Source: a virus
Direction: 5' to 3' (one strand)
IMG/VR virus record: IMGVR_UViG_3300042197_002762
Location: 62,001 to 126,000 of that record
Length of the DNA stretch: 64,000 nt
Part shown: in pieces, positions 1 through 64,000 of the stretch
How positions within the stretch are numbered: position 1 is the first letter of the stretch
How the letters are laid out: each line of letters opens with the position of its first letter
Made by a program: the position numbers and the translations under genes
The notes under the pieces: model-generated
What the model saw: only the letters and a program-made list of their open reading frames with translations
Databases searched by the model: none
Told to the model about the DNA's origin: nothing

Positions 1-2
1 TC

Positions 3-1007
3 TCTCGTGTTCAAAATTTTGATGAAGATTTTACACGTAACTTCACGGACGTTAACCAATTCGGTAACTTAGCCGCTATTGACCGTATCGAAACTGAAAA
101 TCCAGATGTTACAGCCAGTTTTTCTTATTATGTTACAAATGGTCAAAATGAAAAATTCTTAGGTTTAAATGTTTATCCAAGTGGTACAGCTGAAGCCAAT
201 TTACGTTCTTGTATTTCCGGATTGCTTACAAAAGCGACTGATGAAAAAAATTACTACCTCTTAATTGCTGACGAAGGTAATGATGCTGCTGGATATGCTG
301 GGGCAACTACTGGCGTCATTGGAGTTGGAAATGGATTCTTAACATCTTATAGCGTAAACGCTGCTGTGGGTGAAATTGCAACCGCAGAAATTGAGGTTGA
401 AGGTTTGAATATTCGTGTGTACGGAAACGCAACTGGAACCCCAGTAATCCCAGCTGTTAACCCAGTTGATGGATCAAATGTTACTGGTAGTTTCTTTAAG
501 CTTCCACAAGCTACAGCTATTACAGGTGCTGGAATTCCAACGGCCTTACAACCTGGAGATATCGTATTCAATCTTCCAGCCGATAGCACAATTGGTTTTA
601 CAGAAACAGACTTGAAAGTTCAAGATTTTACTCTTTCTTTCGATCTTGCCCGTACTCCTTTACAAAAACTTGGTAACCGTTTTGCGTTCTCTCGTGAAAT
701 TGATTTTCCAGTTACAGCTACGTTAGAAGTTAATGCTGAAGTCGGTGATCTTAAAGATGGCAACTTATCTGATATCCTTTGTAGCGAAACTCTTAAAAAC
801 TTCTCGATCTTGATGAAAGAGCCTGGTTGTGGAGCAACAAAGCCCACAGCAATTGCATATGTTTTTAAAGGCGCAAAACTAGTTTCACAAAGCTTCTCAA
901 GTGCTATCGGTGATAATGCTACAATGACAGCCACCTATGAAGTTCAATTATCTGGCCCACAAGACACAGAAAAAGGTATCTTCATTTCTGGTAGTATTTT
1001 ATCATAA
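3..1007 (+). CDS. Major tail tube-like protein (5' end outside window)
   Basis: The frame is open from the left edge to the TAA at 1005-1007, so the start lies outside the window; the internal TTG at 222 is not a credible start. The visible 334 residues are rich in beta-type sequence with Gly/Thr/Ala loops and few charges, as in phage tail tube or major tail proteins. An early stretch (AAIDRIETENPDVTASFSYY) has the character of the tube-protein N-terminal sandwich. Position supports the call: it is followed by a terminator, tail-chaperone-position genes and the tape measure. A highly expressed single-gene unit ending in a strong terminator also fits a major virion protein. No catalytic motif is seen. 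A tail sheath fragment cannot be fully excluded. Confidence 0.6.
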   Translation, partial: SRVQNFDEDFTRNFTDVNQFGNLAAIDRIETENPDVTASFSYYVTNGQNEKFLGLNVYPSGTAEANLRSCISGLLTKATDEKNYYLLIADEGNDAAGYAGATTGVIGVGNGFLTSYSVNAAVGEIATAEIEVEGLNIRVYGNATGTPVIPAVNPVDGSNVTGSFFKLPQATAITGAGIPTALQPGDIVFNLPADSTIGFTETDLKVQDFTLSFDLARTPLQKLGNRFAFSREIDFPVTATLEVNAEVGDLKDGNLSDILCSETLKNFSILMKEPGCGATKPTAIAYVFKGAKLVSQSFSSAIGDNATMTATYEVQLSGPQDTEKGIFISGSILS

Positions 1008-1030
1008 GTTAAATTATTCATAAAAAAATT

Positions 1031-1061
1031 AATGGGCACTTTCGGGTGCCCATTTTTTTTG
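1031..1061 (+). terminator. Rho-independent terminator after tail tube gene
   Basis: A perfect 8-bp stem, ATGGGCAC (1032-1039) and GTGCCCAT (1046-1053), encloses a 6-base loop TTTCGG and runs into eight T residues (1053-1060). It sits about 25 bases after the tail tube stop codon and is the clearest terminator in the window. Confidence 0.9.
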
Positions 1062-1065
1062 TTTG

Positions 1066-1071
1066 GTGTAA
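1066..1071 (+). promoter_or_regulatory. GTGTAA motif (putative late promoter), upstream of 1100 gene
   Basis: GTGTAATTGTTTG lies directly after the terminator, 28 bases before the ATG at 1100, with AAAGGA as ribosome site between. A new transcript must begin here if the terminator works. Same motif as at 3156, 17173, 22949, 55170, 60610(-), 62524(-) and 63475(-). Confidence 0.4.
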
Positions 1072-1099
1072 TTGTTTGTAGGTAAAAGGTTTGTAAAGG

Positions 1100-1324
1100 A
1101 TGAATATTGATTTAAATGATCTAGTTAAAGGTTTCGTCTATAGAGACGTTAAAAAATTATATTTAAGTTTTTTATATTCTTTAGAAGATCTTAAAAGCCA
1201 AGATAAAATCAGTGATGATGAATTCCAGAGAATGCGTAAACGTGTTCTTGATTATGGAAATAATTGTTACAGAAATATAGAAGAAGAATTAGATAATTTT
1301 GATTTTAAACTAAAAGAAAAATAA
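1100..1324 (+). CDS. Hypothetical protein in tail-chaperone position
   Basis: A 74-residue acidic, helix-rich protein with no recognisable family. The ATG is preceded by AAAGGA almost abutting the start codon. It is the first gene after the tail-tube terminator and is followed after 9 bases by the next gene, so it is probably the head of the tail-assembly operon leading to the tape measure. Small proteins here are often tail assembly chaperones or tail-completion factors, but nothing in the sequence proves that. Confidence 0.6.
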   Translation: MNIDLNDLVKGFVYRDVKKLYLSFLYSLEDLKSQDKISDDEFQRMRKRVLDYGNNCYRNIEEELDNFDFKLKEK

Positions 1325-1333
1325 TATAAATAT

Positions 1334-2128
1334 ATGAATAAATGGTTATACGAATTTGATGCAAAGAATATTATAAAAAAAGATGATGGTTCACAAGAAA
1401 CTATTATTAAGAAGTTTGCATTATTAAAACCAAATCGTCGTCTGCGCGAAGATGGCGAACTTTTTTACGCCGCTGAAACATCGCGTTTTGCCAAAGCTGG
1501 CGTTTTACCAAAAGCTGCATGGGGAACAATTCTTTCAAACGGTGGTGGTAGTATTAGTGATCAGGAACGTGAAGAATATGGTAAGTTACTTTTGAAATTC
1601 CGTGATTTATCTTTTGAATTACAAACTATTTTAATTAAAGGTGAAGGTGAAAGAACTGAAGCCGAAAAACTTCGTTCAGAAGAATTAATTAATAATCTCG
1701 AAGATATACGTAAAGATATTCAAAATTTTGAAGCTTCACAAATTTCTATTTTTGAAAATACGGCTGAAGCAAAAGCTCGTAATCGTACAATTCTTTGGTG
1801 GGTTATGAATCTTTCTTACGAAAAAGACGGGGAAAATTATAAACCAATTTTTAAAGGAGAAAACTTCGAAGAAAAACTTCTTGAATATGATGGTTTCGAA
1901 GAAGATGAAAATAAATACGAATTTTTATTATCAGTAATTAGAAGAGTAATGTATTTAACTACACTTTGGTTTTTAGGGCGTGTAGATTCCGCAGACGATT
2001 TTAAATTATACGATGATAATTTCTTAAAAGAAAACAAGTCAGATCCAGAAACGAAAGAAGAGCCTAAAAAAGAGACGGAAAATCAAGAGAAAAACGTTTC
2101 AGTTATTGAAGAAATAAAGCCAGAATAA
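1334..2128 (+). CDS. Putative tail assembly chaperone (by position)
   Basis: A 264-residue protein with a compact N-terminal part, a charged helical middle (about 75-140), a second folded part (about 145-225) and a low-complexity acidic/Lys tail rich in E, K, P and N. The place between tail tube and tape measure is where phages encode chaperones that coat the tape measure, and the charged flexible tail would suit that. No family motif is recognised. The stop TAA overlaps a TAATG; the downstream gene is read from GTG at 2130 in another frame, suggesting translational coupling. Confidence 0.45.
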   Translation: MNKWLYEFDAKNIIKKDDGSQETIIKKFALLKPNRRLREDGELFYAAETSRFAKAGVLPKAAWGTILSNGGGSISDQEREEYGKLLLKFRDLSFELQTILIKGEGERTEAEKLRSEELINNLEDIRKDIQNFEASQISIFENTAEAKARNRTILWWVMNLSYEKDGENYKPIFKGENFEEKLLEYDGFEEDENKYEFLLSVIRRVMYLTTLWFLGRVDSADDFKLYDDNFLKENKSDPETKEEPKKETENQEKNVSVIEEIKPE

Positions 2129-2129
2129 T

Positions 2130-3152
2130 GTGGAAAAACACTCTGAATATGGTAGGTTGTATAGTGAAATATGTAGGGGGTTTTCACAATCTTTAATTAG
2201 TAAACGCTCTGTCTATTTTAAACATCCTACTTTAGCAGAACATTTTTCAATATATTCTAGTTACGATATATTTTTAAAAGAAGGTAAGAATAAAGGTTTA
2301 TACTCAGAATCAGAAAAAATCGAAGAAGCTATTAATAATGGTTGGTGGTCATCAGAAAATGAGTCAAAAATAAATTTTCTCAAAAAGACTGTACAAAATT
2401 TATTTAAAACAAAAGATAAATTATTATACCCTTCTCAAAAAGTAGAAGTAGAAAAACAAATTAAACAAAACGAGTCTATTCTTATTACGTATACAAAAGA
2501 ACGTAGAGAAATAGTTGGTTATACTTTGGAAGATTATGCTAGTAGTAAAATGACCGAAGAATTACTGATTTTTTTTACTTATGAAAATCAGGATTTTACC
2601 AAAAGACTATTTGAGAGTAGGGAAGAATATTATGATTTAAATGACGAGCGTTTAAAAAATATTAAAAATGCTTTTGATACGTACTCAGAAGTATTTAGCC
2701 ATGATAATATTAAAAAAGTTGCCGCCACTGGGTTTTTTCAAAATCTTGTATATTTAAACGATGATGCCCATGGGTTCTGGGGTAAAGCCACAACTAACTG
2801 TACAAAATATCAAATAGATCTTCTATTGTACGGTAAAATGTATAAAAATATTATTAAAAATTATAACGAATCTGGTAAGTCTGTACCAGATGATGTGTTA
2901 AATGATGCTGAGAAACTTGTAATGTGGATTGACAATCAATCAAAAGATACTTCTATTAAATCCAAAAATAGAAAAAATAAATCTGGAGGTTCTAATCTTG
3001 TCACAAGCCCGGTTGGGGCCACAAAAGAAGACTTAGATAAAATTGGCGTTAAAGTTGAAAAATTACACGGTAAAAGTTTATTACAACTAGCAGAAGAGAA
3101 AGGTGGGGTACTCGAAAAATCAGAATATTTCAAAGCGCGCGAAAATAATTAA
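2130..3152 (+). CDS. Putative tail assembly protein upstream of tape measure
   Basis: A 340-residue protein starting at GTG 2130, one base after the upstream stop. It is helical and lysine/glutamate rich. A segment around residues 195-265 is tryptophan- and glycine-containing, and the C-terminal 75 residues look flexible (KSKNRKNKSGGS) before a final helical piece. It directly precedes the tape measure gene with a 39-base gap. Function is inferred only from position; it could also be a head-tail or neck component. A classic programmed frameshift joining it to the upstream gene is unlikely because its frame is closed by a TAA at 2115-2117. Confidence 0.45.
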   Translation: MEKHSEYGRLYSEICRGFSQSLISKRSVYFKHPTLAEHFSIYSSYDIFLKEGKNKGLYSESEKIEEAINNGWWSSENESKINFLKKTVQNLFKTKDKLLYPSQKVEVEKQIKQNESILITYTKERREIVGYTLEDYASSKMTEELLIFFTYENQDFTKRLFESREEYYDLNDERLKNIKNAFDTYSEVFSHDNIKKVAATGFFQNLVYLNDDAHGFWGKATTNCTKYQIDLLLYGKMYKNIIKNYNESGKSVPDDVLNDAEKLVMWIDNQSKDTSIKSKNRKNKSGGSNLVTSPVGATKEDLDKIGVKVEKLHGKSLLQLAEEKGGVLEKSEYFKARENN

Positions 3153-3155
3153 AAT

Positions 3156-3161
3156 GTGTAA
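3156..3161 (+). promoter_or_regulatory. GTGTAA motif upstream of tape measure
   Basis: GTGTAATTAATTGTATAC is 30 bases before the tape measure ATG, with AAGGATTAAGGA as ribosome site between. The layout matches the copy at 1066. Confidence 0.4.
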
Positions 3162-3191
3162 TTAATTGTATACAAAGGATTAAGGAATACA

Positions 3192-6100
3192 ATGGCTGCT
3201 ATTACATTAGATATTGGTGGAAATACTAGGCGTTTAGACAGAGATATACAAAAGACTGTCAATAAGGTCTATAATATTAATTTAAAGACTAAGGGTGACC
3301 AACCACTTGGACGTATTACTGGACAAGTCAATGAATTTAATAAGTCGTTAGATGCTTCTAATGCTCGTGTTATTGCATTCGGTGCTAGTGCTGGTATTAT
3401 ATTTGGAGTTGAGAGAGCTTTTACTGCTTTGTTAACTTCTGTTGTAGAAGTTCAAAAATCTCTACAAGATATTAATGTTATTCTGAATGTTTCATCAAAA
3501 GAATTGCAAAAATTCGGTGGAGAATTATTCAATATTGCAAAAAATACTGGGCAAACTTTTCAAGCAGTTGCGGAAGCTGCTACAGAATTTTCTCGTCAAG
3601 GTTTGGGTTTAGAAGAAACTTTAAAAAGAACAAGTGAGGCTTTAATTCTTTCTCGTTTAAGTGGGTTGGACACCGTAAAAAGTGTTGAAGCTCTTACTGC
3701 TGCCGTAAACTCATTTGCAAGTCAAGCTGTTAGTGCCACAGAAGTCGTTAATAAGTTTGCGACCGTTGATGCTGCTTTTGCTGTTAGTTCCGCAGATCTT
3801 GCTGATGCCGTTGCGCGTGTAGGTAGTAGCGCGGCACAATCTGGGGTTTCATTAAACGAACTTATTGCGATTGTCACATCAGCACAGCAAACAACTGCTC
3901 GTGGTGGTGCGGTTATTGGTAACTCATTTAAAACAATTTTCACAAGATTACAAAGAACTAAAGTAGTAAGCTTATTAGAAAGTCTTGGAGTGGAAACGGT
4001 TGGAGCTGGAGGCCAAGTTAAGTCAACAATTCAATTATTACAAGACTTAGGCACTGTATATGATACCTTGGGAGCGCAACAACAAGCATATGTAGCTGAA
4101 CAGGTCGGTGGTGTTTTCCAGATTAACATTTTAAAAGCTGCTTTAGCTGACTTAGGTAAAGAATATTCTATTTATAATAATGCTCTTAATGTTTCCGCTA
4201 GCGCTACGGATCAAGCAGTTAGAAGAAATGAAGAATTAAATAAAACTTATGCTGCACAATTAAATGCCCTTCAAGAAAATGCAAGACAATTAGCAGCAGT
4301 TGGTGGTGAAAGATTATTTGGGCCATCCATTGATAGACTTGTTGGTGGAACAAATCAATTGTTATCTGGATTTAATGAAAGTGACGCTCAGGGGTTTGGC
4401 GTTACCCTTGGTCGGGGTATATTAGATGGTTTAGGTCAATTTATTGCTGGACCAGGTCTTGTGTTAATTGGAGGCGTTCTTCTTAAATTATTTAAAGATT
4501 TAGCCAATTTTGCTACTGGTAGCGTCAAACAACTTTTAGGATTAAATACTGCTTCTGCTCAACAACGTGATTTACAAGCAAGTATATCTCAAATTTTATC
4601 AAAAAATCCCCAATTAATAGATCTCGCCCTACAAGGGCAAAAAGGATTAAATACTGTTGCAAATCAATTGCTCACAAGTTTACAACAGCAAACCGTTGAA
4701 TTACAAAAACAAGCTGCTTTAGCTTCTCAACTTTCTAAAGCTTTTATTGGTGCAGGAGTTCGTATTAGTGGCGGAATTCCAGTCGCACCGACTCCAGGAA
4801 GACCTGGAAAAGCTGCTGGTTATATTCCTAATTTTGCTTCGCCTCAAAATAAAATAGCAGAAACTATTGGGGCTTATCAGGCTGGTTACGAACCAGGAAG
4901 AATTTTTAATAAAAGACTGTACGATGGACAGGGAGGTTCGTTTTTAGCGACAGTAAATAGTGCGGAATCTTTTGATACAGTTGTTGGCCCTAATGGGAAC
5001 AAGGGCACATTTGTTACGCCACCAAATGGTTTTGCCGCAAAAGGTTTTGTACCAAATTTTGCAAAATCAATTAAGACAGACGATTCATCAAAGATATTTG
5101 GCGCTGGACGTGTTTTTGAAAATGCGGTAGGATTAGCAGCTGGTCTTCAAAAAGAATATTTTGAAGATAATTTTATATTAGATTATGAACCAAATGTCTG
5201 GGCTGGAAAACAAGATATTAAAAAGATTTTAGGTATTAATCAGCGTACTAATTACGGAGATGCAAAATTAAGCGCTCAGGGTAACAATTTAACAAGTTAT
5301 CTTTCAAAAGTAATTCGATATGATAGTGGATTACGTGGAGTTCAAAAAGTAGGTAATATTAAAGATTTTAATCAAAAATTTGGCTTAAGAAAAAAAATTG
5401 ATATTAGTAAACGTGGCCCTAATAATATTAATTTATCACAACCGGGTGGTGGAGCTGTTATTATACCTGGAAATAAAAAAGGTGATGGATCAAAAGATCG
5501 TACAGTAAATATTAAAGCACGTTTAAGTGAATTAAAAAAAGTAAATAGTTCCATTGCAAATGTTTTTGCGAATCCAAATAATAAATATGGCATAGACCCA
5601 AAAAGTAAATCAGACCCCATCTTTTCTTTAAAAAATGTTTTGATTGATACTACAGAGGTATTAAGAAGTGGTACTTTTGGGGCACAAGGAAAAGAAGAAA
5701 GAGAAAGAAAAGCTAGAAATATTGCTTCTAGATTTACGTCAAAAAGTTTTGCTTCTGGTTTCATCCCAAATTTTGCACAAACACCAACACAATCTAATAA
5801 AGTAGTAGAACTCGGTGATACTACAACTAATCCACTTTTTAGAGGTAAGGTTTCATCTTTAATTTATCCACAGGTTTCAGAAAACAAGTCAAAAGCCCAA
5901 GGTGAAACAACATACTTAGGCAAAAAATATAGAGGGCTAGTTTCGATAGCTGGTATTAATAAAAAAGCCCTTAAAGGTGAGATACCTGATTTAGAAGCAA
6001 ATTTAGATCAGCTTTTACTCCGTGAAGCGAATGAATTTGGCCGCGCAATTGGTGGTACAGAATTTTTACAATCAGCATCAGAGCTTCCAAATATTGGCGC

Positions 6101-9100
6101 TGCTAAAGGTGCCGTTGGTGTGTCTTTTGAAGGTGGATTATTAACATTACTTAAAAGAGATGTTCAGAAAAGTGCTCAAAATGCTCGCATTGATTTTACA
6201 CAAGATCGAATAAACTCTAAATTTAAATCTCTATTTCATGGTGCTCCTGGAACTTATGAAGCAAAATATAGCCCTTCTTTAACTGGCGAAGTTTTGCAAA
6301 AAATGTTAAGAGGGGCTGGGGTTGGTGAAGTAAAGCGAGTAAAAAGTGGTCCTGGAGCAGGAGCTTCGATGAAACAGAGAGAAGCGGTTTTAGCTAGCAT
6401 TAATAAAGATGTAGCGGAAGGTAGAATTACTCAACCAAGAAGAGGAAATGCTCTTGAGGCAGAAGTAAGAAGAAGATTGCCTCTTATGTTCCCAGGTTCG
6501 GTAAAAGGCGCTGCCGCTGGTTATATTCCAAATTTTGCAGCACCACTCGTAAGAGCAGTAGACGACAAAGAATTACGAATGATGTTATCTAAATTTGGCA
6601 AAGGATTTTCTTTCCAAGGTAAATCTTCTGAACAGTCCGCCTTAGAGTTTTTTGGCGGATCTGGAACTTATATGTGGGATGCTCTTTCAAGACCAGGCGA
6701 ACAAATGAGCGACAGACAAGCTTATAAACAAAATATTGGTCGCGCAAAAAATTGGTCCACAGCTAGAAAACAAAGTTCTTGGCTGGTAAGATATAATAGA
6801 AGTAAATTAAAAGATTCCGAGCTACTTCCAGATATGGAAACTGGTGGCGCTTCTGTTTACGGATTACCTTTAAGTAAAGATCAAATTGTTTGGCCTATTA
6901 AGCAAGCTAATGGGGCTGGTAGAATTTTTGAAAAAGATATTCCAGCATTTTTAAGTGGCCAAGTAAATGATGCAATAAAACGTGAAAGAGAAGCTGGTAT
7001 TCCTAAAAATAAAATTTATTTGGCGCAAGAAAAAGCTCTTACTAAAACAAATCCTATGGGTCTTGGAGTATTTAATAAATTACAAGAGCCAAATGCCGCT
7101 ACTAGAAAAACAGCTATGCGTAGCAAGGGTTTTGCGAGTGGTTATATTCCCAATTTTGCTATTGAAGATCCGGATATGCAAGCTGCTGATTTGGGTTCAT
7201 CTATTGGAGCAGTTGTTGCGCAATTAGGATTTTTAGCTTTTGGCTTACAAGGGGCTGGAGAGCAATACAAACAATCGTTAGCAGAGTTAACAAAATCAAA
7301 TGTTAATACTGCAAAAATTAATTCCAAAAATCTTAGAGAAAGTACTTCAAGAAGACTTCTTGTAGGTAATACTGCTGCTGCGCAAGGTGGGGCCAGAATA
7401 CGACCGGATGGGTCTCGTGGTCGTGATTTTTCAAACTATACTGGGGGTAAAACGGGCAAAGAATTTGGTGATTTGAGAAGAGCGTCGAGAAGCCCACTAT
7501 CACAACAAAGAAGAGATGAGGCGGCTAGAGAACTAAGAGCAGCTAGAGCAGCAGAAAGAACAGCCGCAAGAGGAACTGGTGGTCAAAAATTTGCAGCAGC
7601 AGGTAAGGCTGGTGGATTTGGTTTGGCTTTAGCTGGCCCGATTTTAGGTGAAACAATTAAAAATGCATTTGGACAAGAAACTCCTGGCGCAAGACAGGCC
7701 GGAACTGTTGCGGGAGCAGCTGGCGAAATTGCAGGTTTTGCTGGCACAGGAGCTATATTTGGACCTGTTGGTGCGGCAGTTGGCACTGTAGTTGGCTCTT
7801 TACTGACAATACCAAAAATTGTGGGGGCATTCGCTTCCGACTTCCCAGAATTATCTAATGCGGCTAAAAAAGCTGGAGAAGAATTAACGAAATTTAGCGA
7901 TTCTGGAGCGAAATTATTAACATCATTTGAAACTTTACAAAAAGGATTGGAAGATCCTGGAACTTCACAAGAAGTTATAAATAAAGCATCGGAAGAATAT
8001 GCTAAAATTTTGTCTGGACTTTCCGCAGAAGATCAAAAACGTTTATCTGCGGCTGCAAAAACGGGAAAATTAGAAACTGAATATGCGAAAATTTTAGCAG
8101 AAAAAACTGCTGAATTACAATCTAGAGAAGCTGCTGCTAGCTTAGGTCAAGCGACTGGAGATGTAGAATCAAGGAATTTTATGCGAAATGCCGCGAGCTA
8201 TCTTAATTATTCTCCTATAGTGGGTGGAGCTAGCGCTATTTCACAATCTCTTGGTGGTCCAGGCTTACAAGATTATATAGATTATTATTTACCAAGTTTA
8301 ACTGGAGTGGGTACCGAATCTGATAAAACAAATCAAGCTGTTTTTGCACAATCATTAACGCAAGGTAAAAGTGGCGGAGATGCTCTAAAAGCTTTAGAAA
8401 AAGCTGGGGGTACTGGTGTTGTAAAACAACTAAATCAAATACAAACTGGAGACGTTGGCGCTTTAGAAGCATTACTTAATAAAGTAATTCCAGAGCAAGA
8501 GGGTAAAGCTGATATTGTCGCACAATTTATTGCACAAGCAAATAATAATGCCCAAGATTTTCAAAATGTTGTTGGTAGTCTTGGCCAAAGTTTCTTAAAA
8601 ACAATGGAAACTGCAAAAGGTGCTAAAACGGCTGCTGATGAAATGCTTGCAGCTCAAGAAGCAGAAGCTAAAAAGAAAAAAACGGCAGTAGAAGCTACCA
8701 ATAAAATTATAGAAAATTTAGAAAGAAATATAAGGGTTGCGCAATTTGCAGCAGAATCAGAAAGAGCACTCGCTCGTTCTAGAGAAAAATTCGCTAGACA
8801 AGAATTATTTGCAGATCGTTTTACTAGAAAAACGGAAACAGCTGGGGCAATTGTTGGGACAGACGCCCCATTAGCACAAGCTTTTGGGTTAAGAGAAGAA
8901 ATTGCTACTATTGCTCAATCACAAATAGAAAGTATTGAAAATATAAAATTTAGTTTTGTAGATACAATTAATTCTTCTATTAATGATGCATTTAAAGATG
9001 CAACAGGCGCCACCATTTCAGGGGCAAGGCAGGATGGAACATCTAAAGATGTAACAAAAACAAATGATCAATTATCTTCACAAGCTTTTCAACAAACTCG

Positions 9101-10742
9101 CGCATTTAAAGAAGTCCAATCTGTTTTAAATCAATATTTAAAAAGTTCTGGAACTGTCAATACAGAGGCTTTATTAGCCCAGATTGATCAAAAACTAGCT
9201 GACGCAAAAGTTAATGACGCAACAAGATTAAAAATAGAACAACAATTAAAAGAAGAATCTTCTAAAGTAAATGGCGAGATTAAACTTTTAAAACAAGAGT
9301 CCGTACAAAATTTTAAAAAATTAGCTAAGGAACAGTTACAAAGAATTCTTATTCAAAAAATTGGTCAAGCCCAGGCTTTTGGGGGTGGGATAGATGAATT
9401 TTTGAATCCACGCGAGGCGGGGGAGGGTGCTTTTGATAAGGTTACAGAATCAGTAAAAGCATTCGATCAATTCGAAGGCCAACAAGCAGATTTTCGTTTT
9501 GATTACCGGCAGGGTACAAACGATTTTAGATATCAATACGGGGCAGCCCAAAGGGCTAGACAAGAAATGGCTCCAGAATTTGGTAGAGAGGCGTTAAAGC
9601 TTATTGGAAATTTACAAAATATTACAGGATACACACCAGACCCACAAGGCAAAGCTTTTCAAGCTGGAGTTACTGGCTTAGAAGAATTTTTAAGGAGAAG
9701 GGTCACTGAGCTACAAACTCTTGCTAAAGATCCAGGTACTGGCCAATTAGAGAGAGATGAAATTAATGCAGCTTTATCAACTATTCCCGAACTAGGCGGT
9801 CTTAAAACAATAGCAACATTACAAGTAGCTAGACAAACTGGCGCATTAGATGAAACACAATACGAAGCAATTACTAAAAAATATCAGGATCCAGTTTTAC
9901 AAGCTTTAAGAGAACGTGCAATTCAAGTAGGCGGAACTGAAGGGGCAGCATTATTAGAAGAAGTAAAAAAATTAGCTAAAGACCGAATAACAACAGAAGG
10001 CGCAGAACCTACTGTCGAAGCAATAAATACAACAAATAGTATTCTTAATGATATTTTAACATCTCCAGGAATTAATGGTCAAAGATCTAATGATGTTTCA
10101 GATGTTGGGGCCATTGCTGATAAATTATTAAAAAATGCACAATCGCCTACTATCAACCCACAACTAATAGGACAAGCAACTCCCGTTACGCCTACAACAA
10201 CTACAGCGGCTGCACCAACGACTCCACCTATTAGTCAAATTCCAGCAATTATTGATTTTACACCAGTAGTTTCAGCTGTTGCGATAGGTAACTCATTCTT
10301 ATCAAGTATCGCAGATTCAATATTAGATATTAAACAAATTCAAGACATCGATAAAGATTATGGTAATTATGATACCAGATCAAGAGAAAAAGAGGCTCTC
10401 AGCAAAATACAAAGTAAAAATGAGAATTTCACAAGTAAAATTCCCGCAACAACTGGAACCGTAGCAGGTATCGGGGGTGAAGTATTAGTTCAAAGTATTA
10501 ATACATTAGTAGAAGCTTTAAGACAGCAACCAGCCCAAAATAATTCTGCACAAAGCCAAGGCGTGACACAACCAAATATTCAAACAACAACAAATGCCCC
10601 AGTTACTTTAGTTGTAAATGCTGAAAGCTCCACAGATATTGCTACTGCTGTTGGTGAAGCTGTTCAAAATGCAATCCCGACAATTATTGACAAAGTAAAA
10701 GTAGCGCTTGGTCAAAAGGTTCCACCAAAGGCAGGGGGTTAA
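3192..10742 (+). CDS. Tail tape measure protein with inserted cargo-like domains
   Basis: At 2516 residues this is the largest gene in the window. Residues about 60-400 match the TP901-type tape measure core: alternating hydrophobic helices with Q/A/S-rich segments, and motifs such as AVAEAATEFSRQG and TTARGGAVIGNSFKTIF. From about 540 to 1325 five copies of a short motif, A-x-G-[YF]-[IV]-P-N-F-A, delimit separate folded segments. Two segments have PD-(D/E)XK nuclease-like residues: E643, D664, D690-A-K692, and E980, D1001, E1023-A-K1025. Residues about 1475-1550 form a glycine/alanine-rich hydrophobic stretch that could insert in a membrane. The remainder is coiled coil with a Pro/Thr-rich linker near 2320 and a Q/N-rich C-terminus. 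It sets tail length; at about 0.15 nm per residue the helical part implies several hundred nm. Nuclease folds are inferred from spacing only. Confidence 0.93.
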   Translation: MAAITLDIGGNTRRLDRDIQKTVNKVYNINLKTKGDQPLGRITGQVNEFNKSLDASNARVIAFGASAGIIFGVERAFTALLTSVVEVQKSLQDINVILNVSSKELQKFGGELFNIAKNTGQTFQAVAEAATEFSRQGLGLEETLKRTSEALILSRLSGLDTVKSVEALTAAVNSFASQAVSATEVVNKFATVDAAFAVSSADLADAVARVGSSAAQSGVSLNELIAIVTSAQQTTARGGAVIGNSFKTIFTRLQRTKVVSLLESLGVETVGAGGQVKSTIQLLQDLGTVYDTLGAQQQAYVAEQVGGVFQINILKAALADLGKEYSIYNNALNVSASATDQAVRRNEELNKTYAAQLNALQENARQLAAVGGERLFGPSIDRLVGGTNQLLSGFNESDAQGFGVTLGRGILDGLGQFIAGPGLVLIGGVLLKLFKDLANFATGSVKQLLGLNTASAQQRDLQASISQILSKNPQLIDLALQGQKGLNTVANQLLTSLQQQTVELQKQAALASQLSKAFIGAGVRISGGIPVAPTPGRPGKAAGYIPNFASPQNKIAETIGAYQAGYEPGRIFNKRLYDGQGGSFLATVNSAESFDTVVGPNGNKGTFVTPPNGFAAKGFVPNFAKSIKTDDSSKIFGAGRVFENAVGLAAGLQKEYFEDNFILDYEPNVWAGKQDIKKILGINQRTNYGDAKLSAQGNNLTSYLSKVIRYDSGLRGVQKVGNIKDFNQKFGLRKKIDISKRGPNNINLSQPGGGAVIIPGNKKGDGSKDRTVNIKARLSELKKVNSSIANVFANPNNKYGIDPKSKSDPIFSLKNVLIDTTEVLRSGTFGAQGKEERERKARNIASRFTSKSFASGFIPNFAQTPTQSNKVVELGDTTTNPLFRGKVSSLIYPQVSENKSKAQGETTYLGKKYRGLVSIAGINKKALKGEIPDLEANLDQLLLREANEFGRAIGGTEFLQSASELPNIGAAKGAVGVSFEGGLLTLLKRDVQKSAQNARIDFTQDRINSKFKSLFHGAPGTYEAKYSPSLTGEVLQKMLRGAGVGEVKRVKSGPGAGASMKQREAVLASINKDVAEGRITQPRRGNALEAEVRRRLPLMFPGSVKGAAAGYIPNFAAPLVRAVDDKELRMMLSKFGKGFSFQGKSSEQSALEFFGGSGTYMWDALSRPGEQMSDRQAYKQNIGRAKNWSTARKQSSWLVRYNRSKLKDSELLPDMETGGASVYGLPLSKDQIVWPIKQANGAGRIFEKDIPAFLSGQVNDAIKREREAGIPKNKIYLAQEKALTKTNPMGLGVFNKLQEPNAATRKTAMRSKGFASGYIPNFAIEDPDMQAADLGSSIGAVVAQLGFLAFGLQGAGEQYKQSLAELTKSNVNTAKINSKNLRESTSRRLLVGNTAAAQGGARIRPDGSRGRDFSNYTGGKTGKEFGDLRRASRSPLSQQRRDEAARELRAARAAERTAARGTGGQKFAAAGKAGGFGLALAGPILGETIKNAFGQETPGARQAGTVAGAAGEIAGFAGTGAIFGPVGAAVGTVVGSLLTIPKIVGAFASDFPELSNAAKKAGEELTKFSDSGAKLLTSFETLQKGLEDPGTSQEVINKASEEYAKILSGLSAEDQKRLSAAAKTGKLETEYAKILAEKTAELQSREAAASLGQATGDVESRNFMRNAASYLNYSPIVGGASAISQSLGGPGLQDYIDYYLPSLTGVGTESDKTNQAVFAQSLTQGKSGGDALKALEKAGGTGVVKQLNQIQTGDVGALEALLNKVIPEQEGKADIVAQFIAQANNNAQDFQNVVGSLGQSFLKTMETAKGAKTAADEMLAAQEAEAKKKKTAVEATNKIIENLERNIRVAQFAAESERALARSREKFARQELFADRFTRKTETAGAIVGTDAPLAQAFGLREEIATIAQSQIESIENIKFSFVDTINSSINDAFKDATGATISGARQDGTSKDVTKTNDQLSSQAFQQTRAFKEVQSVLNQYLKSSGTVNTEALLAQIDQKLADAKVNDATRLKIEQQLKEESSKVNGEIKLLKQESVQNFKKLAKEQLQRILIQKIGQAQAFGGGIDEFLNPREAGEGAFDKVTESVKAFDQFEGQQADFRFDYRQGTNDFRYQYGAAQRARQEMAPEFGREALKLIGNLQNITGYTPDPQGKAFQAGVTGLEEFLRRRVTELQTLAKDPGTGQLERDEINAALSTIPELGGLKTIATLQVARQTGALDETQYEAITKKYQDPVLQALRERAIQVGGTEGAALLEEVKKLAKDRITTEGAEPTVEAINTTNSILNDILTSPGINGQRSNDVSDVGAIADKLLKNAQSPTINPQLIGQATPVTPTTTTAAAPTTPPISQIPAIIDFTPVVSAVAIGNSFLSSIADSILDIKQIQDIDKDYGNYDTRSREKEALSKIQSKNENFTSKIPATTGTVAGIGGEVLVQSINTLVEALRQQPAQNNSAQSQGVTQPNIQTTTNAPVTLVVNAESSTDIATAVGEAVQNAIPTIIDKVKVALGQKVPPKAGG
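4812..7160 (+). repeat. Five A-x-G-[YF]-[IV]-P-N-F-A repeats inside the tape measure
   Basis: The copies are at residues 541-549 (4812-4838), 616-624 (5037-5063), 854-862 (5751-5777), 1108-1116 (6513-6539) and 1315-1323 (7134-7160). The core P-N-F-A is invariant. The spacings (67, 229, 245 and 198 residues between copies) are the size of single domains, so the motif behaves like a module boundary or processing/docking signal. Confidence 0.9.
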
Positions 10743-10747
10743 TTTAA

Positions 10748-12385
10748 ATGGCAAATTTATTATTTGATAATGTTGAAGTATTAGGTTACGATCATCAAAA
10801 TAATTTTTTTGGTGAAAGATCTTTATTTTATTCATCTTTAAGAACAATATCAATCCGTGGTTATATACTAGATTTGGTAAATAGTAGCGGTGTAAAAGGC
10901 GTCTTTAATAATGCGAAAGACATTATTAAATTAACTCAAGATTTCCAAGAAATAATAATTAATGGCGAAAACTTCGGCGTAGGTAAAGTAAAATCTTTTT
11001 CTGTTGATTCTGGAAATTGGGTTCGTTACACTCAATACGAAGCAACGATTGAAGTTTTATTAGAAGTCCCAATTGCAGATTTGGATTCCAAAGAATTTAC
11101 TGGAATAAATGTCGGCAATAAACAATTAAATTTAATTAAAAGTTTTTCGGAAAGTTTTTCTTTAAACTTTGACACGCAAAATAAAGTTTTAGGTGGAGAA
11201 CATTCTATTGATATAGAATATGATGCAGATAATAAAAACATTGATATTATAAGATTTGCCCAATCTTTAGCTACTGAATTATTAAAAACAATACCATCTA
11301 ATTCTAATATTGCAGAAGGCAATTATATTACTAGAAATAATTACAAAGTTTTAAATAGTGAAAACTATAATACTGTTACTGGCAAATGTGGTTTTAGAAG
11401 AACTTTTTCATATAGTACTTTAAATGCTAATAAGAATTACTCTTTTATTAGAACACACTCCGTTGAAATAAATGAAGATGGTATTGCGACTGCCAGCGAA
11501 AACTGTTCAATAAAAGCAGAATTTGATGTACCATCTTTATACGAAAATGCTTTAATTGGTTATAACGAACAAATCGCTGGGGTTTATTCTAGATGCAATA
11601 CGGTATTCCAAAACTATAAAACAAAATTTAATATTATCACAAATTTAAACCAGCAGTTTATTAGCAAATCTGTTCAAGTTAATAAATTCAATGGCACTAT
11701 TAATTTTACTATAAATTTTGATAACGATCCTAAAAAAATTAATTCTTCTTATATTTGGGAATATGTAAGTAATTTAGACAGAAGCGAAAATGGAGTATGG
11801 ACTACTTCCGAAAATGGTTCTGTTAAAGGAAATGGTAAAGTTGGTTCTATTGATAAATACAATAATGCTAATACTGGGTGGAATACAGCTAAGGGCGGTA
11901 TATTTGGTAGAGTAACATCTTTTTATAACAATGAAGCTACAAATAAAATTGGGGGAACTTTGAAAGAAATTAGTAAAACAATTAATCGTAATAAATACGA
12001 AGGTTTTATTAATTATAATTATACATATACAGACGATCCAACAATTAAAGATGGTTCTGATTCAGGTATTAAAAAAGTGGATATTGAAAAAACGGACACG
12101 GGACTTTTGCCAATCACAAAAGATTTTATTATACCAAATAGAACTTTTGCGTTAAATCAAAATAGAGATTTAAAACAACAGGGTACATATACTGTAAAAG
12201 TAAGTTTAGAAATTGGATGTACTTCTACTAATGTTCTTAATAGTTGGAATTATTTTACAAAAGCACAACAATATGCTGGGGGTAAACCAAATTTAGGTAA
12301 TGATGAATACTTAGAAGCAATTAATTATTCATCCAACGAAACAGATAGAACAATATCATACGAGGCAACTTATAAATATTCATAA
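10748..12385 (+). CDS. Distal tail/baseplate protein (paralogue of next gene)
   Basis: A 545-residue beta-rich, asparagine-rich protein right after the tape measure, the usual place of distal tail or hub proteins. Its first 120 residues (a G-x-x-F-Y start, then a domain ending near YEATIEVLLEVP) resemble the start of the next gene product, and both continue with F-S-x-x-F/F-D segments. The middle contains repeated segments of the form RTFSYSTLNANK and NCSIKAEFDVPS that look like tandem beta-sandwich modules. No enzymatic motif. It begins five bases after the tape measure stop and ends in a TAATATG junction. Confidence 0.5.
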   Translation: MANLLFDNVEVLGYDHQNNFFGERSLFYSSLRTISIRGYILDLVNSSGVKGVFNNAKDIIKLTQDFQEIIINGENFGVGKVKSFSVDSGNWVRYTQYEATIEVLLEVPIADLDSKEFTGINVGNKQLNLIKSFSESFSLNFDTQNKVLGGEHSIDIEYDADNKNIDIIRFAQSLATELLKTIPSNSNIAEGNYITRNNYKVLNSENYNTVTGKCGFRRTFSYSTLNANKNYSFIRTHSVEINEDGIATASENCSIKAEFDVPSLYENALIGYNEQIAGVYSRCNTVFQNYKTKFNIITNLNQQFISKSVQVNKFNGTINFTINFDNDPKKINSSYIWEYVSNLDRSENGVWTTSENGSVKGNGKVGSIDKYNNANTGWNTAKGGIFGRVTSFYNNEATNKIGGTLKEISKTINRNKYEGFINYNYTYTDDPTIKDGSDSGIKKVDIEKTDTGLLPITKDFIIPNRTFALNQNRDLKQQGTYTVKVSLEIGCTSTNVLNSWNYFTKAQQYAGGKPNLGNDEYLEAINYSSNETDRTISYEATYKYS

Positions 12386-12386
12386 T

Positions 12387-13994
12387 ATGAGTAATCAAGT
12401 AAAAATTCTATATAATGGTAAGGATGCTTTTAGTGGTATTTCAACAGTCCCATTTGTTTCGATTTCAAATGATTATATTGATTTTGGTACAAAATGGAAT
12501 CAAGTAACTAACATTACCTTAGAGGGGCAGTTAACTGGTAAATTTTTAGGACAAGCTTCTTATGGTTTACTTGCGGATGCGGCTAGAAAATTACATGAAA
12601 ATTTCAATCAAAACTATAAAACTTTATTAATTACAGAAAATGGTTCTGGATTATATACAGGACTTAATACAATTATTAATTCTATTAATATCGAACAATC
12701 TTCTTGGTATGGATTATTACCCTATTCAATTGATTTAACCGTATATGATTCTGGACTTTTTAAAGATTATTATGGAGTTGTGGAACCAGAAGAAACCTTT
12801 TCTTTTGACGAGGAAGACGGGGATATACTAAATCTTGTTCATTCAATTTCGGCAAAAGGTATTGTAGCTAAAAATAAAAATGCAATTGAAAATGCAAAAG
12901 AATGGGTTTTATCAAAAACAGGTAATTTTACCGGTATTTCGCCTATATTAATAAAAAATTTCAGAGCGGCGAGTAACAAACCATTTTTACTATATTCGAC
13001 ACAAGAGGTGGTAGATAGATTTAACGGTACGTATTCTTGGGAAGGAACATATAAAAAATCTACAAATTTAGAAAGTCCTAATAATGCTATTTTGAATTAT
13101 ACTGTAGATTTAAATTCTGGAATTGAAGACGGGATTGTTACGGCAAACATAAATGGCGGTTTAGAAGGTAATAATATCGAAGTTTTAAGAACTGAATACA
13201 ATAATTTAGATTTATATAACATATGCAGTGAAATTTGTAATCGCGTTTTTAAAGAGCCAATTTCTAACAGGCCAATATCACAATCAGTCGAAGAAACAGC
13301 AGAAGAAAACAGATTAGAGTTTAGTTCTACATATAATAATGATTACTCAGATCAATTAGTAAATAATTATACGGTTGATATTAATGAAGACTCTTTAAAG
13401 TGTATAAGAACCGTTACATTAAATTCTACAATATCATGTAAGTATGGTGATCTAGCCACAAAATGGCAAAAAGTAAATGATTTTTATAAAACTAAATTTT
13501 TTCCATATTCTCTAGCTTCAGAAGAATTTTTTTCAGAATTTGGTGCTGCGAATTTAAATCCCGTCCCATTAACAGAATCAATTAGTTTTGATAGTTTTAA
13601 TGCCCAAATTACTTATAACGCACAATATTCAGATAAGCCCCTAATTTTTAGCGCTGATATTTTAAATGTAAGTTCTAATGTTACATTTAATCCATCAATA
13701 TTTATTCATGTTCCTAATACATCAGCTTTTACAGCTAGAGAACACAATATTCAAAATTTAAGGTGTGCTAATAGATCAAAAGTTCAAATTTCTGTAACAG
13801 CTACGGCTAGAATGAACAAAAATATATCATCGGCGGAAAGCGCAGCTATTAGTGAAATTAATAGAATTAAATCAAACTATACAAATGGTCGTGCAAATCT
13901 ATTATTGGAAGACAGAAGCTTTTCAAGAAATAATGATATTAAGACTGTAACAATAAATGAAACATGGTCTTTTGATGGATCCCTAATCTCATAA
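12387..13994 (+). CDS. Distal tail/baseplate protein (paralogue of previous gene)
   Basis: A 535-residue protein with the same build as the previous product: an N-terminal domain in which a W/Y-rich strand leads to a DLTVYDSG segment, then an FSFDEEDGDI segment aligning in position with the FSLNFDTQNK segment of the neighbour, then repeated beta modules. This suggests an old tandem duplication. Translation is probably coupled through the TAATATG junction at both ends. Role inferred: distal tail ring or fibre attachment. Confidence 0.5.
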   Translation: MSNQVKILYNGKDAFSGISTVPFVSISNDYIDFGTKWNQVTNITLEGQLTGKFLGQASYGLLADAARKLHENFNQNYKTLLITENGSGLYTGLNTIINSINIEQSSWYGLLPYSIDLTVYDSGLFKDYYGVVEPEETFSFDEEDGDILNLVHSISAKGIVAKNKNAIENAKEWVLSKTGNFTGISPILIKNFRAASNKPFLLYSTQEVVDRFNGTYSWEGTYKKSTNLESPNNAILNYTVDLNSGIEDGIVTANINGGLEGNNIEVLRTEYNNLDLYNICSEICNRVFKEPISNRPISQSVEETAEENRLEFSSTYNNDYSDQLVNNYTVDINEDSLKCIRTVTLNSTISCKYGDLATKWQKVNDFYKTKFFPYSLASEEFFSEFGAANLNPVPLTESISFDSFNAQITYNAQYSDKPLIFSADILNVSSNVTFNPSIFIHVPNTSAFTAREHNIQNLRCANRSKVQISVTATARMNKNISSAESAAISEINRIKSNYTNGRANLLLEDRSFSRNNDIKTVTINETWSFDGSLIS

Positions 13995-13995
13995 T

Positions 13996-16900
13996 ATGGT
14001 AAATATAATCTCAGGTATGAATTTTTTGGTAGAAGCCTTGAATATCGATATTCAAGATATTCCTGCTGCATTTTCATTTAGAGCAAATCCTACATTTAAT
14101 ACTAATATCATATATCCTGACCCTTGGGCATCTGGGTCATCTTCTGGTATCTTAAATACAGTTGGCGGAAATGGTTTTTTTACTTATTCTGGGACAGGTA
14201 ATTTTAATGGAAACAATTATTTTAATTTAAATAAAAATTATTCTTTTAATAATTCTACAATATTTTTATCATATGAAAAGTTAAGATCTGGTAATGAAAT
14301 CTTATTATCTTCAATAACAGGAAATTCTTTTAATAACTCTTCTGGTTTTAATCTAGGGATTAATGACGCAAATAAATTATATTTAAAATATTGGAATAAT
14401 GTTGAAGGGCCATTTACTTTTACTTATAGTGGAATTTTATCAGATAAAAATATTATTGTAATTAATAGAAGTGATTCAATTATTACATTAGGACATTTTA
14501 ATAATAATACTTTTGAATTTTCATCACAAGAATTTGAAATTTTTCAAAATAATTTTATTAATAGTTCTAATTTATTTATTGGTGGTACGCCAAACCGTCC
14601 AAATTGGGATTTAAATAATCCATCTAATTTTAGTGGTTATATGGACAGATTGTATATATTTAATAATATACCATTTGTTTATGCTAATGTTTTATCTCGT
14701 GGACTGTTTTCTGAGCCAACTGGTTTCGCGGGGGAATTAGAAGAATACTGTTACACAACAGGATTTTTATCTGGATCTGGTTTTTCTTATTCTACAGTTA
14801 CTGGAGTTTTAGTTTCGGGTTTTCAAAGTGGAATTACTGGAATTACTGGCTATCAAGAAGTTATTTCAGGCAGTTCTTTTACTGGTATTACTGGGTATAG
14901 TGGAAAATATTTAGGTTCATATATTGATAATTGTGGAAATAATATTGACATAATAGAACAAGTTCCGCTTTCTGGTATTATATCAAATGAAATTACAATA
15001 ACGGTTCCTTTAACTGGAATTACTTTTGTAACTGGTTTTGTTGATGTCCCACTTATTGGTGTCGAAACTGGTATCCAAAATGTTTTTGTAACAGGACTTA
15101 TTTGTGATTCGTATTTCAATAATATTGGAGATGTTTTATATGCATATGATGAACCTTATTTATCATCTTTATCTTATAAAGAAATAAGCTTATTGACCAC
15201 TGTAAACCCAAATAAAATTGAGCCGACTGGTAATGATATTATTGAGATCTATGCCGAAAAATATCAACCTAAAACTTTAGAGTATAATAAAAATTTAGCT
15301 TACGATACTTTAAATGAAAATTATTTTTACATTGACCGAGAATTTAAACCTAATGAAGTTCTTATGTTCGGTAATGGTCAAGCTCTTATTGATAATGGAT
15401 ATGAACTTATTCCAAGCGGATATGAAATAATAAGAAGTCCTAATTTTGACTATTTTATTACAGGGACAACTGTAGAAACAAATAAATTTTTTGGAGCAAA
15501 AGATTATTTATTTTATGATTTTTTTAGTGGTAGATCTAGTTTTTACCCAAGATTGAGTAATATTTTTGGGGAAGTTTTTTATCAATCTAGTAATAGTGGT
15601 GTAGATGCTTTTGTTTTTAAAAATGGTCAAAAATTAATTAGTGGTATTGATTATTCTGTAGATAGATTAAATTCAGCGCAATTAATATATGGTTCTGGCA
15701 ATCGTGCAGAATTAGGTTGGAATTTAAATTTAAATGAAGATGGTGATTTGCTAATGGTATCTGATCGTGGCTCCCGTACTATTGCTCAAAATCTTTATAT
15801 ATATAATAAAGACTCTAATTCACAATGGAATTCATCTCAGACATTAACAGGTTTAATGAAGATTGTATGGACTGGGCCGAACTCAGTTATAAGTAGAGAT
15901 TTTGGATCCTATTTAAGTAAAAATGGTAAGGTATTGGTTGTTTTAAATTCTAAGGAAATAGATATTTTTACCGGTTCTAAAAATTCTAACTGGAGTTTAT
16001 GTAAAAATTTTAAATATTCTGCTAATTTTCCTTTGGGTTCTGTTTTTCATACACAGTCTGTCCAAATAACAGACGTTATTACCCCACTTAACGAAGTTAC
16101 CATGAATTACGATGGATCTTTAATTTTAGTTAACGCTCCAAGATTAAGTGGATATTCAGAGAATTCAAGGATTTTAATATTAACAGGTTCTTTAGAAAAT
16201 GGAGATTGGGTTCAAACTAGTTTTTTAGATACTTCATTATTATATATCAGGCCCTATTCTTTGAGACAGCTTAATTTAAATAATGATGGCACAATTTTAG
16301 GGATCGCTGAAAGATTTAGTGCTTGGCCAGGACCATTTGTTGGGCATGTTAGGATTTTAACTGGTTTTATTAATAATTGGAATTTATGTTCAATAATTAG
16401 TGGATCTGGTATTGGGGGCTCGTTAGCCATGTCTAATGACGCAAATATTATATGTACTAGCAACCCATATAGTGGAAATAATATTTCTCAGTATGGAGCG
16501 GGTGCAATTTATATATATACAGGATCAGTTTCTAATGGTTGGAATTTGAAACAAACTATTACGGGAAGTCATGATAATCGTGGAGATGCGATTGGTCGCA
16601 AAATAAAAATTTCAAACGACGGAAATACAATTTTATTCAATGCTGGAATAAGTAATAATACTTCGCCTACAAAAAATAGAATAATAAAATATAAAGGTAA
16701 TAAAAATATGGGGTGGTTACCAGATAATATTTATTATCCAAATAATTTTCAACAAGATAGTGAATTTATAAATTACGGTCAAAATATTGAATTAAATGGT
16801 TTGGGGAATGCTTTTATGACTACTGCTCCTACAACTACTATTTATCCAAATGAGAGTGTAGGGGCTCTTTATACATACGGAGAAGGAATGAATTTGTATT

Positions 16901-17178
16901 TTTTAAATGAAGAGTTTTCTAATCAATTAAATTATTTTATGGTTAAAGAAGTCGATCATTATAACAATTACGCATTAAATTCAGGAATTTCCGGTACTTT
17001 ACCGTTTAATAAACCATTTAATCACGGATGCTCTCAAGTTTATTATAATGGCATTAAACAAAAAATTGGAAATAATTATGTGGAAAATAGTCGATATGAT
17101 CTAATTTCTGGAACTTTTAACCAACCAAGTGAATTTCAAGAAGTAATTTATAATAATACTGACGATTTTTTTGTGTAA
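13996..17178 (+). CDS. Large tail fibre/adhesin with LamG-like and propeller-like parts
   Basis: A 1060-residue protein. Residues about 20-235 look like a concanavalin/LamG-type jelly roll (FSYSGTGNF, a YMDRLYIFNN ending typical of these folds). Residues 240-370 are rich in T-G and S-G dipeptides (GITGITGY), giving a fibre-like beta region. Residues about 570-940 have repeated blades with an N-[DG]-x-G-x-x-[IL] core followed by Y-x-x-G, resembling FG-GAP/beta-propeller repeats. This is a plausible receptor-binding or carbohydrate-binding virion protein. The final GTG TAA of the gene is also the GTGTAA motif that precedes the hub gene. Confidence 0.55.
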   Translation: MVNIISGMNFLVEALNIDIQDIPAAFSFRANPTFNTNIIYPDPWASGSSSGILNTVGGNGFFTYSGTGNFNGNNYFNLNKNYSFNNSTIFLSYEKLRSGNEILLSSITGNSFNNSSGFNLGINDANKLYLKYWNNVEGPFTFTYSGILSDKNIIVINRSDSIITLGHFNNNTFEFSSQEFEIFQNNFINSSNLFIGGTPNRPNWDLNNPSNFSGYMDRLYIFNNIPFVYANVLSRGLFSEPTGFAGELEEYCYTTGFLSGSGFSYSTVTGVLVSGFQSGITGITGYQEVISGSSFTGITGYSGKYLGSYIDNCGNNIDIIEQVPLSGIISNEITITVPLTGITFVTGFVDVPLIGVETGIQNVFVTGLICDSYFNNIGDVLYAYDEPYLSSLSYKEISLLTTVNPNKIEPTGNDIIEIYAEKYQPKTLEYNKNLAYDTLNENYFYIDREFKPNEVLMFGNGQALIDNGYELIPSGYEIIRSPNFDYFITGTTVETNKFFGAKDYLFYDFFSGRSSFYPRLSNIFGEVFYQSSNSGVDAFVFKNGQKLISGIDYSVDRLNSAQLIYGSGNRAELGWNLNLNEDGDLLMVSDRGSRTIAQNLYIYNKDSNSQWNSSQTLTGLMKIVWTGPNSVISRDFGSYLSKNGKVLVVLNSKEIDIFTGSKNSNWSLCKNFKYSANFPLGSVFHTQSVQITDVITPLNEVTMNYDGSLILVNAPRLSGYSENSRILILTGSLENGDWVQTSFLDTSLLYIRPYSLRQLNLNNDGTILGIAERFSAWPGPFVGHVRILTGFINNWNLCSIISGSGIGGSLAMSNDANIICTSNPYSGNNISQYGAGAIYIYTGSVSNGWNLKQTITGSHDNRGDAIGRKIKISNDGNTILFNAGISNNTSPTKNRIIKYKGNKNMGWLPDNIYYPNNFQQDSEFINYGQNIELNGLGNAFMTTAPTTTIYPNESVGALYTYGEGMNLYFLNEEFSNQLNYFMVKEVDHYNNYALNSGISGTLPFNKPFNHGCSQVYYNGIKQKIGNNYVENSRYDLISGTFNQPSEFQEVIYNNTDDFFV
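17173..17178 (+). promoter_or_regulatory. GTGTAA motif upstream of baseplate hub gene
   Basis: The last codon and stop of the previous gene form GTGTAAATTAAAT, 29 bases before the ATG at 17208. AAAGGAAAAAGGA lies between as a strong ribosome site. Overlap with coding sequence weakens the case for this copy alone. Confidence 0.3.
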
Positions 17179-17207
17179 ATTAAATAGGAATATAAAGGAA
17201 AAAGGAT

Positions 17208-19613
17208 ATGGCAATTAAAAATGTACCAACAATTTCTGGACCAAATTATGGAGGAGTAATATATGGTCTTAATCTTAGTATAGGTTATTCAGCAGAACCA
17301 TCTAAATTAACAATTGATATTGTTAATGAAAATGGGGTTTATGCTACACCATCATTAAATTCACAAACGCAAGTAAGATTTGGAAATTTTACTTTTAATG
17401 GGACCGTATGGTCTTATACTTTAAAAGAAAGCGCCGGAGAAAAAACTTTGCAAGTTACTCTAATAGATAATAGTATTATTTTAGATAGATATTATGTTTT
17501 ATTATGGAAACGTGGATTACTTGGTCTAAACGGAACGTTACAAAATAAAAATAAAACTTTTGATTTTAGTGATGAGAGTATTTTAGTACCACAAAGAAAT
17601 AATAAATTATCTGGTTTTGGGTATACGCAATTTATTGAAAGAAGATTGGGCCGAGTGACAGTTCCTTCAAAATCTTATACATTAGGTAGTAGAAGAGTTG
17701 GAAATGTTATTTTAGTTGGGCATGAAAAATTTGCAAATTCTGTTTGTGACATCCCAGATACTTATTATACATTTAATGATTTAAGAGGTCAAATTCCAGT
17801 AAACATGTCTTCTGCCCCAAGTAATGATACTTGGAAAGCCACTCACGAAGGAACTTTAAGAGAAGTGTTAAGCAGTTGGTGTTCAGATTTAGGTTTCGAT
17901 TATTATTGGGATTTTTCTTCAAATACTCTTAGGTTTTTCGATGTATCCGTTGGTATTTCTAATGTTCCTGATATTTCTGGTCCTAATATTATTTCTAAAG
18001 AAAAATCGGTTTCCATGCAGGGAACATTTAGGCAATATGGTATTGGATATACGGCAATGCCGCGATCTGCGGTTAAAGCCTTAAGTGCTTCTAAATCTAG
18101 GGTAGTATTATATTCTTTATCTCCATATCCAATAAGTTACTTTGTAAATAAAATTGGCGCTCCACAGGCTATTAATGCAGATAAAGGTAAATGGGGTGGT
18201 AGAAGAAGTCAAGATGATTTTGTTCATGCAGCGTTCTTAGGTTTCGTTTCAAGAAGTTTGAGAGATTTATATTGTTTTCGAAATGAACACTGGGAAGCTC
18301 TTGGCTATAAAGTTGATAGTGGATTAACAACAAATAAACCAAAAATCATAAGTGCTCTTAAAAAATTTGGTTTTCAAGATATGATTTCAGATTTAGAAGC
18401 ATTTGATGCTAAGGATTTGCCTAATTATGATTTTAATTTTATTAACAGGGACCCCACTATTGCAGATAAGTGGCATGAAATAGAACAAAAACTATTACAA
18501 TATCATGGTAAATATTATAGGGCTTCAGATTCTTCTGGTTCTTTCTTTTATTGTAATTCTAATTATACAATAGAGGTTGAAATATCTGTTGACCCAGAAG
18601 GCCAAGTGCAAGAGCAAGGTAGTGAAAATTTCGCTGGCCGAAAAATCATTGATAGGGGTGGAACAATGAGTCATGATGAAACAAGCGCTCAAGAAGCCAT
18701 TGGTTATGAAAATTTAACTAATGAAATTCAAAATTGCGCTCCAATACATATTGATTTAAAAGAATCTGGTATTTTAGACTCTTTAATAACTGCAAAAATT
18801 CTTTCAGGGAGTAATTCTAAAAAAATAAATACTTTAGTTATTTTTCCAAATAGTGAAAAATTTGTAAAAAATAAAATAGGTTTTAGATCTTCAACAAGTA
18901 GGGGTTTAAATCCTCTTGAACAAACATTTTATGATCAAAAAAATGCCAATATACAATCTGGTAAAAAAAATTGTCCCCAATATGACGAAAGTTTAGAAAA
19001 AGGTTCATGCAAAGCCGCTGAAGAAATTGCTAGAGATACCGCAATTAAAAATGCCGGAGGTACAACTAACGATACAGATAACCCTGATGATTATATTAGC
19101 GGATTAATAACAAAAACAGCTAAGTCTTGTAGCATATCTTTAAAAGGTGGAACTGTAAGAATTTTCGCTCCATCAGACGGAAGTTTACAAGTTGTTTGTA
19201 GATATAATATTAATATTAATAAACTTACTACCGTTGGAACTGAACAATTTTTATGGTCAGCTGGTTCCCCTGGTGGCGCGAATGATGTCGCTGAAATTCG
19301 TATTAATAATGAAAATATTACGGATCCAGACGAAGATTCTTTTCAATCAAGAAGACCTGGAAATTTAATTAAACCAGCGGATGCTGTTTGTGCAACACCC
19401 CAGCAAGAAATTAAATATGTTTTTGCTGGTGAGCCAGAAGGCGTAGCGTTAAGTCCAACTAATGGGTTATCAAATTTAGATATTAGCTTGTCGTCAGATG
19501 GCTTTACAACAACAGCTACTTTTGCTACAAAACCGCCAAAACTATCAAAAGCCAATAATACAGTAAGATATGTCCAATCACAATTTAACCGCGCTTCTTA
19601 TAACGCTTCATAA
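17208..19613 (+). CDS. Baseplate hub / tail tip protein
   Basis: An 801-residue protein. The N-terminal 110 residues form a beta barrel-like region with alternating strands (LTIDIVNENG, LQVTLIDNS). At about 215-250 is a segment of the kind T-L-R-E-V-L-x-x-W-C-x-D-L-G-F-D-Y-Y-W-D followed by a strand with FFD, which resembles the helix-strand unit of gp27/gpD-type hub proteins. The middle holds cysteines and an asparagine-rich helical domain; the last 150 residues are beta-rich. It lies between fibre genes, as hub proteins do. No lysozyme or peptidase motif is visible. Confidence 0.55.
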   Translation: MAIKNVPTISGPNYGGVIYGLNLSIGYSAEPSKLTIDIVNENGVYATPSLNSQTQVRFGNFTFNGTVWSYTLKESAGEKTLQVTLIDNSIILDRYYVLLWKRGLLGLNGTLQNKNKTFDFSDESILVPQRNNKLSGFGYTQFIERRLGRVTVPSKSYTLGSRRVGNVILVGHEKFANSVCDIPDTYYTFNDLRGQIPVNMSSAPSNDTWKATHEGTLREVLSSWCSDLGFDYYWDFSSNTLRFFDVSVGISNVPDISGPNIISKEKSVSMQGTFRQYGIGYTAMPRSAVKALSASKSRVVLYSLSPYPISYFVNKIGAPQAINADKGKWGGRRSQDDFVHAAFLGFVSRSLRDLYCFRNEHWEALGYKVDSGLTTNKPKIISALKKFGFQDMISDLEAFDAKDLPNYDFNFINRDPTIADKWHEIEQKLLQYHGKYYRASDSSGSFFYCNSNYTIEVEISVDPEGQVQEQGSENFAGRKIIDRGGTMSHDETSAQEAIGYENLTNEIQNCAPIHIDLKESGILDSLITAKILSGSNSKKINTLVIFPNSEKFVKNKIGFRSSTSRGLNPLEQTFYDQKNANIQSGKKNCPQYDESLEKGSCKAAEEIARDTAIKNAGGTTNDTDNPDDYISGLITKTAKSCSISLKGGTVRIFAPSDGSLQVVCRYNININKLTTVGTEQFLWSAGSPGGANDVAEIRINNENITDPDEDSFQSRRPGNLIKPADAVCATPQQEIKYVFAGEPEGVALSPTNGLSNLDISLSSDGFTTTATFATKPPKLSKANNTVRYVQSQFNRASYNAS

Positions 19614-19615
19614 GT

Positions 19616-22600
19616 ATGGTTATTACATCTGGGATACAGTATAGAAATTTTGCAGCACAAAATGAATTTTCTTTTTCTTTTAGTGCTATAAATTCTATTT
19701 CTTCTGGTATCTCAGAAATTGGTTTTTCTGGGGGTGAAAATGTATTACCAATTTTTTCTTTTAAGAGCGGAAATATTTTTGATTTTAACAATAAATATGT
19801 ATGGTCTTACAATCCAAGAGAGGTAATTAATTTTTCTGGTAATATTGGTTCTGGTTACATTAATTACTTTATAAATAATAATCCAATATGTTTATTTTCT
19901 CCTAAATCTAATAATTTATATTATGATTATTTTTATTTAAAAACAACTGGCTCTGAAATTGATTATGATTTTTATATTCAAGGGGACCGACCAAATTATA
20001 ATGTTATCTTTCCTAAAAGTGGTTTTTTTGGGCAGCGACTAACGGGATTTATAAAAAATTTTGAAACTATACCAGAGAAGTCTTTTAAAATTTTTAGTGG
20101 CACTTTATTTAATGAGAATACAGATTATGAAATACAAAATTTGCCGCTATTTGTAATTTCTGGTAACCAGTCTGGACAAATAATTTTAAAACCGGAATTT
20201 GACGACAATATTGTAATTTCGGAGGTAACACCATCTCAAGCAACCCTATTTTTTAATACAAATTTTGGTAATGTTCAAAATACTATATCTTTTGACTTAA
20301 TTCCTGGTCCTATTTATTTTGTTGAATTATTTACAGGATATACTGGAGGAACTGGATTAATTGACAATTTTACTTTTGGTCAATATTATAATTATGAATT
20401 AAGAACAATATCTCCAGACCCGTTAGAAGTAACGGTTTTAATAAAAAATATTTCTGGGCATACTGGACAATTAATATCTGGAGAATTTGCTGCTAGTGGT
20501 TTTGCCAGCGGTGATATATCTGGTTTTGTTTATGGGTTTGATTATATTACTGGCGTTTTGACGGGAACTGGAATTTCTCTGTTTGAAACTGATTATTATG
20601 GACAATTTCCAACAGGGAAAATTTCAAGTAATTATAGAGAATTACAATATGCTACTGGAACACTAAATTATACATATAGGCTTCCGTTATTAGGAGCGAG
20701 CGGAACTGGTAATTCACCAGAAGGAACCGTAATTACAGCCACCGGATTTTTAAATTCGCCATTAACTGGTTTTATATATGGATATGGTATTTTTTCCGAA
20801 CAAAGAAATATCAGTTTGACGGGTTTTTATTTTGATAGCATAAATATAAAAACAGGATTACAAAGTTTAACTGGATCTGGATTTTATACTGGAACTTATT
20901 TTTTAGACTATAGAAAATTGTTATGGCGGTCTAACAATATTACGGGTACAAATTTTACTGGATCTGGAAATAAAATTGTAGATATCACGGGATTTTCTTT
21001 TGGGTCAATGTTATCCAATAATTCTGGTTCAATTAGTTTTGGCAATATAATAGCTAACCAGCAAACTGGTACGGTATTAAAAGAAATTATTAATCAAAAT
21101 CCAGGGTTATTTATTAATAGTGGTAGTGGATTTTCTACAGAAAATAATTCACTTTCAGAAAGAGCTTTTTTAGGTGATCAATATTTTTACTTAACTGGAC
21201 AAACTGGAGATATTGGAATCTTTTTTAGATTTTACGATCCATCATCAAAAGGTAAAATAACTTATTATTCTTTTGAGCTAGACTTTAATACTTTAAAATA
21301 TCCATACAATTTTGATTTACAATTATCAGAAAATAGAAATGGACCATGGACGACAATTGATTCCCGTACCGGAGATGGTTTGTTTTTAAGAGATGAGCCA
21401 TTAACTTTTTATGAATACCCAAGAGAAATTATTCTAAAATGTAATAATCATAACCAAACAATTAATAATAATGCGACTTATAACTATGCGCGTATTGAAA
21501 TTAAATCTGGTGGTTTTTGGCCACATGCTTTTACTGGCCAAAGATCTAGTAGTGGTATTGGTTTTAGAAAAATTGAACTGTATACTGGCACAAATGTTAA
21601 TATCAATAATTTAGAATCATTTTCTACTTATTCAGTAGCACCGAATTTAACTGGATATAATAAACCTTCTGGCGGAATTTTGAATAATAATTCTTTTTCT
21701 GGGCAAGTAATATATAGTGATGATTCTGTATCTTATCCAGCTTGGTATGCTTTCAATGAGAATAAAAATATTTATCCATACGCTGAAATATCCGGAGATA
21801 TTAATAATGATATATACTTAGGTTATTCTGTAGCTAATAGATTTTTTGATTTTACTGGGTTTAACATTGAATTTGAAGCGGGTTTTATTCCAACAGGTGT
21901 TGTTCTTCAGTTTTCTAGAGATGGAAATAATTATAGCACTATCTATCAAAATTATAATAATACTGGAAATCTGAATTTAAATTTTGATATTATTACCGGA
22001 TGTAAGGATTTAAAATTTACATTTAATAAAAATTTATCTTCAAGCTCAAGCTCTTCATTTAATTGCGTAACTCCGCCTAATTATATTGATACTAATAATA
22101 TTTGTTATCAAAATGCTATTAATAGCGATCCATTTTGCTGTGAGGTTAGTTGGGATGCGGAATGTGACAATGAATATTTTACTTGTGCCGGATCGTCTTC
22201 TAGTAGTAGTAGTAGTAGTAGCAGTTCTAGTTTATCATCTTTCTTATTTAATTCTAATTTATGGATAGACCCAGACGGTGGCAATATCTTTTTAGAACCA
22301 AATCAAAATTCGTCGTCAAGTTCTACTACAAATAGTTCGTCGAGCAGTTCGTCGTCGAGTAGTTCCTCGTCGAGTAGTTCCTCGTCGAGCAGTTCCTCGT
22401 CGAGCAGTTCCTCGTCGAGCAGTTCGTCGTCGAGTAACTCTTCGCCAAGTAGTTCGTCGTCAAGCAGTTCGTCGTCGAGCAGTTCGTCGTCGAGCAGTTC
22501 GTCGTCGAGCAGTTCGTCGTCGAGCAGTTCGTCGTCGAGCAGTTCGTCGTCGAGCAGTTCGTCGTCGAGTAGTTCCTCGTCGAGCAGTTCCTCGTCGAGC

Positions 22601-22912
22601 AGTTCCTCGTCGAGCAGTTCGTCGTCGAGCAGTTCCTCGTCGAGCAGTTCCTCGTCGAGCAGTTCCTCGTCGAGCAGTTCCTCGTCGAGCAGTTCGTCGT
22701 CGAGCAGTTCGTCGTCGAGCAGTTCGTCGTCGAGTAGTTCGTCGTCGAGCAGTTCGTCGTCGAGCAGTTCGTCGTCGAGTTTAGGCCCATTAGTTGTCAA
22801 TTCATTATGGATAGATCCGGAAAATAGTAATGTAATATTAGAAAGTAGCTCGTCGTCAAGCAGTTCGTCGTCAAGTAGTTCGTCGTCAAGTAGTTCTTCT
22901 AGTAGTTTATAA
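19616..22912 (+). CDS. Giant tail fibre/adhesin with poly-serine tract
   Basis: A 1098-residue protein. Residues 1-470 are T-G/S-G-rich beta fibre sequence similar in style to the product of 13996-17178. Residues about 480-800 contain two discoidin-like sandwich regions. Residues about 820-860 hold a cysteine motif (DPFCCEVSWDAECDNEYFTC) of a kind common in secreted proteins of environmental bacteria. Two near-copies of a short module N-S-x-L-W-I-D-P-x-x-x-N-[IV]-x-L-E flank about 155 almost pure serines, interrupted by one N and one P. The protein ends in another Ser run and Leu. The Ser run is best read as a long flexible tether. Confidence 0.6.
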   Translation: MVITSGIQYRNFAAQNEFSFSFSAINSISSGISEIGFSGGENVLPIFSFKSGNIFDFNNKYVWSYNPREVINFSGNIGSGYINYFINNNPICLFSPKSNNLYYDYFYLKTTGSEIDYDFYIQGDRPNYNVIFPKSGFFGQRLTGFIKNFETIPEKSFKIFSGTLFNENTDYEIQNLPLFVISGNQSGQIILKPEFDDNIVISEVTPSQATLFFNTNFGNVQNTISFDLIPGPIYFVELFTGYTGGTGLIDNFTFGQYYNYELRTISPDPLEVTVLIKNISGHTGQLISGEFAASGFASGDISGFVYGFDYITGVLTGTGISLFETDYYGQFPTGKISSNYRELQYATGTLNYTYRLPLLGASGTGNSPEGTVITATGFLNSPLTGFIYGYGIFSEQRNISLTGFYFDSINIKTGLQSLTGSGFYTGTYFLDYRKLLWRSNNITGTNFTGSGNKIVDITGFSFGSMLSNNSGSISFGNIIANQQTGTVLKEIINQNPGLFINSGSGFSTENNSLSERAFLGDQYFYLTGQTGDIGIFFRFYDPSSKGKITYYSFELDFNTLKYPYNFDLQLSENRNGPWTTIDSRTGDGLFLRDEPLTFYEYPREIILKCNNHNQTINNNATYNYARIEIKSGGFWPHAFTGQRSSSGIGFRKIELYTGTNVNINNLESFSTYSVAPNLTGYNKPSGGILNNNSFSGQVIYSDDSVSYPAWYAFNENKNIYPYAEISGDINNDIYLGYSVANRFFDFTGFNIEFEAGFIPTGVVLQFSRDGNNYSTIYQNYNNTGNLNLNFDIITGCKDLKFTFNKNLSSSSSSSFNCVTPPNYIDTNNICYQNAINSDPFCCEVSWDAECDNEYFTCAGSSSSSSSSSSSSSLSSFLFNSNLWIDPDGGNIFLEPNQNSSSSSTTNSSSSSSSSSSSSSSSSSSSSSSSSSSSSSSSSSSNSSPSSSSSSSSSSSSSSSSSSSSSSSSSSSSSSSSSSSSSSSSSSSSSSSSSSSSSSSSSSSSSSSSSSSSSSSSSSSSSSSSSSSSSSSSSSSSSSSSSSSSSSSSSSSSSSSLGPLVVNSLWIDPENSNVILESSSSSSSSSSSSSSSSSSSSSL
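22333..22779 (+). repeat. 12-base coding minisatellite (poly-Ser)
   Basis: Tandem near-copies of TCGTCGAGCAGT (or TCCTCGAGCAGT), each coding four serines, run for about 450 bases within the fibre gene. Third-position variants (TCC/TCG, AGC/AGT) are scattered in blocks, which suggests repeat-unit shuffling. Shorter Ser-codon runs occur at 22193-22235 and 22844-22907. The array is much richer in G+C than the surrounding gene. Confidence 0.95.
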
Positions 22913-22948
22913 AATGAATTTAATAATTTATATAAAATTACTTTTTAA

Positions 22949-22954
22949 GTGTAA
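22949..22954 (+). promoter_or_regulatory. GTGTAA motif upstream of adhesin gene
   Basis: GTGTAACATATATAGG is in a true 65-base intergenic gap, 23 bases before the ATG at 22978, followed by AGGAAAAAGG as ribosome site. Confidence 0.4.
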
Positions 22955-22977
22955 CATATATAGGAAAAAGGTTAAAT

Positions 22978-25900
22978 ATGGCTAATTTTATTGGTACAAT
23001 TTCTGGAATTAGGGACAAGTCTACGAATAATTTTTTATTCAGAATGACGGGTATTACTGGTTTAAATGGTGAAAACCATCCTTTTAGCTATTATTCTGGC
23101 AATGGAATCGATTTTATTAGAGTAAATTCAAGTGGAGAATTGCTTAACCAACAAGTTCCAAAAATTAATTTAAATATTCCTTTCCATCTAGTTTTTGTTC
23201 ATAGATGGAATCAATTATTAAATGATGTTTCTTATATACCATTTACTCTTGATTGTACTGGTATATCTGGCGTTTCTAAAATAGCTGCAATCTATACTCC
23301 ATTTGATAATGGATCAGGGACAGATGTATTTTTAGGAATGTATACAAGTGGAAATCAATTGGTGGGACCAAGTTTATCTGTCGCTTCTTATGGTAGTCTA
23401 ACAGGTACTCAAAATTTTATTGTTGACCAATGGATTTATAGTGGTAACAATTATTTCGGTAAAGCTGGTAGCACATTTAAAAAATTAAATCAAACTAAAA
23501 ATTTAAATAATTTTCAATATATAAATGACTCTCGTATTAACGTTGAAAAACCTGGCTCAACGCTTGGTTTATCTGGTATTCTTCAAGAAAATTATTTTTA
23601 TGATCTTGGAGAGCTAATGGTGTTTAACAAAACATTAACTTGTCAAGAAAAATTACAATTATGTGAGTATTTAAATAATAAATGGGGCGTCAATGATACT
23701 TGTGTAAGCTGTTCAAGTAGTTCAAGTTCTAGCTCAAGCTCAAGTTCGAGCGTTGACCCTGCAAAAACATTTGTTTCTGTTCTGACAAATGAACAAACGT
23801 TGAGTGGGCGATTAAACCAACCAATGTGGGTTAATATTAACCCATCAATAATACAACCTGGTCAAATAGGAAATGCTTTTTTTAGTTTTATCGCGCCTAA
23901 TAATAATTTATGGCAAACGACTGGTCTTGTTCCAAATACGTGGAATGTAATTTCGGGTTCTTTACCAGCTGGATTGGGTTTATCAACAGGAGCTTTTGGC
24001 GTTATAACTGGTACGCCAACACAATCTGTCAATAGAAAAGTTTTAATACGTCAATGTTATTGTACGGGCTTTTATCCACCATGTGTAATTTTTAGAGATT
24101 CTTTTGTTAATGTTAATATAACAAATTCTGCCACATCTACTGGTAATTTATATGCGGTAGACAATAGTCGTTTAATATTTACGTGTGGTAATGACCCAGG
24201 ACCGTCCCCATCTCCAAATCCCCAAACACTTGCAAAATTAAGTAACGAACAAACTTTAAATTTATTAGTTAATACGCCATCATGGACACCTAATAACTTA
24301 TTAATTGTAAATAAAACTAATACTCCAGGATGTTTAGTTGATCATGGTATTGATTTACAAGAAAATTTATGGAGAAGTTTTGGATTGCTTCCTAATAGTT
24401 GGAGTGTTACTAGTGGTTCTTTACCAAATGGTTTAACCTTATCTACAACAAAAAGTAATTTAATAGAAGGTACACCAACGCAATTAGGTTCTACTGGTTG
24501 TATAATTAGACAATGTTATTGTACAAGTACGGTTCCTAATTGCGCTCTATTTGTAGATTCTAAGATTAATTTTAATGTAGTTAATGAGATTGCCCAATCT
24601 CAAGATATCATTCAAAATGATTTTACGATTGATAATCGTACATTTTCTGCTGACTGTGGTCCAGGACCATCACCCTCGCCAAGCCCTTCACCAAGCCCTA
24701 GCCCTAGCCCTAGCCCTGGCCCTGGCCCTGGCCCTAGTCCTTCGCCTAGTCCTTCGCCTAGTCCTTCGCCAAGTCCTTCGCCAAGCCCTTCGCCTGGAAA
24801 TGAAAGCTGTTGTGAAAAAGAACCATCAATAACACTTACAAGTGCGACTCCTATTTGTAGTCCCTCTGAAAGAAAAGTTCTTATCGGTGCGTCATGTCAA
24901 GTTAAATTATGGGAAGCTTGTGATCATACCAGTTTACAAACAACATTTGAATTCATGGGTAAACGTTATCCAGGGCAAGGTGGTCGTATAAATAATGGCA
25001 ATCTTACAAATGATGTGGAATGTGAAGTACCAAATAATTTTATAAGAGAAATTTGCGGAGGAACAAATCCAAAAATTACTGTTTATGTTGAGGGTACTTT
25101 AAATAATAATTTAAGTAGTTGTTCAGATACTTTTGAAATTGACGATGACGGGAATAAAACCCAAACAGGGGATGACTCAAAATATAATCAAATGAAAATT
25201 TCTATTCCAAATGATCCTAATGATATCGATTGGGAAACTGTTTGGGGACCGTTTCGAAAAGAATCATGTGGAAGATATTGGAACGATCCAAGTAATACGA
25301 GCAAATGCCCTATTTGTGATTGTTGTTCAGATGTTGAGAATTTACAAGATGAAAGCTACAGATTTGGAGGTGATAATGAATTTATTAAATTTGTTAATCC
25401 TTGTTGGGAATACGTCGGAAAAGATGCAAAATGCGAAGAAGTAAATGAAGAACTAGACACATGCTGTATAGATTTTGACTGTGTGGAAAGTGCTAAAAGC
25501 CCTGTCCCACCCAAAATTGGTGCCCATAGAGCAATGTTTGAATGCAACAAAGAAGAACAAGTATGGCCAGCTGTTTACTTACTAGTCTGTGATCCTAAAT
25601 TATGCACTAATCGTCAAGCTTGGATAGAGGCTGGCCTAAGTTTTCCAGAGAATGGACAAGGAAATAATTGGGAAACTGTTCTAGAATGGAATGAAAAAAA
25701 TGGCGGAAATTTGGTTAAAGCAACATCTATACCAGCAAACTGTATTGGCGGAGGTAGTGAGTTGTGTTATATTTGCACGCCCAATAAACAAGCGGAATGT
25801 CCTTGTCAGGTGGATGAGTGCTGTTCATCTTCATCCTCGTCTTCATCGTCTTCATCGTCTTCATCGTCTTCATCGTCTTCATCATCTTCATCCTCGTCGT

Positions 25901-26025
25901 CCCAAGAACCATCATCACAAGAACCGTCTTCTTCTGATTATACAGGTGGCCAAAATGCAGCGCTAATGTTAGATATTCTTAAACTTTTAGAAGATCAGGA
26001 GATAAACAATCTAATTGATAAATAA
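22978..26025 (+). CDS. Multidomain adhesin (LamG-like, Ig-like, Cys-rich, Ser/Pro linkers)
   Basis: A 1015-residue protein. Residues 1-240 are a LamG-like jelly roll ending in an E-L-M-V-F-N-K-x-L motif. After a Ser linker (about 243-258) come two tandem related domains (about 260-395 and 410-560) with the G-S-L-P-x-G-L-x-L-S-T...G-T-P-T-Q signature of putative Ig (He_PIG) domains, each followed by an R-Q-C-Y-C-T motif. Then come Pro-Ser/Pro-Gly linkers (about 565-605), a cysteine-rich domain (about 610-940, with CPICDCC), a Ser tract and a C-terminal module SSSDYTGGQN plus an ALML.ILKLLED helix. That last module recurs in the gene at 27667. Probable host-surface binding fibre. Confidence 0.6.
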   Translation: MANFIGTISGIRDKSTNNFLFRMTGITGLNGENHPFSYYSGNGIDFIRVNSSGELLNQQVPKINLNIPFHLVFVHRWNQLLNDVSYIPFTLDCTGISGVSKIAAIYTPFDNGSGTDVFLGMYTSGNQLVGPSLSVASYGSLTGTQNFIVDQWIYSGNNYFGKAGSTFKKLNQTKNLNNFQYINDSRINVEKPGSTLGLSGILQENYFYDLGELMVFNKTLTCQEKLQLCEYLNNKWGVNDTCVSCSSSSSSSSSSSSSVDPAKTFVSVLTNEQTLSGRLNQPMWVNINPSIIQPGQIGNAFFSFIAPNNNLWQTTGLVPNTWNVISGSLPAGLGLSTGAFGVITGTPTQSVNRKVLIRQCYCTGFYPPCVIFRDSFVNVNITNSATSTGNLYAVDNSRLIFTCGNDPGPSPSPNPQTLAKLSNEQTLNLLVNTPSWTPNNLLIVNKTNTPGCLVDHGIDLQENLWRSFGLLPNSWSVTSGSLPNGLTLSTTKSNLIEGTPTQLGSTGCIIRQCYCTSTVPNCALFVDSKINFNVVNEIAQSQDIIQNDFTIDNRTFSADCGPGPSPSPSPSPSPSPSPSPGPGPGPSPSPSPSPSPSPSPSPSPSPGNESCCEKEPSITLTSATPICSPSERKVLIGASCQVKLWEACDHTSLQTTFEFMGKRYPGQGGRINNGNLTNDVECEVPNNFIREICGGTNPKITVYVEGTLNNNLSSCSDTFEIDDDGNKTQTGDDSKYNQMKISIPNDPNDIDWETVWGPFRKESCGRYWNDPSNTSKCPICDCCSDVENLQDESYRFGGDNEFIKFVNPCWEYVGKDAKCEEVNEELDTCCIDFDCVESAKSPVPPKIGAHRAMFECNKEEQVWPAVYLLVCDPKLCTNRQAWIEAGLSFPENGQGNNWETVLEWNEKNGGNLVKATSIPANCIGGGSELCYICTPNKQAECPCQVDECCSSSSSSSSSSSSSSSSSSSSSSSSSSQEPSSQEPSSSDYTGGQNAALMLDILKLLEDQEINNLIDK
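24658..24795 (+). repeat. Pro-Ser / Pro-Gly coding repeat
   Basis: Six-base units CCTAGC, CCTGGC, CCTAGT and CCTTCG repeat in blocks and code an alternating P-S or P-G linker of about 45 residues within the adhesin. Confidence 0.9.
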
Positions 26026-26027
26026 TC

Positions 26028-27083
26028 ATGTCTGAAATTGTTAAGATAAAAAAAGTAGATTTTTATCATGTAGTAGATAATCGTATTAATACCACAGTTA
26101 ATTCTTATAGTGGTCATGGCGATGTTTCTTTTTTTGATAATCAGATTTTTACTGGAACTATATTGAACCCCAGTGGATTGCAACCTGTTATATATTTTAC
26201 TACTGGAGTTTTAGTTGGTGATATAAATGATGGTAGTGGTTCTTATACCTGGCAAAATTTAGAATTAACACATCCTGGTCAACAAACTAGGGTATATTTA
26301 AACTACGCTACTGGATTTAAACCAGCTGAAAATATAATCGAATTTATAGATAACACGGGATTTGGTCTACAAAATGGCGATTATATAAGTATTGCAGATT
26401 TCTTATTTTATTATAATACTGGTGCGAATAATCCAGGACAATTTAGTTCTCCACAAAATTTATTAAATAATCTAAATTCTGGCGCGACAGGTGGTTTAAA
26501 TGATCAAGGGTACACACTTTTGCAAACTCTTGTTGGCATAACTGGATATCAAATTGATAATAAATTATTTTTATCTTCTTATTTAAGAAGTGGGGAAGAC
26601 GGTAATAATATTAGAGTATACAGAGATTCAATAAATTTAAATTCTATTAAAATTCATAATAGATACTTTACTGGTGGGGAAAGTTATCGGCCTAGGGTAA
26701 ATTCATGGATAGGATCTTTTTCTGGGGTATTCAATCTAACCGTAGAAAATTCAGGATTTTACACAAGATATATTGAACCTATAGAATTATTCCCTAATAT
26801 ATCAGGTATTCTATGGGAAGATAATTTTAGCGGCAATTATTTTGTATTAACTGGATTAAAAGATCCTAGAAGTCCCCAAAATTATTCTGGGGTTAGAGTA
26901 TTATTTAACACTGAAATTGGCCAATTTTCTGGTTCAGCTATTATACCATTAAACCAATCTACAGTTTATACGGGTCTTAATATTGAAATCTTAAAACCAA
27001 ATCCATATAATATTTCTGGTAATAGATTTCAATATATTATTAGCGGAAATGATATCTTTTACACAGATATTTTAGAAGGATAA
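26028..27083 (+). CDS. Virion tail/fibre-associated protein
   Basis: A 351-residue protein, Gly/Asn/Tyr/Thr rich with many T-G and S-G turns, in the same style as the neighbouring fibre proteins. No enzymatic motif is seen. It starts two bases after the upstream stop and is followed after five bases by the next gene, so it is part of the fibre operon. A role as tail fibre, fibre connector or spike is inferred from place and composition. Confidence 0.5.
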   Translation: MSEIVKIKKVDFYHVVDNRINTTVNSYSGHGDVSFFDNQIFTGTILNPSGLQPVIYFTTGVLVGDINDGSGSYTWQNLELTHPGQQTRVYLNYATGFKPAENIIEFIDNTGFGLQNGDYISIADFLFYYNTGANNPGQFSSPQNLLNNLNSGATGGLNDQGYTLLQTLVGITGYQIDNKLFLSSYLRSGEDGNNIRVYRDSINLNSIKIHNRYFTGGESYRPRVNSWIGSFSGVFNLTVENSGFYTRYIEPIELFPNISGILWEDNFSGNYFVLTGLKDPRSPQNYSGVRVLFNTEIGQFSGSAIIPLNQSTVYTGLNIEILKPNPYNISGNRFQYIISGNDIFYTDILEG

Positions 27084-27088
27084 AATAT

Positions 27089-27664
27089 ATGTCAAATTAT
27101 AATAAAATAGGAATTACTAGACCTACTGCTGGACAAGCGCACCCATTTAAAATTGATATAGGCAAAAAGGGGACAAGATCTGATGGAACTCCTATTTATT
27201 ATTTAGCTGTTAATTATCATTCTAGACTATTTACGGGAATGGGAAAAACTAGTAAATATTTACAATGGTTAAAAATTCCAATTAAAGGTTTAGATTTTCC
27301 ACAAGATGTACCATCTTCATTTCCTGGTCAAAATTATTATTGTGTTTTAAAAGTTACTGTAAATAATTTAAGCGCTGAAGAAGCTGAAATTATATGGGTT
27401 TCAAATGATAAAACAGTTAATGAATTACAGCCCGTCACTTTTGAAGGAAGTGATAATCTAAAACAGGTAGAAGCAAGAATCATTATAGGTGTTTTTGTTT
27501 CAGACGATGAAGCTGTAGCTGGACTTCCTGGAAACGAAAGTGCTGTTAATACCGCATATATAATGCAAAATATTAATACAAATTTATTAATGTGCAATAT
27601 GGTTTTTGATGGTGCGCCAATTATATACCCTGTTCCATTTGCAGGCGGTAGATTAAACTTCTAA
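27089..27664 (+). CDS. Hypothetical virion-operon protein
   Basis: A 191-residue globular, beta-rich protein without low-complexity sequence, unlike its neighbours. No family is recognised. It lies between two fibre-type genes with gaps of 5 and 2 bases. It could be a fibre chaperone, adaptor or capping protein. Confidence 0.5.
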   Translation: MSNYNKIGITRPTAGQAHPFKIDIGKKGTRSDGTPIYYLAVNYHSRLFTGMGKTSKYLQWLKIPIKGLDFPQDVPSSFPGQNYYCVLKVTVNNLSAEEAEIIWVSNDKTVNELQPVTFEGSDNLKQVEARIIIGVFVSDDEAVAGLPGNESAVNTAYIMQNINTNLLMCNMVFDGAPIIYPVPFAGGRLNF

Positions 27665-27666
27665 TT

Positions 27667-29403
27667 ATGGCCGTAAAAATAAATAAACATGTTTTTCATG
27701 GTATATATAGTAATTTTGGTTACAAACCGTTTTTTACTTTAGATAAATTATGGGCGGATTATCCGATACATACTAAAAGGGCAATTTTTGGAGCTAAAGA
27801 TCCAGACAGTTCTGGCGGGGGGACTGGAGGTACTCCAGAAAAACCACCCGAATTTAAAGATGAAGAAGAAGCTTTAAAATGGTATAAAAAAACTCAATAC
27901 GGAAAAACAGAGTTCGAAAAATTAAAATTTCCAGAAGATTTTTGTAAAAATTACTTTACTATTCCAGAAACAGAATTTTCTAAATATAGACATTATTTTC
28001 ATGGAATGATTAAGTCTATTTTATTTAAATGGAACTATTCTATTGATTATAGTGGATCTCATAAAAATTTAAATGATTGTAGATGTTCTTCTAGCAGTAG
28101 CAGTAGTAGTAGTAGTAGTAGTAGTAGTGAAGAACCTTCATCAGAAGAACCATCATCACAAGAACCATCTTCTTCTGATTATACAGGTGGCCAAAATGTA
28201 GCGTTAATGTTAAATATTCTTAAACTTTTAGAAGACGAAGAACTTTCAGTTATGCTACAGGATACTGGAACAGGTGGCGGAAGTAATACAGGTCCAGGGG
28301 GTGGTGGATCAGGTAATGGAGACGAAGATTGTTGTTATTGCCCTCCGTGCGATACGCCAGAAGAGGATAAATCAAAGGTTAAATGTTCATCAACTTTTAA
28401 TGCAAAATTTTCTGTAGATATAGATATTGATACAAAAAAAATCTTTGAAATTCCAGAATTACAAACGCGTATAGGAGCAATTAAGATATATAGAAACTTT
28501 AGGCCGTCATATGAAGATGATTCAAAAACAGAAGATGAGCTATATGATCAAGTTGGAAGATTATATAAAGAAAATTGGAAATTAGATCCCGAATGGAATA
28601 GTGAATTTAAATCAAAAAAAGAATTCCCAGATAATTCAACAAGAATAAATGACCCTGTAATTTTATCTTTGGGCGGTGCGGGGGGTTATGGTGGTGGCCC
28701 AAATCTTGCAACTGATAGTAACGGCTATCTTAATATAAATGTTCAGCTCGGCGGAAATAAAGGTAGCAATCCAGAAGAAATTATTAGTAACCAACAGCAA
28801 GCAAAAGAATCAAATAATCTAGGAAAAATTAAAGTTCAAGTAAACTCTAAAAACGCTTATTTTACTAGCGCTGGAGTTCGTTTTTCTATAGGAGTGTCAA
28901 CTATATGTTATATTAGATCACAGAAAAAATTTATGTGTTTTGTAGAAGTTTCTTCTGAAACTAGTGATAGTAAAAATCATTTCATTGAAGGTGATAGTCC
29001 AGAAAATTGGCAACAACTTTTCCCAATTGATGATTCGAATATTGATCCGTTAACAATTTTTTCAACATACGATTTAGATAAAAAAGAGAAAAAAGATGAA
29101 ACGTACTATACTTGCCCCAATGGAGATAAAACTGGTTTAAAATTAAAAAAAGATAAATTAAGTATTAAAATCGATGGTCAAACAGCGGAAATTGAAGTTT
29201 ATACTCCAGAAAAAACTGAATTTAAATATAAATCTTGGAAAACCGGAGTCTCAAAAACAGGTTGCGAAAATAAAGATCTAGATAAAAATTGTGGTACAGA
29301 TGAATACACAAAAAAATGGAATATTACTAAACCAACAATAGAATTTACTTCATGGAAAAATGACTTTTCTAAAGATAATGTTTTTCCGCCAAAAGTTGGT
29401 TAA
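27667..29403 (+). CDS. Tail-associated protein with Ser tract and duplicated helix module
   Basis: A 578-residue protein. Residues 1-135 are a small globular part with aromatic residues. A 16-residue Ser tract (about 140-155) and an acidic S-E-E-P repeat follow. The module SSSDYTGGQN plus ALML.ILKLLED (about 170-198) is nearly identical to the C-terminus of the adhesin at 22978-26025. A Gly-rich hinge and a Cys cluster (CCYCPPC, about 222-228) follow, then a 350-residue domain containing a glycine-rich loop (GGAGGYGGGP). Its stop overlaps by four bases (TTAA) the stop of the opposite-strand gene, and no terminator separates them. Confidence 0.5.
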   Translation: MAVKINKHVFHGIYSNFGYKPFFTLDKLWADYPIHTKRAIFGAKDPDSSGGGTGGTPEKPPEFKDEEEALKWYKKTQYGKTEFEKLKFPEDFCKNYFTIPETEFSKYRHYFHGMIKSILFKWNYSIDYSGSHKNLNDCRCSSSSSSSSSSSSSSEEPSSEEPSSQEPSSSDYTGGQNVALMLNILKLLEDEELSVMLQDTGTGGGSNTGPGGGGSGNGDEDCCYCPPCDTPEEDKSKVKCSSTFNAKFSVDIDIDTKKIFEIPELQTRIGAIKIYRNFRPSYEDDSKTEDELYDQVGRLYKENWKLDPEWNSEFKSKKEFPDNSTRINDPVILSLGGAGGYGGGPNLATDSNGYLNINVQLGGNKGSNPEEIISNQQQAKESNNLGKIKVQVNSKNAYFTSAGVRFSIGVSTICYIRSQKKFMCFVEVSSETSDSKNHFIEGDSPENWQQLFPIDDSNIDPLTIFSTYDLDKKEKKDETYYTCPNGDKTGLKLKKDKLSIKIDGQTAEIEVYTPEKTEFKYKSWKTGVSKTGCENKDLDKNCGTDEYTKKWNITKPTIEFTSWKNDFSKDNVFPPKVG

Positions 29404-30155
29404 GATTTTTTATTTTTATTTTTAATTCCACTAATAATAGTGAACATGGATAGTGGGGGAATATCATTTATACTACTCCAGTTTTCTGAGCCCTCCATTT
29501 TCTTTTGAACTGCCCGTTCTTTAATCTGTTCAAAAGAAATATTATATTCTTCCATTGTTTTTTGTAAAAGCGCAATTGGTTGAGTTGTCAACGTATTTGG
29601 TTCAACTTCAGTATCAACGTGAGTAGTTTTTCCCATTTCGTCATTACCAACAATATTAATTTTAAGAAAACTTCTTACGGCACGAATAAAAGCTCGATTT
29701 TCAGCAATCGCCATTAGAAAGTTTTTAGCAAAATCTTTTGTATTGTCTAAATGGGCGTCTGCTAAAGCAGAGAACGAAACTTCTTGCATGCTTGTTTCGT
29801 AATTGGGTAACCAATCAATGGTGCATTTTACAGCAACATAATCTGGTTGAGCTTGAATTACTTCATAAGAAACATTTTTATAACCCCTGATTTGAGCAAG
29901 TTCTTTAATACCAGCCAAAAGAATAAGCAATTGATTATCTGCTAAAGATGTCACATCGATTTCTTTAAGATTGATATCTTTTTGATTTTTAAAAGCATCA
30001 CGGTTGGGAACAAGATATTCTTTATTAATCATTGCTCTCCAATTTATGGTATTATCTGGATGGAAAATATAATCTACGCACTCTAAAAGACCATTCACAT
30101 CTCTTTTAAATTTATTTACAGTATCTTTATAACGATAAACGATTTTATCTGACAT
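29400..30155 (-). CDS. Putative ssDNA-annealing recombination protein
   Basis: A 251-residue protein. The region about 90-175 reads strand-strand, then A-D-A-x-x-x-N-T, then A-I-A-E-N-R-A-F-I-R-A-V-R-x-x-L and x-N-D-E-M. This pattern recalls the 'ETRA..RALR...DE' segment of Rad52/RecT-type annealing proteins. The C-terminal third is charged and may be a separate helical unit. A clear sigma70-like promoter lies six bases before the ATG, so the mRNA would be leaderless. The family assignment is by eye and tentative. Confidence 0.4.
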   Translation of the reverse strand: MSDKIVYRYKDTVNKFKRDVNGLLECVDYIFHPDNTINWRAMINKEYLVPNRDAFKNQKDINLKEIDVTSLADNQLLILLAGIKELAQIRGYKNVSYEVIQAQPDYVAVKCTIDWLPNYETSMQEVSFSALADAHLDNTKDFAKNFLMAIAENRAFIRAVRSFLKINIVGNDEMGKTTHVDTEVEPNTLTTQPIALLQKTMEEYNISFEQIKERAVQKKMEGSENWSSINDIPPLSMFTIISGIKNKNKKS

Positions 30156-30161
30156 GCTCTG

Positions 30162-30190
30162 ATTATGGCACTATTTGGTCAATTTGTCAA
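30162..30190 (-). promoter_or_regulatory. Leaderless sigma70-like promoter (annealing protein gene)
   Basis: On the minus strand, TTGACA (30185-30190), a 17-base spacer and CATAAT (30162-30167) are followed six bases later by the ATG (30153-30155). A perfect -35 and such a short gap imply transcription starting at or next to the start codon. Confidence 0.75.
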
Positions 30191-30193
30191 ATT

Positions 30194-31402
30194 TTATTTG
30201 TAGAACAAACAGTAATCCGAATCATTTTGTATCAACAGATCTAAATTTGCTATATCTGATATTTGCTGAGATATATCTAAATTAGCATTTAACTCAATTG
30301 GCTTATTTTCTAAATAAGCCGCTTTACTTAAATATACATTATTATTTGCGAATAATAATTTTTTGCTACGATAAAATGTACTATTTTTAATTAAATTAAA
30401 ATCTTTATTCGGGTATTCTATAACATTAATCGGTTCTTGATATTCAATTAAATCAAGCTTTTTTTGGTTAAGATCTTCTTTATTTCCATCTGGAAGTTCG
30501 TGAAAAATAAAATCTATTTTTATTCCAAAAGATCTTACCTGATCTATAAAATCAGTATCTATATTTTTATTTGTAACATCGTAAAAAATATTAACAATTT
30601 TATCTTTTAATTGTAGTAGTTTACTAATATCCAAAGGCTTATCCGTAATTAAGGCACAATTTCTTATATTTAAATTATTTAAAGTACAAATATAATCATT
30701 TTCTTGTATTTGATCAATATAATCGAATCTTATATTTAGGAGAACATTTGAAAAAATATTCGGTGGTAAAATAATAGAAGGAATTGATTCTAGTAAAAGA
30801 GTTCCGTACTTATCTCCGATAAAAGTAGTTTTTTGATTTATTGTTTTATTAATATTTAATAATTCTAAAATTGAATTAGCAATTTCTTCTGGTTTAATAT
30901 TATTTATTGTTTTGGGGTTTTCTTCTGCCGCATAAGATGGTTTTTTACCATTTAAATCTGCTTGTATTAATTTTATATTTTTTGATGTAGACCAGTATGG
31001 TCTAGATTGAGAAGCATACATATTACAATATAATGCGACAATTTTTTTATCAAAATAAGAAGCTATATGTATAGGAAAACTATCTACCCCAAAATGCAAT
31101 AAAGAATTATTTATAATATAGGCTGTTTGATTGAAATTTGTTTGACCCATTAATTGAAAACAATTATTATATCCAGACTCATTTGGACCCCCAATTTGTA
31201 TAATGCCTATACCATTTTCAGAAAGAATTGGAGAAATTAAATCTATAACGTCTTGCCAATAAGAATATTTACGAGAGTTAAATTTACCGAAAGGATTAAA
31301 CGTTATATATTTCTCAAATGGCACAGGGTAATATTTTTCATAGATAAAAGGTTTATCTATTTTTAACCCACAATTTAAAGCGTATTGTTCTAAAATATGC
31401 AT
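30194..31402 (-). CDS. GT9-type glycosyltransferase, C-terminal half plus extra domain
   Basis: A 402-residue protein. Residues about 25-165 look like the C-terminal Rossmann half of GT9 heptosyltransferases: I-T-F-N-P-F-G, then G-I-G-I-I-Q-I-G-G, then D-S-F-P-I-H-I-A-S-Y-F near 105-115, followed by V-A-L-Y. The N-terminal GT9 half is missing here but is found at the C-terminus of the upstream gene, whose stop is one base before this start (TAATATG). The last 220 residues are of unknown fold. Probable transfer of a sugar onto a surface glycan or virion protein. Confidence 0.55.
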   Translation of the reverse strand: MHILEQYALNCGLKIDKPFIYEKYYPVPFEKYITFNPFGKFNSRKYSYWQDVIDLISPILSENGIGIIQIGGPNESGYNNCFQLMGQTNFNQTAYIINNSLLHFGVDSFPIHIASYFDKKIVALYCNMYASQSRPYWSTSKNIKLIQADLNGKKPSYAAEENPKTINNIKPEEIANSILELLNINKTINQKTTFIGDKYGTLLLESIPSIILPPNIFSNVLLNIRFDYIDQIQENDYICTLNNLNIRNCALITDKPLDISKLLQLKDKIVNIFYDVTNKNIDTDFIDQVRSFGIKIDFIFHELPDGNKEDLNQKKLDLIEYQEPINVIEYPNKDFNLIKNSTFYRSKKLLFANNNVYLSKAAYLENKPIELNANLDISQQISDIANLDLLIQNDSDYCLFYK

Positions 31403-31403
31403 A

Positions 31404-33323
31404 TTATTTATTTATATCAAATTGAATTATATCTTTACCGTTATGCAAGTAATTAAGCATTCTTTGAGTTCCAATATGTGGTAAAAAAGCCATTTCAAAA
31501 AATCCTTTATGGTCACCAGCGCCCTCCAACCACAATAAATTATCCATTTGGGGAATATATGGAATAACTTTATGTATATAAGGATTTCCTATCAAGATAT
31601 CAAAATATTCTTGCTTGGTAGCTATATAAAGATTATATTCAGGGTATACTTCTTTAAAAGATTTAAATAGGCTTGTAACCATAAAAACATCCCCAATACT
31701 TTCTGGAATAACAATTAACGCTCTTTTTCCATAGTCATCTTTATCTAAAAGGTCTTCAAAGTTGATAGGATTGTTTTTAGACAATTCTTCTTTAGCGACT
31801 TGTCTAAAATAATTTTCAATTTGTTCTTTAGGAACTTTTTGTTCTATTTTTTGCAACCAATGAATTAAACCTTCATCTTGATCCGTAACTTCTCTATCTA
31901 AAATTAATTTATATAAAGATTTAATCCATTCTTTATCGTCTGAATTAACTTCTACTTTGGCATCTGGATTTGGGCTATTATTGGAATTAGTATTAAAATC
32001 GAAATCTTCATCATTTAAAAGATTTTGGTTATCAATAAATTCTGCAATTTTGGATCCATTTACTTCTATTGCATAGTTATCTAAAGCCCATTTTCTGGAA
32101 TCTTTTTCCATTTTATATCTGAGTTGTGGCTTCATTTCATATACTTTCTTAAAAATTTTAGAAAGTTCATACGCAGAAGGTTGAGATTTTAGAAATTGCG
32201 TTCCATGTTCCGTATAAAAAGTAAACTTCATAGGAATACTTCCTTTATTGTATTCTATAATATCCTCACCAAAAGAATAAGAACATGTGGTAATAATTTT
32301 TTCAGTCAAAGCGGCTTCCACACAAGGTAATTCACAAGCTCCAGACGTTGCTGGATGAGAGTATAAAGAAAATATATTATATATTTCATTTAATTGCTCG
32401 TCTGTGACACCAAGGCCGACATTAGCTGTAATTAAAGTTTTTCTTTTTGTGATTGGATTTTCGATATCTTGACCATGAAATGGCGCAATAAAATATTGGC
32501 GCGTTTCTTTACAAACATATGTACATAGAACTTCTCTAGGGTCAACTCCATATTGTTGACATAAACGGTGAATATCCCATCCTTCCCCATAATGAGTATG
32601 TGTATATAAAAATGTATTTTTAATTTCAGGATTATGTTTTTTAAATAACGCGTATGCTTCAATTTGCGTATTGACTAATTTACGTAATTGATTTCTAAAA
32701 ACAAACCCGATGATAAAAGCATCTTGGGGCAAACCAAATCTCGCTTTAATTTCTGCAATTTTACTATCAGATAATTTATAAAAATTATTAGTATTAACTA
32801 GAGGATATTGATTTTTTACATTGTTAAACCCTAATTTATGAAATTCTTTTCTGGCAAAATCGCTCCATGTCCAATAATTATCTATTGTTTTAGCTTTTTC
32901 AACTGTATCTGGAAGTAATGGTAAAGAATCAAACGTGTTCCAGCATACGGTGGGTATTTTTTTAAAGAATGGCATTTCTGAAACAAATTGAGATCCCCAT
33001 GTGTCATTAATTGAAAAAATTACATCAGGTTTAAAATCTTTAACTATATTAGTTATTTCTAAAGCCCCATACGCAGCATTACGTGCAAGATTTGGATCTT
33101 GGTTAATTTGTTGTATTTTTTGTGGATCGTCAGGAAGAACCCCAACTGTTTTCCAAGGATACTTTTGAGTATGTGGGCCGTGTTTTGGGGTTCCTTGAGC
33201 TGCATTTAAGATATCATATTTTCCTGTTTTGTATAGATAAGTTAATAGCAATTTACATTGTTTACCAAACCCCGTAAAAGCGCCAGCGTAATCTGTTAAA
33301 AATAAGACTCTTTTTTTACGCAT
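31404..33323 (-). CDS. GT4-type glycosyltransferase fused to GT9 N-terminal half
   Basis: A 639-residue protein. Residues 1-430 have a GT-B layout: an N-terminal FLTDYAGAFTGFGKQC loop, a linker, then V-F-R-N-Q and an acidic donor-site region with S-G-A-C-E-L-P-C-V-E (GT4 E-x7-E type). A low-complexity Asn/Asp bridge (about 440-475) leads to a small helical domain. A segment from about 535, ALIVIPESIGDVFMVTSLF, continues with Y-P-E-Y-x-L-Y-I-A-T and is the typical start of GT9 (heptosyltransferase) enzymes. The GT9 second half is the next gene. A strong promoter lies eight bases before the ATG. Confidence 0.65.
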   Translation of the reverse strand: MRKKRVLFLTDYAGAFTGFGKQCKLLLTYLYKTGKYDILNAAQGTPKHGPHTQKYPWKTVGVLPDDPQKIQQINQDPNLARNAAYGALEITNIVKDFKPDVIFSINDTWGSQFVSEMPFFKKIPTVCWNTFDSLPLLPDTVEKAKTIDNYWTWSDFARKEFHKLGFNNVKNQYPLVNTNNFYKLSDSKIAEIKARFGLPQDAFIIGFVFRNQLRKLVNTQIEAYALFKKHNPEIKNTFLYTHTHYGEGWDIHRLCQQYGVDPREVLCTYVCKETRQYFIAPFHGQDIENPITKRKTLITANVGLGVTDEQLNEIYNIFSLYSHPATSGACELPCVEAALTEKIITTCSYSFGEDIIEYNKGSIPMKFTFYTEHGTQFLKSQPSAYELSKIFKKVYEMKPQLRYKMEKDSRKWALDNYAIEVNGSKIAEFIDNQNLLNDEDFDFNTNSNNSPNPDAKVEVNSDDKEWIKSLYKLILDREVTDQDEGLIHWLQKIEQKVPKEQIENYFRQVAKEELSKNNPINFEDLLDKDDYGKRALIVIPESIGDVFMVTSLFKSFKEVYPEYNLYIATKQEYFDILIGNPYIHKVIPYIPQMDNLLWLEGAGDHKGFFEMAFLPHIGTQRMLNYLHNGKDIIQFDINK

Positions 33324-33331
33324 ATTAATGT

Positions 33332-33359
33332 ATTATAAATACATTTGTTGCAATGTCAA
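33332..33359 (-). promoter_or_regulatory. Sigma70-like promoter (glycosyltransferase gene)
   Basis: On the minus strand, TTGACA (33354-33359), a 16-base spacer and TATAAT (33332-33337) lie eight bases before the ATG (33321-33323). Both hexamers are consensus. Confidence 0.75.
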
Positions 33360-33767
33360 TTTTAAATATTCTTGAAGACGAAGAGTTTCTGCAAAATTTA
33401 ATGCAATACTAATTCCGCCAAGCTTAACTAAATAACCAACATGATTTTCATCACGGATAAATGGTTCAACAAAAATTGGTGTTTTACCAGCATGAACTGT
33501 AGACCATTTCTTTGCTCCATTAGATTGCAAAACTAATAAAACTTCAGCAATATCATTTTCGCTTAGTTTGATTCTTTTATGTTTTTCTGGATTATTTACA
33601 TTATCTTTGAATGTTCCATTTTTAGTTTCGTCATTCCATCCAGCTTGACGTATCATGTTTACATAAAAACCATTCTTTTTTTGATCTTCTTGATCTTGTG
33701 TTAAACCAAAAGTTATCCAAGCTCCAGTTACAGATTTTGTAGGTTTGCAAAAATCTAATTTTTTCAT
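33333..33767 (-). CDS. Hypothetical protein
   Basis: A 144-residue soluble protein with a tryptophan-containing strand (GAWITFGL), a lysine-rich centre and a C-terminal helix. No family is recognised. The alternation of basic loops and short strands would suit a nucleic-acid-binding fold but there is no proof. It lies between a membrane protein gene and a glycosyltransferase gene on the minus strand, and has its own TATAAT five bases before the ATG. Confidence 0.55.
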   Translation of the reverse strand: MKKLDFCKPTKSVTGAWITFGLTQDQEDQKKNGFYVNMIRQAGWNDETKNGTFKDNVNNPEKHKRIKLSENDIAEVLLVLQSNGAKKWSTVHAGKTPIFVEPFIRDENHVGYLVKLGGISIALNFAETLRLQEYLKLTLQQMYL

Positions 33768-33772
33768 AAATG

Positions 33773-33778
33773 ATTATA
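33773..33778 (-). promoter_or_regulatory. -10 element, five bases before ATG (33767)
   Basis: TATAAT on the minus strand, five bases before the start codon. The -35 is weak (TTAGAT at an 18-base spacing). The geometry is the same as in the stronger leaderless promoters. Confidence 0.4.
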
Positions 33779-34172
33779 TTGCTTTTTTCAAAACATATCT
33801 AAGAATAAAGTCCAAAATTCTTAAAATTATAAATACCAAACCTATATATAGTATATTTCCTAATAGTAATGAAATTACTAAACTAACCCATGTAGTAAAA
33901 CAAATAATACATGAAAATAATTTCAGAAAAAATTTAGTAATAAATGATTTTGTAAAGCATCTTCTTGCGTATAAATATTCAATATAGCTATCAAAATTTA
34001 AATTAGGATTTTCGTTATTTAAATATTCCTCGATTAGCAGCCATTGGTATATGTTATTTGGCAATAACTTTTTGAATGTTTTTACATAAAAAGCAAAGAA
34101 ATCAGAATAAAACCATAAATGTATAATTAACGCACCTATAGAACAGAGTAAAATAAATAATAAACTTGACAT
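33774..34172 (-). CDS. Small membrane protein, DUF1360-like
   Basis: A 132-residue protein with an N-terminal transmembrane segment (about 2-20) and two C-terminal ones (about 80-125). The motif C-x-x-C-F-T-T-W-V-S-L matches in spacing the C-P-E-C-S-S-F-W-V-G-L of the protein at 58105-58398, a pattern seen in DUF1360-type membrane proteins. The C-terminal halves of the two proteins align by eye. The role is unknown; it could act in membrane remodelling, superinfection exclusion or lysis. It is the first gene leftward of the divergent regulatory region. Confidence 0.55.
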   Translation of the reverse strand: MSSLLFILLCSIGALIIHLWFYSDFFAFYVKTFKKLLPNNIYQWLLIEEYLNNENPNLNFDSYIEYLYARRCFTKSFITKFFLKLFSCIICFTTWVSLVISLLLGNILYIGLVFIILRILDFILRYVLKKAI

Positions 34173-34296
34173 TACTGTAAAAAAATTTAAAATAAAGGAA
34201 CATTTCTATTTCGAAACCTCACTTCGTTCGGCTTCGATTTGTTCGCTTCGCTCACAAAGATTATATTCATCTTTTTAAGAAAATCAAATTTTTTTG
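34173..34296. promoter_or_regulatory. Divergent regulatory region with TTCG-rich hairpin island
   Basis: This 160-base gap between oppositely oriented genes is the largest in the window. It contains a G+C-rich island (34211-34255) with five TTCG tetramers. An imperfect hairpin is possible: TCGAAACC (34211-34218) pairs with GGCTTCGA (34230-34237) around an 11-base loop. The composition contrasts sharply with the A/T-rich flanks. It could be an operator, an antiterminator or a host-derived signal. Confidence 0.45.
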
Positions 34297-34325
34297 TTGA
34301 CTATCAAATTAATTTATAGTAGTAT
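34297..34325 (+). promoter_or_regulatory. Promoter of the sigma factor gene
   Basis: TTGACT (34297-34302), a 17-base spacer and TAGTAT (34320-34325), seven bases before the ATG at 34333. The spacer starts ATCAAATTAA, the same ten bases as in the promoter at 46815. Confidence 0.7.
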
Positions 34326-34332
34326 GGAAAAA

Positions 34333-34923
34333 ATGAATCGTTTAAAAGATGAAACCTTGATAAAAAAAGTAATTAATAACCAGTGTAATGAGAGCTTAAA
34401 AGAACTTGTTAACCGTCATAGCGGAATGATTTTTAATATTGGTAAAAAGTATTGTAGTCCATGTAATTTGGACATCAATGAATTGAATGATAACAAATAT
34501 TGGATTATTTTTAATGCTGCTAAATCATACAATGCAGAAAAAGGTAGTAAATTTTCAACATGGTTAGGAAACCAAATAAGATTTTTCTGCTTAAATTTTA
34601 AGAATAAAAATTCTAAACTTGTCTCAACAGAAGATGCTCATCTAGAATTTTTTATTAATAATTCTTCTAAATTAGAGAATAACTCGAATAAAAAAGAAAG
34701 CATTAATAATATTATTGATCTATTCCATCAAATATCAGACCCTAATACAAAAAATGCAATATATTATCGTTATTTCTATAATAAGGAGCGTATATTAAAT
34801 TATTCAGAAATAGCTGAAATTCTTAATGTAACACCTCAAACAGTTTTAAATTGGCATAATAAATTTATAGAATTTGCTAAAAAAAAATTGACATCCCACG
34901 AAACTATTGATATTATGAAATAA
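34333..34923 (+). CDS. Divergent sigma70-family RNA polymerase sigma factor
   Basis: About 196 residues. Region 2 is recognisable: E-L-V-N-R-H-S-G-M-I-F, then an A-K-S-Y-N-A-E-K-G-S-K-F-S-T-W-L-G-N-Q-I-R segment corresponding to the FD..KG..FSTYA...IR signature. Region 4 is a helix-turn-helix near the C-terminus (YSEIAEILNVTPQTVLNW). Region 1.1 and a normal region 3 are missing, as in phage and ECF-like factors. The start at 34333 is chosen because the promoter's -10 ends seven bases before it; ATG 34324 overlaps the -10. It probably directs host polymerase to phage middle or late promoters. Confidence 0.75.
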   Translation: MNRLKDETLIKKVINNQCNESLKELVNRHSGMIFNIGKKYCSPCNLDINELNDNKYWIIFNAAKSYNAEKGSKFSTWLGNQIRFFCLNFKNKNSKLVSTEDAHLEFFINNSSKLENNSNKKESINNIIDLFHQISDPNTKNAIYYRYFYNKERILNYSEIAEILNVTPQTVLNWHNKFIEFAKKKLTSHETIDIMK

Positions 34924-34925
34924 CT

Positions 34926-35231
34926 ATGGATAATAATGACAAACCCAAACTCGAAGAAGCCGGAGCTTTCTGGATTAAGAAATCAAAAACAGGTAACCAA
35001 TTTCTAACCGGTAAAGTTAAATCGAAATCTGGAGAAGAAATTAGTGTTTTAGTTTTTAAAAACAAATATAAAACTGAAGGATCTAATCAACCTGACTATC
35101 GTGTCTACTTTGATAATGGCCCACAGAAAACAAATTCTGAGATGCCCCAAACTGAAGTAGCTACAAAAACACAAAAAGCCGCTCCTAAAAAAGAGACTGA
35201 AGTAGCAAAAACTGAAGATATTCCATTTTAA
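34926..35231 (+). CDS. DUF736-like protein with SSB-type C-terminal tip
   Basis: A 101-residue protein. Residues 10-65 resemble DUF736: G-A-F-W-I-K-K-S-K-T-G-N-Q-F-L-T-G-K, then a strand ending in V-F-K-N and P-D-Y-R-V-Y. A Lys/Thr/Ala linker (about 70-93) leads to the C-terminus T-E-D-I-P-F. Bacterial SSB proteins end in the same acidic D-D-I-P-F tip, which recruits replication partners. No larger SSB gene is visible in the window, so this may be the phage's ssDNA-binding or SSB-mimic protein. It begins three bases after the sigma factor stop. Confidence 0.6.
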   Translation: MDNNDKPKLEEAGAFWIKKSKTGNQFLTGKVKSKSGEEISVLVFKNKYKTEGSNQPDYRVYFDNGPQKTNSEMPQTEVATKTQKAAPKKETEVAKTEDIPF

Positions 35232-35234
35232 TTT

Positions 35235-36323
35235 GTGTCTAAATTAGCTTTTAATTTACCATTAAATTCTACATCTTTGGGTCAAGTATCTTTCTCGATC
35301 CTAAGAGAGTTGTATAATAAAAAAATACAAATTAATTTATTTCCAATCGGAAATGTAGACATTGGAACCCAAAAACAAGATAATGATTTTATCTTGTGGT
35401 TACAAGATGCGATTGGTTCTTCCTATAAAGAATTCGATAGGAATACTCCAATATTTAAATTGTGGCATCTTAACGGTAGCTTAGAAAGTTTTTCCAAAAA
35501 ACAGGTATTATTATCTTTTTATGAAGTAGATAGCCCTACTAAGACAGAACTTAATATCATAAAAAATAATGAAAAAGTATTATTTTCAAGTAATTATACT
35601 GTTTCTATTTTTAACGCACTTGAAGCTAAAAACGTAGATTTTATTCCACTGGCTTTTGATAATACGCATTTTAGAGAAACCCCTAAAAGAAATATTAAAG
35701 CAATCCAGTTTGGACTGTTTGGAAAACTAGAGCCCCAAAGAAAAAGACATTTAAAAACTATATCTTTATGGGCTAAAAAATACGGTAATAATCCTAATTA
35801 TAGTTTAAATTGCGCTATTTTTAATCATTTTCTTGAACCACAAGTTCAATCACAAATTATTAATCAAGCGTTAGGTGGTCAAAACTACTTTAATATTAAT
35901 TTTTTAAATTACATGCCATCTAATGAAATGTATAATGATCTATTAAATAATACAGACATTGTATTAGCAATGAGTGGCGGAGAAGGATGGGGCTTACCCG
36001 AATTTCAAACTGTTGCGCTTGGAAAGCACTGTTTAGGTCTTAATGCTCATGCCTATAAAGATTGGATGACATCAGATAATTCAGTTATGATCGAACCAAA
36101 TGGTAAAATACCTTGTTATGATAATATCTTTTTTAAGGAAGGTCTTGAATTTAACCAAGGTCAAATTTTTGATTGGGATGAAAAAGATTTTCTACATGGC
36201 TTAGATTTAATTGAGTCTAAATTTAAAAATAACCCCGTAAATACGGAAGGTCTTAAATTACAACAACAATTCACTTATTCTAAAATGGTTGACTCAATTT
36301 TGGAAATCATGAAAAATATTTAA
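35235..36323 (+). CDS. GT4-like glycosyltransferase
   Basis: A 362-residue protein starting at GTG 35235. It has a GT-B style layout: an N-terminal loop L-P-L-N-S-T-S-L-G-Q, a central strand Q-F-G-L-F-G-K-L-E with the following R-K-R, and the donor-site motif G-E-G-W-G-L-P-E-F-Q near 250, as in GT4 enzymes. It probably glycosylates a virion or surface component. It is co-transcribed with the sigma factor and the DUF736-like gene, a mixed regulatory/glycan unit. Confidence 0.7.
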   Translation: MSKLAFNLPLNSTSLGQVSFSILRELYNKKIQINLFPIGNVDIGTQKQDNDFILWLQDAIGSSYKEFDRNTPIFKLWHLNGSLESFSKKQVLLSFYEVDSPTKTELNIIKNNEKVLFSSNYTVSIFNALEAKNVDFIPLAFDNTHFRETPKRNIKAIQFGLFGKLEPQRKRHLKTISLWAKKYGNNPNYSLNCAIFNHFLEPQVQSQIINQALGGQNYFNINFLNYMPSNEMYNDLLNNTDIVLAMSGGEGWGLPEFQTVALGKHCLGLNAHAYKDWMTSDNSVMIEPNGKIPCYDNIFFKEGLEFNQGQIFDWDEKDFLHGLDLIESKFKNNPVNTEGLKLQQQFTYSKMVDSILEIMKNI

Positions 36324-36324
36324 T

Positions 36325-36465
36325 ATGGATACAATAACACCTATTGGAGAAAAAATTAAATTTAAAGATGGCACAGAATATATGCGTATGCCAAATGGTG
36401 AATTGCGTAGAATGTCTCCAAAAGCTGCTCAAATTAGAAAAATGAATAAAAAACAAGTAAAATAA
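36325..36465 (+). CDS. Small hypothetical protein (46 residues)
   Basis: ATG at 36325 follows the upstream stop through a TAATATG junction and the frame runs to TAA 36463-36465. The product is very basic at its C-terminus (RKMNKKQVK) and contains three short Met-rich turns. Its tight junctions on both sides (next ATG at 36470 with AAGGAT before it) make it a likely real gene. Function unknown. Confidence 0.6.
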   Translation: MDTITPIGEKIKFKDGTEYMRMPNGELRRMSPKAAQIRKMNKKQVK

Positions 36466-36469
36466 GGAT

Positions 36470-36808
36470 ATGCCTTATTATTTGTTTAGCCACCCAGAAA
36501 CCGAAGAAATTCGTGAAATATTTTTTCATATGAATGATGAAAAAGTATATATTGATGAAAATGGCTTAAAATGGAATCGTGAGTTTGTTGTTCCCCAAGC
36601 TAGTATGGATACAAACATAGATCCATATTCTAAACGCGCGTTCATGGATAAAACAAATAAAGCTGGCACATTTGGTGAAATGATGGACCTTTCGAAAGAG
36701 TTAAGTGAAAAACGTGGTGGCGCAAAAAATGATCCTGTTAAAAAACAGTATGTGCAAAATTGGAAATCTAAAAGAAAATTAAAACATACACCAAAAGCTA
36801 TTCAGTAG
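36470..36808 (+). CDS. FmdB-like phage protein lacking the zinc-binding cysteines
   Basis: A 112-residue protein. The start M-P-Y-Y-L-F-S-H-P-E-T-E-E-I-R-E-I-F corresponds to the FmdB zinc-ribbon start (M-P-x-Y-x-x-x-C-x-x-C), but the cysteines are replaced. The second half has a G-T-F-G-E-M-M-D-L-S-K-E-L-S-E-K-R segment and a basic tail, a combination I associate with conserved phage proteins of unknown function. The ribosome site AAGGAT is adjacent to the ATG. Confidence 0.5.
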   Translation: MPYYLFSHPETEEIREIFFHMNDEKVYIDENGLKWNREFVVPQASMDTNIDPYSKRAFMDKTNKAGTFGEMMDLSKELSEKRGGAKNDPVKKQYVQNWKSKRKLKHTPKAIQ

Positions 36809-36839
36809 AATATTTTTTAATTTGAGAATTTTTATTTTT

Positions 36840-36868
36840 TTGCACTATATATCATATTGATGTATAAT
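36840..36868 (+). promoter_or_regulatory. Sigma70-like promoter of the ribonucleotide reductase gene
   Basis: TTGCAC (36840-36845), a 17-base spacer and a consensus TATAAT (36863-36868) lie 13 bases before the ATG at 36882. Transcript leader would be about six bases or less. Confidence 0.75.
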
Positions 36869-36881
36869 TTATATTACTAAA

Positions 36882-38861
36882 ATGAGCACAGAAATTATTT
36901 CAGAGAAGTTTGCAAACAAATATAGTAATAAACAACCAAACTGGGGCTTTAATGGGCTAGGTTATATTGTTTATAAAAGAACATACGCCCGTCTTAAAGA
37001 TGATGGTAAGACAGAAGAGTGGCATGAAACTATTCGCCGTTGTATTAATGGAGCGCAAAAAATTGGCGCAAATTATACACAGGAAGAAGCTGAACAGCTT
37101 TTTGATCTTATTTTTAATCTTAAATGTAATTTTGCAGGACGCATGTTGTGGCAACTTGGGACTCCGACTGTAGACCGTTTTGGCGCAAATTCATTACTTA
37201 ACTGCTGGAATGTGTCCATGAATAGCATCAGGTCTTTTCTTTTTCTTTTTGAAAATTTGATGCTCGGTGGTGGTGTTGGTTTTTCTATTCGTCGTGAAGA
37301 TATTCACGAATTACCCCGTATTAAAAAAGGTGTTAATATCACACATAAAAATACTAAGGATGCTGATTTTATTGTTCCCGATAGTCGTGAAGGGTGGATT
37401 CGTCTTTTAGAAAAAGTTCTTGAAGCTTTTTTTGTTAAAGGTAATTCTTTTAATTATTCAACAATTCTTATTCGCGGGGCCGGAGAACGAATTGGGGGGT
37501 TTGGTGGCATCGCAAGTGGGCCACAAATTTTGCTAGACGGTATTGAAAAAATCAATAAAATTTTTCAAACTAGGGAAGGTAAAAAATTACGCTCTATTGA
37601 TGTTCTTGATATCTGTAATATTATTGGCGGGATTGTGGTTTCTGGAAATGTTCGTCGTAGCGCACAAATTGCTATTGGTGATCCAGATGATTATCTTTTC
37701 CTTCGTGCCAAAAATTGGTCTCTTGGTAATATCCCTAATTGGCGCGCAATGTCTAACAATACAATCTATGCAGATGACTACTCTCATATTTCTAATGAAA
37801 TATGGAATAATGGATATATGTTAGATCCAGAAACTGGTTTTGCCAAAGGTGAGCCGTATGGATTTTTTAATCTTCCCCTTTCTCAAAAATACGGTCGTCT
37901 TAAAGATGGCCCAATGAAAGACAGTAATCTTTATCCAACAGATGAAGATAACGTTGTAGGAACAAACCCATGTGGGGAAATTAGTCTTGCTTCTTATGAA
38001 TGTTGCAATCTTTCTGAGCTTTATTTAAATAATATAACCTCAAAAGAAGAACTTATTCTTTGCGCTAAACTTTTATATAAAACACAAAAAGCTATTGCAG
38101 CATTACCCTTCATACATGAAGAAACAAATAAAATTGTACATAAAAATATGCGTCTTGGTTTGGGCGTTACTGGAATTTGTCAATCTCTTGATAAAATTGA
38201 TTGGTTAGATGCTTGCTATAAAGAACTGCGTAAATTTGACAAAGAATGGAGTAAAGAACGTGGATGGAATCGTAGTATTAAACTAACTACAATTAAACCT
38301 AGTGGAACTTTAAGCCTTTTAGGTGGGTCTACTCCAGGTGTCCATCCAGCTTATTCTAAATATTACATTCGCAGAGTTCGTATGGCAAGTAATGACCCTC
38401 TAGTGCAATATTGTCGTGATCTTGGGTATAATGTTGAGTATGTTGTTAATTTTGATGGTTCTGAAAATCATGATACTGTTATTGTAGAATTTCCATGTGA
38501 AACGCCAGATGGCGCACTATTTGCAGATGATATGGGTGTTATTAAACAACTTGAAATGGTTAAGAAGCTTCAAGAAGTTTGGTCAGATAATGCTGTTAGT
38601 GTTACTGCTTATTATAGTGAAGAAGAACTTAACGATCTTAAAAAATGGCTTGCTGAAAATTATGAAAATGGAATTAAATCAGTTAGTTTTCTTTTGAGAC
38701 AAAAGCATGGATTTAAACAAGCCCCATATGAAGAAATTTCTAAAGAAGTATATGAAACTAAAAAATCTAAAGTAAAACCAGTCGTAATTATAAATCAAAA
38801 TATTGGTGATCAAGCTTTAGAAGGGATTGAGTGCGAAGGCGGTGCATGTCCGATTAAATAA
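36882..38861 (+). CDS. nrdJ: Class II (adenosylcobalamin) ribonucleotide reductase, RTPR type
   Basis: A 659-residue protein that reduces ribonucleotides to deoxyribonucleotides using coenzyme B12, with no small subunit needed. The loop N-P-C-G-E-I holds the thiyl-radical cysteine C364 and catalytic E366. An early N-C-W (about 107) supplies a redox cysteine. The C-terminus E-C-E-G-G-A-C-P-I-K holds the shuttling pair C651/C656. A P-S-G-T-L-S-L-L-G-G-S-T-P-G-V-H-P segment is the phosphate-binding region. Length and motifs match monomeric Lactobacillus-type RTPR (about 740 residues, here slightly shorter). It supplies dNTPs for phage replication. Confidence 0.93.
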   Translation: MSTEIISEKFANKYSNKQPNWGFNGLGYIVYKRTYARLKDDGKTEEWHETIRRCINGAQKIGANYTQEEAEQLFDLIFNLKCNFAGRMLWQLGTPTVDRFGANSLLNCWNVSMNSIRSFLFLFENLMLGGGVGFSIRREDIHELPRIKKGVNITHKNTKDADFIVPDSREGWIRLLEKVLEAFFVKGNSFNYSTILIRGAGERIGGFGGIASGPQILLDGIEKINKIFQTREGKKLRSIDVLDICNIIGGIVVSGNVRRSAQIAIGDPDDYLFLRAKNWSLGNIPNWRAMSNNTIYADDYSHISNEIWNNGYMLDPETGFAKGEPYGFFNLPLSQKYGRLKDGPMKDSNLYPTDEDNVVGTNPCGEISLASYECCNLSELYLNNITSKEELILCAKLLYKTQKAIAALPFIHEETNKIVHKNMRLGLGVTGICQSLDKIDWLDACYKELRKFDKEWSKERGWNRSIKLTTIKPSGTLSLLGGSTPGVHPAYSKYYIRRVRMASNDPLVQYCRDLGYNVEYVVNFDGSENHDTVIVEFPCETPDGALFADDMGVIKQLEMVKKLQEVWSDNAVSVTAYYSEEELNDLKKWLAENYENGIKSVSFLLRQKHGFKQAPYEEISKEVYETKKSKVKPVVIINQNIGDQALEGIECEGGACPIK

Positions 38862-39289
38862 TGAAAAATAAAGATGTGCATAAACAATTGCGCGACTCAA
38901 TGGACGAGACTTTGGAAACAAAGTTTATGCAAAATCTCCAATGGTCAATGTTATTTTTTTGTTTTAATTATATTGCAAATCATATAAACGAAGAGCATGA
39001 ATTTAAAGATAAACATGTTCATAAAGAATTTATTAAAACATGGAAAAAATTTGCACACCAAAATATCGCTAGTTCAGATTTAAAAATTATTAATGATATT
39101 TTAAATTCTCCTAAAAATGTATTCTATTCAGCGCTTCAAAATAGCAATGAAATAACAGAAAGTACAGAAATATATCAAGAAAAATATAATAATATTTTAA
39201 GCAAAATTGAAAAATTTTTCACAAAAACTTTAGATACTCAACAAAATTTTGAGCCGCCAGAAGAAGAAGACGATAATGAATATGCATAA
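38861..39289 (+). CDS. Hypothetical protein next to ribonucleotide reductase
   Basis: A 142-residue, mostly helical protein with a very acidic C-terminus (PPEEEDDNEY). The start ATG overlaps the upstream stop by one base (TAATG), so translation is coupled to the reductase. No family is recognised. The acidic tail could be a partner-docking end, but this is inference. Confidence 0.55.
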   Translation: MKNKDVHKQLRDSMDETLETKFMQNLQWSMLFFCFNYIANHINEEHEFKDKHVHKEFIKTWKKFAHQNIASSDLKIINDILNSPKNVFYSALQNSNEITESTEIYQEKYNNILSKIEKFFTKTLDTQQNFEPPEEEDDNEYA

Positions 39290-40334
39290 AAAAGTTATTA
39301 TAACTGGAGTAACTGGGCAAGATGGTAGCTATATGACAGATCTTCTTTTGGAAGAAACTGATTATGAAGTATTTGGAATGGTTAGAAGGGCTTCTACAAA
39401 TAATTATCATAATATAAAACATTTATTAGATAATTCTAGATTTAAATTAATTACTGGCGATTTAACAGATTCGCAATCTATAGATAATATTGTAAGAGAT
39501 ATTAAACCAGATTTTTTTATTAATTTAGCCGCTCAAAGTTTTGTAGGAGCATCTTGGCAAATTCCAGAACAAACATTTGATATAGATGCGGTAGGTGTTA
39601 TTAGGTGTCTTGAAGCTATTAGAAAGCACGCCCCAAAGTGTAGATTTTATAATGCTGGATCTTCAGAAGAATTAGGTAATGTAGATTACAGTCCTCAAGA
39701 TGAGAACCATCCTTTAAAACCAAGAAGTCCGTACGGAGCAGCAAAAGCTGCTGCTAGGCATATTGTTAAAGTATATCGTGAAAGTTATAATCTTTTTGCT
39801 ATTCAAGGTTTATTATATAACCATGAAAGCCCACGACGTGGAGAAGAATTTGTAACTAGAAAAATTACAAAAGAAATAGCAAGAATTAAAAAAGCCATAG
39901 ATTATGGTTATAAATTTGAGCCATTAGAGTTGGGTAATATTTATGCTAAAAGAGACTGGAGTCATGCAAAAGATTTTGTTAGAGGCATTTGGATGATGCT
40001 TAACCAAGAAGAACCTAGGGAATATATTTTATCTTCTGGAGAAACTCACACCGTAAAAGAATTTATTGAAAAAGCTTTTAAAGTCGCTGGGATAGATGGC
40101 AAGTGGGAATTTTGTGGTATAACAATAAATAATAAAAATCCAGAAGACGAAATATTTAGAAAAGATACTGGACAGATATTAATGAAAATTAATCCAGCAT
40201 TTTATCGCCCAGCAGAAGTAGATTTATTATTGGGTAACCCAAATAAAGCAATAACTGAATTAAGGTGGAATTCGGAAATTTCTTTTGACAAGCTAATTAA
40301 AGAAATGGTAAGCTCGGACATCCAAAATGTGTAA
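39276..40334 (+). CDS. gmd: GDP-mannose 4,6-dehydratase
   Basis: About 352 residues, an extended short-chain dehydratase converting GDP-mannose to GDP-4-keto-6-deoxymannose, the precursor of fucose, rhamnose and perosamine-type sugars. The NADP-binding G11-V-T-G14-Q-D-G17 starts the protein. The active-site S-S-E (about 129) and Y153-x-x-x-K157 are intact, and the N-L-A-A-Q-S-F-V and R-D-W-S-H-A-K-D motifs are typical. ATG 39276 is chosen over the in-frame TTG at 39249; ATG 39282 is an alternative. It overlaps the upstream gene by 14 bases. It feeds the glycan genes around it. Confidence 0.92.
   Translation: MNMHKKVIITGVTGQDGSYMTDLLLEETDYEVFGMVRRASTNNYHNIKHLLDNSRFKLITGDLTDSQSIDNIVRDIKPDFFINLAAQSFVGASWQIPEQTFDIDAVGVIRCLEAIRKHAPKCRFYNAGSSEELGNVDYSPQDENHPLKPRSPYGAAKAAARHIVKVYRESYNLFAIQGLLYNHESPRRGEEFVTRKITKEIARIKKAIDYGYKFEPLELGNIYAKRDWSHAKDFVRGIWMMLNQEEPREYILSSGETHTVKEFIEKAFKVAGIDGKWEFCGITINNKNPEDEIFRKDTGQILMKINPAFYRPAEVDLLLGNPNKAITELRWNSEISFDKLIKEMVSSDIQNV
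40329..40334 (+). promoter_or_regulatory. GTGTAA motif and TATAAT before small Cys-rich gene
   Basis: GTGTAA coincides with the last codon and stop of gmd, 20 bases before the ATG at 40355. A consensus TATAAT (40343-40348) is exactly six bases before that ATG, like the leaderless class, although no good -35 is seen. Either element could drive the gene. Confidence 0.35.
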
Positions 40335-40354
40335 ATTTTGTGTATAATATTATT

Positions 40355-40558
40355 ATGGATATAGAACCCTTAACGCCAAATCAGTCAAAATTTCATACTT
40401 GTAAATTTCGTTCAGAGTTGCCCATTACAAAAACTATAAAGAGGTGTTCTTGTCGTGGTGGCGATTATCAGTTGACAGCATTTTATTGTAATGAGCGTCA
40501 AATTTTTGAAGTTAACGAAGATACTTGTCAAAATTGTGAAGTCTATCAATCTAAATAA
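40355..40558 (+). CDS. Small cysteine-rich, probable zinc-binding protein
   Basis: 67 residues from ATG 40355 (the upstream GTG at 40340 overlaps the TATAAT and is rejected). Six cysteines (T-C-K-F, R-C-S-C, F-Y-C, T-C-Q-N-C) suggest one or two zinc sites. No family is recognised. It overlaps the next gene. Small zinc proteins in phages often act on host RNA polymerase or replication proteins, but nothing here decides this. Confidence 0.55.
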   Translation: MDIEPLTPNQSKFHTCKFRSELPITKTIKRCSCRGGDYQLTAFYCNERQIFEVNEDTCQNCEVYQSK

Positions 40559-40898
40559 AAAAGATTTTGTAAAAAAATTCTTAAAAGATACTAATAATAT
40601 TATTTGGCCAAAAGAAATGAAAATGGTCAAAAGTTTATTCAAAATTTTTCCTAATGAAGATTTTTGGAAAGGTTTAAATTTAAATTTTAAATTAAATTCC
40701 CTATGTTGGTTTTTATCCGACGATGGGCGAAAATTTCTTAATAACGAATACAAAAAATTTAATTTAGAATTACCAGAAACAAAAAAATTTGAAATAGAAA
40801 ATAATAATATTGCTTTCGAATCCAAAAAAAGCTATGATTTAGATAAAGCTCTTAATCTCAGAGAATTTTTAAATTTATGGCAAAAGAAAACACTTTAA
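40536..40898 (+). CDS. Hypothetical protein upstream of recombinase
   Basis: About 120 residues from GTG 40536; the frame is also open from ATG 40491, but that would overlap the previous gene by 68 bases. It is helical and basic in the N-terminal half, with aromatic residues in the middle (FWKGLNLNF, LCWFLSDDGRKF). It overlaps the recombinase start by 22 bases, so the two are probably coupled. No family is recognised. Confidence 0.5.
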   Translation: MKSINLNKKDFVKKFLKDTNNIIWPKEMKMVKSLFKIFPNEDFWKGLNLNFKLNSLCWFLSDDGRKFLNNEYKKFNLELPETKKFEIENNNIAFESKKSYDLDKALNLREFLNLWQKKTL

Positions 40899-41971
40899 CG
40901 GGTAAAAGTATATTATCTTCACATCTTAAAGATAATAAAGATTCACATTATAATTTTGAAGATGAACAGGTTTTCCAAGTATCTACTGGTTCTCTTCTTT
41001 TAGACTCAGAACTTAGTGGTGCGCTCGAGGTTCCTGCAATTGTTCGTTTTACCGGAGTAAGCGGTGGCGGAAAAACAAGCTCCGCTCTTCTTATTATGAA
41101 CAATTTTCTAAAATCAGTACCTAACTCAAAAGGCTTTTTGGTTAAAGCAGAAGGTCGTCTTAATTCAAATGTTAAAAAAATCTCTGGAGTCAATTTTGTA
41201 GACGACCCAGAAAAATGGGAAAATGGTACATGTTTTGTTCTTCGTTCTAATATTTATGAAAACATTGCTACTTTAATTTTAGAATTGATTAAAAATAATC
41301 CAGAAAATACACGTTATTATTTTCTTATTGATAGTATGGATGCTCTTATTTCAAAAAATGATTTAAGTAAAGGATTTGAAGATAGCGCAAAAGTTGCTGC
41401 TGGAGCAGTTCTTACATCAAATTTTCTTCGTAGAATCATGCTACCACTTTCGACGTTTGGGCATATTTGTGGACTTATCTCACAAGTACGTTCAAATGTA
41501 CAAATTAACCCTTATGCAAAAAGCGATCCAAAACTTACTAACAGTTCTGGCGGAAACGCTTTACAACATTATGCTGATTGGATTTTTGAATTTCAACCAA
41601 GATACAAATCTGATCAAATTATGGAAGGCGACAAAATTATTGGTCACTGGTCAAAAATTCTTCTTCGTAAAACTACGAATGAAAAAGATGGTGTTGAAGT
41701 AACTTATCCAATTAGACATGGAAGAATTGACGGAAAAAGCGTTTGGACAGAATATGAAGTTGCTGATATGCTGATACAATGGGGTTTCGCTAAAAAGAGC
41801 GGTGCTTGGATAGCCTTTGATGCTGGTTTAATTAAAGACATTAAAGAAGATATTGACAAAGATTTTCCAGAAAAAATCCAAGGAATGGATCAGCTAAGAA
41901 CATTCCTAGAAAATAATCAGGATATTTGTAATTACCTTTTTAATAAGTTTAAAACAATATTATCAAAGTAA
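40877..41971 (+). CDS. RecA/UvsX-like recombinase
   Basis: A 364-residue strand-exchange ATPase. Walker A is G60-V-S-G-G-G-K66-T67; Walker B is the strand Y-Y-F-L-I-D-S-M-D-A near 155. The L2-like segment Q-V-R-S-N-V-Q-I-N-P-Y and the N-S-S-G-G-N-A-L-Q-H-Y-A-D segment are typical of phage RecA homologues. The C-terminal 100 residues are a helical extension. The stop overlaps the start of a glycosyltransferase by one base, so the recombinase heads the glycan operon. It should act with the candidate annealing protein and RecB-like nuclease in recombination-dependent replication and repair. Confidence 0.88.
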   Translation: MAKENTLTGKSILSSHLKDNKDSHYNFEDEQVFQVSTGSLLLDSELSGALEVPAIVRFTGVSGGGKTSSALLIMNNFLKSVPNSKGFLVKAEGRLNSNVKKISGVNFVDDPEKWENGTCFVLRSNIYENIATLILELIKNNPENTRYYFLIDSMDALISKNDLSKGFEDSAKVAAGAVLTSNFLRRIMLPLSTFGHICGLISQVRSNVQINPYAKSDPKLTNSSGGNALQHYADWIFEFQPRYKSDQIMEGDKIIGHWSKILLRKTTNEKDGVEVTYPIRHGRIDGKSVWTEYEVADMLIQWGFAKKSGAWIAFDAGLIKDIKEDIDKDFPEKIQGMDQLRTFLENNQDICNYLFNKFKTILSK

Positions 41972-42741
41972 TGTTTTCAATATATACATCAGCGTTTAAT
42001 TTAATTAAAAATAAATTTAATTATAGACATCATATTCAAAATTTTTCACAATTTGCAGACGAAGTAGTTATAGCCATCAATACAAGTGAAGATAATTCTC
42101 TAAACGAAGTACGTGATTTTGTAATTGACAACTGCGATAATGTTTATATATTAGAAACACATTTTAGTTATGAAGATCCATTGCTTGATGGAAAGATAAA
42201 AAATGCTGCACTACAAGCCACTAAACAAGATCTAAAAATCGGTTTAGATATGGATGAATACATCCCATTATGGCAACAGCATATTTGGGAAAATATTGGT
42301 AACCAATTAATGTATTCTCAAGCCAAAGCTGTTATGATCCCATCTCTTAATTTGTATAAAGATACAGATCATTATTTTTCTATAACGCCAAAATGGTATA
42401 TGCACAAAAAAGGTTTATATCGTGGTCCAGTAACTTGGGCTAAAAAAGATAATGGAACGATAGATACATCAAAAAGTGATACTTGTGAATTGATAGATGA
42501 AAATGGAAATTTAGTTTATTCAAGCCAATCACCTTTCGATATTGATTCTTTAAGAACTAATAATAATCCATTTGTTGTTCATACTGGGTATATTAATTTA
42601 TATAATAGAATATTAAGAAATAATAATTTTTGGGAAAAGCACTGGAAAATAGAATCTGGCGGAGAAGCCCCAAAACATAAAGTTCATCAATCTATAGATG
42701 ATTTTCAAGAAAACTATCAAGAACATAAATTAAATATATGA
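41971..42741 (+). CDS. GT2-like glycosyltransferase
   Basis: A 256-residue protein with a GT-A fold: N-terminal Y-T-S-A-F-N, strand V-V-I-A-I-N-T-S, and the metal-binding L-D-M-D-E-Y (D93-x-D95). A W-Y-M-H-K-K-G-L-Y-R-G segment near 145 would be an acceptor-side loop. It resembles bacterial family 2 enzymes but is short. TAATG coupling upstream and an ATGA overlap downstream place it in one translational unit from the recombinase onwards. Confidence 0.65.
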   Translation: MFSIYTSAFNLIKNKFNYRHHIQNFSQFADEVVIAINTSEDNSLNEVRDFVIDNCDNVYILETHFSYEDPLLDGKIKNAALQATKQDLKIGLDMDEYIPLWQQHIWENIGNQLMYSQAKAVMIPSLNLYKDTDHYFSITPKWYMHKKGLYRGPVTWAKKDNGTIDTSKSDTCELIDENGNLVYSSQSPFDIDSLRTNNNPFVVHTGYINLYNRILRNNNFWEKHWKIESGGEAPKHKVHQSIDDFQENYQEHKLNI

Positions 42742-43253
42742 AACTGAATCTTGGTTGCGCTAAAGATATAAAAGAAGGGTATATTAATGTAGACCTACAC
42801 TATAAACATCCAAATGTTATCAATGAGGATATTTCTAACCTTTCATTCGTTAAGAATTCCGAAGCAATTGAAATTTATGCTAAAGATATTTTAGAACATT
42901 TACCATTCTCAGTTTCTATTAAGTGTTTAGAAAAATGGTATAAATATTTAAAACCAGATGGTCGTTTATATATTCAAACTACTAATTTTATTAAGATTAT
43001 TGAAGCTTATAATTCTGGAGTTTGGAATCTTTTTTATTTGAATTATATGCTTTTTTCTGGCGTTAATTGGATAGATAGCGAGGCCAAGGAAGCTGATTTT
43101 CACAAAAGCGTATATTCAAAAGATTCTTTACTCAATGAGCTTGGGCGTATAGGTTATAAGATTATATCAGTAGAGGAAGATGAAATAGACGATGCTTTAA
43201 AAGCAAATCCTAGCGATCATAATTTAAATATTAAAATTTGGGCCGCAAAATGA
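42738..43253 (+). CDS. SAM-dependent methyltransferase
   Basis: A 171-residue class I methyltransferase of the Methyltransf_11 type. Motif I is L-N-L-G-C-A, the acidic end of strand 2 is N-V-D-L, and the post-I segment is D-I-L-E-H-L-P followed by L-K-P-D-G-R-L-Y. In the middle of sugar genes it probably methylates a sugar or glycosylated protein. ATGA overlaps at both ends. Confidence 0.75.
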   Translation: MKLNLGCAKDIKEGYINVDLHYKHPNVINEDISNLSFVKNSEAIEIYAKDILEHLPFSVSIKCLEKWYKYLKPDGRLYIQTTNFIKIIEAYNSGVWNLFYLNYMLFSGVNWIDSEAKEADFHKSVYSKDSLLNELGRIGYKIISVEEDEIDDALKANPSDHNLNIKIWAAK

Positions 43254-43954
43254 TCGAAAAAAATATTTTTCAAACATTCGTTAATAATGAATTACCCGAA
43301 CCAGTAGCGAACTTAATCGAACAATTAAAATTAAATAATTCTAATTATAACTATTATTTCTATACAGATGAAAATATACTAGATTTTATAAAAACTAATT
43401 ATTCTAATGAAATTTATAATGCATATAGTAAATTACAAATAGGGGCAGCAAAAGCAGATTTTTGGAGATACTTAATATTATATAAATATGGTGGTGTTTA
43501 TTTGGATATAGATTCTTATATTACAATACCTTTAGATAATTTTATATTAGATAAAGATAAAGCAATAATTACTAGAGAAAATAATTATGGTCATTTTGTT
43601 CAATGGTGTCTTATTATAAAAAGTGAACACCCCATTTTAAAATACACAATTGAAAATGTATTAAAAAAAATCTTTGAAAAAAAAGAAACTCGTTTAAACT
43701 ATATTACTGGACCACCAGTTTTGTCAGAATGTATTGAAAATTTATATCAATATTTGGGGTTTAAATCATTATATGAAACGAAAGATGAAGAAATAAATAA
43801 TAAAATGAACGCTAACTCTGATGAATATGCAAGATTTATCGGAACAGATTTTAATAATAATGAATTTATTTTTAAGCATCAATATTATTATACATTGTAC
43901 AAAAATAAAAAGCCATGGATGGAAGAACAAACAATCAAATCAGTAATAGCATGA
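43250..43954 (+). CDS. GT32-type glycosyltransferase (DXD sugar-binding)
   Basis: 234 residues from ATG 43250 (ATGA overlap with the upstream stop; the TTG 12 bases earlier is rejected). The signature K-A-D-F-W-R-Y-L-I-L-Y-K-Y-G-G-V-Y-L-D86-I-D88 is the classic Gly_transf_sug/Och1-type motif, with the DxD binding the metal and nucleotide sugar. The start I-F-Q-T-F matches the I-P-K-I-I-H-Q-x-W region in position. Likely adds hexose to a surface glycan. Confidence 0.85.
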   Translation: MIEKNIFQTFVNNELPEPVANLIEQLKLNNSNYNYYFYTDENILDFIKTNYSNEIYNAYSKLQIGAAKADFWRYLILYKYGGVYLDIDSYITIPLDNFILDKDKAIITRENNYGHFVQWCLIIKSEHPILKYTIENVLKKIFEKKETRLNYITGPPVLSECIENLYQYLGFKSLYETKDEEINNKMNANSDEYARFIGTDFNNNEFIFKHQYYYTLYKNKKPWMEEQTIKSVIA

Positions 43955-44523
43955 ATATAGTACAAATAGGATGTCATGATGGTAATGATCATGTTTATAA
44001 ATTTATCTGTGAAAATAGAGATACTATAAACTCAGTTCATTTAATTGAGCCCATTAAAGAGAATATTATAAAAGCTATTGAGCTATATAAATCTTTTAAT
44101 TTTATTAATTTTCATAATATCGCAATTGTTGAAAATGATTCAATTAATGAAATAGAAATTTTTTGTGCCAATGATATTAAAGAAAGTCAAACTGCATCAA
44201 TTTTTAAATCACATTCTTCATATTTTCAATCAAATATTAATTCTAGAGTAGTTTCATGTTGTAACTTAAATAAATTTTTTAAAAATAATAATATTTATAA
44301 TATTGACCGTTTATATATAGATACAGAAGGGTTAGATTGTAAAATTATTGATTCTATAGATTTTAGTTTATATAATATCAAATATCTGGAATATGAATAT
44401 ATTCATGCCGATGGAACACATTTGCATGGAAATATGGATAAATATATTGAAAATAAACTTATATCATATAGGTATGAAATAAAAGATTCTCCACCATTCA
44501 ATAAAATTGCAATTAAATTATGA
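43951..44523 (+). CDS. FkbM-family methyltransferase
   Basis: 190 residues from ATG 43951 (ATGA junction). V-Q-I-G-C-H-D-G is motif I, L-I-E-P-I is motif II, and D-R-L-Y-I-D-T-E-G-L-D near 130 is the hallmark FkbM motif I-D-V-E-G. These enzymes O-methylate sugars or polyketides. With the flanking transferases it likely caps or decorates a glycan. Confidence 0.8.
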   Translation: MNIVQIGCHDGNDHVYKFICENRDTINSVHLIEPIKENIIKAIELYKSFNFINFHNIAIVENDSINEIEIFCANDIKESQTASIFKSHSSYFQSNINSRVVSCCNLNKFFKNNNIYNIDRLYIDTEGLDCKIIDSIDFSLYNIKYLEYEYIHADGTHLHGNMDKYIENKLISYRYEIKDSPPFNKIAIKL

Positions 44524-45056
44524 ATTTATTAGAAACATATTTATTAACTAAAAATTTTTCAGATAAAGAACGAATTCATTCTTATATTTCTAATTTTTAT
44601 AATGAAAAATTTAAATCTTTTAAAGACAAGCCAATAAAAATATTAGAAATTGGTGTTTTACAAGGTCATTCAATTAAACTTTGGGAAGACTATTTTACAA
44701 ATGCTGAAATTTTTGGAGTAGATATTGGTAATATTATAGAGCATAATTTTAGTAATCGGGTAAAAATTTTATTTCAAAATGCTTATTCTATAGAATTTAT
44801 AAAAAAGTTAGAAGAAAATTATGGAAAATTTGATATCATTATTGATGATGGCCCGCATACATTAGAAACACAACATTTTTTCTTAACGAATTATCAATCT
44901 CTATTAAAAGATTTTAATTCAATTATTATACTTGAAGATGTGTATTTTAATGCTTTTGAAATTTTAAAATCACAATTTACAGATTTTCAAATTATTGATT
45001 TGAGAGAACAAGTAAAAAATGAATATAATAGCGTAATTTTTTATAAAGAAAAATGA
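44520..45056 (+). CDS. Class I methyltransferase (Methyltransf_24-like)
   Basis: A 178-residue protein. I-L-E-I-G-V-L-Q-G-H-S is motif I, and I-F-G-V-D-I the second strand. The I-I-I-D-D-G-P-H segment and the late I-I-L-E-D-V-Y are the pattern of cephalosporin-hydroxylase-like/Methyltransf_24 proteins found in sugar clusters. The ATGA overlap on each side shows strict coupling. Confidence 0.75.
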   Translation: MNLLETYLLTKNFSDKERIHSYISNFYNEKFKSFKDKPIKILEIGVLQGHSIKLWEDYFTNAEIFGVDIGNIIEHNFSNRVKILFQNAYSIEFIKKLEENYGKFDIIIDDGPHTLETQHFFLTNYQSLLKDFNSIIILEDVYFNAFEILKSQFTDFQIIDLREQVKNEYNSVIFYKEK

Positions 45057-45892
45057 AATTAAAAAATCTATATAATTATTATGCAGATTATCTAGGCGGG
45101 GGAACAATTGTTCCAGACGAAATGGATTATCTTTTAGAGATCGTCGAATTAGTTGCTGATTATTTTTCACATTCTAAATATAATTTTTATATAACAAATA
45201 AAACAAATTTTCAACCATCAACAGAAAACAATATTGTTTTTTTAAGTGGAAGTGAACATCGTACAATGTTAGACACCGATAATTTTTTATTATGTTTTAG
45301 TAATTTTTTGCTTAATTCAAATGATAAAAGGTATTTACCATTCCCACTGGGATTAAATAAATTTATTAATAAAACTATCAAAAATGGAATAGATTTGGTT
45401 CCATTCAAAGAAAGAAAGTATGATTGTTTTTTTGCAGGATTTATACACCCATCTAGATTTGAATTTGTTAATGCTATTAAAAAATTAAATACAAATAATT
45501 ATTTTCATTTTTCAACAGGTAATAATCTTCAAACTTTTGAGCAAGACTTAAAACCAGAAGATTATTTAAGTATAGCTGCAAATTCTAAAATAATGTTATG
45601 CCCTGCTGGTGGACTACACACAACTTCATACAGATATTTTGAGTCATTGTATTGCAAAAATATTGCAATTTATCCTAAAAATGGGGCACATTCTATTTTC
45701 TTTGAAAAACAAAATCCATTAGCATTCTCTATTAATTCTTGGAATGATATTAATGACGATTTAATTAAAGAACTAATAGAAGAATATCAAAATAGAGAAC
45801 GTCATTTAGAAATTTATTTTAAACATATTACTTCTAAAATAGGCGTTGCTCAGTTTATTATAAAATCAATTGAAAATTTAAATGAAATTTAA
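45053..45892 (+). CDS. Exostosin-like (GT47-type) glycosyltransferase
   Basis: A 279-residue protein. The region about 125-235 has Y-D-C-F-F-A-G, a middle helix, then L-C-P-A-G-G-L-H-T-T-S-Y-R-Y-F-E-S-L-Y-C-K-N-I-A-I-Y-P. This equals the exostosin signature 'L.P.G....S.R..EA...G.IPV'. It probably lengthens or branches the same glycan as its neighbours. Overlaps the nuclease gene by 11 bases. Confidence 0.65.
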   Translation: MKLKNLYNYYADYLGGGTIVPDEMDYLLEIVELVADYFSHSKYNFYITNKTNFQPSTENNIVFLSGSEHRTMLDTDNFLLCFSNFLLNSNDKRYLPFPLGLNKFINKTIKNGIDLVPFKERKYDCFFAGFIHPSRFEFVNAIKKLNTNNYFHFSTGNNLQTFEQDLKPEDYLSIAANSKIMLCPAGGLHTTSYRYFESLYCKNIAIYPKNGAHSIFFEKQNPLAFSINSWNDINDDLIKELIEEYQNRERHLEIYFKHITSKIGVAQFIIKSIENLNEI

Positions 45893-46295
45893 AAATATTT
45901 TTGGTAAAGAAGTTAACAAAACAATCAACAAATTTTTAGTTGATTGGAATAAGCCTTGTAAAAGCAAAGTACAATTTAATGTCAAAAAATTCTTTGAACA
46001 TTGCTGGGATACTCACGTTGTCGTTGAAGAGTTTCCCGTTTTCGGAACGCGCATGAAATGTGATCTTATTAATTTTACAAAAAAAATTGCAGTAGAAACA
46101 CATGGCCTTCAACATGATAAATTTGTAAAACATTTTCATAAAACTAAAACTGGATTTAAAAACAGTGTTAAAAGAGATTTGCAGAAATATCAATGGTTAG
46201 AAATGAATGGATTTCGTATTATTGAAATATTTGAAAATGAACTTATCAGTTTGTCGCCAGAATGGATAAAAGAAAAATTTGATATAGATATTTAA
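45882..46295 (+). CDS. DUF559/Vsr-like PD-(D/E)XK endonuclease
   Basis: A 137-residue protein. The core has D61 at the end of R-M-K-C-D, then the strand K-I-A-V-E72-T-H74-G-L-Q-H78, then a basic helix with K-R-D-L-Q-K-Y-Q-W-L-E-M-N-G-F-R-I-I-E-I-F. This order and the E-x-H-G-x-x-H motif are typical of DUF559/Vsr-type nucleases, where the DxK lysine is replaced. It may be a repair or resolvase-like enzyme, or a remnant homing nuclease that landed in the glycan operon. No intron is seen nearby. Confidence 0.65.
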   Translation: MKFKNIFGKEVNKTINKFLVDWNKPCKSKVQFNVKKFFEHCWDTHVVVEEFPVFGTRMKCDLINFTKKIAVETHGLQHDKFVKHFHKTKTGFKNSVKRDLQKYQWLEMNGFRIIEIFENELISLSPEWIKEKFDIDI

Positions 46296-46296
46296 T

Positions 46297-46818
46297 ATGG
46301 AATATCTTGATAAACCTGTATTCACAAATAATAAAGCTTTTTATGATAAGCGTGGTGTTTTTGTACCCTTATCTTTAAGCTCTCATCTAACATGGTTACA
46401 ATCTAATATCTCTGTAAATTTAAAATCATTTACTTTAAGAGGTTTGCATTTCCAACATAAACCTTATGAACAGTCAAAACTTATAAAAGTAATTAATGGG
46501 TCAATTATCGATTTTATAACTGATCTTGATCCAAAATCAGAAACATTTTTAAAAATAAAAATGTTTACGATGAAACCTGGAGATGAATTATATATACCCA
46601 AAAATTATGCCCATGGTTTTTTGACTTTAGAAAAAAATACAATTGTTCAATATTTAGTAAATAATATTTACAATCCAGATTCAGAAGGAGTGATTCCTTG
46701 GGTAAAATTTCCAGAATTACTTCAAGAATTTCAAAAAATAGAAAACTTTTCTATAAAAGATGTTGTAATAAAAGATAGAGATTTAATAGCCAAAAATTTT
46801 GATAAAAATTTAGCTTGA
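46297..46818 (+). CDS. dTDP-4-dehydrorhamnose 3,5-epimerase-like protein (RmlC)
   Basis: A 173-residue cupin. The R48-G-L-H51-F-Q53 motif carries the catalytic His, and K-L-I-K-V-I-N-G-S-I-I-D, K-P-G-D-E-L-Y-I-P and A-H-G-F-L-T-L are the following cupin strands. It epimerises a 4-keto-6-deoxy sugar nucleotide. With GDP-mannose dehydratase nearby, the substrate may be a GDP- or dTDP-linked keto sugar; RmlA, B and D are not in the window. TAATATG junction upstream. Confidence 0.8.
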   Translation: MEYLDKPVFTNNKAFYDKRGVFVPLSLSSHLTWLQSNISVNLKSFTLRGLHFQHKPYEQSKLIKVINGSIIDFITDLDPKSETFLKIKMFTMKPGDELYIPKNYAHGFLTLEKNTIVQYLVNNIYNPDSEGVIPWVKFPELLQEFQKIENFSIKDVVIKDRDLIAKNFDKNLA

Positions 46819-46843
46819 ATATCAAATTAAGTTAGGCTATCAT
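46815..46843 (+). promoter_or_regulatory. Leaderless promoter of the dNMP kinase gene
   Basis: TTGAAT (46815-46820), a 17-base spacer beginning ATCAAATTAA, and TATCAT (46838-46843), exactly six bases before the ATG at 46850. The -35 overlaps the stop region of the upstream gene. Confidence 0.75.
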
Positions 46844-46849
46844 ATATGT

Positions 46850-47446
46850 ATGAGCGTATTGTATATTGGAATAGCTGGTGTTGCCAGATCTGGTAAAGAT
46901 AGTTTAGCACTTGAAATAGAAAATCTTATTAGGGCTTCTAAAGGCCTGACTATATATAGAACTTCTTTGGCACAACCTCTTAAAGAAGATTGCAAAGATT
47001 TTATTAAAGATTATCTTGGGCTAAATGTGTTCACAGATAAGAATGAAGAAAAAGCAACTTTTCGTGAATTTCTTGTTTGGTATGGTAAAGTAAAGCGTCA
47101 ACAAACAGAAGGTAAGTATTGGACAAATTTAGTAGACCAAAGGGTTGAAAAGTTTCAGCCTGATGTTTGTATTATTCCCGATGTTCGTTATCAGCAATAC
47201 GAAGGAGATGAAGTTAGTTGGCTTAAAGCAAAAGAGAATAATATCCTTATTCATTTGCAAAGAATTGCAACTAATGGTGAAATAGTCCCACCCGCAAACA
47301 TGGATGAATCAATTAATGATTCAATCATTCAAAACAGCGCAGACTATAAAATAGTTTGGCCAACATTTACCGATGAAAATAAACAGGAAAATATGAGAGA
47401 GTTTGCCGAAAAAGCTTTCAATGCGGTAATTAAAGATAAACTTTAA
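46850..47446 (+). CDS. Deoxynucleoside monophosphate kinase-like protein
   Basis: A 198-residue P-loop kinase. G-V-A-R-S-G-K-D-S (10-18) is the Walker A, and the lid region R-Q-Q-T-E-G-K-Y-W-T-N, followed by D-V-R-Y-Q-Q-Y, resembles T4 gp1-type dNMP kinases. It would phosphorylate dNMPs for the replication genes just downstream. It starts a new transcription unit with a leaderless promoter, followed through TAATATG by the helicase. Confidence 0.75.
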   Translation: MSVLYIGIAGVARSGKDSLALEIENLIRASKGLTIYRTSLAQPLKEDCKDFIKDYLGLNVFTDKNEEKATFREFLVWYGKVKRQQTEGKYWTNLVDQRVEKFQPDVCIIPDVRYQQYEGDEVSWLKAKENNILIHLQRIATNGEIVPPANMDESINDSIIQNSADYKIVWPTFTDENKQENMREFAEKAFNAVIKDKL

Positions 47447-47447
47447 T

Positions 47448-48920
47448 ATGAATTCAATTCGTAGCGCACTCGTCGAAAAGCACGTTCTTGCTGGATTTTT
47501 AAAATATCCACAAATATATTTTGAAGTTTCTCATTTTATTAATGAGGATGATTTTTCGAATGGTCATAAATCTATCTTTAGTGTTATAAAAGGTCAGATT
47601 ATGAATAACCTTCCTCTTGATCCTGTTATTGTAGCAGAAAAAATTAAAAACCTTGGCATTACTTTAAAACAAGATTTTAATATATTTGATTATATTGAAA
47701 GTATTGGTTTCTTAAAAATAAGTCAAAAATCTCTTTATGAAGCTTGTAAAGATTTAAAAAAAATAACTATTCGTAGAGAAGTGGCAGAAACTGCAACCAT
47801 GATTGCAGAAGCTATGGAAAATTCTGGAAATCTTTCTTCAGACGAAATTATTTCGTTGGCAGATAAAATGTATAATGAAAGAATTAATGCTTATGATTTA
47901 GAATCCAATCCAGAAGATCTTTTCTGTGACATCGAACGAATGGTTGAAGAAAGAGCTAATAATCCTATTCTTGAAACTGGATATTTAACACCATATAAAA
48001 TATTTAATAAAATGTATGGAGGCTTAAGACCTGGGGAGCTTTATGCATGGGTAAGTCGTCCAAAACACGGCAAAAGCACAATTCTTAGCGATATTTGTTC
48101 TAAAGCCAGTTTAATTAATCCGAACATGCAAGCTCTTATTTTAGATACAGAAATGCAGACTAATGTAATTCGCTTTCGTATTGCAAGTAGTATTACTGGT
48201 ATTCCTATGTGGTGGCTTGAAACAGGCAACTTTAAAAACAATAAAGAATTACTTGCCAAATGGAATAGTAAAAAATCTGAACTGGCGAAAGCACAAGGCA
48301 AAGTTCAACATTTGCAAGTCGCTGGAAAACCAGTTTCAGAAATTGAATCTATTGTCCAAAGATGGTATTTAGGGCAAGTTGGTCGTGGGAACCCTGCAAT
48401 AGTTGTTTATGATTATATTAAACTCACCGGAGAAATCGAAAAAGGAAAACAAGAGTATCAACTTATTGGTGATAAAGTTGATAGACTAAAAGAACTTTCT
48501 GTACGTTTAAATATACCTATTTTAACAGCTTGTCAATTAAATCGTAGCGCAGAAAATGGCGCTGATGATTCTAGTGCTATTGCACAGTCGGATCGTCTTC
48601 AATGGTTCGCTGCATATGTGGGTATTTTTAGACGTAAGACTCTTGAAGAACAGGCTGAAGATGGTGCACAGTTTGGGACTCATAAAATGATTGAGCTTGC
48701 ATCTCGTTATCAAGGTCAGCATGCTCATGGTCATAACGATCTTGTTCGCGTTATGGAAAATAATCGCCCTGTTTATCGTAAAAATTTTATTTCATTTAAT
48801 GTAGATAATTTTCACGTCGAAGAAAAAGGCACTCTTCAAGATATTGTTAATCACCAAAATGGGGTAAATGTGAATATTTTTGATCGTCCGAATAACGAAC
48901 CTCAAGAAGAAATCATATGA
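47448..48920 (+). CDS. DnaB-like replicative helicase
   Basis: A 490-residue protein. Residues 1-110 form a DnaB-type N-terminal helical domain. The RecA-like motor has Walker A S-R-P-K-H-G-K-S-T (203-211), a following L-I-L-D-T-E-M motif, Walker B A-I-V-V-Y-D-Y-I (about 318), a Q-L-N-R-S motif (about 358) and a late A-S-R-Y-Q-G-Q segment in the arginine-finger position. It unwinds DNA at the fork and overlaps the primase gene by 4 bases (ATGA). Confidence 0.88.
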   Translation: MNSIRSALVEKHVLAGFLKYPQIYFEVSHFINEDDFSNGHKSIFSVIKGQIMNNLPLDPVIVAEKIKNLGITLKQDFNIFDYIESIGFLKISQKSLYEACKDLKKITIRREVAETATMIAEAMENSGNLSSDEIISLADKMYNERINAYDLESNPEDLFCDIERMVEERANNPILETGYLTPYKIFNKMYGGLRPGELYAWVSRPKHGKSTILSDICSKASLINPNMQALILDTEMQTNVIRFRIASSITGIPMWWLETGNFKNNKELLAKWNSKKSELAKAQGKVQHLQVAGKPVSEIESIVQRWYLGQVGRGNPAIVVYDYIKLTGEIEKGKQEYQLIGDKVDRLKELSVRLNIPILTACQLNRSAENGADDSSAIAQSDRLQWFAAYVGIFRRKTLEEQAEDGAQFGTHKMIELASRYQGQHAHGHNDLVRVMENNRPVYRKNFISFNVDNFHVEEKGTLQDIVNHQNGVNVNIFDRPNNEPQEEII

Positions 48921-49813
48921 AACTTTTAGAACTCCTAAAAGATGCTGGGTGTAATCCTAGAAATTATGGTACTTATCTTACTTGTACTGCTCGCTATCGT
49001 GGTGGCGATGACCCTGGATCAGTAGGCATTTATTTACAAAACAATATTGTAAAAGATTTTGTAACAGGGCATGTATTTTCTTTAGAAGAGTTTCTTAAAC
49101 TTACTCTTAAATTAAAAGATATAAAACAAGTAGAACAAATTTTAGAAGATAAAGCAAAATATTATTGCGGATTCAATAATGATATTGAAGACCCATTAAA
49201 TAAAAGTATTAAGTATTATTCATATGATGATATAGTAAATTTAAAACAGGATGGATCATATTGGAACAATCGTAATATTAGCGATGAAACATTAAAAGTT
49301 TTTGAAGGTGGTTTATGTACAGAAGGTAAAATGTTCCAAAGGTATGTATTTCCGATTCTTGATGCTCGTAAAAAAATTCAAGGATTTTCTGGGCGCGATG
49401 TTACTGGAAAATCTAAGATTAAATGGAAACATATAGGAAAAAAAAATGAATGGGCCTATCCTTTTATATTTAATCATCAAATTATTAGAGAACTAAAACA
49501 ACTTATACTTGTAGAAAGTATTGGAGATATGCTTTCTCTTTGGGAGAGTGGTATTAAAAATACTGGAATAACTTTCGGGACCGAGGCTGGTGGAGGTTTA
49601 TTAAAAGCGATTACGCGCCTTAATCCCGAAAAAATAATCATTGCTACCAACAATGATGAAAACAGGGCGGGGCAAAAAGCGGCTACGAGAATACGCTCAA
49701 CACTCATAGATTCGTTTTTTGACCCCGCCCAAATTCATATTTACCACCCATTTAAAAATGATTTTGGTGATCAAACAGTCGAAGAAAACAAGGAGTGGTA
49801 TTCTAGCCTATGA
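48917..49813 (+). CDS. DNA primase (Toprim), zinc domain degenerate
   Basis: A 298-residue protein, short for DnaG. Residues 20-50 retain the strand pattern of the CHC2 zinc domain (C-T-A-R-Y-R-G-G-D, then N-I-V-K-D-F) but not the C/H set. Residues 140-175 match the primase core start (F-P-I-L-D-A-R-K-K-I-Q-G-F-S-G-R). Toprim has the glutamate E200 (L-I-L-V-E-S-I-G-D) and D247-E-N249 in place of D-x-D. It overlaps helicase and deaminase genes, so helicase-primase are coupled as in a primosome. Confidence 0.75.
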   Translation: MKLLELLKDAGCNPRNYGTYLTCTARYRGGDDPGSVGIYLQNNIVKDFVTGHVFSLEEFLKLTLKLKDIKQVEQILEDKAKYYCGFNNDIEDPLNKSIKYYSYDDIVNLKQDGSYWNNRNISDETLKVFEGGLCTEGKMFQRYVFPILDARKKIQGFSGRDVTGKSKIKWKHIGKKNEWAYPFIFNHQIIRELKQLILVESIGDMLSLWESGIKNTGITFGTEAGGGLLKAITRLNPEKIIIATNNDENRAGQKAATRIRSTLIDSFFDPAQIHIYHPFKNDFGDQTVEENKEWYSSL

Positions 49814-50232
49814 GAAGCAACTGGAATGAACATGCAATGAATTTAGCTGCGATAGCAATGCAGAGATCAGAAGATCCTTTTCAAAAGGTAGGCGCTTGTG
49901 TTTTAGGTCACCATAATGAAGTTTTAGCTGTAGCTTATAATGGACTTGCCGCTGGCGTTAATGTTACTCCAGAATTTTGGAGAGATCGTGATGCAAGACG
50001 GCCATACATGATTCATGCTGAAAGCAATGCTCTTGCTCGAATTAAAATGGGAGAAGGCAAATTATTAGCTTGTACTTTACTTCCATGTTCAGCATGTGCT
50101 ACCAATATTGCTGCATATGGAATCAAAGAAGTTATCTTTAAAGATATTTATAATAGAGACACAAAATCCATAGATATTTTTAAATTTTATGGGATTTCTT
50201 GTACACAAGTAGATCCTACATATCCATTATGA
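49810..50232 (+). CDS. dCMP deaminase
   Basis: A 140-residue protein. The zinc site is H69-A-E71 plus P92-C93-S-A-C96, and G-x-x-N-G L-A-A-G near 42-49 is the usual substrate region. It turns dCMP into dUMP, the substrate for the ThyX encoded at 61313. ATGA overlaps at both ends place it in the replication operon. Confidence 0.9.
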   Translation: MRSNWNEHAMNLAAIAMQRSEDPFQKVGACVLGHHNEVLAVAYNGLAAGVNVTPEFWRDRDARRPYMIHAESNALARIKMGEGKLLACTLLPCSACATNIAAYGIKEVIFKDIYNRDTKSIDIFKFYGISCTQVDPTYPL

Positions 50233-51221
50233 GTGAATTAGTTAAACTTTCAGCTAGTAGAATCAAGACATTACAATCATGTTCTTGGATGTATTATTGT
50301 AATTATAATCTTCGATTACCGCAAAAAAATAACTCTGGTGCGATGCGCGGGACTGTGGCGCATTTAATCTTTGAGGTCTTGGCCAATCCTCGACACGAGC
50401 ATTACGTTAAAAAAATTGTAAAAAGCAAAACGTGCCTCAAACAGCCAGCTATTTTTAGATTAATTATAAAGGCTGCCAAGCGCGAAGGGTTAGACCTAGA
50501 CGAAATGGTTCCGCCTCTAAAGAAAAGCGGTCAAGAAATCACCAATCTTAAATGTATAGATGAAATGATTCTTGTCGGATTAAAATTTGATTTTATTGGA
50601 GACTCAAAACTAATTGGTTCAGAATGGGAATTTGATATCACAAGCGAACAGCCAAAATATCGGATTGGAGGTTTTGTTGACCGTATTTTTAAAGATAAAA
50701 AACAAATGATCATTCGTGATTTTAAATCAAGCAAGAAAGCTTTTAAAGGCGACGAGCTTGAAAGTAATTTACAAGGAATGATGTATTCATTAGCTGTTAG
50801 AAAGAAATACGAAAAACAAAAAGATGTTCTAGTTAAATTTTTGTTTCTACGTTATCCAGATGACCCAGAAAGAGAATGTCCACATTTTAGCGAAGAAGAA
50901 CTTCGAGGTTTTGAACATTACCTTGAATATATTAGTGAATATCTTAAAAACTTTGACGAGAAAAAAGCTCGTTCTAATTTTGCGGCACATGAATTTAGTA
51001 AGAAATGGATGTGTCAAACAAAGTCTGGTTGGCGTTGTCCTTATCTAAACCAAATAGAATATAAAGTTCTTTTAGATAACAACGGAAAGATTATTAAATC
51101 AATTTTTGCGAATGAAGAATTTAAAGAGAGTGATTTAAAACCAGAGTATCGAATTGAGGTAAGAAAATACGATGGATGCCCAGCTTGGAAACAAAGTAGT
51201 AATAATGATTTTGACTTTTAG
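50229..51221 (+). CDS. RecB/Cas4-like PD-(D/E)XK nuclease
   Basis: 330 residues from ATG 50229 (ATGA overlap; the TTG 30 bases upstream is rejected). The N-terminus S-A-S-R-I-K-T-L-Q-S-C-S-W-M-Y-Y-C and R-G-T-V-A-H-L-I-F-E match the RecB/Cas4 family. The active site is G-G-F-V-D-R followed by I-I-R-D-F-K-S-S-K near 160. Two N-terminal and several C-terminal cysteines (C-Q-T-K-S-G-W-R-C-P-Y and a later C-P-A-W) could hold an iron-sulphur cluster as in AddB/Cas4. A role in recombination end processing is likely. Confidence 0.8.
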   Translation: MSELVKLSASRIKTLQSCSWMYYCNYNLRLPQKNNSGAMRGTVAHLIFEVLANPRHEHYVKKIVKSKTCLKQPAIFRLIIKAAKREGLDLDEMVPPLKKSGQEITNLKCIDEMILVGLKFDFIGDSKLIGSEWEFDITSEQPKYRIGGFVDRIFKDKKQMIIRDFKSSKKAFKGDELESNLQGMMYSLAVRKKYEKQKDVLVKFLFLRYPDDPERECPHFSEEELRGFEHYLEYISEYLKNFDEKKARSNFAAHEFSKKWMCQTKSGWRCPYLNQIEYKVLLDNNGKIIKSIFANEEFKESDLKPEYRIEVRKYDGCPAWKQSSNNDFDF

Positions 51222-51239
51222 AAAAAGTTTTGATAAGAT
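51211..51239 (+). promoter_or_regulatory. Promoter in front of the polymerase gene set
   Basis: TTGACT (51211-51216), overlapping the end of the nuclease gene, a 17-base spacer and TAAGAT (51234-51239) lie eight bases before the ATG at 51248. Confidence 0.65.
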
Positions 51240-51247
51240 TCGACTTG

Positions 51248-52000
51248 ATGCTACCTATTTTTAGATCAAATTATTCTTTGACTTCTGTTTTAACGCTAGA
51301 CGCTGCGACAGAAAAAGAAAATCGTTCTCAAAATCGTCCAGATTCAATCTTTGATATTTGCAATGATTACGAATTATCTGATGTATTTATTGTTGAGAAT
51401 ACTCTAACTGGGTTGGTGGAAGCATATGAAAACGCTAAGAAAGCAAAACTTAATTTACGATTTGGTTATAGGGTTAGTGTTTGTAGAGATATCACTGATA
51501 AAACACCTGAATCAGAATTAACCGAAAGCAAATTTATTATCTTTGCCACAAAAGGTTCTTTTACAGATTTAATTAAATTGCATAATATTTCTTCAACTGA
51601 TGGAATTTATAATGGTCGCCCAAGACTTGATTTTAAAACTCTTAAAGAAAATTGGAGCAAGAATCTTGCTTTAGTAATCCCATTTTATGATTCATATGTT
51701 TATTATAATCTTTTGTATGGTCGTCAATGCGTTCCAGAATTAGATTTTACAGATCCGGTTTATCTTACAGAAGATAACGGCTTGCCATTTGATGGGCTTT
51801 TGATTAATCATATCAAAGAAACAATTAAAGATCATGAGATTATACCATCAAAAACTATTTATTATCGTGAACGAAAAGATTTTAAATCATATATGACCTA
51901 TCGTTGTATTCTTAATAGAACTACATTTCAGAAGCCAGAGTTGAGACATTTTGGTAGTCAGGAATTTTGTATGGAGGCATGGAAAGAAAATGCAAAGTAA
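51248..52000 (+). CDS. Stand-alone degenerate PHP domain of DNA polymerase III alpha
   Basis: About 250 residues from ATG 51248. The start I-F-R-S-N-Y-S-L-T-S-V aligns with the DnaE N-terminus (V-H-L-H-x-H-S-D-Y-S-L-L-D-G). The later V-F-I-V-E-N-T-L-T-G-L-V-E-A-Y and L-N-L-R-F-G-Y-R-V-S-V correspond to A-L-T-D-H-G-N-L-x-G-A-V-E-F and I-K-P-I-I-G-C-E-V-Y. The metal-binding histidines are all replaced, so the domain is probably structural. It precedes the exonuclease and polymerase proteins, overlapping the former by 11 bases. A TTG at 51230 is in frame but overlaps the promoter. Confidence 0.7.
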   Translation: MLPIFRSNYSLTSVLTLDAATEKENRSQNRPDSIFDICNDYELSDVFIVENTLTGLVEAYENAKKAKLNLRFGYRVSVCRDITDKTPESELTESKFIIFATKGSFTDLIKLHNISSTDGIYNGRPRLDFKTLKENWSKNLALVIPFYDSYVYYNLLYGRQCVPELDFTDPVYLTEDNGLPFDGLLINHIKETIKDHEIIPSKTIYYRERKDFKSYMTYRCILNRTTFQKPELRHFGSQEFCMEAWKENAK

Positions 52001-52622
52001 TCTTTTACGTTTTAATAAAAAGCAAAAATATATTGTTTTCGATACGGAAACAGAATCGTTAGCACTTGCTTTAGCTAGACCCTGGCAACTTTCTTGGTTG
52101 GTATATGAAGATCATAAAATTGTTAAAAATGAAGATCATATGCTTTATTGGAAAGACTTGAACGTATCTGCTGACGCTGCTAGGATTACTAGGTTTGATT
52201 ATAATAACTGGAAAGAGAAATCTGAAGATCCAAAAGAAGTTCTAGATCTTTTTGAAAGTTATCTTTATAACCCAGAATATCTAATTGTTGGCGCGAATCT
52301 TTTTGGTTATGATGTTTATGTTATCAATACATTGCGCCGACTTTTGGGAATGAAATCAGATTTTTCTTATCTTGATCGTGTTTTAGATATACAATGTATT
52401 CAAAAAGGTATATATATGGGATTAAAGACCATTCCAGAAAACAGAACAGCTTGGCAGTATCAAATGTATCATTATGTTAAAAAAGGTGTGAAGACTTCTG
52501 TAAAACATTTGTGTGGGCTTTATGATATTCCGTATGATGAAAGTATGGCTCACGATGCTAAATACGATAATATTTTGTGTATTCAAATTTTTCAGAAACA
52601 AATAATGACTATTGATATATGA
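51990..52622 (+). CDS. DnaQ-like 3'-5' proofreading exonuclease
   Basis: 210 residues from ATG 51990. DEDDh motifs are present: Exo I is V-F-D18-T-E20-T-E, Exo II is A-N-L-F-G-Y-D-V-Y-V, and Exo III is A-H-D-A-K-Y-D near 195-201. It lies between the PHP and polymerase proteins and overlaps the polymerase start by 4 bases (ATGA). It is therefore the probable proofreading subunit, in the same order as the exonuclease insertion in PolC, but as a free protein. Confidence 0.85.
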   Translation: MQSNLLRFNKKQKYIVFDTETESLALALARPWQLSWLVYEDHKIVKNEDHMLYWKDLNVSADAARITRFDYNNWKEKSEDPKEVLDLFESYLYNPEYLIVGANLFGYDVYVINTLRRLLGMKSDFSYLDRVLDIQCIQKGIYMGLKTIPENRTAWQYQMYHYVKKGVKTSVKHLCGLYDIPYDESMAHDAKYDNILCIQIFQKQIMTIDI

Positions 52623-55153
52623 AATTTTTAGAACAATTTAAAAACATTGAAATGAAGAATGTCAACCTTGTAAGGTTGCCCAATATTTCTTTCACAAAAG
52701 AAGAAAAAGGTATCTTGGCCGAGAAAGCTGAAAATAACGAGCAGTTTCTTCAACAGCTTGTAAACGAAGGCTGGAAAAAGTTTCGTGATAAGATTCCAGA
52801 AAAGAAAAAGCCAGTTTATCTTGAGCGTATTAAAGAAGAATTTGAGATTGTAAAAGATCTTGGGTTTATTGATTACTACCTTCTTGTATGGCGTGTTATT
52901 AACAAGGCGCGCCAGCTTGGGGCTTTTATTGACTGGGGTCGTGGTTCTGCGGCTGGTAGTTTGATATTCTATTTGATTGGAGTTACAGGTGTAGATCCAA
53001 TTGATAAGAATCTTTTCTTTACTCGTTTTATTTCTAAAACTCGCGCTAAGAAAGAAGTAATTGATGGGGTAACCTATATTCAAGGTGATCTAGCTCCAGA
53101 TGTTGATATTAATTTGGGTGGGGTTCGTGATCAAATTATTGAATGGCTAAAGAAGTGTTATCCGAACAAGGTTTGTAAAATTTCTTCAGTATCAACATTT
53201 TCTGGTAAGATTCTTGTAAAAGATGTTTACAAAATTGTTAATGAAGCCAGTGAAGAAGAAGCTAGCCATCTAGCAGATACAATTGGCAAACACTTCGGGG
53301 TAGTTGAAGACATTGAAGATTCTTATAAAAATAGCGAGAAGTTTCGTGATTGGGCTGATCGTTATCCCGAAACATATCAAATTGCATTGAAGTTGCGCGG
53401 TCTTATTCGCGGTAAATCGACACATGCTAGTGGATACTTTATTTCTTATTATCCTCTTGATAAATTTGTTCCTGTAGAAATTAATAAAGAAGGTGAGCTT
53501 GCAATTTCATATGAAATGAATACTGCGGCCAAGTTTGGAATTAAGCTTGACCTTCTTGGGCTTATTAGTAATGAGATTATCAAAAATGTATTTGAATTAA
53601 TTCCTGAAAAATTTGAAGATATTAACCTTGATGACAATGAGGAAGTTTATACTCATCTTCAACGCGATGATTTAATGCCTTATGGTCTTTATCAAATTAG
53701 TGCCGATTGCGCTTATCGTGTTTGTAAAAATATTCGACCAGCAAATATTGCACATTTGAGTGACGTAAATGCTATCGCTCGACCTGGAGCTTTAGCGTAT
53801 GAAAAAGATTATATTAATTTTACGGGAGAAGCCCCGCATGAAAAACTTGCCCCAGTATTTGCGGAAACACGTAACCTTCCACTTTATCAAGAGCAATTAA
53901 TTCAAGCTCTTGTTACAGTTGGTTTTACTCCAGATGAATCTGAATATATTCGACGGATTATTGGTAAAAAGAAACGTGATGAAATGCCAAAATGGAAAGA
54001 TAAAGTATTCGAAATTTGTGAACAAAATAAATTTGGTGAGCAAGTTGCAGAAGCTATATGGAAAGTCATGTTGGATTCTGCTGACTATTCATTTAATAAA
54101 TCACACTCATATTGTGTGGCATACCTTGGGGCATTGACAGTTTATCTTAAGTATAAATATCCGCTTCAATTCTTTACCGCTTGCTTGAATGCTATTCAGA
54201 AGCTTCCTGACCCAATGGATGAGATTAGACAGATAGAGCGAGAGCTACCGCATTTTAATATAAAATTGCTTCCGCCGCATTTGTTGAAATCAGACGTGGG
54301 ATTCACTGTAGAAGATGAAAATATTAGATATGGACTAAGCGCTATTAAAGGTGTCTCAGATAGTTCTATTGAAAAACTTGTTAAATTCCGTGGTGAATAT
54401 GACAATAAAATTGATTGTTTTATGGCCGCTAAACAAGCTGGTTTAAATATTGGAATTGTTTCTGCCTTAATTCAAGCTGGAGCTTTAGATGACCTTGGTT
54501 CATCAAGACCACATTTAGTATTGCAAGCACAAGCATTTAATCTTCTTACTGATAAAGAAAAGCGTTTAGTTAAAACTTTGCATGACGAAGGAGAAGTAAA
54601 AAATATTCTCAGTATTATCCAATTACTTGTTGATAAAAAACAAATCAAACAAACGCGATTTGAAACATTTAAGAAAAAGTACATGCCCTATCGACAGATA
54701 TTTGAATTGAATACTCGTAACGAAGCACTTACTAATTATTTTTATGAGAAAAATTGTTTGGGATTTAGCTATACACAAAATTTAACAGACATCTTTAAAC
54801 AGGGGAATGGTAATTTTATTACTATCAAAGACGCATTTGAAACTAAAGAAGATAATGATAGAGTCTTAATTATTGGCGAAATTGTTGAAACACCAAGACA
54901 ATCTAAATCTAGAAATGGTAATAAATTTTTCAAAGCTACCGTTGCAGACGATACGGGCAAAGTTTCCGTATTACTTTTTGATGGCCGCTTTGGGCTTTTT
55001 GAAGATTGCAAAGATAAAAATGGTGGAGCTTTTCCAGAAGAAGGAGATATTGTTATAGCTAATGGTCGCTTAAAAGGAACAGACGCTATTTTTGCAGATG
55101 ATATTGTAAAACAAGATTGTAAAATATACAAGAATATGCGAGATTTGAAGTAA
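52619..55153 (+). CDS. DNA polymerase III alpha, catalytic core (C-family)
   Basis: An 844-residue protein. It begins where DnaE continues after the PHP domain: Y-L-E-R-I-K-E-E-F-E-I-V, then W-G-R-G-S-A-A-G-S (about 107), then the catalytic P-D-V-D-I-N-L (160-166) and the third aspartate in K-L-D311-L-L-G-L. The H-A-S-G motif and N-K-S-H-S-Y segment are conserved polymerase features. Helix-hairpin-helix (I-G-I-V-S-A-L-I-Q-A-G-A-L-D) and C-terminal OB-fold (F-F-K-A-T-V-A-D-D-T-G) regions follow. It is the replicative polymerase; no clamp or loader gene is in the window. Confidence 0.93.
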   Translation: MKFLEQFKNIEMKNVNLVRLPNISFTKEEKGILAEKAENNEQFLQQLVNEGWKKFRDKIPEKKKPVYLERIKEEFEIVKDLGFIDYYLLVWRVINKARQLGAFIDWGRGSAAGSLIFYLIGVTGVDPIDKNLFFTRFISKTRAKKEVIDGVTYIQGDLAPDVDINLGGVRDQIIEWLKKCYPNKVCKISSVSTFSGKILVKDVYKIVNEASEEEASHLADTIGKHFGVVEDIEDSYKNSEKFRDWADRYPETYQIALKLRGLIRGKSTHASGYFISYYPLDKFVPVEINKEGELAISYEMNTAAKFGIKLDLLGLISNEIIKNVFELIPEKFEDINLDDNEEVYTHLQRDDLMPYGLYQISADCAYRVCKNIRPANIAHLSDVNAIARPGALAYEKDYINFTGEAPHEKLAPVFAETRNLPLYQEQLIQALVTVGFTPDESEYIRRIIGKKKRDEMPKWKDKVFEICEQNKFGEQVAEAIWKVMLDSADYSFNKSHSYCVAYLGALTVYLKYKYPLQFFTACLNAIQKLPDPMDEIRQIERELPHFNIKLLPPHLLKSDVGFTVEDENIRYGLSAIKGVSDSSIEKLVKFRGEYDNKIDCFMAAKQAGLNIGIVSALIQAGALDDLGSSRPHLVLQAQAFNLLTDKEKRLVKTLHDEGEVKNILSIIQLLVDKKQIKQTRFETFKKKYMPYRQIFELNTRNEALTNYFYEKNCLGFSYTQNLTDIFKQGNGNFITIKDAFETKEDNDRVLIIGEIVETPRQSKSRNGNKFFKATVADDTGKVSVLLFDGRFGLFEDCKDKNGGAFPEEGDIVIANGRLKGTDAIFADDIVKQDCKIYKNMRDLK

Positions 55154-55169
55154 ATTATCAAATTCTTAG

Positions 55170-55175
55170 GTGTAA
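55170..55175 (+). promoter_or_regulatory. GTGTAA motif, ten bases before ATG 55186
   Basis: GTGTAAATTATATATT ends at the ATG. Close spacing (ten bases) is shared with the copies at 62524 and 63475 on the other strand. No convincing -35 is seen. Confidence 0.4.
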
Positions 55176-55185
55176 ATTATATATT

Positions 55186-56067
55186 ATGCCAATTCCAAAT
55201 CCAAAAAAGTCAGAAAAACAAGGTGATTTTGTTTCGCGTTGTATGGGAGATGAGACAATGAATAAAGAGTTTCCTGATCAAAAACAACGTGCCGCTGTTT
55301 GTTATTCTCAATTTAAAAAAGCGAATGCTACGCTTGATGCTTCTGAAAGTTTGGAAGAATATAAAAATGATTTTTATGAAATGTCTGTTGGTTCTATCAA
55401 TTCAATTAAAAAACATGCAGAAAATATTTTAGAATCTTTAAATGATCCAATGGTTAAAGATAACTTAACTGAATCTTGGTTACAGGGTAAAATTGCGATT
55501 ACAGAAGATTACATGCTTACTATTCATAATTATGTGATGTTTGTGCAAGAAAACGATGATGAAACAGAAGAGTCCGAAGTAGATGCAGCAGCAGAAGACC
55601 TTACTGTTGATAATCTTTATATTCCAGGGCCTAATGAATATGTAACAGCAGAAGAAGTTGCTTTTGATGAAGCGGATATTCTTGAATACGATATTGCTAA
55701 AGCAAGACCTGGGCTATGGGAAAATATTAGACGTAAAAAACAAAGAGAGGGTAAAAATTATAAACCAGCAAAACCTGGAGACAAAGATCGTCCATCAAAA
55801 GAAGCTTGGAAAAAAGCGCAGGGTTCGGAATATCAAGGTAGAAAAGTAACTCTTAATAAACCCTTTAGAACCCCAGGCGGTCCTAAAAAATTTGCTGTAT
55901 ATGTTAAGAATCAAAGTGGCAATGTTGTTATTGTAAGATTCGGTGATCCGAATATGAAAATAAAGAAAAACATTCCTTCTCGTAGGAAAAGTTTTCGCGC
56001 CCGACACAATTGCTCAAATCCTGGTCCAAAATGGAAAGCCAGATATTGGGCATGCAAAAGTTGGTAA
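55186..56067 (+). CDS. Modular phage protein of unknown function
   Basis: A 293-residue protein with three parts. Residues 1-45 form a module M-P-I-P-N-P...F-V-S-R-C-M-G-D-E...F-P-D-Q-K-Q-R-A-A-V-C that occurs at the start of many phage proteins near prohead genes. An acidic helical linker (about 50-165) follows. The last 125 residues join an A-R-P-G-L-W-E-N-I-R-R-K-K module to a beta domain ending in R-A-R-H-N-C-S-N-P-G-P-K-W-K-A-R-Y-W-A-C, both seen in phages and giant viruses. Very basic C-terminus, possibly nucleic-acid binding. The GTGTAA motif before it hints at a virion-associated role. Confidence 0.6.
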   Translation: MPIPNPKKSEKQGDFVSRCMGDETMNKEFPDQKQRAAVCYSQFKKANATLDASESLEEYKNDFYEMSVGSINSIKKHAENILESLNDPMVKDNLTESWLQGKIAITEDYMLTIHNYVMFVQENDDETEESEVDAAAEDLTVDNLYIPGPNEYVTAEEVAFDEADILEYDIAKARPGLWENIRRKKQREGKNYKPAKPGDKDRPSKEAWKKAQGSEYQGRKVTLNKPFRTPGGPKKFAVYVKNQSGNVVIVRFGDPNMKIKKNIPSRRKSFRARHNCSNPGPKWKARYWACKSW

Positions 56068-56073
56068 ATCTTA

Positions 56074-56102
56074 TTGACTCATAAATAAAAAAGTTCTATC
56101 AT
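56074..56102 (+). promoter_or_regulatory. Promoter upstream of the HExxH/VWA unit
   Basis: TTGACT (56074-56079), a 17-base spacer and TATCAT (56097-56102), nine bases before the ATG at 56112. Confidence 0.7.
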
Positions 56103-56111
56103 ATTGATTAT

Positions 56112-56399
56112 ATGATAGTAACATGGACAGTCGAAGGCGTTGATTGGGCAAAAAAAATCAAAGCTCATATTGATACAGACCCTTCTGAGATTGCCACTCG
56201 TGGTGTCGAAATGGCTTTAGAATCATTAAAAACAGAAGAAGATTCTATTCAATTTGGCGCAATCTTAAGAGTCTTTCATAATAAAATGGAAGATGAAGGA
56301 GAACATTGGATTATGTATGCTCCTAAAATTTTAGCCAATGCTGGTTATTATAAAGATGCAGAAGAGCTTCGAGAAGCTGCGGAAAAAGAATATTTGTGA
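56112..56399 (+). CDS. Hypothetical protein coupled to the VWA protein
   Basis: A 95-residue helical protein with a W-T-V-E-G-V-D-W start. No family is recognised. Its stop overlaps the next start (GTGA), so it is made with the HExxH/VWA protein and may be its small partner. Confidence 0.6.
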   Translation: MIVTWTVEGVDWAKKIKAHIDTDPSEIATRGVEMALESLKTEEDSIQFGAILRVFHNKMEDEGEHWIMYAPKILANAGYYKDAEELREAAEKEYL

Positions 56400-57634
56400 A
56401 TCAAAATCTAACATATCAAGAATATAGAAATATTTTAGAGTCTCTTCTTGAGCATCATGGAATATTTTATCAATTTTGGCGTTTGATAAAACCAGTCTAT
56501 AGCGCATCTGTTCCAACTGCCTGTGTGGGATTTAATAAAGAAGGTAATTGTATTGAATTTTTAATTAATAAAAAATTTTGGGATAAACAAAGCGACCACA
56601 ATAAAAAGTTTATTATTGCACATGAATGTTTACATGTGATTAATTCTCATGGAAAACGTGCTGGAAAAAAAATGTCTAATCTTGCAAATCAAGCAATGGA
56701 CATTGTTGTTAACGAAAGTCTTGTCAAATATTTTAAATTTGATCGTAAAGAAATAGATCCTAAAACAGAATATTATTGGATGAATAATTCATTTGATAAT
56801 GATCCCAATATTCTACCTTGGAATAATTTTGAATATTATTATAACCGTCTTTTAAAAGACGCGAAATTTGTAAAGAATAAACAACTTATTAATGACCATA
56901 GCGGTCTTGGGGATTTTCCTGAACAATCTGTTCAAGAAATAATTAATAATCTTTCCGAAGAAGATGCGGAAAGTCTCAAAAATATTTCTGAAGATGCCGA
57001 AAAAAATGCGCGTAAAAATGATGATAAAAATATTGGTAACGTGCGTGGCGGACTAGTTCAGAAAATTGAAAATAAACCAGTTCAATATAAAAAGAAATGG
57101 GAAAATATTATTCGACGTTTTGAAAAAAAAATGTCAAAAGATGAGGGGTTAGAGTCTCATTGGATAATGAAAGATCGTCGTCTTTATAATTTAAATTTTA
57201 ATATCTTTTTGCCTTCTGACATAGAACAGACTTTAAGAAAAACAGAAAGTGAAAAAGTATCAACTTGGTTTTTTATGGACACAAGTGGTTCATGTTGGGG
57301 ATTAGCCCCACGTTTTTTTCAAGCTGCAAAAAGTCTTGATCCAGAAAAATTTGATGTTAAATATTTTGCTTTTGATACAGAAGTTTATGAAGTAGACTTA
57401 AAAAAACAAAAACTTGATGGAGGCGGTGGTACAAGTTTTCGTTGTATTACAGATTATATTTATAATAATAAAAAAGTTAAACCTTTTGTATGGGTTCTTA
57501 CTGATGGCTGGGGATATGGAGCCAAAATTCCCGAAGATCAAAGAAAAAAATGGAACTGGTTTTTGACAAATGATGGAACGACAGCTTATATCCCACAGGG
57601 CTGCAAGATTCATGAATTAAAAAATTTTGAATAA
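56396..57634 (+). CDS. VWA-like protein with metallopeptidase-type N-terminus (DUF2201-like)
   Basis: 412 residues starting at GTG 56396. The N-terminal half carries I-A-H76-E77-C-L-H80-V-I-N-S-H, a zincin-type HExxH motif. A charged linker (about 195-230) leads to a VWA-like domain with the MIDAS-like F-M-D295-T-S297-G-S299 and a later L-T-D-G-W-G. The combination is that of DUF2201-type proteins found next to MoxR ATPases. The MoxR gene lies two genes downstream at 58443. Such pairs remodel or assemble protein complexes; substrate unknown. Confidence 0.75.
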   Translation: MNQNLTYQEYRNILESLLEHHGIFYQFWRLIKPVYSASVPTACVGFNKEGNCIEFLINKKFWDKQSDHNKKFIIAHECLHVINSHGKRAGKKMSNLANQAMDIVVNESLVKYFKFDRKEIDPKTEYYWMNNSFDNDPNILPWNNFEYYYNRLLKDAKFVKNKQLINDHSGLGDFPEQSVQEIINNLSEEDAESLKNISEDAEKNARKNDDKNIGNVRGGLVQKIENKPVQYKKKWENIIRRFEKKMSKDEGLESHWIMKDRRLYNLNFNIFLPSDIEQTLRKTESEKVSTWFFMDTSGSCWGLAPRFFQAAKSLDPEKFDVKYFAFDTEVYEVDLKKQKLDGGGGTSFRCITDYIYNNKKVKPFVWVLTDGWGYGAKIPEDQRKKWNWFLTNDGTTAYIPQGCKIHELKNFE

Positions 57635-57655
57635 TTAAACAACAATATATAATAT
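57627..57655 (+). promoter_or_regulatory. Leaderless promoter upstream of 57661 gene
   Basis: TTGAAT (57627-57632) spans the stop of the VWA gene, followed by a 17-base spacer and TAATAT (57650-57655), five bases before the ATG at 57661. Confidence 0.65.
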
Positions 57656-57660
57656 ATAAT

Positions 57661-58098
57661 ATGAATATTCCTAAAGAAAAAGAAGCTTATTTTCAAAAAA
57701 TCGCTCTTAATCTGATTAGAGTCTCCGATGACTTTAAATCAATTTTACAGTCTGAATTTCCTAATATTTATGCAGATATTCAGAGTGCGGCTACAAATCC
57801 AAATTGTGGATGTGTAAACAAAGTCGAAGCAGAACTTTTAAACAATAAAGATAAATCTTTAAATTTGTTAAATAACTTCTTATCGAATAAAGATAATCTT
57901 GAAAAAATTAATGAAGTATTAAGTGTGGATTATGCGGCCTTATCTCCAAAGCCATATTCTGGAAGGATGTTTGTCATTGAAAATACTGAAGAAAAATTTA
58001 AAGAATTCATGGATAGTATAAATAAAGATCGTGCTGTTTTTAGAAATTTTTCTACAGCGATATCTCCAGAAGGTAAATTACATGTTTACTTTTTATAA
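57661..58098 (+). CDS. Hypothetical protein
   Basis: A 145-residue soluble protein with a helical N-terminal part, a central C-G-C and a C-terminal alpha/beta part (Y-S-G-R-M-F-V-I-E-N-T-E-E-K-F-K-E-F). No family is recognised. It has its own leaderless promoter and lies between the VWA and MoxR genes. Confidence 0.55.
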   Translation: MNIPKEKEAYFQKIALNLIRVSDDFKSILQSEFPNIYADIQSAATNPNCGCVNKVEAELLNNKDKSLNLLNNFLSNKDNLEKINEVLSVDYAALSPKPYSGRMFVIENTEEKFKEFMDSINKDRAVFRNFSTAISPEGKLHVYFL

Positions 58099-58104
58099 AA
58101 AAAT

Positions 58105-58398
58105 ATGCATTTATTTGATTTATTATATTATATTTGTATAAGTCTAAGTTTCTCCTATATGTGGAGTTTTGCAGATATTTTTGCTCCAGTTCGAAACTTT
58201 GTTGCTAAAATTCCATACGTAAGAAGACCACTATTATGTCCAGAATGCAGTAGTTTTTGGGTAGGTCTATTTGTGTCATTTTTATATAATCCTATTGTTT
58301 TAGATTTAAATTTATTTATTTTAACAAATATTTGTTGTGGGTTAGTCACCCATTTATTTGCCTGTATTTTGTACAAGTCTGTACATAAATTCTTATAA
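58105..58398 (+). CDS. Small membrane protein, DUF1360-like
   Basis: A 97-residue protein with three predicted membrane segments (about 5-22, 50-65, 70-90). The loop L-L-C-P-E-C-S-S-F-W-V-G-L matches the C-x-x-C-x-x-x-W-x-G pattern of DUF1360-like proteins, and the C-terminal half aligns with the protein at 33774-34172. It starts six bases after the upstream stop. Role unknown. Confidence 0.6.
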   Translation: MHLFDLLYYICISLSFSYMWSFADIFAPVRNFVAKIPYVRRPLLCPECSSFWVGLFVSFLYNPIVLDLNLFILTNICCGLVTHLFACILYKSVHKFL

Positions 58399-58407
58399 AA
58401 AAGTTTC

Positions 58408-58436
58408 TTGCTTTATTTATAAAATAGTCATACCAT
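58408..58436 (+). promoter_or_regulatory. Leaderless promoter of the MoxR gene
   Basis: TTGCTT (58408-58413), a 17-base spacer and TACCAT (58431-58436), exactly six bases before the ATG at 58443. Confidence 0.65.
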
Positions 58437-58442
58437 TAATGC

Positions 58443-59474
58443 ATGGCTCAAGATATTAATACAATTAAAAATAAATTAGACCAATATTTTAAAATTGGTA
58501 AAAATGTATTACTTGAGGGGCGTCATGGAACAGGTAAAACAAGTCTTGTTACAGAAATATTTGACAAAAATTGTAAAAATTGGCTTTATTTTTCTGGATC
58601 GACTCTTGATCCATGGGTAGATTTTGTTGGAGTCCCTAAAGAAATTAAAAAAGGTAATGATTATGTTCTTTCATTTGTTCTTCCAGAAAAAATGGCAGAT
58701 GATAAAGTAGAAGCTATTTTTATTGATGAATATAATCGTAGCCATAAAAAAATTCGCAATGCTACAATGGAACTTGTACAGTTTAAAAGTATCAATGGAC
58801 GTAAGTTTCCAAATCTAAAAGTAGTCTGGGCGGCTATTAATCCAAGTGATGATGAAGAAGAGTATGATGTGGAAGAATTAGACGGTGCCCAAACTGATCG
58901 TTTCCAGATTAGAATTAAAGTTCCGTTCATTCCTGACATCGAGTATTTCCAAAATAAATTTGGAAATGATTGGGCTAAATCTGCTCTAGAATGGTGGAAT
59001 GGTATGCCCGATAAAGCTAAGAAGTTAGTATCCCCTCGTAGACTTGATTACGCTCTTGAAATTCATAAAGAAGGTGGAGATGTCTTCGATGTATTACCGA
59101 TAGAAACAAACCCTACTAAATTAATTGCTACGCTTAAACTTGGTAGTCTTGAAGATAAAATTAAAAGCCTTTTTAAACTAAAAGATGCAAAGAAAGCTCA
59201 AAAGTTTTTTGAAGACGAAAATAACTTTCAAGCGGCACTACCGATTATTAAAAGAAAAGCTGATTATATGAAGTTCTTTCTACCCACGATTGATAATGAG
59301 CGTATTACTTCATTGTTTTTTAGTGATGATCATTTTAAAACATTTATTCTTGATCATGCGCCATATTTTAAACCTGCATTAGAAGAAATTTCTAAATTAA
59401 AGTCGGTTAATAAAGATGACATCCGAATGATTAATCATGCACTTAAACAAGTTGGAAATATAACTTATTTTTAA
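58443..59474 (+). CDS. MoxR-type AAA+ ATPase
   Basis: A 343-residue protein. Walker A is G26-R-H-G-T-G-K-T33; Walker B is A-I-F-I-D-E-Y-N-R (about 95-103); a sensor-like V-W-A-A-I-N-P is near 122, and D-R-F (about 144) is the arginine-finger region. The C-terminal half is a lid domain plus a helical extension. It likely acts with the HExxH/VWA protein at 56396. It converges on the next gene with only two bases between stops and no visible terminator. Confidence 0.85.
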   Translation: MAQDINTIKNKLDQYFKIGKNVLLEGRHGTGKTSLVTEIFDKNCKNWLYFSGSTLDPWVDFVGVPKEIKKGNDYVLSFVLPEKMADDKVEAIFIDEYNRSHKKIRNATMELVQFKSINGRKFPNLKVVWAAINPSDDEEEYDVEELDGAQTDRFQIRIKVPFIPDIEYFQNKFGNDWAKSALEWWNGMPDKAKKLVSPRRLDYALEIHKEGGDVFDVLPIETNPTKLIATLKLGSLEDKIKSLFKLKDAKKAQKFFEDENNFQAALPIIKRKADYMKFFLPTIDNERITSLFFSDDHFKTFILDHAPYFKPALEEISKLKSVNKDDIRMINHALKQVGNITYF

Positions 59475-59476
59475 TA

Positions 59477-60043
59477 TCAAAAACAACCGCATTCAGAAGG
59501 TTCTCCACAAGTACATTGTATACGCCCACTATATATATCAGTAGTTATTTCTTTTACGTAATAGACTCTTCTATTTCTCTCTACCGTAATAGGGCCAACA
59601 AGTTCTCTTATATATGGAGGAGCCCCAGCAGTTCCTGGATATAATGGGTTACGCCTTGCCCCATACCAATAAAAATCAACACTTAAAGTGTCAATATGAG
59701 AAAAAGTCTCTTCTCTTTCGATTTTTGGTCCACTAGCATGGCTAACGTTAGTAGCCGCAGATACACATGCATATGGTTCTGAATAACTAATATTACAATC
59801 TGGAGATAATGATTGAGTTTGTTCTTTATCCCAATCGGGAGGGTTTACATAAGCATCCGCTGTTTCAAAACTTTCGTACTCCGGCCAAACATTAACTGGA
59901 TCTGGTGGCCAAAAAGTATATATTGGGCGATAGATTATTTCTATTGGATCGCAAGTCACTGTTTCCGCCCAGGCAAAGGCAATAATGCAATTATTACATT
60001 CTTCTTCGCTACTTTGCTGTTTAACTGTATTTGTAGTTCCCAT
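59477..60043 (-). CDS. Hypothetical Cys-rich protein
   Basis: A 188-residue protein, aromatic and proline rich (FWPPDPVNVWPEYESF), with C-N-N-C near the N-terminus and C-T-C-G-E-P-S-E-C-G-C-F at the end. No membrane segment and no known family. Composition is like that of a beta-rich structural or exported protein. It is the last gene of a minus-strand unit after two membrane proteins (gap of 4 bases). Confidence 0.5.
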   Translation of the reverse strand: MGTTNTVKQQSSEEECNNCIIAFAWAETVTCDPIEIIYRPIYTFWPPDPVNVWPEYESFETADAYVNPPDWDKEQTQSLSPDCNISYSEPYACVSAATNVSHASGPKIEREETFSHIDTLSVDFYWYGARRNPLYPGTAGAPPYIRELVGPITVERNRRVYYVKEITTDIYSGRIQCTCGEPSECGCF

Positions 60044-60047
60044 AATA

Positions 60048-60260
60048 TTAATAATAAAATAATTCTCTATTAAATGCCCAACCAGTCAACATAAAAAGCC
60101 CCATTTGTAAAAATGAGGCCCAACAAAGGGGTGGATCTAATTTAAAACCAAAACCCATACGAGCAGAAAAAAGACAAAAAGAAACCGTTAATAATATCAT
60201 GGCAACAACTAGCATTGAATTAACCATTATTTTAATTGTTTTTTTAGTTTGCTTTTTCAT
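60048..60260 (-). CDS. Small membrane protein (holin-like size)
   Basis: A 70-residue protein with a basic N-terminus (KKQTKKTIK) and two hydrophobic segments (about 12-31 and 43-61). Size and topology are compatible with a class II holin, but there is no motif to prove it and no endolysin gene is in the window. It overlaps the upstream membrane protein gene by 17 bases. Confidence 0.5.
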   Translation of the reverse strand: MKKQTKKTIKIMVNSMLVVAMILLTVSFCLFSARMGFGFKLDPPLCWASFLQMGLFMLTGWAFNRELFYY

Positions 60261-60585
60261 TTCGCCTTGATTCCAAAATAGCCACCATTTGTTCTAATTG
60301 TCTTAATCTTATTTCAATAAGTTCTAATGTTTTTGTTTGAGAAATGTCTACTTGATTTTTGATTTCTAACTGTCCAAGAATAAGTTCGATTCTTTGAACT
60401 TTTTCAGAGGTTTTAGAATATTCTGATTTTGTAATAAAATTATTTTGTAAATATAAACTAGCAACCATAAAAGCTAAAATTGCTAATTTCCATATATTAT
60501 CAAAAGAAAAAAAATCTGATAAATGAATGGGCTTTGGGTTATTGTGAGCAATAATTTTTTTTGTATTTTTATTAGAAGTAAGCAT
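60244..60585 (-). CDS. Membrane-anchored coiled-coil protein (spanin-like topology)
   Basis: A 113-residue protein with a polar N-terminus, one membrane segment (about 32-48) and a C-terminal coiled coil (about 55-110). This is the topology of inner-membrane spanins and of some holin-associated proteins. Next to a two-segment membrane protein it suggests a lysis pair. A GTGTAA motif 24 bases upstream would make it a late gene. A DUF-type structural membrane protein is the alternative. Confidence 0.45.
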   Translation of the reverse strand: MLTSNKNTKKIIAHNNPKPIHLSDFFSFDNIWKLAILAFMVASLYLQNNFITKSEYSKTSEKVQRIELILGQLEIKNQVDISQTKTLELIEIRLRQLEQMVAILESRRNEKAN

Positions 60586-60609
60586 AATAAAGATATAGTA
60601 TATTATATA

Positions 60610-60615
60610 TTACAC
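60610..60615 (-). promoter_or_regulatory. GTGTAA motif upstream of membrane protein unit
   Basis: On the minus strand GTGTAATATATAATATACT lies 24 bases before the ATG at 60585. No AAGG ribosome site is evident in this copy's leader. Confidence 0.35.
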
Positions 60616-60619
60616 ATAA

Positions 60620-61279
60620 ATGGCTTATATTAATACAGATATTCCTATATTTTCAGCTTATTTAGATACAAGTTTTCTGTATGATAAAGCGCCACGCTCT
60701 ACAAATGAGTATATAATTGTTGAAGTTTTCGGATTTACTTCTTTAAATCGCCGTTGCGCCTTGTTTTCTGTAATGACGGACATGGGCAGTATTCATGCCC
60801 GTGTTCCAATACATTATTTAACAGATATACTGCCAGAAGAAGGGCTTACAAATTTTCCTCTGGATTGGCTTGAATTATGGGATTGTTATTCTCCTTATGT
60901 GACTGTTAATAGGTATGAGTATCTTAAGAATAGCGCTTGTAAAATTTTATTAAAAAATAAAGAATGGCATGATGCTACATACCTAATGACTTTTGATTGG
61001 GCTTACGGACCACATCATCAAACAGGACAAAGTGAAAATCCAGGGGGGCATAAACAAGGGCATCTTTTAATAGGTAAAGGTGGTCAATTCTTTTTCCAAC
61101 CTGGAAATCGCATTGTTTGGCGCGACGGTGGTGCATTCATTGGTAAGGAACTAAAAGGTCATGAAAAATGGAAAGTTTTTAGTAAAGAATTTTCTTGTGA
61201 ACAAACTGGTAGTCGCTGGTTTGCTGGTGATGAAGAATTATATTTTTATCAATTTGAGCCTAATAAAGATAAGTCTTGA
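60620..61279 (+). CDS. Hypothetical protein
   Basis: A 219-residue globular protein with many aromatic residues and a His/Gly-rich loop (Y-G-P-H-H-Q-T-G-Q-S-E-N-P-G-G-H-K-Q-G-H) near 130-150 that could bind metal. No family is recognised. It is divergent from the membrane-protein unit and followed after 33 bases by thyX, which has its own promoter. Confidence 0.55.
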   Translation: MAYINTDIPIFSAYLDTSFLYDKAPRSTNEYIIVEVFGFTSLNRRCALFSVMTDMGSIHARVPIHYLTDILPEEGLTNFPLDWLELWDCYSPYVTVNRYEYLKNSACKILLKNKEWHDATYLMTFDWAYGPHHQTGQSENPGGHKQGHLLIGKGGQFFFQPGNRIVWRDGGAFIGKELKGHEKWKVFSKEFSCEQTGSRWFAGDEELYFYQFEPNKDKS

Positions 61280-61304
61280 ATATTAATTCAATTAATTATA
61301 ATAT
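61276..61304 (+). promoter_or_regulatory. Promoter of thyX
   Basis: TTGAAT (61276-61281), spanning the upstream stop, a 17-base spacer and TAATAT (61299-61304), eight bases before the ATG at 61313. Confidence 0.7.
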
Positions 61305-61312
61305 CTTCAACA

Positions 61313-61936
61313 ATGAATAATACTGTTGAACTAATTGGTTATTACGGTTCTGATGAAATAATTGCTTGTTCAGCCTGGACTTCCACTTCTCGTAATTTAA
61401 CAGAAGAAAAACGTGAGAGAATCGAGGGATTGATTAACATGCTTTGGTCGAATGGTCACGAAACCCCATTTGAAAAAGGTATTGTTCATTTTTTAGTAAA
61501 TACAGATATTGCTACTCATATTCACCTCCTTAAACATCGTATTTCAAGTATTAATGCTGAATCAGCACGTTATAAAGAACTAAAAGAGGATAAATATTAT
61601 GTGCCCGATGACTGGCCTTTTGAATGGATTGAAAAATTAGAGAATTATACAGGACAAGGTCTAAAATTATACCATGAATGTATTGATAACCTTACTAAAC
61701 ATTATGGTATAGACCGTAAACGCGCAAAAGAAACTGCACGATTTTTTCGTGGATATAATACACAAATCGAAGCTGATATTATGTTTAATATGCGTAGTTT
61801 TGCTAATTTTTTAAAATTGCGCGATAGCGAACACGCTCAGAAAGAAATATGTGATATTGCCCAACAAATGGCGCAAGCTGTTAAGTCTATAGAAAATAGA
61901 CCTTTTAAATTTACTTTAAAAGCTTTTGGGTATTAA
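61313..61936 (+). CDS. thyX: Flavin-dependent thymidylate synthase ThyX
   Basis: A 207-residue protein making dTMP from dUMP with FAD, NADPH and methylene-THF. The ThyX motif is present as K74-H-R76-x-x-S-x-x-x-x-S-x-R86 (lysine replacing the usual first arginine), preceded by H-E-T-P-F-E near 49-54 and followed by a helical C-terminus with R-F-F-R-G-Y-N-T-Q. It completes a route from dCMP via the deaminase at 49810. It converges with the next gene, their stops sharing TTAA. Confidence 0.92.
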   Translation: MNNTVELIGYYGSDEIIACSAWTSTSRNLTEEKRERIEGLINMLWSNGHETPFEKGIVHFLVNTDIATHIHLLKHRISSINAESARYKELKEDKYYVPDDWPFEWIEKLENYTGQGLKLYHECIDNLTKHYGIDRKRAKETARFFRGYNTQIEADIMFNMRSFANFLKLRDSEHAQKEICDIAQQMAQAVKSIENRPFKFTLKAFGY

Positions 61937-62514
61937 GGAAGGCTAATCTTGACAAGAGCATAGCCATTTTCATCTAAACGGCTTAAGAACTTACCAATAA
62001 CCACAATACCATCTGTCCCGATACGGCCATTTGAGCCAACATAAGCGGCATCCCCAATATCAGGATTACCGCCTCCGCCACCACGATTTGTTGTATCAAT
62101 GTCATTAACAAGAATAAGACCTCTTGTTAATACTGGAACAGCTTGAATATCTTTAATAATAACATCCATTTCGGCGGCTTTACGTGAATTAAAAATTAAT
62201 TTTTCTCCATTTTCATCAAATTCACGGATATCTTTAAGCAATACACCAATAGCGGTAGGAACATCGTCGTGACCTACAACTGGCTCAACTTGACCAACTA
62301 ATTCAAAATTTTGGGTTACCGTATTTGGGTAAGTAGCACCTGGAGCAGAAGCGCCTAAATCTAATGGGCCAGCAGTCTTTTTATCTGTAGCTCCTACTGA
62401 TTTCCAGCTTCTTTTTGGTTTCACAAGAGTTCCTTTATTTGCAATGGCTGTGCATGCAAAAAAGTTTAAAACTTCATGTTCATTATAATCTCTAAATGGA
62501 AGTAAGTTTGGCAT
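61933..62514 (-). CDS. Putative virion decoration protein
   Basis: A 193-residue protein. The start M-P-N-L-L-P-F-R-D-Y-N-E-H-E-V-L-N-F-F-A, followed by G-T-L-V-K-P, matches a type of small phage structural protein usually called head decoration or head fibre protein. Beta strands and glycine loops (GGGGG near 148) dominate. A late-type GTGTAA element overlaps a leaderless-type promoter upstream, consistent with high expression. Capsid genes themselves lie outside the window, so the call is tentative. Confidence 0.5.
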   Translation of the reverse strand: MPNLLPFRDYNEHEVLNFFACTAIANKGTLVKPKRSWKSVGATDKKTAGPLDLGASAPGATYPNTVTQNFELVGQVEPVVGHDDVPTAIGVLLKDIREFDENGEKLIFNSRKAAEMDVIIKDIQAVPVLTRGLILVNDIDTTNRGGGGGNPDIGDAAYVGSNGRIGTDGIVVIGKFLSRLDENGYALVKISLP

Positions 62515-62520
62515 ATACTC

Positions 62521-62549
62521 ATATTACACTTCGAAAATCAATTTGTCTA
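62521..62549 (-). promoter_or_regulatory. Combined promoter of the decoration gene
   Basis: On the minus strand TAGACA (62544-62549), a 17-base spacer and TAATAT (62521-62526) lie six bases before the ATG at 62514. The same bases also form the GTGTAA motif (62524-62529), so the two promoter classes overlap here. Confidence 0.6.
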
Positions 62550-62557
62550 CTTTTTTT

Positions 62558-63466
62558 TTAAAATAAATTATTTAATTTATTAATATTAATAATACCATGC
62601 CCAAATAAATTATCCTTACCAATAGGTCCATAATCGTCACAACTTTGTGTTAAAATACTTTTTAATTCTTCTATTGTGTATTGCTTATTTTGTTTTTTAG
62701 CCTCTGAAAGAATAATGGCGACAAGACCAGATAAAAATGGAGCCGCAAAACTAGTTCCATTTACAATCGAATATTGATTATTTAAATTAGTTGTTAATAT
62801 ATTTTCCCCAGGTAGCGCAAAATCTGCATTATTACTTCTCGATGAAAAATTCGATATATTTCTATCTTTTCTATACGAGGTAACCCCTATTGTTTCTGTA
62901 TAATCGGCAGGAAAACATGAATAATTTTCACCATAATTACCCATTGCACAAATTACCGGAATATTTAATTTATACAATTCTTTTAATAAATCATGAAAGA
63001 TTTCTCCTTGCGGTGATTTACCACCTAAAGACATATTAACTATATCGGGTTTAATTTCTATTGCATATCGTAGTGAATTTTCTAAACTAATATTATTACC
63101 AAAACCTTTATTGGACAATGTTTTGACTGGAATAATTTTAGAATGAGGTGCGACACCTACCACTCCGAAACCCGAATCTTTTGCGGATATAACTCCAGCT
63201 ACAGAAGTTCCATGACCTTGGTGGTCACTATAATCCTCATTTTTTATAAAACTTCTGGCTTTCTCAAAATCGATATTATCTTTTAAATCTTCATGGTCGG
63301 TGATTCCAGTATCACAAACCATAACGGAAATATTTTCACCTTTATTTTTATTCCATAATTTTGGAACATCGATGTCAATTATACCCCAATCTACAATATC
63401 TGATAAAGTTGCAACGTCACCAGTTTCAATTATTTCATCACCTGGTAATAAATATTTTTTGCTCAC
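62558..63466 (-). CDS. Subtilisin-like serine protease (S8)
   Basis: 302 residues from GTG 63466 (the TTG at 63490 lies before the GTGTAA motif and is rejected). The catalytic triad is D52 (V-C-D-T-G), H85 (Q-G-H-G-T-S-V-A-G) and S239 (N-G-T-S-F-A-A-P), with oxyanion N177 (M-G-N-Y-G). There is no signal peptide and only a short N-terminal part (about 45 residues), so it probably acts inside the cell or in the virion. Roles in prohead or fibre maturation or in host takeover are possible. Confidence 0.9.
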   Translation of the reverse strand: MSKKYLLPGDEIIETGDVATLSDIVDWGIIDIDVPKLWNKNKGENISVMVCDTGITDHEDLKDNIDFEKARSFIKNEDYSDHQGHGTSVAGVISAKDSGFGVVGVAPHSKIIPVKTLSNKGFGNNISLENSLRYAIEIKPDIVNMSLGGKSPQGEIFHDLLKELYKLNIPVICAMGNYGENYSCFPADYTETIGVTSYRKDRNISNFSSRSNNADFALPGENILTTNLNNQYSIVNGTSFAAPFLSGLVAIILSEAKKQNKQYTIEELKSILTQSCDDYGPIGKDNLFGHGIININKLNNLF

Positions 63467-63474
63467 ATAAATTA

Positions 63475-63480
63475 TTACAC
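63475..63480 (-). promoter_or_regulatory. GTGTAA motif upstream of protease gene
   Basis: On the minus strand GTGTAATAATTTAT is eight bases before the GTG start at 63466, and just after the stop of the preceding gene. Confidence 0.4.
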
Positions 63481-63992
63481 TAAATACCAAGATATTTATT
63501 CATAGAAAATATATTTTTTAAAACAAGTTTATTTGATTTACTACCTTGTAAATGACAGATATTTTTTATATACGCTTCTTTACTAATTACGGCCAAATTT
63601 CTTGTTTGATGTAAATATGATGAAAATTCTTGTTTATAATGTTTTAATAATTGGAATATCCAAACTTGTTCTAACAATAAAGCGGGCATAAATGGCATAA
63701 AATTTAAAGATTCTTTACTGTTTAATTTTTGATTAATGCTTTGTTTATTTTCTATAATAAAATTAATGATCTCTTCGCATATATCTTGTATTAATTTGAA
63801 ATTTTTACCACCAAATAGGGCACAATTATAAGACCTATTTATAAACGATTTTGTATTGCTTGGCCTTAATTCAAAATAATTTTGATATTCTTCTACCAAA
63901 GGATCTAAATGAAATTCATTGTGATAGAAAACAACCTCTTTATTTAAAAAATCTTGATCAAAATTTTTAAACAAAAATATATCATAGTCCAT
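63480..63992 (-). CDS. Putative GT-A-like glycosyltransferase (DUF6734-like)
   Basis: A 170-residue protein, complete (ATG 63992). The Y-N-C-A-L-F-G-G-K-N-F-K-L-I-Q-D-I-C-E-E segment (about 55-75), the L-L-L-E-Q-V-W-I-F near 105 and the late C-H-L-Q-G-S-K-S-N are the order seen in short GT-A-like proteins, in which the H-x-x-G-x-K binds diphosphate. The usual N-terminal DxD half is missing, so it may be truncated or work with an upstream protein outside the window. Confidence 0.4.
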   Translation of the reverse strand: MDYDIFLFKNFDQDFLNKEVVFYHNEFHLDPLVEEYQNYFELRPSNTKSFINRSYNCALFGGKNFKLIQDICEEIINFIIENKQSINQKLNSKESLNFMPFMPALLLEQVWIFQLLKHYKQEFSSYLHQTRNLAVISKEAYIKNICHLQGSKSNKLVLKNIFSMNKYLGI

Positions 63993-64000
63993 ATGAATAA

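Follow-up and report, generated by a model that had tools for sequence, protein, structure and literature searches.

A short peptide motif occurs five times inside the tape measure protein (TMP) encoded in a 64,000-nucleotide stretch of viral DNA (the window, analysed over its whole length), and the locus raises the question of what the protein blocks lying between its copies are, and what they might do at infection. The first-pass annotation had read the motif as marking off domain-sized blocks, two of them with nuclease-like residues, which could be effectors. The interpretation favoured here, and held to be rather probable, is that the blocks form a motif-punctuated effector array delivered with the DNA, a TMP counterpart of the "polyvalent" injected proteins. 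The features are as follows, residue numbers being those of the TMP.

3192..10742, + strand: TMP ORF, 2516 aa (PhageMin_Tail and PHROG TMP families)
3192..4811, + strand: conserved N-terminal region, aa 1-540, the constant part of the family (column identity, comparison with locus L001)
4428..4514, + strand: hydrophobic segment, aa 413-441, upstream of the array (hydropathy)
4812..4838, + strand: motif 1, AAGYIPNFA, aa 541-549
4839..5036, + strand: constant mini-domain 1, aa 550-615 (profile search)
5037..5063, + strand: motif 2, AKGFVPNFA, aa 616-624
5064..5750, + strand: module A, aa 625-853, nuclease-like (E643 / D664 / D690-A-K692 / K706)
5751..5777, + strand: motif 3, ASGFIPNFA, aa 854-862
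5778..6512, + strand: module B, aa 863-1107, nuclease-like (E980 / D1001 / E1023-A-K1025 / K1037)
6513..6539, + strand: motif 4, AAGYIPNFA, aa 1108-1116
6540..6947, + strand: module C, aa 1117-1252, orphan (profile search)
6948..7133, + strand: constant mini-domain 2, or linker, aa 1253-1314 (consensus ..AiaREkaAGvp..NPmGLgvtN..)
7134..7160, + strand: motif 5, ASGYIPNFA, aa 1315-1323
7191..7247, + strand: hydrophobic segment, aa 1334-1352, just downstream of the array (hydropathy)
7728..7823, + strand: glycine-zipper hydrophobic segment, aa 1513-1544, GPVGAAVGTVVGSLL (GxxxGxxxG and hydropathy)

The tape measure protein and its constant frame

Judged by its family matches, the 2516-aa ORF is a TMP, the kind of protein that determines how long the tail is and guides the DNA on its way into the cell. 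PhageMin_Tail matches residues 116-307 (Pfam, E 1.6e-23), PHROG TMP families match the protein at up to 2.4e-51, and the N-terminal region is homologous to TMPs of the SPbeta/YomI type, with which it shares ~25% identity. The record is a tailed-phage genome, TerL (1.8e-22), an endolysin and a weak portal match (0.003) being found upstream of the TMP. A tblastn search of 50,697 phage records with the array and two TMPs returned no close cultured relatives, the only matches being N-terminal, at ~25%.

Residues 1-540 have a mean column identity of 58% in 30 diverse relatives, and are 93% identical to the corresponding region of L001. By hydropathy, the array is flanked on both sides by hydrophobic or glycine-zipper segments. 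The zipper at residues 1513-1544 is a candidate for the membrane-channel part of the TMP, by analogy with the T6SS effector Tde1 (PMC10240207), in which a nuclease is coupled to a glycine-zipper membrane segment resembling TMP segments; Tde1 is a bacterial secreted toxin, whereas here the zipper resides in a phage TMP, and the likeness is one of analogy.

Distribution of the motif

The five motifs are all found where the first-pass annotation had placed them, across residues 541-1323, and conform to [A/S]-x-G-[YF]-[IV]-P-N-F-A, with PNFA at residues 546, 621, 859, 1113 and 1320; no further PNFA motif occurs elsewhere in the six frames of the window. Amino acid composition predicts ~1.5e-5 motifs in this TMP vs. 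five observed, and a chance origin is rejected. The search for PNFA repeats in other phages, which had been proposed as a check, retrieved 213 motif-bearing IMG/VR ORFs (about 200 reading frames), almost all TMPs of one family with no cultured member. The TMP N-terminus is present in 154 of them, and 52 of the remaining 59 are truncated by the edge of the locus. The motif is far above chance and TMP-specific. The first copy lies 498-593 aa past the start of the TMP N-terminal region (25-90% quantile range), and the spacing of the 461 strict motifs peaks at 70-80 aa, the size of the mini-domains, and at 200-300 aa, the size of the modules. No published account of the motif, or of effector arrays in TMPs, was found in a literature search.

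Anatomy of the array

The motif is short and near-invariant, is found at nearly every module boundary, and marks off discrete modules, as had been proposed. In the window as in relatives, the array typically sits between two constant mini-domains. Profile searches detected ~70 copies of mini-domain 1 in related TMPs, and 164 matches to the linker in 154 related ORFs; the linker is 72% identical to that of L001. The block boundaries first drawn were correct, except that the last block (1117-1314) is made up by module C (1117-1252) and the conserved ~60-aa linker, which follows module C directly, with no motif in between. A profile search with module C returns only module C itself, and no known Pfam or PHROG domain was found in modules A-C.

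Modules A and B

The residues on which a PD-(D/E)XK assignment had been based, E643, D664 and D690-A-K692 in module A, E980, D1001 and E1023-A-K1025 in module B, are all present, with an E-to-D spacing of 21, and alignments indicate that these are the positions conserved in two domain families homologous to each other (hhalign 96.8%). In the module B family, E/D980, D1001, [D/E]1023 and K1025 are conserved in 54 of 54 sequences, the 53 relatives sharing only 13-52% identity with module B. In an 11-row alignment of the module A family, G639, F642, D664, K692 and K706 are invariant, the E/D and D/E positions nearly so. Copies of A and B reside only in motif-bearing ORFs, none being free-standing in the fetched loci. 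The E..D..(D/E)xK signature is carried by 15 of 74 array representatives vs. 4.3 +/- 2.0 in shuffles.

The order of the conserved residues held up; the PD-(D/E)XK fold stays a proposal. Structure prediction gave a confident AF2 model for module B (pLDDT 86.5) and a poor one for module A. The fold search returned no match for module B with Foldseek (best PDB E 0.35, best BFVD E 0.2). In the model, four strands precede the helix bearing the E, and a short helix separates the D from the ExK strand, a predicted strand order atypical of the textbook PD-(D/E)XK core. The A and B profiles found no meaningful sequence match among solved structures and no Pfam nuclease; they gave no signal with Mrr, YraN and NERD, in a test controlled with SNase and response-regulator profiles which has no power, known members missing each other (Mrr-YraN only 15%, Mrr-NERD 0.3%).

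These results leave some room for a different metal-dependent fold, in which A and B use E, D and (D/E)xK by chance and are no nucleases. Such a fold would account for the missing fold and profile matches to PD-(D/E)XK proteins and for the strand order of module B; it is less easily reconciled with the order and spacing of the residues, E-(21)-D-(22 to 26)-(D/E)xK, with their hydrophobic neighbours, and with the canonical-like hhExK forms found in the L097, L067, L109 and L123 arrays, and is considered a minor, though serious, contender. Modules A and B are better described as nuclease-like domains, putatively metal-dependent, of the E...D...(D/E)xK type.

Enzyme domains in sister arrays

A module of the L109 TMP contains an SNase domain (Pfam, 1.9e-9), which matches staphylococcal thermonuclease in PDB (1.8e-4), the DGDT, R..VD.PE and Y.R active-site elements being aligned; on this alignment, it is a genuine staphylococcal-nuclease domain. 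GNAT and HIGH_NTase1_ass (cytidylyltransferase-related) domains score above the Pfam cut-off in sister arrays, a HATPase (GHKL-ATPase-like) domain just under it (5e-5); no PDB sequence match was found for the GHKL-like and cytidylyltransferase-like modules. Many other modules are of the E...D...(D/E)xK type, and one array representative each matches a PHROG peptidase family (1e-18) and a PHROG endolysin family (5e-14). Most modules have no Pfam family match. The census of sister TMPs reveals several disparate enzyme domains per virion-associated polypeptide, the window's own array consisting of two homologous nuclease-like modules and one orphan only. The occurrence of nuclease and modifying-enzyme domains at the same place in sister TMPs fits effectors delivered at infection.

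The peptidase and endolysin matches, and the TMPs with lytic domains known from PMC10194240, are what might be expected if the modules remained in or near the envelope, at the tail tip or in the periplasm, and aided entry by degrading wall or surface or by handling receptors, rather than acting in the cytoplasm. The substrates of the SNase, GNAT, cytidylyltransferase-related and GHKL-like domains (nucleic acid, CoA, nucleotide) are cytoplasmic, and this role is regarded as unlikely for the array. Modules might also be inert, if recombination at the motif had filled a permissive TMP site with domains and many of these had decayed and lost their function, as the many modules lacking a family match and the orphan module C could suggest. 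Against this, catalytic-type residues are invariant among the divergent module B relatives, the SNase module keeps its active-site elements, and motif-bearing TMP frames are unbroken over 2000-3800 aa, so that inertness appears highly improbable.

Module turnover

The 254 modules analyzed fall into 91 clusters, and the arrays are hypervariable. The TMPs of the window and L001 are 93% identical at the N-terminus and 73% at the C-terminus, whereas modules A-C cannot be aligned. In other pairs with 86-96% identical N-termini, arrays are either unalignable or differ by one module. In the pair L141 and L209, one array has an extra unit of 288 aa, inserted exactly between two ASGFIPNFA copies. The motif is where modules enter, leave or replace one another, and in one pair the coincidence is exact. 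The TMP arrays combine a constant carrier with exchanged effector-like domains, as polymorphic toxins do. The idea that length changes are confined to the array, sparing the ruler, does not hold as a general rule: array lengths differ by a median of 32 aa, those of the rest of the protein by 94. The comparison of the window with L002 (357 vs. 25) does fit the idea.

Possible delivery and processing

In the model favoured, interchangeable folded modules, each bounded by [A/S]xG[YF][IV]PNFA, would be carried as cargo at one fixed site, between the constant N-terminal region and a C-terminal region holding the membrane-zipper segment. General TMP biology would predict that the protein is injected along with the DNA. 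At infection, the TMP would exit the tail before the DNA and go into the envelope. The modules would next arrive in the periplasm or the cytoplasm of the host and do their work there; for A and B this would most likely be the cleavage of nucleic acid from the host, a competitor or another non-self source. How folded domains of 200 aa would be accommodated in the tail tube is not obvious, and either unfolding or a position at the tip must be assumed. The motif would serve as a common joint, tolerant of module gain, loss and exchange, so that cargo could change fast while the TMP frame stays.

The motif may alternatively be a protease site, the TMP being a polyprotein from which the modules are released by cleavage, either at assembly or once entry has taken place, for instance by the subtilase encoded at 62558. 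A near-invariant short motif at almost all boundaries, a Peptidase_S8 gene in the genome (2.7e-48), and the processing envisaged for polyvalent proteins of other phages (PMC5512222) speak for cleavage. Among 24 related records, many of which exceed 100 kb, however, only 2 contain Peptidase_S8, and the proposal of the first-pass annotation that the subtilase is the processor is not supported; the window moreover lacks a motif between module C and the constant linker. A protease of the host, or some other one, could still do the cutting. Overall, a polyprotein seems improbable, and a joint remains the preferred role for the motif.

Relation to known systems

Polyvalent proteins, described in phages and conjugative elements (Iyer et al. 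2017, PMC5512222), similarly are very large, contain many disparate enzyme domains, are encoded among virion genes and are thought to be injected with DNA. They are associated with head, portal, MuF or virion RNAP, whereas the frame is here a TMP, with a short fixed motif at the joints; neither TMPs nor PNFA are mentioned in the main text of that paper. Enzyme domains inside the TMP are also found in SPbeta-type YomI and in enterococcal TMPs with lytic domains. Those are wall-degrading enzymes, while the cargo is here of nuclease and modification type, multiple, and rapidly exchanged. Polymorphic toxin systems (Zhang et al. 2012, PMC3482391) likewise pair an unchanging carrier with effector modules that turn over fast, but the modules described here are mid-protein, several in a row, linked by a joint motif, and carried by a virus tail.

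It is about an even bet that, in this large and widespread uncultured phage family, the TMP is a general effector-delivery platform with a recombining cargo array, each phage having its own set of enzymes, and hence a phage-borne analogue of polymorphic effector systems. The enzyme kinds considered under such a platform are nucleases, acetyltransferases, and kinase-, ART- and GHKL-like domains. The modules, often enzyme-like, probably serve as tools that enter the host cell along with the DNA of the virus. If so, phages would deliver enzymes built into the tail ruler, and not from the head alone, and whether TMPs and their folded domains reach the cytoplasm would become testable. Any stretch between two GYIPNFA copies would be a candidate injected effector, the motif providing a simple search handle, and the ~90 module clusters, most with no known family, would probably be rich in functions of host takeover, anti-defence and competitor exclusion.

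Organization of the tape measure array

The parent virus record (178 kb) encodes a terminase large subunit, an endolysin, a portal protein (weak match), ribonucleotide reductase, a DnaB-type helicase, a primase, a UvsX-like recombinase and a DNA polymerase; the virus is therefore a tailed phage. No close relative was found among cultured phages. The six large ORFs after the tape measure protein (TMP), nearly all devoid of a PHROG match, are presumably tail and baseplate genes. PHROG matches also mark a glycosyltransferase-like gene (31404-33323, minus strand) and an HNH endonuclease-like gene (56396-57634, plus strand).

Features of the window (aa, residues of the TMP)
3192..10742, plus strand: TMP ORF, 2516 aa
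10748-27083, plus strand: six large ORFs, 351-1098 aa
62558-63490, minus strand: Peptidase_S8 subtilase (2.7e-48)
aa 413-441: hydrophobic segment, one side of the array
aa 625-853: module A, variable part
aa 863-1107: module B, variable part
aa 1117-1252: module C, variable part
aa 1334-1352: hydrophobic segment, other side of the array
aa 1513-1544: glycine-zipper segment, beside the array

The motif [A/S]-x-G-[YF]-[IV]-P-N-F-A is expected by composition about 1.5e-5 times in this TMP; the five copies, and every residue named in the first-pass annotation, are exactly as described there. The constant N-terminal TMP region is followed by motif 1, a constant mini-domain of approximately 50-65 aa (~70 copies among the matches listed), motif 2, and variable modules, usually each closed by one motif. 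A second constant mini-domain (..AiaREkaAGvp..NPmGLgvtN.., in 154 ORFs among the matches listed), the last motif and the C-terminal TMP region complete the order. The segments flanking the array would suit a TMP forming a membrane passage, a reading backed by the analogous zippers of Tde1 and TMPs (PMC10240207).

Distribution of the motif

Thirteen IMG/VR relatives of the N-terminal TMP region were found. Ten carry 4-8 motifs apiece and one is cut off; no motif was seen in L012 and L013, both distant (43% identity), which may represent a state preceding the array. IMG/VR was scanned for GYIPNFA and GFIPNFA. Among the matches listed, 154 of 213 motif ORFs feature the same N-terminal region, 52 begin at the boundary of the retrieved sequence, and seven are others, mostly small; the distance from N-terminal region to first motif is near-constant, and inter-motif spacing peaks at 70-80 aa and 200-300 aa. 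The motif is a trait of this TMP family. TMPs with the motif reside on MAG contigs assigned to Flavobacteriales, Halobacteriovorax and Verrucomicrobiales, which hints at hosts, or may be a binning artefact. Frames of ~3800 aa of the same family, with seven motif copies, mostly of the GLIPNFA/GMIPNFA variant, are found on the Halobacteriovorax-binned contigs (L229:9851-21467, L231:1-11401). Additional copies lie far into the C-terminal part of the TMP in L006, L009, L183 and L034, which suggests that some phages have a second site for cargo.

Module turnover and contents

The window TMP and that of the related locus L001 share 93% of N-terminal and 73% of C-terminal sequence, and no BLASTP alignment was obtained between the two over modules A-C. 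In other pairs with N-termini 86-96% identical, arrays vary from fully alignable to unalignable. L141 and L209 (N-terminal identity 95.8%) differ by a single extra 288-aa unit, precisely between two ASGFIPNFA copies. Among the matches listed, 254 modules of at least 100 aa form 91 clusters. Judged from these alignments, array change is cassette exchange, the motif serving as the joint.

In sister arrays, Pfam hits to SNase (1.9e-9), GNAT (1.7e-4) and HIGH_NTase1_ass (6e-8) are above cut-off, HATPase (5e-5) slightly below, and PHROGs families matched are named peptidase, endolysin, cytidyltransferase and endonuclease. The alignment of the SNase module with staphylococcal nuclease runs along active-site elements. 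The HATPase hit marks the GHKL-ATPase-like start of a 799-aa module (L159:5330-7726) common to L147. Leads spotted by eye only are ART-like (L197, L158), kinase-like (L172, L148), HAD-like (L135, L176, L126) and HExxH-type (L176) modules, and hhExK forms (L097, L067, L109, L123). The E..D..(D/E)xK order occurs in 15 of 74 array representatives among the matches listed vs. 4.3 +/- 2.0 in shuffles. Of TMP C-terminal pieces, 6% show it, a rough comparison as piece lengths differ.

Modules A and B had been likened to PD-(D/E)XK nucleases. Among the matches listed, all 54 rows of the B family have E/D980, D1001, [D/E]1023 and K1025, and 47 have K1037; G639, F642, D664, K692 and K706 are invariant in the A family. 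Homology links the two families (hhalign 96.8%, E 2.4e-10, shared loci taken out of one side), and in the fetched loci both are confined to motif-bearing ORFs. The AlphaFold model of B (pLDDT 86.5) has four strands first, followed by helices. A helix contains E980, and D1001 and E1023-K1025 are each located at a strand, a short one in the case of D1001. Foldseek gave no match with this model, and A was modelled poorly; neither module is filed here as a PD-(D/E)XK member. Nuclease activity is predicted as probable, on residue conservation and companion modules rather than fold.

Delivery and role of the motif

SNase, GNAT, nucleotidyltransferase and GHKL-type domains act on cytoplasmic substrates, and module delivery to the cytoplasm is therefore favoured. 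TMPs assist DNA passage through the envelope (PMC7824862, PMC10240207), and modules built into the TMP would be carried along with it. The subtilase, named earlier as a possible processor, is present in only 2 of 24 related virus records (those of L007 and L009), and for this reason the motif is better read as a plain joint or docking element than as a cleavage site; cleavage by another protease is the less favoured reading.

TMPs with lytic domains are already known. Polyvalent injected proteins are the closest concept to a TMP cargo array, and the main text of their founding paper (PMC5512222) leaves TMPs unmentioned. Searches of open-access papers turned up neither the GYIPNFA-type motif nor effector arrays in TMPs.
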